From assembly GCA_018645085.1 (NCBI GenBank), contig JABGPG010000273.1, positions 3,863-35,999 on the forward strand: 32,137 bases of DNA, in the 5' to 3' direction. A model generated the notes under the pieces. That model saw nothing but the letters and a program-made list of their open reading frames with translations. It was not told where the DNA came from and did not search any database. This document shows positions 1 through 32,137 of the stretch, piece after piece; position 1 is the stretch's first letter, and the number at the start of each line of letters is the position of its first letter. Origin of the DNA: Deltaproteobacteria bacterium (GTDB lineage Bacteria; SAR324; NAC60-12). A program made the position numbers and the translations under genes.

Positions 1-65
1 GGACTGTTCATTATATTCAGACTTGATTACATGCAAAAAAGAAAATCAGGTGAAATTTCGGGTTT

Positions 66-593
66 TTAATTATTAAGTAAAAAGCGCTCTTTGATAAAAT
101 CAGCAATTTCATCAATATCATTTAAATCTAAAACGGGCAACTGAATATTTTCGTCTGGAGCTAAATCTGTTGCTAAGGCAATGATGTCGGAGTCATTTGG
201 GTATAACAGCGGTTTTCCAAGACTCGGCCGGTGCAGTTCAATCTTTGCCAGTGGTGCGTGCTTAAACCCTTCAACCAGAACTAGATCCAATTCACTGAGC
301 GACAAATGCGGTAGTAGCTCCTCAAGTGACGGGTCACCTTTTCTTTCAGGCGACTCATGTACGAGTGCCCAGCGTTTTGCTGAAGCAACCATCATTTCAC
401 AAGCTCCGGCTTTTCGCAACTCATAGCTGTCTTTGCCCGGATGGTCAATATCAAACTGGTGATGAGCATGTTTGACCAGTCCTATTTTTAAGCCATTACG
501 GTTTAAAACAGGAATCAAACGTGTCAGCAAGGTTGTTTTTCCGGTGCCGCTATAAGCACAAAATCCAAGCAGAGGTGGAGTTACTGTTAACAT
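66..593 (-). CDS. mobB: Molybdopterin-guanine dinucleotide biosynthesis adaptor MobB
   Basis: A 175-residue P-loop GTPase-type protein that assists MobA in attaching GMP to molybdopterin, giving the bis-MGD cofactor used by DMSO-reductase-family enzymes such as formate dehydrogenase. The Walker A loop AYSGTGKTT lies at residues 13-21. The family stretch KHAHHQFDIDHPGKDSY follows, then a strand ending LVLVEGFK. The length is usual for MobB. It is the last gene of the moeA-tupABC-mobB run, 75 bp after tupC. That context agrees with a role in maturing the FDH encoded just upstream on the same strand. MobA itself is not in the window. No convincing terminator is visible in the 65 bp left before the window edge. 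Confidence 0.93.
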   Translation of the reverse strand: MLTVTPPLLGFCAYSGTGKTTLLTRLIPVLNRNGLKIGLVKHAHHQFDIDHPGKDSYELRKAGACEMMVASAKRWALVHESPERKGDPSLEELLPHLSLSELDLVLVEGFKHAPLAKIELHRPSLGKPLLYPNDSDIIALATDLAPDENIQLPVLDLNDIDEIADFIKERFLLNN

Positions 594-668
594 AAAATAA
601 TCATTATTAATTCAACTTATTGTTTCAACTACAAAACTATTGCTAAACTGACTGCCTATTGAAAATGT

Positions 669-1322
669 TCATTGTAGCAATTGTCCATTTGAGAGATCAT
701 ACTGTACATCAGCCAGTCCGTCAAAGTATTGCGGAACATGGCTGGTGATCACAATTGACATACCGGACGACTTCATCTGCTGCATTAAAAGACACGCTTG
801 CTCCCTTGACTCCTGATCCATGTTGGAAACAGGTTCATCCAGCAACAGTACCTTAGGTTTCAAAATCCAGGCTCGGGTAAAAGCAACACGCTGCTGAACA
901 CCACCTGATAAAGTATTTGCCTGCTGTTTTGCCAATTCAGTCAGTCCGGACCATTCAAGCGCTTTCTTGAGAGATTCCCTGCGTTGTTCACGGGTTAAAG
1001 AAGTGAAACGTAAACCATAAGCAACGTTTGATTCTACAGTACCACTGAACAAAAATGCTTGTTGATGCAGGTAAATAATTTCCTTGCGTATAATGGGCAT
1101 GACTTTTTTCCAGCAACGCGACTTTCCGGAAAGTTCAATTTCAGCTTTTTCTGGTTTTTCAAGTCCGGCAATGATTTTCAGCAAGGTAGTTTTACCGGAA
1201 CCATTTTTTCCTGTGAGCAAAATACACTTCCCAGGAAAAAGAGACAAATCGACTTTACGCAGAATTTCAACTTCAGCAAAAGTTTTTTCAATACCATGAA
1301 ATACAAACAAAGGTTCGCTCAT
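669..1322 (-). CDS. tupC: Tungstate/molybdate ABC transporter ATPase TupC
   Basis: A 217-residue cytoplasmic ABC ATPase that powers oxyanion import through TupB. Walker A is GKNGSGKTT (residues 38-46), the signature is LSGGVQQRVAF, Walker B is VLLLDEP, and the switch histidine sits in TSH. It is short for an importer ATPase and lacks the C-terminal TOBE/MOP domain seen in ModC, which fits the Tup/Wtp-like type. Its ATG overlaps the tupB stop by four bases (ATGA), so the two are translationally coupled. The substrate assignment rests on the neighbouring TupA, not on this protein itself. Confidence 0.9.
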   Translation of the reverse strand: MSEPLFVFHGIEKTFAEVEILRKVDLSLFPGKCILLTGKNGSGKTTLLKIIAGLEKPEKAEIELSGKSRCWKKVMPIIRKEIIYLHQQAFLFSGTVESNVAYGLRFTSLTREQRRESLKKALEWSGLTELAKQQANTLSGGVQQRVAFTRAWILKPKVLLLDEPVSNMDQESREQACLLMQQMKSSGMSIVITSHVPQYFDGLADVQYDLSNGQLLQ

Positions 1323-2020
1323 GTAGTGACCCTTTTTTTACTCTGAATATAACTCAGAAATGCAGTCAGCAGAAAAGCGAGTGACAACAAAACCAAACCC
1401 AGCGCGATTCCCTGTGCAAACTCGCCTTTACTAGTTTCAAGGGCAATTGCAGTGGTAATGTTCCGTGTATATCCCATGATATTACCACCTACCATCATCG
1501 AAATTCCCACCTCCGAAATAACCCTGCCAAATCCGGTAAGCACTGCTGCCAGCAAGCCAAAACGCACCTCATAAAATATAGTCAGGATTGTAAACCACGT
1601 AGGCGCACCCAGGGTACGTGCTGTTTCCCATACTCTACGGTCCGCTGTCTGAATTGCGGCATAACCCAATGCTACCAAAACAGGAAAACATAAAAACATC
1701 TGTCCGATTACCATGGCGCTTTGGGTGAATAATAACTTTAAATCACCAAAAGGACCTTGACGTGTCAGCAGTACATACAGGAATAATCCTACTACAACAG
1801 TCGGCACAGAAAGTAGTGAATTAAAGAAAGCAAGAATAAATCTGCTACCCGGAAAATTCCCATGATGCAACCCAAAGGCGAGCAGCAGTGCGACAGGAGT
1901 GGTTAGCAAAATTGCTTTAAGTGAGACCGAAAAGGAAAGCAGGACAATCGACCATAATTCGGCATCACCGTATAACAGTAATTGTAATGCTTGTTGTGTA
2001 GTTAACAGTAAACCGTTCAT
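1319..2020 (-). CDS. tupB: Tungstate/molybdate ABC transporter permease TupB
   Basis: A 233-residue integral inner-membrane permease with about five to six hydrophobic segments. It has the binding-protein-dependent permease loop around ETARTLGAPTWFTILTIFY, which docks on the ATPase. The open frame extends 26 codons further upstream, into tupA. I chose the internal ATG at 2018-2020 because the product then begins MNGLLLTTQQAL as TupB proteins usually do, and because it falls one base after the tupA stop. Its stop overlaps the tupC start. It transports the oxyanion delivered by TupA. Confidence 0.9.
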   Translation of the reverse strand: MNGLLLTTQQALQLLLYGDAELWSIVLLSFSVSLKAILLTTPVALLLAFGLHHGNFPGSRFILAFFNSLLSVPTVVVGLFLYVLLTRQGPFGDLKLLFTQSAMVIGQMFLCFPVLVALGYAAIQTADRRVWETARTLGAPTWFTILTIFYEVRFGLLAAVLTGFGRVISEVGISMMVGGNIMGYTRNITTAIALETSKGEFAQGIALGLVLLSLAFLLTAFLSYIQSKKRVTT

Positions 2021-2021
2021 T

Positions 2022-2825
2022 TCAGTTTTTAATTGCAGTTGGGATAAACAATGGTTGTCCCTGCAGACGGAAATTCCTGATACGGTTTTGACCTTCAACT
2101 GAGGTCAACCAGGCAATCAGCGACATGGCACCCAGATAATTGATGCTCGGATATCGTGCGGGATTGACCGCGATTATGCTGTAAGGATTATATAATTCAG
2201 CATCGCCTTCTGCCAATAATTTTAGTGATAATTTAGCGCGCATAACCAGCCATGTTCCTCGATCAGTAATTGTATAAGCATTCAATTCGTCAGCAATTTG
2301 CAGGGCACGTCCCATACCCTGTCCTACTTCACGATACCATGATATTTCCGGTTTCCATTGGGCTTTTTTCCAGAGTTGCAGTTCCTTTTTATGAGTCCCG
2401 GAATCGTCACCACGCGAAACAAACAAATTTTTTCCACGTGCAATTTTCTGTAAACTTCTCACAGCATTATTTTCACCATGGATATTTGCCGGATCATCAG
2501 TAGGTCCGACAATCACAAAATCATTGTACATCAGACTGCGACGATTTAAGCCAAATCCTGCATCAACAAAACGCATTTCCGCTGTTGGCGCATGCACCAG
2601 CACTACATCTACATTGCCGTCCTGCCCCATACGCAGTGCCTGTCCAGTACCGACTGAAAGCACATGCACCACATTGCCTGTCTGTTTTTCAAAATACGGA
2701 ATGAGAACTTTAAGCAGACCTGAGTTTTCGGTACTGGTAGTCGTTGCTAATCTGATCGGTTCTGCCTGAACAATCCCTGTGCCGATAATGCAGATGAGGA
2801 TTACTAATAGTAATTTATTCATCAT
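2022..2825 (-). CDS. tupA: Tungstate-binding periplasmic protein TupA
   Basis: A periplasmic solute-binding protein of about 267 residues. A signal peptide (MMNKLLLVILICIIGTGIVQA, cut before EPIRLA) is followed by the TupA hallmark TTTSTENSGLL, then VGTGQALRMGQDGNVDVVLVHAP and MYNDFVIVGPTDDPA. The TTTST and GTGQA loops bind the tetrahedral oxyanion in this family. TupA members usually prefer tungstate strongly, though some also take molybdate; sequence alone cannot settle which. The start is one of two adjacent ATGs (2825 or 2822) inside the end of moeA, an overlap of 8-11 bp. This implies coupling with moeA. The gene is complete and lies mid-operon. Confidence 0.93.
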   Translation of the reverse strand: MMNKLLLVILICIIGTGIVQAEPIRLATTTSTENSGLLKVLIPYFEKQTGNVVHVLSVGTGQALRMGQDGNVDVVLVHAPTAEMRFVDAGFGLNRRSLMYNDFVIVGPTDDPANIHGENNAVRSLQKIARGKNLFVSRGDDSGTHKKELQLWKKAQWKPEISWYREVGQGMGRALQIADELNAYTITDRGTWLVMRAKLSLKLLAEGDAELYNPYSIIAVNPARYPSINYLGAMSLIAWLTSVEGQNRIRNFRLQGQPLFIPTAIKN

Positions 2826-4068
2826 AGAGCCACACCAACACTTCATCACCTTCCGCAAATCCTTCTGATTCTTCTTCAGTCAACATAAATGCGTCCGCTT
2901 GAGTTGTCGTAGACAGAATTGAGGCACCACCGGCAGCAATAAAATAAGCACGTTCGTTTTCAATCCGGAGACGCACATATTCAGTACGACCAATTTGGGA
3001 AGATATTTTAGTTGCAAGTTTCACAAGTTTAGTCCGGTAAGGCCAGTCTGCCGAACGCCCGCCCATCAGCCTCAGCGAACGGCCGACAAAATAATCATAG
3101 GCTGATAAACATGAGACTGGATTTCCCGGCAGCAAAAATACTTTTTTCGCGGCGCCCGCTGATTTTCCGGGAATCAGCCCAAATCCCGTCGGAGCAGCAG
3201 GTCGCATTGGTATTCCGTGTACTAGTAATTCACCAAGTTCATCCAGCAGGATCGGTCCATAATCCTCAATTCCCACAGAAGTACCGCCAGTTACGCAAAT
3301 GAGATCAGCAGTTGATTCACTTAAATGCTGCTGTAATAAATCGCGCTCATCCGGAAGATGATGAACTGCTGTTAAAAGACCGCCATCGCGTTTAATCAAT
3401 GGTGAGAGCATGACAGAATTTGAATCAATGATTTTTACTCCGCCGGCTTGCTCTCCGGGTTTCAGCAATTCATTTCCGGTGATCAATAATTCAACTTCCG
3501 GTTTGCGGATAACTTTAACATTTTTCAAACCGATACTCGACAAAACTCCGATGTCCTGCGGGCGGAGAGTACGACCACTCTTGAGTAAAGACTGGTTTTT
3601 CTTAATATCTTCACCAATCTGCCCTACATGTTTTCCTGGAGATACTGCATCAAGAACTTGAATTTGATTGCAGACTAATTCAGCATTTTCTGCAATCAAA
3701 ACTGCATTCGTCCCTTTTGGCAGTGGCCCTCCAGTCATGATACTCAATGCTTCTCCGGACTGAACTTCTGCATCAAACGTTTGTCCAGGAGTAATTTGTC
3801 CGACAACTCGAAACATTAACGGATTGTAACTAGTCGCTCCAAAGGTGGATTCAGCATCAATAGCATATCCGTCCATGGCTGAGCGCTCAAAGTTTGGCAC
3901 ATTTACAGGTGAAATTATTTCCTGTGCTAATATCCGCCCACTTGCTTCTACAGTAAGTATCTCTTCTGAAGATAATAACTGTGAGTGTTCCTTGATCAAT
4001 TTCAGCAATGTTTTGACAGGTGTTCGCTTAAGAAATCCGCGCATGCGAATGTCAGCTATTGACTTCAT
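2815..4068 (-). CDS. moeA: Molybdopterin molybdotransferase MoeA
   Basis: A cytoplasmic enzyme of 417 residues that inserts molybdate (or tungstate) into adenylylated molybdopterin. Visible family blocks are NFERSAMDGYAI near the N-terminus, the MPT-binding VTGGTSVGIEDYG in the central MoCF domain, and LPGNPVSCLSAY, followed by the C-terminal beta domain. It leads the tup operon, coupling metal insertion to metal uptake. The start is uncertain: ATG at 4068 gives MKSIADIRMRGF, and a second ATG eight codons later (4044) begins MRGFLKRTPV, closer to typical MoeA N-termini. Neither has a clear Shine-Dalgarno sequence. A candidate promoter and structured leader precede it. Confidence 0.94.
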   Translation of the reverse strand: MKSIADIRMRGFLKRTPVKTLLKLIKEHSQLLSSEEILTVEASGRILAQEIISPVNVPNFERSAMDGYAIDAESTFGATSYNPLMFRVVGQITPGQTFDAEVQSGEALSIMTGGPLPKGTNAVLIAENAELVCNQIQVLDAVSPGKHVGQIGEDIKKNQSLLKSGRTLRPQDIGVLSSIGLKNVKVIRKPEVELLITGNELLKPGEQAGGVKIIDSNSVMLSPLIKRDGGLLTAVHHLPDERDLLQQHLSESTADLICVTGGTSVGIEDYGPILLDELGELLVHGIPMRPAAPTGFGLIPGKSAGAAKKVFLLPGNPVSCLSAYDYFVGRSLRLMGGRSADWPYRTKLVKLATKISSQIGRTEYVRLRIENERAYFIAAGGASILSTTTQADAFMLTEEESEGFAEGDEVLVWLYDE

Positions 4069-4112
4069 TTAACAAATTGTCTGCAAGGAATTAAATTTAT
4101 ATTTAAGACTTT

Positions 4113-4191
4113 TCAAGTACATCCTCAATGTCCCAGCCAAGCTGGCATTCAGAGAATCCGTGAAAATACGGATGAAAAATCCTTGATGCTC
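4113..4191 (-). ncRNA. Candidate structured 5' leader of moeA operon
   Basis: Read on the minus strand, this stretch folds into several helices. An outer stem is UCAAG (4186-4182) with CUUGA (4117-4113). An inner stem is CAUCC (4174-4170) with GGAUG (4124-4120). A local hairpin is AUCCGU/ACGGAU (4173-4168 with 4161-4156). A second hairpin is CCAGC-UUG-GCUGG (4145-4133), which can be lengthened outward by AAUG/CAUU. The inner stem and the AUCCGU hairpin share bases, so they exclude each other, as in riboswitch-like leaders. It sits between a candidate promoter and moeA. No known family was confirmed; a molybdenum-cofactor riboswitch is the obvious alternative but I cannot recognise its consensus here. 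Confidence 0.35.
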
Positions 4192-4197
4192 TCACAA

Positions 4198-4226
4198 CTA
4201 ATATGCTTGTGCAAGGCAAATGGAAA
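4198..4226 (-). promoter_or_regulatory. Candidate sigma70 promoter of moeA-tup-mobB operon
   Basis: On the minus strand, TTTCCA (4226-4221) is followed after 17 bases by TATTAG (4203-4198), each matching four of six consensus bases. Transcription would start near 4191, directly ahead of the structured leader. It is weak by sequence, but its position between the FDH terminator and moeA is sensible. Confidence 0.3.
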
Positions 4227-4261
4227 GAATTTATACAGAAGTAATATTTTCAATGAGGAGG

Positions 4262-4301
4262 GAAAAATAAAACGAGGCTTCCGAACGGAAACCCCGCTTT
4301 A
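4262..4301 (-). terminator. Rho-independent terminator of the FDH operon
   Basis: On the minus strand, a long stem formed by AAAGCGGGGTTTCC and GGAAGCCTCGTTTT (a few G-T pairs, four-base loop GTTC) runs into TTTTATTTTT. It lies about 30 bp after the cytochrome b subunit stop. It separates the FDH operon from the moeA operon, which is transcribed in the same direction. Confidence 0.85.
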
Positions 4302-4331
4302 TAATTCTGAAGTATTATAGCCGATAGAGAA

Positions 4332-5426
4332 TCAAGAAGCTGATACTTTACCGGTTGAAAGTCCCGCAGGACCACTTGAAGATTTAGCGGATTTTTTGGC
4401 TTTTGCAGGAGCTTCTTCACCCATTTGTTCAGCATACCACAAATCGTGATGTTGCTTAGCCCACGCAGTATCTACCTCACCGGTTACCATTCCGTTGAAA
4501 GCACCTTCTACTCCAATGCTTCCCATGTAGGTATGTCCCAGTGAAACTGCAATCAAAATCAAACCACTGACAGAATGCAGAATGTGCATGGTAATCATGG
4601 TATTGCGCAGCGGTTCAAGGTTAGGCATAACCAGAATTACTCCGGAAACAATCAGCACAGTACCTCCGATTGTCAGCAGCCAGAACCAGATTTTTTCACC
4701 AGCGTTATTTTTACCGGATGACGGATGACTGCCGTCAAACATCCCCCCTGATTTAGCCAACCATTCCGCGTCTTCTGAGCGAAACATGTTGTCCTTGAGC
4801 CAAGGCAGAATCATCATCACCAGTGCAACTGCAAAAGGAATTCCCAACAAGTCGTGAACATCTTTACAGAACATGGCAAGTCCGGCGAAACCCTCTCTAC
4901 CAAAAAGTGGTATCAAAACCGCTCTTCCATAAAGTAGAATCAAACCGCTGATTGACATGACAAAGAAAGTCACAGCAACAATCCAATGGATACATCTATC
5001 GTAGAGATTCCAACGTTTTATTTTGGTACCGGAAAGTTCGCCTTCAACTTTCATCGGTCCCGCAAACATGAAATACCCAGCAACTGCCACCAGTATAAAG
5101 GCAATCAGCCATGCACCATAAGGCGAAATTGTGTCATTACGCAACACACGCCAGATTTCACCACTGTCGTTAACCAGATTCCCTGCTTCCGGAGCCCGGT
5201 CTGTTGTGTAGCCACTTCCGCCTTGTCTAATCTCGCCCCAATAAGCGGAGCGTGGATTATCAGTGAATTCACCCTTGGCCTGTACCGTATCCGTGGTCAT
5301 AAAATAACCGGGAATTGGTGCCAGGACAACAATCATCCACATGGCGACAAACGTCCACAAAATCCTGCGATTGCGACGTTTTCTACGGCTACCTTCATCT
5401 GTAGTATTATTTTCTGAATTCAACAT
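4332..5426 (-). CDS. fdhC: Formate dehydrogenase cytochrome b (gamma) subunit
   Basis: A 364-residue membrane subunit that carries electrons from the FeS subunit to quinone. An N-terminal membrane helix (residues ~22-43) and a periplasmic loop with NPRSAYWGEIRQGGSGYTT precede a second helix (~103-122). The four-helix cytochrome b556 domain then carries likely haem ligands at His147 (RCIHW), His191 (VHD), His281 or 284 (MHILH) and His298 (SLGHTY). The tail is rich in Ala, Lys and Ser. The start at 5426 is chosen for the GAGGAG site at 5438-5433, which overlaps the fdhB stop; a longer frame reaching 5468 runs into fdhB and is unlikely. It is the last gene before the terminator. Confidence 0.94.
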   Translation of the reverse strand: MLNSENNTTDEGSRRKRRNRRILWTFVAMWMIVVLAPIPGYFMTTDTVQAKGEFTDNPRSAYWGEIRQGGSGYTTDRAPEAGNLVNDSGEIWRVLRNDTISPYGAWLIAFILVAVAGYFMFAGPMKVEGELSGTKIKRWNLYDRCIHWIVAVTFFVMSISGLILLYGRAVLIPLFGREGFAGLAMFCKDVHDLLGIPFAVALVMMILPWLKDNMFRSEDAEWLAKSGGMFDGSHPSSGKNNAGEKIWFWLLTIGGTVLIVSGVILVMPNLEPLRNTMITMHILHSVSGLILIAVSLGHTYMGSIGVEGAFNGMVTGEVDTAWAKQHHDLWYAEQMGEEAPAKAKKSAKSSSGPAGLSTGKVSAS

Positions 5427-5437
5427 ATGAATCTCCT

Positions 5438-6025
5438 CTATTCTCCGTAGGCGCTGGACCAGCCCCAAGTATCAGGACGTCCTCCGCGTTGCATGACCCT
5501 TGATGTGAAGGTTTGCGAAATCTGGTCACTATCACCAGCCAGCAAAGCTTTTGTCGAACACATTTCCGCACAGAGAGGTAGTTTGCCTTCGGCTAAACGG
5601 TTGGAACCGTACTTACTCTCTTCTTCAGCAGAACCATCCGCGGTTTCAGGACCACCTGCACAGTAAGTACATTTGTCCATTTTACCACGAACACCAAATG
5701 CTTCGTTTTGAGGAAACTGCGGTGCGCCAAAAGGACAGGCGTAGAAGCAGTAACCACATCCGATGCACATGTCTTTATTGTGCAGGACAACACCATCAGA
5801 TGTCGTCGAGAAGCAGTCAACCGGACAGACTGCCTGACAAGGCGCATCTGTACAGTGCATGCAGGCGACCGAGATTGACTTCTCACCCGGTTCACCATCA
5901 TTAAGAGTTACAACCCTGCGTCGGTTAATTCCCCAGGGTACATCATTTTCATTTTTGCAAGCTGTGATGCAAGCATTGCATTCTATGCAACGTTCGGCGT
6001 CACAGAGAAATTTCATTCGAGCCAT
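5438..6025 (-). CDS. fdhB: Formate dehydrogenase iron-sulfur (beta) subunit
   Basis: A 195-residue ferredoxin-like subunit with four cysteine groups for [4Fe-4S] clusters. They are C8 plus CIECNACITAC (13-23), CMHCTDAPCQAVCPVDC, CIGCGYCFYACPFG, and CTYCAGG paired with LCAEMC. It relays electrons from the catalytic subunit to the cytochrome b subunit. It has no signal peptide of its own, so it is probably exported together with the Tat-targeted catalytic subunit, as is known for this family. It has a good ribosome site (AAGGAG) and starts 18 bp after the fdhA stop. Unlike E. coli FdnH it has no C-terminal membrane anchor, matching the shorter FdhB type. Confidence 0.95.
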   Translation of the reverse strand: MARMKFLCDAERCIECNACITACKNENDVPWGINRRRVVTLNDGEPGEKSISVACMHCTDAPCQAVCPVDCFSTTSDGVVLHNKDMCIGCGYCFYACPFGAPQFPQNEAFGVRGKMDKCTYCAGGPETADGSAEEESKYGSNRLAEGKLPLCAEMCSTKALLAGDSDQISQTFTSRVMQRGGRPDTWGWSSAYGE

Positions 6026-6043
6026 TGGTTCTCCTTATCTCAG

Positions 6044-8935
6044 TTATGCCAGTTCAATTTTACACAGCGAGCACTTAGTCTCCTGCATTTGTGTGACAGA
6101 ATCATATCCATAGGTAAGTGCCGTATTGGCAGCCTCACCCAACACATAGGGATCGCTTCCTTTTGGATACTTGTTACGCAGATCTTTGCCTTCAAAGTGT
6201 CCGCCAAAATGGAACGGCATGAAAACCACTCCTGGTGCAACACGCCGAGTAATCATGGCCTTGACTTTAAGACGCGCTCCTTCTGCACCTTCCAGCCAGA
6301 TATCCAGACCATCCTTGATTCCATTGTCATTTGCGTCTTTCGGATTAATTTCCGCAAACATTTCCTGCTGTAGTTCTGCCAGCCAAGGATTTGATCGAGA
6401 TTCATCACCTCCACCTTCATACTCAACCAGACGACCGCTGGTTAAAATCAACGGATACTGTCCGGTATGATCTGTGGACTGTATGCTTTCGTAACGGGTT
6501 GGCAGGCGGTAATGACTTTTCCGATCCTCATAAGTTGGATACTTAGCCACCAAATCCCGACGGCTGGTATAGAGCGGTTCTCTATGAACAGGCACAGGAT
6601 CCGGGAATGTCCAGACCTTCACTCTGGCCTTTGCATTTCCGAATGGTGCGCAACCATGTTTGATTGCAACGCGCTGAATTCCACCGGAAAGATCTGTTTT
6701 CCAGTTGGTCTTGCTGCCGGCAACTTTTGCTATCGCTGCTTTTTCCGCAGCTGTTAAATCTGAGTCCCAACCGAGTCTTTCTAGCATAGCCATACTAAAT
6801 TCCGGATGGCCGTCTCGTAACTCATTACCTACTGGAAACGAACCTTCCGCCAGCAAATTCACACCTTCATGCTCAACACCGAAACGTGCACGGAAGTTAA
6901 GACCGCCTTCCGCAACTGGTTTACTTGGATCATAAAGGTTTGGTGTTCCAGGATGTTTCATTTCCGGAGTCCCCCAACACGGCCACGGCAGTCCGTAATA
7001 TTCTCCATCAACAGGTCCACCTTCTGCTTTCAGTGAAGTTGTATTAAAGGTATGCCAGTTTTTCTGTTGAAGTTTCAAACGCTCCGGACTTTGACCTGTG
7101 TAACCGATGGTCCACATACCTCCGTTGAACTCACGGGTAATATCCTCGATATAAGGCTCTTCATTGACAACTTTGATATTTTTCGTGAATTCTTTATCGA
7201 AACCAAATTTCCGGGCAAACTTATACATGATCGTATGATCCGGAAGAGATTCAAACAGAGGAGCGATTACTCTGTCACGCCACTGCAGTGAGCGGTTGGA
7301 AGCGGTAAGAGAACCGTATGTTTCAAACTGTGTCGAGGCCGGAAGGAGATATACTCCATCCTTGCGGTCGTGCATCACAGCCGAAACTGTTGGATATGGA
7401 TCAATGATCACCATCAAGTCCAACTTCTCCATGGCGGTTTTCATTTCCTTACCACGAGTTTGACTGTTTGGTGCGTGACCCCAGAGGACCATGGCCCTGA
7501 TGTTGTCTTTCTGAGTAATATTTTCTTTATCTTCAAGCACCCCGTCTATCCAGCGTGAAACCGGAATACCTTTGGTATGCATGGGTGATTTACCACCTTC
7601 ATAGGCCTGTTGGTCAAAACGTGATTTAACCCAGTTAAAATCCAGATCCCAAACACGCGACCAATGTTTCCAGGCTCCGGCTGACAAGCCGTAATAACCC
7701 GGCAGACTATGCGAAAGAATACAAAAGTCAGTAGCACCCTGCACATTGTCGTGTCCGCGGAAAATATTTGCTCCGCCGCCTGCTTTACCAATGTTACCCA
7801 ATGCCAGTTGAAACGCGCAATAAGCACGTGTATTATTATTTCCAATCGTGTGCTGTGTTCCGCCCATACACCAGATGAAAGTTCCCGGTGAATTCTTCGC
7901 CATTATTTCAGCAGCTTTTTTGACCGTTGCTTCATCAGCACCGGTAACGCGTTCTACTTCAGCAGGAGTCCATTTTTCAACTTCTGCTTTTACATCTTCC
8001 ATTCCGAAAACACGTTGATCGATATATTCCTGATCCTCCCAGCCATTATTAAAAATATGCCACATCATCCCCCAGATTATTGCCACATCACTTCCTGGCC
8101 TGATGCGTACATAATGATCAGCATGTACTGCGGTACGCGTGAAACGCGGGTCAATCACCAGCAGTTTTGCTCCCTTTTCTTTTGCTTTAAAAATATGCAG
8201 CATTGAAACCGGATGTGCTTCTGATGGATTTCCACCAATAACCAGCATCGATTTACTGTTATGAATATCATTGAGGGAGTTAGTCATCGCACCGTAGCCC
8301 CATGTATTTGCTACACCTGCAACTGTAGTTGAGTGACAAATCCGAGCTTGGTGATCCACATTATTCGTGCCCCACATTGCCGCAAACTTTCTGAACAGAT
8401 AGGATTGTTCATTGTTGAACTTCGCTGAACCAAGCCAGTACACCGAATCCGGTCCTGATTTTTCACGGATCTGCATCATTTGATCACCTACCTCATCAAT
8501 GGCCTGATTCCAGGAAACACGTTTCCACTGGCCACCAACAAGTTTCATCGGGTACTTTAGCCGGCGTTCGCCATGTCCATGTTCGCGTACGGCAGCTCCT
8601 TTAGCACAGTGAGCACCCAGACTGATTGGATGATCAAATGCAGGCTCCTGTCCAGTCCAGACACCATTTTGAACTTCAGCATAAACACCGCAACCTACCG
8701 CGCAATGGGTACATATTGAGCGAATTTTCTCAATTTTGCCTCCCGCTGCACTACCTGAGGCGGCATGTGCCTTCTTCATCATTCCCGGCGTGAGCATCGA
8801 CGTCAGTGCCGTGCCTCCTGCCGCTAAACCGGAATTACGCAAAAAGGTTCTACGGTCAACCGAAGACCCCTTAAAACCTGCTGATACTCCTTGCGCCTGT
8901 TCCTGATTCTCAGCTTTTTTTCTGATTAATTTCAT
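6044..8935 (-). CDS. fdhA: Periplasmic formate dehydrogenase catalytic (alpha) subunit, Cys-ligand type
   Basis: A 963-residue molybdopterin oxidoreductase that oxidises formate to CO2. The Tat motif DRRTFLRNSG (from residue 27) is followed by a hydrophobic stretch and a likely cut after AHA. The proximal [4Fe-4S] cluster has Cys75, Cys78, Cys82 and Cys110. The metal ligand is Cys200 in ARICHSTTVAG; its codon (8338-8336) is TGT, so this is not a selenoprotein. His201 is the usual adjacent catalytic histidine. The C-terminal MGD-binding domain is present (IWLEGAEGARLKVKAMITRRVAPGV region). Metal may be Mo or W; the nearby tupABC genes favour W as inference. The fdhD sulfurtransferase gene, usually required, is not in the window. 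Confidence 0.96.
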   Translation of the reverse strand: MKLIRKKAENQEQAQGVSAGFKGSSVDRRTFLRNSGLAAGGTALTSMLTPGMMKKAHAASGSAAGGKIEKIRSICTHCAVGCGVYAEVQNGVWTGQEPAFDHPISLGAHCAKGAAVREHGHGERRLKYPMKLVGGQWKRVSWNQAIDEVGDQMMQIREKSGPDSVYWLGSAKFNNEQSYLFRKFAAMWGTNNVDHQARICHSTTVAGVANTWGYGAMTNSLNDIHNSKSMLVIGGNPSEAHPVSMLHIFKAKEKGAKLLVIDPRFTRTAVHADHYVRIRPGSDVAIIWGMMWHIFNNGWEDQEYIDQRVFGMEDVKAEVEKWTPAEVERVTGADEATVKKAAEIMAKNSPGTFIWCMGGTQHTIGNNNTRAYCAFQLALGNIGKAGGGANIFRGHDNVQGATDFCILSHSLPGYYGLSAGAWKHWSRVWDLDFNWVKSRFDQQAYEGGKSPMHTKGIPVSRWIDGVLEDKENITQKDNIRAMVLWGHAPNSQTRGKEMKTAMEKLDLMVIIDPYPTVSAVMHDRKDGVYLLPASTQFETYGSLTASNRSLQWRDRVIAPLFESLPDHTIMYKFARKFGFDKEFTKNIKVVNEEPYIEDITREFNGGMWTIGYTGQSPERLKLQQKNWHTFNTTSLKAEGGPVDGEYYGLPWPCWGTPEMKHPGTPNLYDPSKPVAEGGLNFRARFGVEHEGVNLLAEGSFPVGNELRDGHPEFSMAMLERLGWDSDLTAAEKAAIAKVAGSKTNWKTDLSGGIQRVAIKHGCAPFGNAKARVKVWTFPDPVPVHREPLYTSRRDLVAKYPTYEDRKSHYRLPTRYESIQSTDHTGQYPLILTSGRLVEYEGGGDESRSNPWLAELQQEMFAEINPKDANDNGIKDGLDIWLEGAEGARLKVKAMITRRVAPGVVFMPFHFGGHFEGKDLRNKYPKGSDPYVLGEAANTALTYGYDSVTQMQETKCSLCKIELA

Positions 8936-9036
8936 TGTTGTTTCTCCATTACTATAATGCCTGTTGTTTGTTTGTTGACGTTTAGCAGCATTTTGACCTG
9001 AAGCTTAGCCTGGCAAATGCTTAGCAGTCCCCAAAC

Positions 9037-9243
9037 CTAAAATGAAGTCGTTTTATAATAAGCGTTAATATGCTCACTCAGATGATAACCTTTCGAAGAG
9101 TTATCTTCTTTTACGGGTGAAGCGTCGACTTGCTCCGGTGAAATCATCTTTGATGCTGTGATTGCTACAGCCGCACCTGAACCGGCAACTACAACTCCTT
9201 TTAAAAAACCGCGACGTCCGCTTGTGGTTTCTTCGTTCTTCAT
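9037..9243 (-). CDS. fdhX: FDH-region Tat-signal small protein
   Basis: A 68-residue protein consisting mostly of a twin-arginine signal: SGRRGFLKG followed by a hydrophobic stretch (VVVAGSGAAVAITA), then about 35 hydrophilic residues. It matches the small 'formate dehydrogenase region TAT target' family, which sits immediately before fdhA in many Proteobacteria. Its role is not established; assistance with export or assembly of FDH is the usual inference. It has a strong GGAGGAAG site just upstream of its ATG. It lies about 100 bp before fdhA and 195 bp after the ABC exporter permease. Confidence 0.85.
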   Translation of the reverse strand: MKNEETTSGRRGFLKGVVVAGSGAAVAITASKMISPEQVDASPVKEDNSSKGYHLSEHINAYYKTTSF

Positions 9244-9267
9244 GCTTCCTCCAAAAAGTAGGATAAA

Positions 9268-9296
9268 AATAAAGTTTATTTACATTAGTCTGTAAA
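9268..9296 (-). promoter_or_regulatory. Candidate promoter for fdhX-fdhABC
   Basis: On the minus strand, TTTACA (9296-9291) and TTTATT (9273-9268) are separated by 17 bases. The start would be near 9261, leaving an 18-base leader with a good ribosome site. An internal promoter here would let the structural genes be expressed apart from the exporter genes. The -35 box overlaps the small inverted repeat CTGTA-AA-TACAG (9290-9301). Confidence 0.3.
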
Positions 9297-9438
9297 TACA
9301 GCAATTCAAAGACCAAGAATATTGGGAATATAATCTAAAATAATTACCAATATGACTAACAGACTCTAAAACTTGACGAGTGACACCTGCTAAAATGTCT
9401 CATGCAGGACAGAATGTCCCACTTTGAGCAAACAAAGT

Positions 9439-10608
9439 TCAGGCAGAGTTTTGTTGCCGACTTGAGACAAGGACAAGGAAGAGGAGAATACCCAGGAAAA
9501 ATCCACTCAGAGTAAGCAGTTGGGGCCAGGAATCCCAAAGATTTTGCTGTTTCAACAAAACGTTTCGCATCGCTACGTTTGCGTGTGTTAACGGCAAAGC
9601 GAGTGAAATCCACTGAAAAAATACAGGAAAACTATCAATACTCCAAATCATGTCACTTAAAAATATCTGCGGCAAAATAACTAGCGGGATGAATTGCACC
9701 GCCTGAAACTCGTTTGCCGCAAGGAATGAAGCCAGCAAACCCAGGACAAGTGAAATCAGGAGCATCAGCAAAGTCAAAATAGTTATTGCTCCGACCTGTG
9801 AGAGCGTTATCTTGAAGCTCATCAGTGTTAGTATAAATGTCAATATGATTACTGCCTGACAGCCGGAAAAAATAATAAATCCACCTATGTAACCCATCAC
9901 AATTTGAGCAAAAGACACAGGTGCAATCAATAACCTCTCAAGTGTTCCACGTAAACGCTCGCGCTGGAAGGTAATTGTCGTAATGAGAAATGTAAAGAAA
10001 AAGACAAAGAATGGGGGGAATACCGGCAGGAAAAAGTCTATCAAACGATAATCTTCTGAGCCATAAAGAAAATGTTCTTCCAGATCAAGGGGTTTAATGT
10101 TGACCGAGTTTGCACAAAACGCCGAACAGGAACTATCAATAACTACCGGAAGTGAAGCTGCTAAATCATCCATCGCAGAAGCAACAGATTCAACAACTGA
10201 TGCTGTCAAAGTTGGCCTGGAACCTTCCAAATAAAAATCGATCCTTCCTCTTTTTCCATCAAAACGTTCCTCCAGTAATTGTTCTCCTAAAAACAGAATC
10301 CCTTCCGCATGGCCATCACGCAATTCAGCCCAAATTAATTTTTCCAAAAGTTCTGGATCAACTTCTTCGTCCGGAATATCAAGTGAAACCAGTTCAATGT
10401 CCTCTTCCTCCAGAGTCATCATCAAATCTGCTTCAAAGAGGCGCATCACTCCACGGGAAACAACTCCAAGTCTCGCAGTCTCATCTTCCTGCAAAGCATA
10501 ATATATCAGTGACATAACAAGCAATGGAACAAGGAAGAAAAATGCCAAAGTTCGACGATCCCTCATTATTTCTCGTATTATCCGCCAGGATATCCAATGA
10601 GTGACCAT
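9439..10608 (-). CDS. ABC-2 type exporter permease (YhhJ/YbhR-like)
   Basis: A 389-residue inner-membrane permease of the ABC-2 family. One N-terminal helix (residues ~22-40) is followed by a large periplasmic domain (~45-195), typical of the YbhR/YhhJ/Wzm-like drug or envelope exporters. Five more helices lie between about 200 and 385. The loop FQRERLRGTLERLLIAPVSFAQIVMG is the conserved cytoplasmic region that contacts the ATPase. It starts two bases after the ATPase stop, so the pair forms one exporter. Substrate is unknown. Its placement between torD and fdhX inside an FDH cluster is unusual. No HlyD-type periplasmic adaptor is encoded nearby. Confidence 0.85.
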   Translation of the reverse strand: MVTHWISWRIIREIMRDRRTLAFFFLVPLLVMSLIYYALQEDETARLGVVSRGVMRLFEADLMMTLEEEDIELVSLDIPDEEVDPELLEKLIWAELRDGHAEGILFLGEQLLEERFDGKRGRIDFYLEGSRPTLTASVVESVASAMDDLAASLPVVIDSSCSAFCANSVNIKPLDLEEHFLYGSEDYRLIDFFLPVFPPFFVFFFTFLITTITFQRERLRGTLERLLIAPVSFAQIVMGYIGGFIIFSGCQAVIILTFILTLMSFKITLSQVGAITILTLLMLLISLVLGLLASFLAANEFQAVQFIPLVILPQIFLSDMIWSIDSFPVFFQWISLALPLTHANVAMRNVLLKQQNLWDSWPQLLTLSGFFLGILLFLVLVSSRQQNSA

Positions 10609-10610
10609 AA

Positions 10611-11333
10611 TCAGCCTCCTATCCTTGCTTGAGTTGCCTGAACGAAAGCTTTTTCCAAATCATTACAATTGTAACGTTCCATGAGACTCTCAGGAGTATC
10701 ATACTCAAGTAATTTACCCTCCCTTAAAAATGCAACTTTATCACAACGACTGGCTTCACTGATATGATGTGTTGTTATCAAAATAGTAGTCCCAGTTTGC
10801 GCTAACTCTGCAAACCAGTCCCAGAAACGCAACCTCAAAGATGGATCAACACCTGCTGTCGGCTCGTCCAAAATAATCAATGATGGTTGGTGGATAAGGG
10901 TAGTCGCCAGCATCAGTCGTCGCAGCATTCCGCCGGAAAGATCGCCTGCTAATTTATTCTGCTCTGGCTCGAGTTCTACCATCTTAAGTAATTTGTGTGT
11001 GCGGGATTGAACTACGCTTTCAGGAATTCCGTATAACCTCCCAAAAAACAGAACATTTTCGTATACCGACAAACCAGGATAGACAGCCAGTTGTTGAGGC
11101 ATATAACCCAGCTTTTTTCTCACCAATTTATCGCCCGGTGAATATTTTTCTAAAATGCTTAGTCGTCCGGAAGTTGGTTTGAGCAACCCCATAGCCATTC
11201 TCAGGATCGTTGTTTTTCCAGAACCATTTGGTCCAAGAAGACCAAAAACAATACCCTGCGGAATGTTCAGATCCAAGTTGTCAACGACGGTTTGAGTACC
11301 ATATTTTTTTGTAACTCTTGTCAGTTTCAGCAT
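10611..11333 (-). CDS. ABC exporter ATPase, CcmA/YbhF type
   Basis: A 240-residue ATPase with Walker A GPNGSGKTT (34-42), signature LSGGMLRRLMLA, Walker B LIILDEPTAGVDP and the switch region TTHHISEA. The GVDP sequence after Walker B is typical of the drug/polysaccharide exporter class. It pairs with the permease that follows two bases later. No Shine-Dalgarno sequence precedes its ATG; the leader there is pyrimidine-rich (CCCTCCTCCC). A promoter and a perfect inverted repeat lie upstream, so the pair probably has its own control and is not simply read through from torD. Confidence 0.9.
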   Translation of the reverse strand: MLKLTRVTKKYGTQTVVDNLDLNIPQGIVFGLLGPNGSGKTTILRMAMGLLKPTSGRLSILEKYSPGDKLVRKKLGYMPQQLAVYPGLSVYENVLFFGRLYGIPESVVQSRTHKLLKMVELEPEQNKLAGDLSGGMLRRLMLATTLIHQPSLIILDEPTAGVDPSLRLRFWDWFAELAQTGTTILITTHHISEASRCDKVAFLREGKLLEYDTPESLMERYNCNDLEKAFVQATQARIGG

Positions 11334-11352
11334 GACTAAAGGGAGGAGGGAA

Positions 11353-11379
11353 GAGATAATCGTATGTCACGATTATCTC
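11353..11379 (-). promoter_or_regulatory. Perfect 11-bp inverted repeat upstream of ABC exporter
   Basis: GAGATAATCGT (11353-11363) and its exact complement ACGATTATCTC (11369-11379) flank a five-base spacer. The element lies 20 bp before the ATPase start and about 15-40 bp downstream of the predicted transcription start. It could be an operator for a repressor (TetR- or MarR-like regulators often control such exporters) or an mRNA hairpin in the leader. A second small palindrome, ATTGAATCAAT, lies beside it at 11380-11390. No regulator gene is adjacent. Confidence 0.7.
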
Positions 11380-11400
11380 ATTGAATCAATACCTATATTG

Positions 11401-11429
11401 AATATATGACTAAAAAAGGAAGGATGCAA
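11401..11429 (-). promoter_or_regulatory. Sigma70-like promoter of ABC exporter genes
   Basis: On the minus strand, TTGCAT (11429-11424) and TATATT (11406-11401) are spaced by exactly 17 bases. This is among the better promoter matches seen in the window. Transcription would begin near 11394, just ahead of the palindromes and the ABC ATPase gene. Confidence 0.5.
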
Positions 11430-11582
11430 ATACTTTTCTTGAAGAGAACAAACTAATATAAATCAGAGCATTATTGATTCAGGATAATCTTCTCATAAAC
11501 TCATTACACTCTCCAGATGCATAATTAGCACGATGAAGAGTTAGCAGGAACAAGAAAAAAAGAGGAAATATTTATTTTGCTT

Positions 11583-12188
11583 TCAGGCAAGCATGGAAAG
11601 GTATTGTTTTTCAAAACGGTTAAACTCAGCACCTAAAGTACCGACTGAGCGGTAAAAACAGGCATGCTCAGCTTTTTCCAGATCAGTGTAAAATCGGTCA
11701 ATCCAGGCTTCAATGTGGTTACGGAAGAAATTGGTGGATTCATTTTCATTTGAATCTTCGGACAATATCAGCATAGCCATCACTTCACAAAGTGCTGCAG
11801 CATGGTCTTCCGGTTCATGCACACCTTCCTGTCTTTCAAAACCCAGACGCAACAGATCCTCACGAAGAACTCCCAGTGGTTTTTCCATCAAGAATCCGGT
11901 GAGATACCACGAAGCAAAGGGCACCAGTTCTCCACGACCCATGCCAATAAAGAGGGCGTGATATTCCTCTTCCAGTGCTTCACTGTCAACGCTTTTAGCT
12001 GCAAGTTTCAGCAAATTCAAAGCCTGACCAAGCCCGCCTTTGCTATTTTTCTTGTCTGAATTACTTCCAGCTGCGTATTCAATTGCATCCAACTGCTCGA
12101 ACAGGGTTTGATCAGGAACACCGCGTAACAGTCTTCCTAACAATGCGTACATTCCACCGCGTAATTGATTTTCTTCACTGATTTTCAA
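11583..12188 (-). CDS. TorD/DmsD-family molybdoenzyme chaperone
   Basis: A 201-residue all-helical cytoplasmic chaperone. Diagnostic blocks are EEEYHALFIGMGRGELVPFASWY near residues 73-95 and EPEDHAAALCEVMAML around 125-140. TorD-type chaperones bind the Tat signal of a partner molybdoenzyme and hold it for cofactor insertion. Here the partner is almost surely FdhA, encoded downstream. It starts about 57 bp after the DUF3306-ferredoxin gene. After its stop there is a T-rich stretch on the coding strand but no clear stem-loop, so read-through into the exporter genes is possible. Confidence 0.9.
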   Translation of the reverse strand: MKISEENQLRGGMYALLGRLLRGVPDQTLFEQLDAIEYAAGSNSDKKNSKGGLGQALNLLKLAAKSVDSEALEEEYHALFIGMGRGELVPFASWYLTGFLMEKPLGVLREDLLRLGFERQEGVHEPEDHAAALCEVMAMLILSEDSNENESTNFFRNHIEAWIDRFYTDLEKAEHACFYRSVGTLGAEFNRFEKQYLSMLA

Positions 12189-12245
12189 AGTCTCTCCTGA
12201 TAATTTGATTATATATTTGTCCGAATTTTCTCATAAGGCAATCCA

Positions 12246-14291
12246 TTAAAACATGTCGACCACTCTGCAGTCCTCACACATTTTCAAACGGTCAAGCGCA
12301 CCGGGTTCTGAAAACATGGAATGTCCGGCTAAACGACCGGTAATCATTGCTATCATACTTGGTGTTGAAAACGCCTTTCCGCATTTGATACAGCAAAATG
12401 GTTCTTCCTCTTTAAGGATATGCAGATCTTTTCTTAATTCCGGAGAAAGTAGAATCCGGCTTTCAAGACTGACTATTTTCTCTGGACACGCCGATTCACA
12501 CAGTCCGCACTGTACACACAAATTCTCCTGGAAATTTAAGCGTGGGTGTTCTCCACCTGCAGTTAACGCAGAAGTGGGACAAATACCCGCACATGACAAA
12601 CAAAGCGTACATGATTTTGAGTCAATCTTAACCTGACCGAAAGCTGCATCCTGAGGTAAATTTATCATTTCCTGAGGTTCCTGAGCACATTCATAAAGAT
12701 GGTCAAGTGCGTAAAACAAAGCCTTCCTTTTATCACTCAAAGCAAAATATGTAGCTTCAGCAATTTTAGGCATAGCTTTTGTTTTTTCCAGCAAAACGTC
12801 TGTCAATTCTGTTTTTCGACCGATCCAGTTGATGCATGTTTCCGCAAATCCAAGTCCCTGTAAAATAAGCTGTGCGGTTTTAATCTGCTTCTGGATCAGG
12901 TTTTCCACACTTTCCGGAATTAAAAAAGAGTCGAGCAGCAGCACTTTTTTTGCACCAAAAGCAAGTGCAGAAAACCAAATTTCCAAACCGATACTGCCTA
13001 CTTCTTCAACTTCAATGGAAAGGATGTTTCCGGGCATTGAGTCAATAATATGTTCAATTCTCTCTGCACCAGCTTCTTCACCATAAAATAAAAGACATGG
13101 TTCTTCACCGCCTGCTTTACTGAAATTCGCCAGCAAAGTCCGAATACGATTGGTCATATCTTCCGGACGTGGGAATACATATTTGAGTGCACCTGTTGGA
13201 CAAACTGTTGCACAAACTCCTCCGCCCTGACACAGATAATTATCAACATCTATTGCTTCTCCCTTTGATGTAATCGCTAGAGTCGGACAAGCTTCCAGGC
13301 AGCGCTGGCAACCTGTTTGTTCACTTTTGTTGTGAGCGCAGATGTTAGCATCGTATTGAAGAAAAACTGGTTTTTCAAATTCTCCAACCTGTTCCGGCAA
13401 AGCTTCAAGTGCCTTTCTCAAAATTGTTTCATCGCCTTCAGGAGCATAGTAACCGAGCGGTTTTGTGTCAGCACCTGACAATGAAGGTGTATTCAAATCA
13501 AGAATTAAATCAAAATTTTCACGGTTACTGTCCACCACCTGCGCAATGTTCATATTACCCTGTGGGGTTTCCAGCGTGACTGTGAAATTTCCCAAATATC
13601 CGCTTATTTTGACTTCTAGGTTTTGACTGTAAATCACTTTTATACCGTCAAAATCTTCCTCATCTCCGCGTCCAATCCTCAAAACACTTGTCGTCAACGG
13701 ACTTTCCTTCAGACTTGTTAGCGCCTGCATGATTGGGGTTTCGTCCTTAGCAATGATCAGCAGGTTTCCGCTCGATAACAGCGGAACCATTGAAGTCGGT
13801 TCTACTGAAACTTCTTCTACTGCAGCAAATGCTTTTTCACGTGCCTCAACATTTTCATCAACTTCTTCCATTTCTTTCGCTCTCTTTTCTAATTTTGTTT
13901 TTTGTTTTAATTTCATTTCCTGAGTGATTATATTACCTAAAGGGGCAAAAAACGTATAATCCTCATCATAATCATCAAGTCCGTCAGTGATGTTAAATTC
14001 TGCACCTGAAAACAATTTCCGCAATGCAAGTTTCCTAATCGATTCACTGACTTCCGGAGACAGGAACTGTGAGTAATCTGAATCTGCCCCAAGTTCTTCC
14101 AGTGAGGGCAAAGTAGATTCATCAGCAGATTTCGGAGTAGACTCATTAAACTCTTTTTCTGTCTCGGTTTCTTGAACCTCTAAAGGCTCAACAGCTTTTT
14201 GTTCTGCTTCCAGAGTTTCTACTTCTAGATTTTCCTGCCGGACTTTTTCCAGACGTTCATCCCAGCGATTTGCGAGTTTTAATTTTTTCAC
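12246..14291 (-). CDS. DUF3306-polyferredoxin fusion protein of FDH cluster
   Basis: A 681-residue protein. Residues ~8-125 match DUF3306, with RWDERLEKV at the start and LPSLEELGADSDYSQFLSP, LRKLF, DGLDDYDEDYTFFAPLGNI afterwards. The rest is the 4Fe-4S protein normally encoded next to it in FDH clusters. Its cysteines are C318, C328, C331, C335; C354, C360, C364; C561, C564, C567, C571; C592, C595, C598, C602; and a C-terminal set C633, C634, C637 with C672, C675 that could bind zinc or another cluster. A charged, helical linker (~125-165) joins the two parts. No signal peptide or membrane helix is seen, so it is probably cytoplasmic. Function is unproved; electron supply or protection during FDH maturation is inferred. 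Confidence 0.85.
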   Translation of the reverse strand: MKKLKLANRWDERLEKVRQENLEVETLEAEQKAVEPLEVQETETEKEFNESTPKSADESTLPSLEELGADSDYSQFLSPEVSESIRKLALRKLFSGAEFNITDGLDDYDEDYTFFAPLGNIITQEMKLKQKTKLEKRAKEMEEVDENVEAREKAFAAVEEVSVEPTSMVPLLSSGNLLIIAKDETPIMQALTSLKESPLTTSVLRIGRGDEEDFDGIKVIYSQNLEVKISGYLGNFTVTLETPQGNMNIAQVVDSNRENFDLILDLNTPSLSGADTKPLGYYAPEGDETILRKALEALPEQVGEFEKPVFLQYDANICAHNKSEQTGCQRCLEACPTLAITSKGEAIDVDNYLCQGGGVCATVCPTGALKYVFPRPEDMTNRIRTLLANFSKAGGEEPCLLFYGEEAGAERIEHIIDSMPGNILSIEVEEVGSIGLEIWFSALAFGAKKVLLLDSFLIPESVENLIQKQIKTAQLILQGLGFAETCINWIGRKTELTDVLLEKTKAMPKIAEATYFALSDKRKALFYALDHLYECAQEPQEMINLPQDAAFGQVKIDSKSCTLCLSCAGICPTSALTAGGEHPRLNFQENLCVQCGLCESACPEKIVSLESRILLSPELRKDLHILKEEEPFCCIKCGKAFSTPSMIAMITGRLAGHSMFSEPGALDRLKMCEDCRVVDMF

Positions 14292-14791
14292 ACTTTTCTT
14301 TTACGTTTATATTTCTTTTCCGGAACATAATTTTCTAACACAAAACCTTCTATCCAACGGTATATGTCTGGTGCCATTGTAACTGAAAAAACCTGATCGT
14401 CACTTTCCTGATATGCATTTGCTTCATCAAAACTTGCTGTCACCACAAAAGGTTCAGGCAGGTTCAGTACTTCATTTGCACGACTGATTACAAAAATCAA
14501 CGGATTATCAGCCATTATATTATAGTAGTAACTTTCACATTCGTCTGCATACAAAGCCAGCGGCAGTCCCGACCAAAGATACTGTTCTATATCACCATCA
14601 GCAACAACACGTTCAAAGTTCTTTAACTCAGGATCATGCCGATTGTCAATCATCACACCTAATGCTTTCCAACTGGCATCAGTCCACGGATTATTGGCAA
14701 TTTCCTGCCTTTGCATTATTACTGTCACCTGAAATTTCTTGTATTTTTCAGGATTTTTTTTAAAATCACTCATAGTATTTCTGAACTGCAT
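14288..14791 (-). CDS. DUF3305 FDH-accessory protein
   Basis: A 167-residue soluble protein matching DUF3305. Recognisable blocks are VTVIMQRQEIANNPWTDASWKALGV, LWSGLPLALYADECESYYYNI, PLIFVISR and the C-terminal PDIYRWIEGFVLENYVP, followed by a basic tail. DUF3305 genes occur almost only next to FDH operons with DUF3306 and a ferredoxin, so an assembly role is inferred, with no known reaction. It is the first gene of the FDH run and overlaps the fusion gene by four bases (ATGA). The start may be the ATG at 14791 or one six codons later (14773). Confidence 0.88.
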   Translation of the reverse strand: MQFRNTMSDFKKNPEKYKKFQVTVIMQRQEIANNPWTDASWKALGVMIDNRHDPELKNFERVVADGDIEQYLWSGLPLALYADECESYYYNIMADNPLIFVISRANEVLNLPEPFVVTASFDEANAYQESDDQVFSVTMAPDIYRWIEGFVLENYVPEKKYKRKRKV

Positions 14792-14813
14792 TTTACACTT
14801 TTAGTAGGCAGAC

Positions 14814-14842
14814 AAAGTATCACAGACCAGCAGTTAAATCAA
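14814..14842 (-). promoter_or_regulatory. Possible promoter of the FDH accessory genes
   Basis: On the minus strand, TTGATT (14842-14837) and TACTTT (14819-14814) are separated by 17 bases, ahead of the DUF3305 start. The -35 box is fair and the -10 box is poor, so an activator may be needed, or the true promoter may be elsewhere in the 168-bp gap. Confidence 0.25.
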
Positions 14843-14960
14843 TCAGACAGCTGATATTTACCGAATATACTTTTGCTGAAGATTCCTGACTCTTGCAAAA
14901 AAACTGCAGAAAAAGCAACATTCTTCTGTGGAAAATTGACGATAGAATTGGGGAGGAAGG

Positions 14961-15323
14961 TTATTGTTTCAGCACAAAAAAAGCATTTGGACCAGCGCAG
15001 AAATCAGTCTGGAGTTGACGATGATAAACAAAAACGATTGTTTTTCCTCCAATCATTTCCGCAAACTCAAAGCGCCATTCCTCGGTTTTTTGCTGAAATT
15101 CACGTTGAAGCACTTTAAATCTCTGCATTTCTCTGAGCAAAACATAGGCTACTGCAGGGTGTTGTTCCAACTCCAGAGAACTTCCGTAAATTCCGGAAAC
15201 TCTATATCCGCTTTCTTGATTAACAGCTTTTTCACAAAGATTCTCCTGTTTTTCTGCTGACTCTACCACCTGAACAAAGGAGCCTGCAAACACAAATAAA
15301 AAAGCAAAAAACAGTCGCATCAT
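14961..15323 (-). CDS. Small secreted protein of unknown function
   Basis: A 120-residue protein I do not recognise. It has a clear signal peptide (MMRLFFAFLFVFAGSFVQVVESA, probable cut after ESA). The mature part of about 97 residues holds two cysteines, one near its start (ENLCEKA) and one near its end (TDFCAGP), which could form a disulfide in the periplasm. The central region (RFKVLQREFQQKTEEWRFE) looks helical. Its start abuts the stop of the metallophosphoesterase gene with no spacing, suggesting a two-gene unit. No function can be given. Confidence 0.65.
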   Translation of the reverse strand: MMRLFFAFLFVFAGSFVQVVESAEKQENLCEKAVNQESGYRVSGIYGSSLELEQHPAVAYVLLREMQRFKVLQREFQQKTEEWRFEFAEMIGGKTIVFVYHRQLQTDFCAGPNAFFVLKQ

Positions 15324-16157
15324 TCACTTCAATAAAATAGGGCTAACTTTCACCTCGTCGCCTGACAAGTCAATCTGGTGAAATGAAGATTTTTGTCCTG
15401 GATGTAGTCTTGAGGTAGAGGATGCAGAATTAAGCAGCAGCAGTTCCGGAGAAGAATTTCTAGAGAGTCGATGCTGCCAGTTGCGGTGAATGTGTCCGTG
15501 CAGGTACAGACGAATATTTGGATGACGCAAAATCCAGTTCCGGACAGGTACAAGATTGTAGAGTTCGTGAAAATGATCCACCTTCCAGCCGTCCGGGAAA
15601 GTCAGTGGATAATGATTAACAATGATAAAACGTGTTTTTTCCGGAAAACTGCTCAGCAGATTTTCAGTAGCCTGAATTGTACTGCGGCGTACCGTGCCTG
15701 ACGCAGTTAACCAGTCGTTAGGATGTGCACTGTCCCAACCTACTATTACCCAGTCCGAATTTAGTTTCCGTACATGAATTTCTCCGTCACCAAAGAATTC
15801 TCCAAAATATTGCTGGTAATAATCTTTGCCTCCGCTTTGCTTCACATAACGATCATGGTTTCCCGGAATTATGGTAACACGTGCCGGATCTTTAAGCAGC
15901 GGTTCCAGTGTCTCTCTTGCCAGTGAAAATCCACGTTCCAGTGAAAGTTGAGTCAAATCTCCGCTGATTACCAGATGATCCCATTTCAGCTGTTGAATTT
16001 GCTCTACAAGCAGTTTTGCTCTTTCCAGAGGATATTGTTTGGCACGGCGAAAAAACAAATTTCCCATGCCTAAAATTCTTTTAGACTTGCATTCTTGAAA
16101 ATTTTGCGGATATGTGTGGAAATGCAAGTCGGAAATGTGTATGATGGTCGGGTTCAT
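15324..16157 (-). CDS. Calcineurin-like metallophosphoesterase
   Basis: A 277-residue cytoplasmic dimetal phosphoesterase. All five family motifs are present: DLH (Asp10, His12), GDLTQ (Asp67), GNHDRY (Asn100, His101), NHYP (His182) and HGHIHR (His220, His222). This arrangement resembles the class III cyclic-nucleotide phosphodiesterase (CpdA-like) group, but substrate cannot be told from the sequence. The length is normal for the group. It is divergent from the pyrophosphatase gene across a 194-bp gap and is followed at once by the small secreted protein gene. Confidence 0.88.
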   Translation of the reverse strand: MNPTIIHISDLHFHTYPQNFQECKSKRILGMGNLFFRRAKQYPLERAKLLVEQIQQLKWDHLVISGDLTQLSLERGFSLARETLEPLLKDPARVTIIPGNHDRYVKQSGGKDYYQQYFGEFFGDGEIHVRKLNSDWVIVGWDSAHPNDWLTASGTVRRSTIQATENLLSSFPEKTRFIIVNHYPLTFPDGWKVDHFHELYNLVPVRNWILRHPNIRLYLHGHIHRNWQHRLSRNSSPELLLLNSASSTSRLHPGQKSSFHQIDLSGDEVKVSPILLK

Positions 16158-16351
16158 GAATGTTTTTAATTCTGTTGAGCTGGTTGTTTTGAAAATAGCT
16201 TTAAAGTTTAGGCTTCAGTATTTAGTTTTAGCTGTTTTACAGAAAAAAACTTTTTTGAGCAGAATGCCTTTTTATTGTCTTGTTCGCAAGCGTTCTTTTT
16301 TTATGCAGGAACGCTGACAGATTTTTGTCAATCACAATCTCAGGAGGATTA
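16158..16351 (+). promoter_or_regulatory. Divergent intergenic region before hppA, with strong RBS
   Basis: This AT-rich 194-bp gap separates divergent genes. It contains a CTTG-TTCG-CAAG hairpin, a GCGTTC...GAACGC pair, a TGACA...TGTCA pair, and an excellent AGGAGG at 16342-16347. The AGGAGG fixes the hppA start at the ATG of 16352, although the open frame extends 24 codons further upstream. No convincing promoter boxes were found. Confidence 0.5.
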
Positions 16352-18472
16352 ATGGTCCTATTACTTTTTGCATCAGCATTTCTTGGTTTAGGAATAGCAC
16401 TGGTTTATTATCTCAAAGTATCAAGTATTCCACTAACACAAGGAATAGAAAACACAGAAGAAGCAGAAAAACTTATAAAAATTCACGGTGCAATTGCGAG
16501 AGGCGCAATGGCATTTCTAAAAGCCGAATATAAGTACATGGTGTACTTCATGGCAGGATTTGCAATTTTGATCGCTCTGCTGATTGATGATCCGCACACA
16601 CCGGATGTTAATGAAGGAATCTATACTGCAATCTCATTTCTGCTGGGCTGTGTTATTTCAATCCTGTCCGGATTTATCGGAATGCGGATTGCTACTATCG
16701 GCAATGCACGTACAACAACTGCCGCAAAAAATTCAATTGCGGATGCATTTTATGTCGCACTGAACTCCGGTGCTGTGATGGGTTTCGGTTTGGTCGGTTT
16801 AGCAGTTCTCGGACTTGTCGGCATTTACCTGCTGCTTGAGGCACTTCTCCCGGGAATCGAAAAACATATTTTGATGGAAGTCATGGCAGGTTTTGGACTC
16901 GGCGGTTCTTCCATTGCTCTCTTCGCACGTGTCAGCGGTGGTATATTTACAAAAGCCGCAGACGTTGGTGCCGACCTTGTCGGTAAAGTTGAGCAGGGTA
17001 TTCCAGAAGATGACCCTAGAAATCCGGCGGTGATTGCGGATAATGTTGGAGACAATGTAGGTGATGTAGCCGGAATGGGAGCGGATTTATTTGGTTCCTG
17101 TGCGGAAAGTACATGTGCTGCTTTAGTTATCGGCGCGGTTGCTTTTGCCACTAATCTGGAAGCACTTTTATTCCCCATCTTAATTTCCGCAGTCGGTATT
17201 CCTATCAGCCTTGTTACTATGTTCACTGCACGAGTGAAGGAAGAGAAGGACGTTGCACCGGCATTAAAACGACTCTTGGTTATCGCAACAGGTCTGAGTG
17301 CAGTCGTCATGTATTTTGTTTCTATGTGGGCACTTCCGGAAAGCTTTACCATAAACGGTGAGGATTATACAAACATGGACGTATTTCTGAGCTACTTAAC
17401 CGGCGCAGTTGCAGGATTGCTGGTTGGTCTGCTGACAGAGTACTATACTTCACATGATTTCGCACCGGTAAGAGAAGTTGCAAAAGCTTCGGAAACCGGG
17501 GCAGCGACCAACATCATTTTCGGGCTTGCGCTTGGTTATCAAAGCGCCGCCGGTTCAATTTTGCTCCTGGCTGCAAGTATTTTCATCCCCTTCACACTTT
17601 CTGGAATGTACGGTGTCGCGGTTGCGGCAATCGGTATGTTGAGTACATTGGTGGTTGGTTTGACCATTGACGCTTATGGACCGGTTGCAGATAATGCCGG
17701 TGGAATTGCGGAAATGACTGGCATGGGCGAAAGTATCCGTGACCGTACCGATGTGTTGGATTCCGCTGGAAATACCACTGCCGCAATCGGCAAAGGTTTT
17801 GCTATTGGATCTGCGATTCTAACTTCCCTTGCGCTTTTTTCCGCATTTTTAACACGGGCGGATCTTTTGGATCCTGAAGCAAAAATCATGGACAGCATCA
17901 ACCTGCTTGATCCACTTGTTTTAACAGGTTTGTTTGTCGGCGCAATGCTGCCTTTTCTCTTTTCCGCAATGACCATGAAGTCGGTCGGAAAAGCTGCTTT
18001 TGACATGATTGAGGAAGTACGCCGTCAGTTTCGTGATATTCCAGGAATCATGGAAGGAACCGCAGAACCTGATTATGAAAAATGTGTTGCAATTTCCACA
18101 GAGGCCGCACTTCGTGAAATGATTCCACCAGCAATTTTAATCATGGGAACACCGCTGTTAGTGGGCTTCCTGTTTGGAGTACCTGCGGTTGCAGGAATTT
18201 TAGCAGGTTCACTGGTTTCAGGAGGGGTGCTTGCAATTGCATCTGCCAACTCCGGTGGAGCCTGGGACAATGCAAAGAAATACATTGAAAAAGGTAACCT
18301 CGGCGGCAAAGGCACCGAGACACACAAAGCAGCTGTTGTAGGCGACACTGTCGGCGATCCTTTCAAGGATACCTCAGGACCAGCTTTAAATATCCTGGTT
18401 AAACTTTCGGCTATTCTCAGTTTGGTTTTTGTTCCATTTTTCATTCAGTACGGTGGTTTGTTAACCGGCTGA
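16352..18472 (+). CDS. hppA: Membrane-bound proton-pumping pyrophosphatase (K+-dependent type)
   Basis: A 706-residue polytopic inner-membrane enzyme (about 16 helices) that hydrolyses pyrophosphate and pumps ions outward. The PPi-binding loop [22 protein letters not shown] (from residue 204) and DNVGDNVGD are intact, as are the late loop DNAGGIAEM and the C-terminal [13 protein letters not shown]. The segment GNTTAAIG has Ala and Gly where K+-independent enzymes have Lys and Thr, so K+-dependence is expected. In helix 6 the sequence is [10 protein letters not shown]: the glutamate sits at the position used by plant-type H+ pumps rather than directly after ADLF as in Na+ pumps. This favours proton transport. 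It is monocistronic, followed by a GC-rich hairpin. Confidence 0.96.
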
Positions 18473-18481
18473 TTTTCTTCC

Positions 18482-18501
18482 GGCGGACCTGCGGGTCCGC
18501 C
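18482..18501 (+). terminator. Perfect GC-rich hairpin after hppA
   Basis: GGCGGACC and GGTCCGCC form a perfect eight-base stem with loop TGCG, ten bases after the hppA stop. There is no T-run downstream on this strand, but TTTTCTTCC lies directly upstream. It may be an imperfect terminator or an mRNA 3'-end stabiliser. Confidence 0.55.
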
Positions 18502-18555
18502 ACTCCGCACTGCTGTTTAACCCTCCTCCTGCTTTTATTTGTTAAAAGACTTTCT

Positions 18556-19716
18556 GTGTCAAATTCAAAGATTTATTTGGATCATAATGCAAGCTCACCG
18601 TTATTGCCTGAGGTCTCGGCTGCAATGTCTGAGGTGGAACATTTGGCATTTGCCAATCCTTCAAGTCCTCATTGGGCAGGTCGTGACGCACGTATTTTAC
18701 TTGAAGATTCCAGGGAAAAACTAGCTCAAGCTTTGGGTGCAAAATCTCAGGAAATATTCTTTACCAGTGGAGGTTCTGAAAGTAACAATACCGTCCTCCG
18801 GCAATTATTAATGACTTCCGGAGAAAAGCATATAATCAGTTCTGCAGTTGAGCATCCTTCTGTACTGGAAACTTGCCGTATTCTTGCTGAACAACAAAAT
18901 ATTCAATTCACAGAACTGGCAGTTGATTCCTCTGGAACTTTAACTCCGGATGATCTGAGCGCGGCGATACGTCCGGAAACTGAATTAATTTCACTGATCA
19001 GTGCAAACAACGAAACTGGAAAACTTCAGTCAATTGCAGAATTAACTAAAATTTCGCAACAGCAGCAAATTCCTTTTCACACTGACCTCGTACAGGCATT
19101 CGGAAAAATCGAGCTGGATTTAAGTACATCCGGAATTGATTATGCAACCGCTACTGCACATAAACTTGGCGGCCCTCGCGGGATTGGATTACTTTATGTC
19201 AGAGAGGGCTCACCATTCCAGTCACTGATCAGCGGTGGGAAACAGGAACGTGCACGACGGGCAGGCACAGAAAATGTGACGCTGGCAGTTGGTTTTGCCC
19301 AAGCCGTTGAATGGTATCTTAAAAATCAATCCAAACTTCGCGGGCAGTTTTATAAATTCAGACAATCGGTTTTGGATGAAATAGCAAAACTCGAGGGAAT
19401 TTTCATTAACACTGATCTGGAAAATAGTTTAGCCCACACACTGAATTTTGGCTGTCATGGAATCAGTGCAGAAAGTTTGTTGATTTCTCTCGATCTGGAC
19501 GGAGTCGCGGTTTCAACCGGATCTGCCTGTTCCTCAGGTGCCATGGAAGCCAGTCATGTGCTCTTAGCCATGGGGCTTTCACGTGCTGAGGCAAAATCAA
19601 GTTTGCGTGTCAGTTGGGGTTGGTCGACAAGTTCAGCAGACATTGATTATTTTTGCGCGCGTTTGACTCATCACATTCTGCGTTTACAGGCAAAAAATAA
19701 AACCGGGAATCCATGA
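18556..19716 (+). CDS. Cysteine desulfurase, NifS/IscS family
   Basis: A 386-residue PLP enzyme that takes sulfur from cysteine as an enzyme persulfide. Visible residues are the ring-stacking His100 (VEHPSV), Asp177 and Gln180 (FHTDLVQAFGK), the Schiff-base Lys203 (ATAHKLGG), and the catalytic Cys325 in STGSACSSGAMEASHVL. The active-site loop matches the IscS/NifS group rather than SufS. The start is GTG at 18556; the first in-frame ATG, at codon 24, would cut off the fold. No Shine-Dalgarno sequence is evident. No iscU, iscA or fdx lies beside it, so its sulfur acceptor is unknown; tRNA thiolation, FeS assembly or molybdoenzyme sulfuration are possible. Confidence 0.92.
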   Translation: MSNSKIYLDHNASSPLLPEVSAAMSEVEHLAFANPSSPHWAGRDARILLEDSREKLAQALGAKSQEIFFTSGGSESNNTVLRQLLMTSGEKHIISSAVEHPSVLETCRILAEQQNIQFTELAVDSSGTLTPDDLSAAIRPETELISLISANNETGKLQSIAELTKISQQQQIPFHTDLVQAFGKIELDLSTSGIDYATATAHKLGGPRGIGLLYVREGSPFQSLISGGKQERARRAGTENVTLAVGFAQAVEWYLKNQSKLRGQFYKFRQSVLDEIAKLEGIFINTDLENSLAHTLNFGCHGISAESLLISLDLDGVAVSTGSACSSGAMEASHVLLAMGLSRAEAKSSLRVSWGWSTSSADIDYFCARLTHHILRLQAKNKTGNP

Positions 19717-19970
19717 TCCAAATGTGTGTTTCCGAGCAAAATAACCAGAGATTATTAAAACATATTTTGCTCTTTGCTCTGCCGCTCAGTCTCGTTTTAT
19801 TGCTGATCAGCGGTTGTGCCAATTCGCTGAATCAGCAAAATTATTTAGCGTGCAAACTAAAACTAGAGGCGGACCGCAAAAAAGCACGGGCAGGACAAGC
19901 CTACAGTTATAAATCACAGTCATTCGAAGAGTGCCGTGCTCCAGCAGTTTACCGTACTGCAGAAGATTAA
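19713..19970 (+). CDS. Small putative lipoprotein
   Basis: An 85-residue protein with a lipobox LISGC (Cys35) after a hydrophobic stretch, so it is probably lipid-anchored in the inner or outer membrane. The mature part is about 51 residues, charged, and has two further cysteines (LACKL, EECRA). It overlaps the cysteine desulfurase stop by four bases (ATGA), which suggests coupled translation. A second ATG three codons on (19722) would give a more usual signal length. I recognise no family. Confidence 0.6.
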   Translation: MIQMCVSEQNNQRLLKHILLFALPLSLVLLLISGCANSLNQQNYLACKLKLEADRKKARAGQAYSYKSQSFEECRAPAVYRTAED

Positions 19971-20120
19971 ACTGTGAAATATTTTTTCTTGAACGTCAAA
20001 GTATTTGCGTATTTTTTAAACTCTTGTTAGAGTTGGCGGTCATTAATAAACTTCATCAAGTCAGAAAAATAACTTTTTAACAGCCTTGATTAAAAGACAA
20101 TGAATTACAAAGGAATTAAT

Positions 20121-21989
20121 ATGAAGAAACAATTCATCTCCGGATTTATTATTCTTGCTCTCGGAACAGTGTTTTCAACGAATGTCTTGGCAGAGGCAGA
20201 CTTAAACCGTGGAGAGGCAAATTACAAAGTCTGCATTGCATGTCACGGTGAAAATGGTGGTGGTAGAAAGATCACAAATGCACCACGAATCTCTGGTCAA
20301 CAAGCCTGGTATTTAACTAGACAAATCAACAATTTCAGAAACGGAATTCGCGGAACACATATTAATGATATTACCGGTTTGCAAATGCGTCCGATGGCTT
20401 TGAGCCTCGTTACAGATCAGGAAGTCGAAGACGTGGTTGCATACATCGGCACACTGAACGGTCGAAGTACACACACAGGTGTAGCTGGGAATGCAGAAGC
20501 CGGAAAATCGGCCTACGCGGTTTGTGTATCATGTCACGGTGCAAACGGTGAAGGTAACAAAGCGTTGAACGCACCGAAAATTGCAGGACTTCCGGACTGG
20601 TACGTTGAAAGACAACTGAATAATTTCAAAAGCGGAATCCGTGGAGTTAATGCGAAAGATGTTTACGGACAGCAGATGCGCCCGATGGCAATGACACTTG
20701 TCAACGATGAAGCGGTGCGGAACGTCACAGCTTACCTGGCATCTTTAAAAGGTGTTTCTTCAACAAAACCACCGGTTGCCGCAAAATCCAGTAAAGCAGT
20801 AACTGTTGTAACGACTCCTGTCAGCGAACCTCTTTATGCTCCATGCGCCTCCTGTCACGGTTCTGAAGGAGAAGGCAATCAAAAACTGGGAGCCCCGCGT
20901 TTGGCTGGACAACAGGGCTGGTATATTGAAAGACAATTACGTAACTGGCGTGACGGTATCCGTGGAACACACGCGGAAGATCTATACGGCATGCAGATGC
21001 GTCCGATGGCAATGACACTTAGCAACGATGCTGCCATCAGTAAAGTGGCAAGTTTTATCGGCACCCTTCAGGGAGCACCATTGAAGCCGACTATTAAGGG
21101 AAATACCGATTCCGGAAAATCAGCTTATCTGACTTGTATAGCATGTCATGGTGCAGAAGGAGAAGGTAACAAAGCCTTGAACGCACCTAAAATTGCAGGA
21201 CTGCCTGATTGGTACATCGCAAGGCAACTGCGTAGTTTCAAAAAAGGAATCCGCGGTAGCCATCAAAAAGATATTTATGGAATGCAGATGCGTCCAATGG
21301 CAATGACCCTGGCCAATGATGAAGCCGTTGATAATGTTGCCTCATACATCTCAACTTTCACTGCAGGAGTTTCTACAGCTTCTACTGCAAGTGTTGAAGC
21401 AGCACCGGCTGTAACTGCAGCAGTGACTGTTTCAGGATCTGCCGAAAACGGAAAAACTTCATTCGCGGTTTGCGTATCCTGTCACGGAGCTGACGGTGCC
21501 GGAAACAAAGCACTCAACGCACCTAGAATTTCCGGACAACAGGAATGGTACGTTGCACGCCAAATAGCAAATTTCAAAACAGGTGTCCGCGGTTCACACG
21601 CAGAGGATATCTACGGTCAGCAAATGCGCCCCATGGCTATGATCCTGGCAAATGAACAGGCAGTAGCCGATGTGTCAGCATATCTGAGCACATTGAAAAG
21701 TGCTCCTGCCGCTTCAACAGTAAAAGGTGATGTCGCTGCTGGAAAAACCGCTTATGGTATTTGCGCATCCTGTCACGGTGCAAACGGTGAAGGCAACAAA
21801 GCCTTGAATGCACCAGCTATTGCAGGCCAGCATGACTGGTATATTGTGAGGCAACTGCAAAATTTTAAAAAGAAGATTCGTGGTGACGCCGGTGATACTT
21901 ATGGTCAGCAAATGAGTCCGATGGCCATGATACTTGCAGATGACGCTGCAATAAATAACGTTGCGGCCTACATTTCCACCCTCAAATAA
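20121..21989 (+). CDS. Periplasmic hexaheme c-type cytochrome (three diheme c4-like units)
   Basis: A 622-residue exported cytochrome. The signal peptide (MKKQFISGFIILALGTVFST, cut near VLA) is followed by six monohaem domains. The haem CxxCH cysteines begin at residues 38, 135, 242, 339, 451 and 548. Each domain carries a C-terminal QM(R/S)PMA(M/L) segment that would supply the axial Met. Spacing is 97 within pairs 1-2, 3-4 and 5-6 but 107 and 112 between pairs, where Ala/Thr/Val-rich linkers occur. So it is three diheme units in a row. It probably moves electrons in the periplasm; donor and acceptor are unknown. The start at 20121 is supported by AGGA at 20111; a frame start at 20100 would spoil the signal peptide. 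Confidence 0.93.
   Translation: MKKQFISGFIILALGTVFSTNVLAEADLNRGEANYKVCIACHGENGGGRKITNAPRISGQQAWYLTRQINNFRNGIRGTHINDITGLQMRPMALSLVTDQEVEDVVAYIGTLNGRSTHTGVAGNAEAGKSAYAVCVSCHGANGEGNKALNAPKIAGLPDWYVERQLNNFKSGIRGVNAKDVYGQQMRPMAMTLVNDEAVRNVTAYLASLKGVSSTKPPVAAKSSKAVTVVTTPVSEPLYAPCASCHGSEGEGNQKLGAPRLAGQQGWYIERQLRNWRDGIRGTHAEDLYGMQMRPMAMTLSNDAAISKVASFIGTLQGAPLKPTIKGNTDSGKSAYLTCIACHGAEGEGNKALNAPKIAGLPDWYIARQLRSFKKGIRGSHQKDIYGMQMRPMAMTLANDEAVDNVASYISTFTAGVSTASTASVEAAPAVTAAVTVSGSAENGKTSFAVCVSCHGADGAGNKALNAPRISGQQEWYVARQIANFKTGVRGSHAEDIYGQQMRPMAMILANEQAVADVSAYLSTLKSAPAASTVKGDVAAGKTAYGICASCHGANGEGNKALNAPAIAGQHDWYIVRQLQNFKKKIRGDAGDTYGQQMSPMAMILADDAAINNVAAYISTLK
20220..21989 (+). repeat. Threefold tandem diheme coding repeat
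   Basis: The region coding for the mature hexaheme cytochrome is a tandem array of diverged coding repeats of roughly 600-630 bp, each encoding two cytochrome domains. Conserved elements in each half-unit are CxxCHG, NKALNAP, WY, RQL, IRG and QMRPMA. The same unit appears once more as the stand-alone diheme gene at 22275-22904. Confidence 0.8.
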
Positions 21990-22001
21990 CATACACCTGC
22001 C

Positions 22002-22034
22002 GGGGGAGCCGCATTTGTGACTCCCCTGTTTTTT
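22002..22034 (+). terminator. Terminator after hexaheme cytochrome gene
   Basis: GGGGAG (22003-22008) pairs with CTCCCC (22021-22026) around a 12-base loop, followed by TGTTTTTT. It stands 12 bp after the stop, so the two cytochrome genes are probably separate transcripts. Confidence 0.75.
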
Positions 22035-22132
22035 CCTCCCTTTTCTGCTGTTCTTCACTGATTTTTACCGCTCTTTCCACTTTTCTATAGTTTGTTGAAA
22101 AATTTAAATCTCTTAAATAATTCAGATTTTTG

Positions 22133-22161
22133 TTGCCTCTTTAGACAAATATTGTTATAAA
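22133..22161 (+). promoter_or_regulatory. Candidate promoter of the diheme cytochrome gene
   Basis: TTGCCT (22133-22138) and TATAAA (22156-22161) are separated by 17 bases. Transcription would start near 22168, leaving a leader of about 107 bases. The gap also holds a possible second, activator-type promoter further down. Confidence 0.4.
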
Positions 22162-22195
22162 TTTTTACACTCGCTCAATTTGTAAATTAAGTGAT

Positions 22196-22244
22196 CTGTA
22201 GAATTTTACAGTTAGCAGGAGGTTAGCAAAATTTTACGAATACT
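22196..22244 (+). promoter_or_regulatory. Direct and inverted repeats before the diheme cytochrome gene
   Basis: GTTAGCA occurs twice (22211-22217 and 22222-22228) with a four-base gap, an 11-bp period like the 7-4-7 sites of OmpR/PhoB-type regulators. It lies where the -35 box of a weak -10 (AATACT, 22239-22244) would be. Just upstream, CTGT-N8-ACAG (22196-22211) is an inverted repeat with the shape of a LexA box. ATTTTAC also repeats at 22203 and 22231. Function is inferred only. Confidence 0.35.
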
Positions 22245-22274
22245 CTCAATAACCTTATCATTGAAGGAATCAAG

Positions 22275-22904
22275 ATGAAGAAACTATTTGTTTTAGGAAT
22301 TACAGCCGCTCTTGCAATTATCTTTGTTTTTAATGCACATGCCGCTGGAGACGCGTCAAAAGGTAAGGCTTCATACGCGGTTTGCCTTGCGTGTCACGGA
22401 GCGGACGGTATGGGTAATAAAGCACTCAATGCTCCGGCAATTGCAGGGCAATCTACATGGTACCTGGAAAGGCAACTCAAAAATTTTAAAGCCGGAATCC
22501 GCGGCGCAGATCCAAAAGACACCTACGGAATGCAAATGCGCCCCATGGCATTAACCTTGCCGACCGATCAAGCTATTGCTGATATGGCGGCTTATGTGTC
22601 TGCTATGCCGGCAAAATCGACACCCTCCACTGTGAAAGGTGACGCTGCCGCAGGCAAAGCATCCTATATGCTTTGTCAATCATGTCACGGACCTGCAGGA
22701 GGCGGAAACAAAGCTTTAAACGCCCCAAGGCTGTCAGGACAACATGACTGGTATCTGGTACGCCAGATTAAAAACTTCAAAGCCGGAGCTCGAGGGGCAA
22801 AGTCCGGAGATACTTATGGATCGCAAATGCGTCCCATGGCAATGACTCTGGCAACTGAGGAAACCATTAATAATGTCGCGGCTTATATTGCCACGTTCAA
22901 ATAA
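22275..22904 (+). CDS. Periplasmic diheme cytochrome c (c4-like)
   Basis: A 209-residue exported protein: a signal peptide (MKKLFVLGITAALAIIFVFN, cut after AHA) and two haem domains with CLACH at residue 37 and CQSCH at residue 134, each ending with QMRPMA. The 97-residue haem spacing equals that inside each unit of the upstream hexaheme protein. The domains share the same signature stretches (GNKALNAP, WYL-RQ, NFKAG-RGA), so the two genes are paralogues. A GAAGGAA ribosome site precedes the ATG. It has its own leader and terminator. It likely shuttles single electrons in the periplasm, perhaps to an oxidase; the partner is not visible here. Confidence 0.94.
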   Translation: MKKLFVLGITAALAIIFVFNAHAAGDASKGKASYAVCLACHGADGMGNKALNAPAIAGQSTWYLERQLKNFKAGIRGADPKDTYGMQMRPMALTLPTDQAIADMAAYVSAMPAKSTPSTVKGDAAAGKASYMLCQSCHGPAGGGNKALNAPRLSGQHDWYLVRQIKNFKAGARGAKSGDTYGSQMRPMAMTLATEETINNVAAYIATFK

Positions 22905-22929
22905 CAAGATACTACCTTCCTCCTTCAAG

Positions 22930-22955
22930 GGCTCCTGTTGAGCAGGAGCCTTTTT
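22930..22955 (+). terminator. Strong rho-independent terminator after diheme cytochrome
   Basis: GGCTCCTG and CAGGAGCC form a perfect eight-base stem with loop TTGAG, directly followed by TTTTT. It separates the cytochrome gene from the ABC importer genes. Confidence 0.92.
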
Positions 22956-23022
22956 CATTCCTGCAACTTATTTCCTGCTCTCAAAAGAGACTTGGAAATC
23001 TTTCATAGCAGCTAAAATTAGT

Positions 23023-24090
23023 GTGCAGATTTTTTTAGAAAAGCGAGTAAATACTACTTCTATGGGACGCGCTTTAGTGCTTTCCGGTGCATTTTTATTA
23101 GTGCTGATTATCAGCTGGTTATTTTTTTTAGCGGTCGGCATTGAACCATTAGCTGCATACAAGATTGTCGGTGAGGAAATTTTTCTCACCAAGTACGGCT
23201 GGCAGGATCTGCTGGTCAAGATGACACCTTTGATGTTTACAGGTTTGGCAGTTGCTCTTGCAGCCCAAATGCGGCAGTGGAACATCGGCGCAGAAGGTCA
23301 GTTTCACATGGGCACCTTTGCCATGACATGGGTTGCTTTACACTTCGACGGTAAGCTGCCTGACGGAATGCTGATAGTGCTGATGCTCATAATGGCCATT
23401 ATAGGCGGTGGATTATGGGGCAGTATTCCGGGATACCTGAAAGCCCGTTTCGGTGTGAATGAAATCATCACTTCTCTCCTGCTCAATTATGTTGCTGCTG
23501 CCTGGATCGACCATTTATTATTTGGAGCGTGGCGTGACCCGGGAAGTAACAACTTTCCAATTACCAGAGAATTCTCAACAGCGGCTCAACTACCAAATTT
23601 TGGCAATACTTCAATTCATGCAGGCTTGATAATAGCTTTTATTTTTGTGCTAATTGTCGCCTGGATTTTGTGGAAAACGCAGCTTGGTTTTAAAATCCGC
23701 CTTACCGGAGACAACCCTGACGCGGCACGTTACGCAGGAGTCAATATCCGCACCTTGACCATCCTGGTTTTTGCTGCAAGTGGAGCCATTGCCGGACTCG
23801 CAGGATTCAGCGAAGTCGCAGGGATTCATTACCGACTGCAGCAAAACATTTCCATCGGTTATGGTTATACCGGTATCATTGTAGCCTGGCTTGCGAGAAA
23901 TCATCCGCTGGGTGTCATCTTCAGTGCATTTTTTATGTCCATTATTTTTGTCAGTGCAGAAGTCCTGCAAATTGAGTACGGTCTCCCAATTTCAATGGTT
24001 TATCTGTATCAGGGTATTATCTTGTTTACAGTCTTGGGTACAGAAATTTTTACAGAATATCGTTTGCGGATCACACGTTTTTTGCTCTAG
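23023..24090 (+). CDS. BMP/nucleoside-type ABC importer permease 1
   Basis: A 355-residue inner-membrane permease of the branched-chain amino acid/sugar (BPD_transp_2) superfamily, YufP-like. Conserved stretches are ATPase-distant MTPLMFTGLAVALAAQMRQWNIGAEGQFHMG and GVNEIITSLLLNYVAAAW, with the later loop GDNPDAARYAGVNI. I took GTG at 23023 as the start because MQIFLEKRV aligns with the basic N-terminus common in this family; an ATG at 23062 is the alternative. Neither has a good ribosome site. It pairs with the next permease. Usually an ATPase with two nucleotide-binding domains precedes it, but here a cytochrome terminator does. Confidence 0.9.
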   Translation: MQIFLEKRVNTTSMGRALVLSGAFLLVLIISWLFFLAVGIEPLAAYKIVGEEIFLTKYGWQDLLVKMTPLMFTGLAVALAAQMRQWNIGAEGQFHMGTFAMTWVALHFDGKLPDGMLIVLMLIMAIIGGGLWGSIPGYLKARFGVNEIITSLLLNYVAAAWIDHLLFGAWRDPGSNNFPITREFSTAAQLPNFGNTSIHAGLIIAFIFVLIVAWILWKTQLGFKIRLTGDNPDAARYAGVNIRTLTILVFAASGAIAGLAGFSEVAGIHYRLQQNISIGYGYTGIIVAWLARNHPLGVIFSAFFMSIIFVSAEVLQIEYGLPISMVYLYQGIILFTVLGTEIFTEYRLRITRFLL

Positions 24091-24159
24091 CCAAAAATAC
24101 TAAATTTGTTTTTGTGTGTTGTTGCTAAAAATTTATGAGAGTTGTTTAGAAAAAATAAT

Positions 24160-25089
24160 ATGGAATTTTTCATTCAAATTTTAATTGCCGCAGTTGTCAT
24201 GGGCACACCTTTGTTATTTGCAACACTGGGTGGCGTGATCAGCGAACGAGCAGGTGTGATCAACCTCGGTATGGAAGGGTTGATGCTTGTGGGAGCACTA
24301 GTCGCCTTTGTTGTTATGCTGAATACCGAAAACTACTTTTATGCAGTAGCTGCTGCTGCTCTTGCTTCAGGACTTGTCTCAATAATTCACGGAGTAGTTT
24401 GTTTAATGCTGAGGGCAAGTCAGATTGCTTCAGGACTCGCATTGACATTTTTCGGTACAGGACTCAGTGGTTTATTTGGAGACAAACTTATGGGTGAAAC
24501 GGTTGAACCTTTAAGTCGTATTCCTATTCCGGGACTGCATGCTATTCCTGTGCTTGGACCGGTTCTTTTCAATCATGATGTGCTGGTATATTTTTCATAT
24601 GTCTGTGTTGGATTGTCATGGTGGTTACTCTATAAAACACGTTTGGGACTTAATATCCGTTCTATGGGAGAAGCACCTGAAGTCTGTGATTCACTTGGAC
24701 TTTCAGTGATGGCTTACCGTTTTTTTGCGGTCATAGCAGGAGGAATGCTGATAGGGATTGGAGGAGCTTATTTTCCGCTTGCATTAACTCCGTTTTGGGT
24801 GGATGGTATTACAGGAGGGCGTGGTTGGATTGCTGTTGCTTTGGTGATCTTCGCTTTTTGGGATCCAGTTAAGGCTTTGGGTGGAGCTTACCTTTTTGGT
24901 CTTGCACTGGCTCTGGAACTACGTTTACAGATTTTGGGCATCGACATTTCTCCTTATTTTTTGAAAATGCTGCCTTTTGTTTTAACGATTTTGGTACTGA
25001 CTTTGGTGACCATCCGGAATAACCGGCGTGGAATCCAGGTCATGCCTGCTGCACTTGGAAAAGTCTTTTTCAGAGGCGAAAAGCACTAA
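24160..25089 (+). CDS. BMP/nucleoside-type ABC importer permease 2
   Basis: A 309-residue inner-membrane permease, YufQ-like, partner of the preceding one. Key stretches are TPLLFATLGGVISERAGVINLGMEGLMLVGA near the N-terminus, ASQIASGLALTFFGTGLSGL, RSMGEAPEVCDSLGLSV and GGRGWIAVALVIFAFWDP. The open frame can be extended to a TTG at 24142, but ATG at 24160 gives the standard beginning (MEFFIQILIAA). It lies 69 bp after permease 1 and is followed by a hairpin before the binding-protein gene. Confidence 0.91.
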   Translation: MEFFIQILIAAVVMGTPLLFATLGGVISERAGVINLGMEGLMLVGALVAFVVMLNTENYFYAVAAAALASGLVSIIHGVVCLMLRASQIASGLALTFFGTGLSGLFGDKLMGETVEPLSRIPIPGLHAIPVLGPVLFNHDVLVYFSYVCVGLSWWLLYKTRLGLNIRSMGEAPEVCDSLGLSVMAYRFFAVIAGGMLIGIGGAYFPLALTPFWVDGITGGRGWIAVALVIFAFWDPVKALGGAYLFGLALALELRLQILGIDISPYFLKMLPFVLTILVLTLVTIRNNRRGIQVMPAALGKVFFRGEKH

Positions 25090-25104
25090 CCTTTGTGCAT
25101 TTTT

Positions 25105-25123
25105 ATCCGGTGGTGTACCGGAT
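25105..25123 (+). promoter_or_regulatory. Intercistronic hairpin before the BMP gene
   Basis: ATCCGGT and ACCGGAT form a perfect seven-base stem with loop GGTGT, 15 bp after the permease stop and 50 bp before the BMP start. It has no T-run. Such hairpins can protect a processed transcript and raise expression of the binding protein relative to the permeases, which is inference here. Confidence 0.45.
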
Positions 25124-25173
25124 ACCGTAACGAACCAGTTTGTGGTTCATTTAATCATTTAGAAGGAGATAAA

Positions 25174-26226
25174 ATGAGAAAATTAATTTCAATTATGATT
25201 TCAGTAACACTGACTTTATTGTTGGTTGGCGGTACTGCATGGGCAGGAAAGCCAAGTGTTGGTTTTGTTTATGTAGGACCTGTCGGTGACGGCGGCTGGA
25301 CTCATGCTCATGATTTGGGGCGTAAAGCACTCGAAGCAGCCGGGCACGAAACAAGTTATGTAGAGTCTGTTCCAGAGGGAGATTCAGAGCGTGTGATCCG
25401 TAAGATGGCACGTAAGCACGACATAGTTTTCACTACAAGTTTTGGTTACATGGATCCTACTTTGAAAGTGGCAAAACAGTATCCTGACAAAACTTTTCTG
25501 CACTGCTCAGGCTTCAAGCAGGGCAAAAACATGGGTAACTATTTCGGACGCATGTACCAGGCAAAATATCTGGCAGCCATGATTGGTGCTGGAATGAGCA
25601 AAAAGGGACGTATCGGCATTGTCGGTTCCCAGCCGATTCCGGAAATTATCCGTCATATCAATGCTATCACCCTGGGCGCACAGCAGGTAAATCCCAACAT
25701 AGAGGTAGAAGTCCTCTGGATTAACAGTTGGTTTGATCCTGCCAAGGAAAGTGATGCTGCACAAGCTCTCATTGACAACGGAGCTGATGTGATCGTCACC
25801 ATGGCCGATTCCGCGGCGACAGTCCAAACGTCCAAGAAAAACGGGGTTTATGCCATTGGAAACGATACTGACATGGCGATTTATGGTAAAGAAGCTCACT
25901 TGACTGCAGCAGTCTGGAACTGGGATGTATACTATCTCGCAGCCGTCAAAGCGGTAGAAAACGGAACCTGGAAACCAGGCTCTGACTGGTGGGGACTTGA
26001 CAGCGGAATTGTCGGTTTGACCAGTTTTCATCCGGATGTTCCACAAGCCCTGATTGTGCAAATGAACAGGGAAAAAGGGCGTATCCTCAGCGGTGCCACT
26101 GATGTTTTCGATCATGGTTTCACCAAGCAGGATGGAACACGCGTGACTAAAGCCTTAAGTGACGGTGAGATGCTCGGAATGAGTTACTACGTTAAGGGAA
26201 TTATTTCCAAGGCTCCTTCCAGCTAA
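25174..26226 (+). CDS. BMP-family (PnrA-like) substrate-binding protein
   Basis: A 350-residue periplasmic protein of the basic membrane protein family. Its signal peptide (MRKLISIMISVTLTLLLVGG, cut after AWA) is followed by KPSVGFVYVGPVGDGGWTHAHDLG, FTTSFGYMDPTLKVAKQYP and GIVGSQPIPEIIRHINAITLGA, and the C-terminal lobe has TMADSAATVQTSKKNGVYAIGND. Characterised BMP proteins bind purine nucleosides, but others serve different ligands. The amidase beside this one hints at an amide or N-heterocyclic substrate. The start at 25174 has an excellent AAGGAG site (25163-25168); an upstream frame start at 25093 is spurious. Confidence 0.93.
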   Translation: MRKLISIMISVTLTLLLVGGTAWAGKPSVGFVYVGPVGDGGWTHAHDLGRKALEAAGHETSYVESVPEGDSERVIRKMARKHDIVFTTSFGYMDPTLKVAKQYPDKTFLHCSGFKQGKNMGNYFGRMYQAKYLAAMIGAGMSKKGRIGIVGSQPIPEIIRHINAITLGAQQVNPNIEVEVLWINSWFDPAKESDAAQALIDNGADVIVTMADSAATVQTSKKNGVYAIGNDTDMAIYGKEAHLTAAVWNWDVYYLAAVKAVENGTWKPGSDWWGLDSGIVGLTSFHPDVPQALIVQMNREKGRILSGATDVFDHGFTKQDGTRVTKALSDGEMLGMSYYVKGIISKAPSS

Positions 26227-26227
26227 A

Positions 26228-26248
26228 TCGTTTTTTCTTAAAAAACGA
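26228..26248 (+). terminator. Symmetric A/T-rich hairpin after the BMP gene
   Basis: TCGTTTTTT and AAAAAACGA form a perfect nine-base stem with a three-base loop, starting two bases after the stop codon. It is mostly A-T pairs and lacks a T-run, so terminator function alone is doubtful; it may act with the next hairpin. Confidence 0.4.
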
Positions 26249-26258
26249 CAGCAACACA

Positions 26259-26304
26259 TGCCGGGTCAGGTCTCGACTTAACCCGGCAGTTTGCGCAGTT
26301 TTTA
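26259..26304 (+). terminator. GC-rich hairpin after the BMP gene
   Basis: TGCCGGGT (26259-26266) pairs perfectly with ACCCGGCA (26281-26288) around a 14-base loop. The T-run follows only after some ten bases (GTTTGCGCAGTTTTT). It probably ends or reduces transcription between the importer genes and the amidase unit. Confidence 0.55.
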
Positions 26305-26582
26305 TGAAAGCATTGCTGTGCTTGTCCTTATTTCAGACAAGAATTCTTTTCCTCCCCTCATCTTTAAAAACCATGCAACACAACTGCACCGCTTTTCTTG
26401 AGCGTAATGCTGATGTTCCGGAAGTTCAGTCTGCATTAAAATCCGTAAAATTCCTGACTAAGTCTAAAGATATTTTTTTGAAACGTTTGTCATTTGAGGC
26501 AGAACCCGCCGATTATGCAAAATTTCTTTCAGCCGCTAAATTTAACAAACGTCAGTCAAAGGAAGAACAGCATGGAGGATGA
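26304..26582 (+). CDS. Small ORF coupled to amidase, unknown function
   Basis: A 92-codon frame ending inside the amidase gene (11-bp overlap with its ATG), which suggests translational coupling and supports it being real. The start is unclear: ATG at 26304 gives a hydrophobic N-terminus, and ATG at 26373 gives a 69-residue soluble protein. Neither has a clear ribosome site. The part after residue 24 is charged and helical in appearance (NADVPEVQSALKSVKF, FLKRLSFEAEPADYAKFLSA). Some amidases work with a small partner (GatC, AtzG), but I see no convincing match to those families. Confidence 0.45.
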   Translation: MKALLCLSLFQTRILFLPSSLKTMQHNCTAFLERNADVPEVQSALKSVKFLTKSKDIFLKRLSFEAEPADYAKFLSAAKFNKRQSKEEQHGG

Positions 26583-28011
26583 AGCTTTATCGCGGATGAG
26601 TCTGACTGAAGTCTCCGCAGCAATTGCCAAGAGAAAAGTATCTTCTCAGGAAGTAGTCCGGAACAATTTAGCGCAACTTGAAAAGCACGGATCCAGCTTG
26701 AATTGTCTGGCACGTTTATTTTCAGAAAACGTCCTGGAAGATGCTAAAAAAGCGGATCAGGAATTGGCTTCCGGAAATTCACGGGGGCGGCTTCACGGAG
26801 TCCCGCTTACGCACAAAGATATGTTTTACCGTGCAGGACAAATCACTGCCTGCGGTGCTAAAATATGCGAAAGTTACTTTCCGGAAACAACGGCCACTGT
26901 TTTGCTCAATCTCGAGCAGGAAGGTGCTTTGGACATGGGCCGTCTGAACATGGTTGAATTTGCTTATGGGCTGACTGGACACAACGAAATTACGGGAGAT
27001 GTGCGTAATCCGTGGAATCCGGAATACATTCCGGGAGGTTCTTCAAGTGGTCCGGCAGCAGCGGTAGCAAGCTTTTTGAGTTACGGTTCACTTGGTTCCG
27101 ATACCGGAGGTTCAATCCGCTTTCCTGCGTCATGCTGCGGACTTGTAGGAATGAAACCGACATACGGCCGTGTCAGCCGTTTTGGTGCAATGCCGCTTTC
27201 CTTTTCCCTGGATCACATTGGACCACTCACCAGAAGCGTGGAAGATTGCGCATTGCTCACAGAAATAATTTCTGGTTCAGATCCAAACGACAGTACTTCG
27301 TCTTCACGTCCAAAAGGAGATTACCTGACAGAATTGGAAACCGGAATAAGAGGCTTAAAGATTGGTGTGCCGACCACTTATGCTTCCGGAGCTTCCGGTT
27401 TTCTAGCACCTGTACATGCAGAAGTAATGCGGGAAATGGAAAAAAGCCTGGCTGTTTTTAAAGCTGCCGGTGCTGAAATTGTGCCGCTTGAGCTTCCGGA
27501 TAGTTTTAAAATCTGCAACGATCTGGCAAATATAATAGCCGGAGCAGAAAGCAGTTCCGCACATGCAAACTGGTTGAAGCAGCGAGCAGAAGATTACGGT
27601 TCACAAACACGAGAGCGTCTGCTCACCGGATTTCTCGTGTCTGCAGTTGATTATCTGGATGCACTGAGATTACGCAAAGAAATATTGGCTGAATTTATTG
27701 CTGATATTTTTACTGAAGTTGACGTACTGCACTCACCAGTTGTTCCAATTCCTGTACCGACCTTAGCGGAATCAAACATACTAAACAATCCCGGATTCAT
27801 CGAATACCTCTCTTTACTTGGACACTGCACACGCCCCTTTGATTACCTCGGGCTGCCTGCTTTGTCTCTACCTGCAGGACTGACTGATAATGGAATGCCC
27901 ACCGGTTTCCAGTTAGTAGCTCCGCCTTTTGAAGAAGCTGTGTTATTTCGTGCCGGCCACGCTTATGAAAGAGAAACTACATGGTCTTTTCCAGAATTAA
28001 TTTTTCAGTAA
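26572..28011 (+). CDS. Amidase-signature family amidohydrolase
   Basis: A 479-residue enzyme with the Ser-cisSer-Lys triad. Lys82 is in GVPLTHKD, the cis-serine is near residue 158 in PGGSSSGPAAAVAS, and the nucleophile Ser181 is in SDTGGSIRFPAS. The GatA-like core continues with GLVGMKPTYGRVSRFG. It lacks the GatA context (no gatB or gatC here) and the glycine-rich loop reads GGSSSGP instead of the usual GGSSGGS, so an amidase for a small molecule is more likely than tRNA amidation. The ATG at 26572 has AGGAAG nearby; a longer frame from 26494 overlaps the small ORF. Its link to the adjacent importer is inference. Confidence 0.9.
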   Translation: MEDEALSRMSLTEVSAAIAKRKVSSQEVVRNNLAQLEKHGSSLNCLARLFSENVLEDAKKADQELASGNSRGRLHGVPLTHKDMFYRAGQITACGAKICESYFPETTATVLLNLEQEGALDMGRLNMVEFAYGLTGHNEITGDVRNPWNPEYIPGGSSSGPAAAVASFLSYGSLGSDTGGSIRFPASCCGLVGMKPTYGRVSRFGAMPLSFSLDHIGPLTRSVEDCALLTEIISGSDPNDSTSSSRPKGDYLTELETGIRGLKIGVPTTYASGASGFLAPVHAEVMREMEKSLAVFKAAGAEIVPLELPDSFKICNDLANIIAGAESSSAHANWLKQRAEDYGSQTRERLLTGFLVSAVDYLDALRLRKEILAEFIADIFTEVDVLHSPVVPIPVPTLAESNILNNPGFIEYLSLLGHCTRPFDYLGLPALSLPAGLTDNGMPTGFQLVAPPFEEAVLFRAGHAYERETTWSFPELIFQ

Positions 28012-28302
28012 GTTAAAAATATTTCTATCCTGCTATAAATTATTTTCATTTTGGACCTTGAATTGAATAAGATAAATTGCGAAACATTAACATTTTCGTT
28101 TTATTAAAATAATATAGAAAAATATATTGTTGAAAATAGTATTTCTATTCAATGTTGTAACTAACTTTTAATTCAACTTTTGGCTTGTATATACTGAGTA
28201 TCTGCGAGAGTCTAGCTTCAAAAGAATCACTAAAATCTTCACTAAGTGCTTGAGTTAGATCGAACTTAAAGCTTTAAAAACCCAAATCAAGGAGTAAATC
28301 TC
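28012..28302 (+). other. AT-rich intergenic region before Kef genes
   Basis: This 291-bp gap has no credible gene. It is strongly AT-rich. A TATACT at 28190-28195 could be a -10 box, with only a poor -35 (TTTAAT, 17 bases upstream). A small AATAG-TATTT-CTATT hairpin lies near 28135-28150. An AAGGAG ribosome site at 28289-28294 serves the first antiporter gene. Confidence 0.4.
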
Positions 28303-30183
28303 ATGCAACTTAATGTACGTAACGCAGCGTTTACACTCATTTTGTTATTGTTTGGATCTCAGGCATTTGCCGGCGGCGGCGGAGGTGACAGCTTAATTGA
28401 ACCTTTAGGTGCAATGCTGTTGGCTGCGGCTGTAGTGGCTATAATTTTAAGCTATGCCAAACAGGCAAGTTTGTTTGCATTCATCATTGTCGGAGTTTTG
28501 GGCGGTATTTTTGGTGTAAGAGAGGTGATCAATAAAGATGTGATGACCGCTTTTGTAGACATCGGCATCACGCTTTTACTCTTCATGGCCGGAATGGAAG
28601 TCGATATTCCCGGATTGATCAAACGCTGGAAACTACTACTGATTAACGGTTTTGGCCAGATCATCGGTCTGTTTGGAATCAGTGCAGCTCTGGGCCTGAT
28701 GTACGTCGGCATTGACGCGGATTATATGGTTGCTGCAGGTTTACCAGCAGAAAACGCCGCACCTGCTTTAATTTATTTTGCACTCTGTCTCACCTTATCT
28801 TCCACGATCCTCGTTATCGGCACGCTCAAAAGCACCGGACAAATTGGCCAGGAACACGGTCAAGTCGCGCTCGGACTGATGGTGCTGCAGGATATTGTAG
28901 CAGTGGTTGCACTAGCCATTCTCGGCAGCTTGAATCCTGACAAAGTCGGTGGTGCCTCTTTGGGTGTGGAAGTTGCGATGATTTTCGGAAAAATGATCGG
29001 TTTGGCAATTGTGCTTTATTTTGTCACCAAGTACCTGCTCAATCCTCTGTTTAAATTCTTCGCTCATTCAGGCGAGTTACTTTTCATTGGAACTTTAGGT
29101 TATGGAATGGGAGTGGCAGCACTTTGTGAAGTGATCCATTTTTCTTCCGGAATCGGTGCCTTTTTTGCGGGCGCTACTCTTGCGGCACTACCATACCGAC
29201 ACGAAATTGAAGACAAAGTAGAACCCCTGAAAGCCTTCGGTATTATCCTCTTTTTCATGGGACTTGGTTTCGATATTTCTGAATTAAAACCTGAACAAAT
29301 GCTGGGCGGTTTAACAGAAGGTTTTATACTTGCGGTTTTAGTTGTAATCCTGACAATTCCGTTAATGCTTTTTTTAGGATACATGAGTCGTTTGAGTGGA
29401 AAACCGTCTTTTCTGATGGGATCAATCATTAACCAAAGTTCGGAGTTTTCACTGATGCTGGCAGTACTTTGCTGGCAGTACAAGCTCTTTGATCCACATC
29501 TGTTTATTGTGATTACATTGGTGGTACTGATTTCATTTTTCTTTTCTTCACTGGGTCACCAGTTTCTTGATCCACTTTATGGAGTATTTTCCAAAACACT
29601 GAGCTTCATGGATGGACGATCCGCTGCTGCGGAAGAATCCGGATCAGAAGAATTTGTGATGGATGGTCATGTAATAATCATGGAATATAACGAATTAGCG
29701 ATTGAAATTGCGGACTTCTATGCTCAGCGTGGACAGCAGGTTTTGCTCTTGGATCTTGATCCGGACATTACAGATTATTTTGAAAATCAGCATGGTCACA
29801 GTAACATCCATGCACATTACTCTAATATGGCTGATCCTGATGTCTGGGAAGATTTAGCATTTAACAAAGCAAAAATTGTGATTTCCTGCATGGATGGAGG
29901 TCAGGAAGCAGAAATGGCTATTTCACGCTGGCTCAAGAAAGAATCACCGGATGTTCCTTTTCTCGCAGCTACCTCTTCTCATGAAGAAACTTTGGAGTTG
30001 TACGAAGCAGGAGCGCGTTATGTGATTCAAACAGAATATCTGGCGGCAAAGTCTTTCCGTGATATTTTTGAAACAGAAATCACAAAACCACTCAAAGATG
30101 CTTTCCGTGAAACTGGTGAAAATCATTTTTCAGAAACTAAAAAAATACAAGAAGGTCTAGGCAACGCTTTTGCTAAAGCTTAA
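28303..30183 (+). CDS. Kef-type (CPA2) cation/proton antiporter with RCK domain, copy 1
   Basis: A 626-residue membrane protein. A signal-peptide-like N-terminus (MQLNVRNAAFTLILLLFGSQ, then AFAGGGGGD) leads into a 12-13 helix CPA2 exchanger domain to about residue 425, with LCLTLSSTILVIGTL, GIGAFFAGATLAALPYR and NQSSEFSLMLAVL. A TrkA-N/RCK domain follows (~453-600). Its nucleotide-binding loop reads MEYNELA in place of GxGxxG, though the acidic end of the second strand (LLLDLDPD) is kept. It likely exchanges K+ (or Na+) for H+ across the inner membrane. It has a good AAGGAG site and is the first of two paralogues. Confidence 0.92.
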   Translation: MQLNVRNAAFTLILLLFGSQAFAGGGGGDSLIEPLGAMLLAAAVVAIILSYAKQASLFAFIIVGVLGGIFGVREVINKDVMTAFVDIGITLLLFMAGMEVDIPGLIKRWKLLLINGFGQIIGLFGISAALGLMYVGIDADYMVAAGLPAENAAPALIYFALCLTLSSTILVIGTLKSTGQIGQEHGQVALGLMVLQDIVAVVALAILGSLNPDKVGGASLGVEVAMIFGKMIGLAIVLYFVTKYLLNPLFKFFAHSGELLFIGTLGYGMGVAALCEVIHFSSGIGAFFAGATLAALPYRHEIEDKVEPLKAFGIILFFMGLGFDISELKPEQMLGGLTEGFILAVLVVILTIPLMLFLGYMSRLSGKPSFLMGSIINQSSEFSLMLAVLCWQYKLFDPHLFIVITLVVLISFFFSSLGHQFLDPLYGVFSKTLSFMDGRSAAAEESGSEEFVMDGHVIIMEYNELAIEIADFYAQRGQQVLLLDLDPDITDYFENQHGHSNIHAHYSNMADPDVWEDLAFNKAKIVISCMDGGQEAEMAISRWLKKESPDVPFLAATSSHEETLELYEAGARYVIQTEYLAAKSFRDIFETEITKPLKDAFRETGENHFSETKKIQEGLGNAFAKA

Positions 30184-30214
30184 TTTTATGCTAAACAACA
30201 TACGAAGAGGTCTC

Positions 30215-32122
30215 ATGTCTAAATCACTTTTCTTCAGATTCTCGGCTATTTTAGCCGTTGGACTTTTAGCAGCGTTTCCTGCATATGCAGGAGGTGGAGG
30301 CTGGTTCATTAAACCTCTGGGGTTGATGCTTGGTGGTGCAATGCTGCTCACGATCTTACTGACCAAACTCAAGCAGACAAATATTCTGTCTTTTGTGATT
30401 ATGGGTTACATCATGGCCAGTGTCGCAGGACTTCCGGAAACGACTCTGGATGAACTGAATGAACACTACAGCGGTATTCGCTCTATCCTGGGAGGCTTCC
30501 AGCAAATAGGTATTGTGCTGATTCTCTTCATGGCAGGCTTGCAGTTCAACCTGAAGGACATTACCAAACGCCTCAATCTGATTCTGGTTAATGGAGTAGG
30601 CTACATGGGTCTGGGCTTGCTGCTCTTTTTTTGGGCCGCTGCACGTTTTGCCGGAACAGAAGGTTTCAGCGAAAGTATCTATTTCGCGCTTTGTCTTGCC
30701 GTTCCTTCAAGCATCCTTGTTGCTGCCGCACTTGAAAACAGCGGTGCTGAAGAAACTCTACAAGGGCAGATTTCAACCGGGATAACGGTGATGAGTTCTC
30801 TGGCAGCAATGATACTCATTGCAAAGTTAAGTGCCACCGGAATAGTCAGTCAATATTCAGAAGGTTCAACTATCTTCACCGCGTTCAACATTCACAAAGA
30901 AACCATGGTTTTCAACCTCTGGTTAACCGAAGAACTGGTGCTTTTGGTAGTCATACTGATGATTCTCTCTAAGGTTGTTCTGGAACCGGTTGTACGTTAT
31001 TTGCTGCGTTCCTCAGAACTCCTCTTTGTCAGCGCACTTGGATACTGCATGGGTATTGCAGCCATTTGCGGATACATCGGCATATCACCGGAAGCAGGAG
31101 CTTTCTTTGCCGGAATTTCTGTAGGTAACCTGCCATATAGACTTGATATAGAGGACAAAGTAGGTCCGCTGAAATCATTTGGTGGAGCCTTGTTTTTCCT
31201 GACGCTTGGGGTGGAAATGGCAACAGTTCAATCCGCTAACTTCAGTAACAACATTGGCGCAATAATTCCGCTGCTGCTTTTGGTTGTTTTGATCAAACCG
31301 GTTTTTTTGATCCTCACCGGATATGCAGTAAAACTCAAAGGACGCACCGCTTTTTTAATCGGTACAACCTTAAATCAGTCTTCAGAAATTTCGATCATAG
31401 TTGCCTTGCTGGCTTGGAAAGCAAATGTATTCAATGATCGTCTTTTTGCGATTGTAATTGCGGTTATTCTTCTTTCACTCTTTTTCTCCGCACTTGGACA
31501 TGCTGTTCAACCTGCACTCTATAATACGTTCAAAGGCCTTGTCGGTTTCCTGAACCGTAATATTTCAGCAGTTGAACTGGAAAATCAGCAACAGGTAGTG
31601 CTCAAAGATCATGTGGTCCTACTTGGATTTAACGAAGTTGCTCAGGCAATTGGTGAACTTTATGAAGCTAAAGGGGAACGTGTAGTATTGATCGACATCG
31701 ATCCGGAAATCATCAAGTATTTTGAAGCACGCAAGGATTCCAATATTGATCCGGTTTATGCTGATCCTGCTGATCCTAATGTTTGGAATGAATACAAACT
31801 GAGTTCGGCAAAAGTTATAATTTCCTGTACCGGCAGTGACGTTGACGCGGATGTGGAACTTGCGGGCTTCATCAAGCAGGCTGCTCCTGATCTACCTGTT
31901 TTAGCAGTCACTACAGCTCATGAGGATTCTTTAAAACTCTACGAGAGTGGAGTGCGTTATGTTATTCAGACTGACCACCTTGCCTCAAAAACTTTCAGAG
32001 ATGTCTTTGCGGCTGAAATAGACAAGCCGGCGCCTGAATCATTTGTGGAAGAAGGCAGCAGTCACTGGAAGGATACACGTTCCATCAGGGATGGTTTAGG
32101 CGAGATCTTCAAACTTGTATAA
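30215..32122 (+). CDS. Kef-type (CPA2) cation/proton antiporter with RCK domain, copy 2
   Basis: A 635-residue paralogue of the preceding gene with the same layout. It has a signal-like N-terminus (MSKSLFFRFSAILAVGLLAA, then YAGGGGWFIKPLG), the exchanger domain with LAVPSSILVAAAL, EAGAFFAGISVGNLPYR and NQSSEISIIVALLAW, and an RCK domain from about residue 463. Here the loop is LGFNEVA, retaining one glycine, and the second strand ends VLIDIDPE. The start at 30215 is chosen for the GAAGAGG site just before it; a frame opening at 30170 overlaps copy 1. It lies 31 bp after copy 1, so the two are likely cotranscribed. The stop is 15 bp from the window end. Confidence 0.92.
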   Translation: MSKSLFFRFSAILAVGLLAAFPAYAGGGGWFIKPLGLMLGGAMLLTILLTKLKQTNILSFVIMGYIMASVAGLPETTLDELNEHYSGIRSILGGFQQIGIVLILFMAGLQFNLKDITKRLNLILVNGVGYMGLGLLLFFWAAARFAGTEGFSESIYFALCLAVPSSILVAAALENSGAEETLQGQISTGITVMSSLAAMILIAKLSATGIVSQYSEGSTIFTAFNIHKETMVFNLWLTEELVLLVVILMILSKVVLEPVVRYLLRSSELLFVSALGYCMGIAAICGYIGISPEAGAFFAGISVGNLPYRLDIEDKVGPLKSFGGALFFLTLGVEMATVQSANFSNNIGAIIPLLLLVVLIKPVFLILTGYAVKLKGRTAFLIGTTLNQSSEISIIVALLAWKANVFNDRLFAIVIAVILLSLFFSALGHAVQPALYNTFKGLVGFLNRNISAVELENQQQVVLKDHVVLLGFNEVAQAIGELYEAKGERVVLIDIDPEIIKYFEARKDSNIDPVYADPADPNVWNEYKLSSAKVIISCTGSDVDADVELAGFIKQAAPDLPVLAVTTAHEDSLKLYESGVRYVIQTDHLASKTFRDVFAAEIDKPAPESFVEEGSSHWKDTRSIRDGLGEIFKLV

Positions 32123-32137
32123 GCATTAGGTTTTGCG

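Follow-up and report, generated by a model that had tools for sequence, protein, structure and literature searches.

Respiratory operons for formate dehydrogenases (FDHs) of the FDH3 type share a set of genes that includes DUF3305, DUF3306, fer4 and torD/dmsD (PMC4464133), and SO_4506/FdhT/FdhAB of Shewanella is a known system of this type (PMC5826389). In Methylorubrum, tungsten incorporation was shown to require MoeA1, MobB and FdhD, and moeA1, mobB and tupBCA are clustered (PMC13197769). No function is assigned to DUF3305 or DUF3306 in Pfam, and a text search over 5.4 million open papers gave, among the matches listed, a single one in which the two are named.

We analysed a 32,137-nt stretch of SAR324 DNA (the window), whose minus strand carries an operon with this gene set (Table 1). 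The operon is assigned to the FDH3 type, with both the beta and the gamma subunit scoring above their cut-offs. For FdhA, the best model was TIGR01591, whose cut-off of 666 bits was not reached (462 bits); the assignment relies on FdhB, FdhC and synteny. FdhA has a twin-arginine motif (DRRTFLRN) near its N-terminus, from which export by the Tat pathway is predicted. The metal of the enzyme is probably tungsten, judging from the adjoining Tup, MoeA and MobB genes; FdhD is encoded on the same contig, ~3 kb beyond the window. The ABC-2 pair is missing in the SAR324 genome CPC1 (L002), where torD and fdhA are only ~0.6 kb apart. The structure model of DUF3305 was confident, and no fold match with E<0.001 was found for it in the PDB. 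Upstream of DUF3305, a 120-aa ORF (14961-15323, minus strand) has a signal-like N-terminus and no Pfam or NCBIfam match.

Table 1 Features of the FDH operon in the window, and DUF3306::TorD fusions at four other loci (locus names in the first column)
Feature	Position	Strand	Evidence or remarks
MobB	66..593	-	Pfam PF03205, E=6.2e-50
TupA- and TupB-like proteins and ABC ATPase of tungstate transporter	669..2858	-	
MoeA-like metal insertase	2815..4068	-	NCBIfam
FdhC, cytochrome b gamma subunit	4332..5468	-	TIGR01583, 174.6 bits (cut-off 115.85)
FdhB, FDH3-type beta subunit	5438..6025	-	NCBIfam NF038355, 331.6 bits (cut-off 240)
FdhA, molybdopterin/W catalytic subunit	6044..8935	-	Tat motif RRTFL; Cys (RICHST), not Sec
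68-aa protein	9037..9243	-	Tat-like N-terminus GRRGFLKGV; no Pfam match; position as small Tat protein of FDH operons
ABC ATPase and ABC-2 permease, between torD and fdh structural genes	9439-11333	-	
TorD/NarJ-family chaperone	11583..12188	-	Pfam PF02613, E=2.5e-29; PRK04976 below cut-off
DUF3306::polyferredoxin fusion gene	12246..14291	-	681 aa; GTG start 14291, TAA stop 12246
C-terminal four-Cys site	12267..12392	-	Cys 634, 637, 672, 675
C-terminal Fe-S dicluster	12486..12611	-	8 invariant Cys, residues 561-602
MvhD/FlpD-like region, ~residues 398-505	12777..13100	-	Foldseek; placed by eye, boundaries approximate
N-terminal Fe-S dicluster	13200..13340	-	Cys 318, 328, 331, 335, 354, 360, 364; Gly 357
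Polyferredoxin core, residues 168-681	12249..13790	-	Pfam, alignment, AlphaFold2
Junction helix, residues 120-158	13818..13934	-	AlphaFold2, alignment to separate proteins, dN/dS
DUF3306 domain, residues 8-118	13938..14270	-	Pfam PF11748, E=7.4e-22
DUF3305, 167 aa	14288..14791	-	Pfam PF11749, E=9.7e-37
DUF3306::TorD fusion, L148	5539-6633	-	
DUF3306::TorD fusion, L224	6907-7980	+	
DUF3306::TorD fusion, L225	7027-8073	-	
DUF3306::TorD fusion, L226	6561-7643	-	

The coordinates of the fusion gene had been given correctly in a preliminary description, which read its first ~125 residues as DUF3306 and the remainder as a 4Fe-4S protein. Both assignments are borne out: PF11748 scored 78.8 bits against a curated cut-off of 25 and was covered from position 4 to 120 of 120, and several Pfam Fer4 families match in blocks at residues 326-368 and 554-606. 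The frame has no internal stops, and its GTG start shares 4 nt with the stop of the DUF3305 gene. No Tat-like motif was found at the start of the fused protein, and no signal peptide was seen in its sequence.

The polyferredoxin part is homologous from end to end to stand-alone proteins and comprises two Fer4 diclusters and a four-Cys site. In the aligned polyferredoxins, 19 Cys are invariant, seven and eight in the two diclusters and four near the C-terminus, where they probably form a metal-binding knuckle. Residue 357 (13221-13223, minus strand) is Gly in SAR324. The Cys expected there is also absent from almost all colinear gammaproteobacterial relatives, whereas the alphaproteobacterial polyferredoxins and those of the other colinear branch have it. 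Owing to this loss, one Fe-S cluster may be a 3Fe-4S cluster or have another ligand. With Foldseek, the polyferredoxin model matched chains of HdrA, FwdF, HycF and MvhD, and sequence searches agreed for FwdF, HdrA and HycF. The MvhD-like region matched 5odh_D and 5odc_D (E ~0.005, probability 1.00) and has no conserved Cys in the aligned set; a homologous SAR324 paralogue of the polyferredoxin contains FlpD (PF02662). The likeness of the C-terminal end to HycF was seen in both NCBIfam PRK12387 (residues 552-676, below cut-off) and Foldseek (7z0s_F). Whole-chain TM-scores on the query were 0.10-0.18, and these resemblances are therefore ones of domains only.

In other SAR324 genomes (L179-L188), the Tat-type FDH cluster is of another kind and includes NrfD and an FG-GAP/cytochrome c protein. 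Its ~660-aa polyferredoxin homologue has an FlpD domain and, by eye, an HdrA-like N-terminus replacing DUF3306, and is followed by a protein with a 157-aa frame and no Pfam match. The SAR324 paralogous polyferredoxins were rejected as hidden DUF3306 fusions, their N-terminus being different.

This genome is not alone in having the fusion. Searching SAR324 and Pseudomonadota for the same architecture, as the preliminary description had suggested, we found it also in two other SAR324 and eight gammaproteobacterial genomes. It is rare, and most relatives encode DUF3306 and the polyferredoxin separately, as that description had stated. DUF3306 was found in three of 52 SAR324-phylum genomes, fused in all three, and in 61 of 398 genomes of a Pseudomonadota sample, where judged by frame length none had a polyferredoxin fusion (the longest DUF3306 open frame, 451 aa, is too short for one). 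Taxon names of the further samples were read from the known genomes around which each was drawn, and some genomes were counted in more than one sample. One genome (G745) was fused among the 47 with DUF3306 in the class of G283 (369 genomes), and none in the class of G258 (41 of 289 with DUF3306) or, by frame length, in the genus of G258 (105 of 147). The gammaproteobacterial family of G745 had DUF3306 in 19 of 63 genomes, of which eight were fused and 11 had frames too short for a fusion. The long open frames of L156, L157 and L158 (408-469 aa) were rejected as fusions, because their surplus is spurious frame; the polyferredoxin, where present among them, lies in another frame than DUF3306.

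Gene order explains where a fusion can happen. Beta- and gammaproteobacterial loci mostly read DUF3305-DUF3306-polyferredoxin-TorD-FdhABC on one strand, and in the nearest colinear unfused relatives the DUF3306 stop and the polyferredoxin start share 4-14 nt, with the two genes in different frames. At most alphaproteobacterial loci the polyferredoxin gene runs divergently, and at some loci it is missing from the neighbourhood of DUF3306, so a fixed stoichiometry of the two proteins is not required.

Four Bradyrhizobium-type genomes encode a second kind of fusion, of DUF3306 with a TorD/NarJ-family chaperone, in which both Pfam domains score above cut-off (Table 1). Furthermore, NCBIfam NF011058 describes a family of MobA-DUF3305 fusions. 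We found no DUF3305-MobA fusion within the loci examined, where the long frames look spurious. At an Azospirillum locus, a separate MobA-like gene (L144:4677-5303, plus strand) lies directly upstream of DUF3305. Fusions and neighbourhoods would thus link polyferredoxin, DUF3306 and TorD on one side and DUF3305 and MobA on the other, that is, a redox protein, a signal-peptide chaperone and cofactor synthesis.

The recurrent fusion suggests that DUF3306 and the polyferredoxin work together in enzyme assembly. The preliminary description had taken the single polypeptide as a Rosetta-stone argument for a physical complex in FDH maturation; this was reasonable, and it gains strength from the eight gammaproteobacterial genomes and the four DUF3306::TorD fusions. 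We propose, giving it an even chance, that DUF3306 is a cytoplasmic adaptor that links the polyferredoxin and TorD for the maturation of FdhA before export. In this picture, DUF3306 would tether the polyferredoxin to the FdhA precursor, alongside DUF3305 and TorD. Carrying up to four Fe-S clusters and a C-terminal four-Cys site, the polyferredoxin would supply electrons (Fe-S units being a less likely cargo) while the W-bis-MGD/4Fe-4S site is loaded and reductively activated, before folding of FdhA is complete and the protein exits by Tat. We infer a cytoplasmic location of the fused protein, a physical contact of DUF3306 with the polyferredoxin, and the electron-supply step. A cytoplasmic maturation role is the best supported, given the TorD fusion, the lack of an export signal and the content of the operon (TorD, the small Tat protein, FdhABC, MoeA, Tup and MobB); a Tat motif is present in FdhA but not at the start of the fused protein. 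More tentatively, we suggest that DUF3305, DUF3306, polyferredoxin and TorD assemble in the cytoplasm into a so far undescribed complex that matures exported FDH3, in which DUF3306 would be the hub and join the redox module to the signal-peptide chaperone.

The polyferredoxin could instead serve as an electron carrier for the working enzyme, linking FDH (or the quinone pool) to cytoplasmic ferredoxin; DUF3306 would dock it at the membrane enzyme, and it would have no part in maturation. Its parts do resemble relay subunits, namely HdrA and MvhD of heterodisulfide reductase complexes, FwdF and HycF, and the homologue in the NrfD-containing SAR324 cluster has FlpD and HdrA-like parts (the latter by eye). 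However, the Tat motif of FdhA and the cytochrome b FdhC should place the catalytic side in the periplasm, and no export signal is seen in the polyferredoxin. The MvhD-like region is also without conserved Cys, and both the co-location and the second fusion involve chaperone-type genes. We consider such a carrier unlikely.

The remaining explanations concern the junction itself. The single fused frame is common to three SAR324 genomes, the other two (CPC1 and NIOZ-UU44) being 91% and 72-73% identical to the window copy, with open frames of 684, 684 and 679 aa in the three. Across residues 119-166, dN/dS of the window copy against the other two was 0.14 and 0.16, with substitutions chiefly at third codon positions, and the sole length difference among the SAR324 copies is an in-frame one of three codons; both alternative frames contain stops. 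The junction in SAR324 is thus under purifying selection, and the preliminary description was right to see a real two-domain protein. What it called a charged linker (~125-165), however, does not join the domains as a free stretch: the fused protein aligns with the N-termini of stand-alone polyferredoxins from about residue 147 on, and AlphaFold2 (mean pLDDT 88, pTM 0.78) drew residues 120-158 as one helix. In this model, the stretch consists of the C-terminal end of DUF3306 and the native N-terminus of the polyferredoxin, as one helix from both parents. Since pLDDT is <50 at residues 31-53 and most of 104-118, the model does not show DUF3306 packed against the polyferredoxin. The DUF3306 tail after the core motif is 61-93 residues long in unfused relatives (loci where the motif search could place it), and in the fused proteins measured, 45-53 residues separate the motif from the first polyferredoxin strand; the tail is shortened in both fused lineages. 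An internal translation start that would yield free polyferredoxin is less probable: the window copy has no Shine-Dalgarno-like site before the candidate starts, and weak ones occur in L003.

A fusion can arise merely from gene overlap, and would then imply equal expression only. On such a reading, a near-neutral stop loss or frameshift joined overlapping genes, and the domains are independent and need no contact. The 4-14 nt overlaps, at which one small indel could fuse the genes, and the rarity of the fusion (none in the 61 genomes with DUF3306 in the Pseudomonadota sample) are in its favour. However, two fused lineages each retained the fusion through species divergence, and the junction dN/dS in SAR324, the shortened tail in both lineages and the separate DUF3306::TorD fusion also argue against near-neutrality, which we regard as slightly less probable still than the carrier. 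An assembly frameshift or missed stop joining two genes, for which no support was found, is most improbable and for practical purposes excluded, given the one frame shared by three SAR324 species and eight gammaproteobacterial genomes, the in-frame indel, the purifying selection and the stops in the other frames.

A tree of five concatenated proteins placed the SAR324 trio beside a gammaproteobacterial clade of eight fused and six unfused genomes, a pattern that needs two changes. Two larger alignments, in which DUF3306 rows were misplaced, were left out of the analysis. A single clade of all fused genomes was rejected (p-AU 2.4e-5, quick tree), as it was on a smaller genome set (p 0.0007). 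These results fit two separate fusions or a single one with a subsequent split. Two independent fusions are the simpler reading, because unfused DUF3306 proteins have a long tail, which is an argument rather than proof. The SAR324 operon is nested within gammaproteobacterial diversity and is rare in its own phylum, so that it was likely gained horizontally.

All parts of the fused protein belong to known families. We found no description of the DUF3306-polyferredoxin and DUF3306::TorD architectures in the literature searched. The two fusions name likely partners of DUF3306, and a cheap test is possible. Maturation of the alpha subunit is reportedly the major bottleneck in the production of a W-FDH in E. 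coli; missing maturation helpers could therefore be useful for such production.

The MobA-DUF3305 family (NF011058) likewise joins a DUF of FDH clusters to a molybdopterin-cofactor protein, but the partner there is DUF3305 and in the window DUF3306. The relay subunits HdrA, MvhD, FwdF and HycF resemble the fused protein in sequence or fold in their ferredoxin domains, the MvhD-like region and the HycF-like C-terminus, whereas the domain order differs, DUF3306 is extra and the MvhD-like region is without conserved Cys. As in the tungsten cofactor assembly of Methylorubrum (MoeA1, MobB, MobA, FdhD, tupBCA; PMC13197769), the window has MoeA, MobB and Tup beside FDH, with FdhD on the contig; in the available part of that report, however, the system is the soluble FDH1, and DUF3305, DUF3306 and the polyferredoxin are not treated. 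With known FDH3 operons the window shares the gene set and, with their colinear beta- and gammaproteobacterial form, the gene order, but it differs from them in encoding DUF3306 and the fer4 protein as one polypeptide and in carrying an ABC-2 pair between torD and fdhA.
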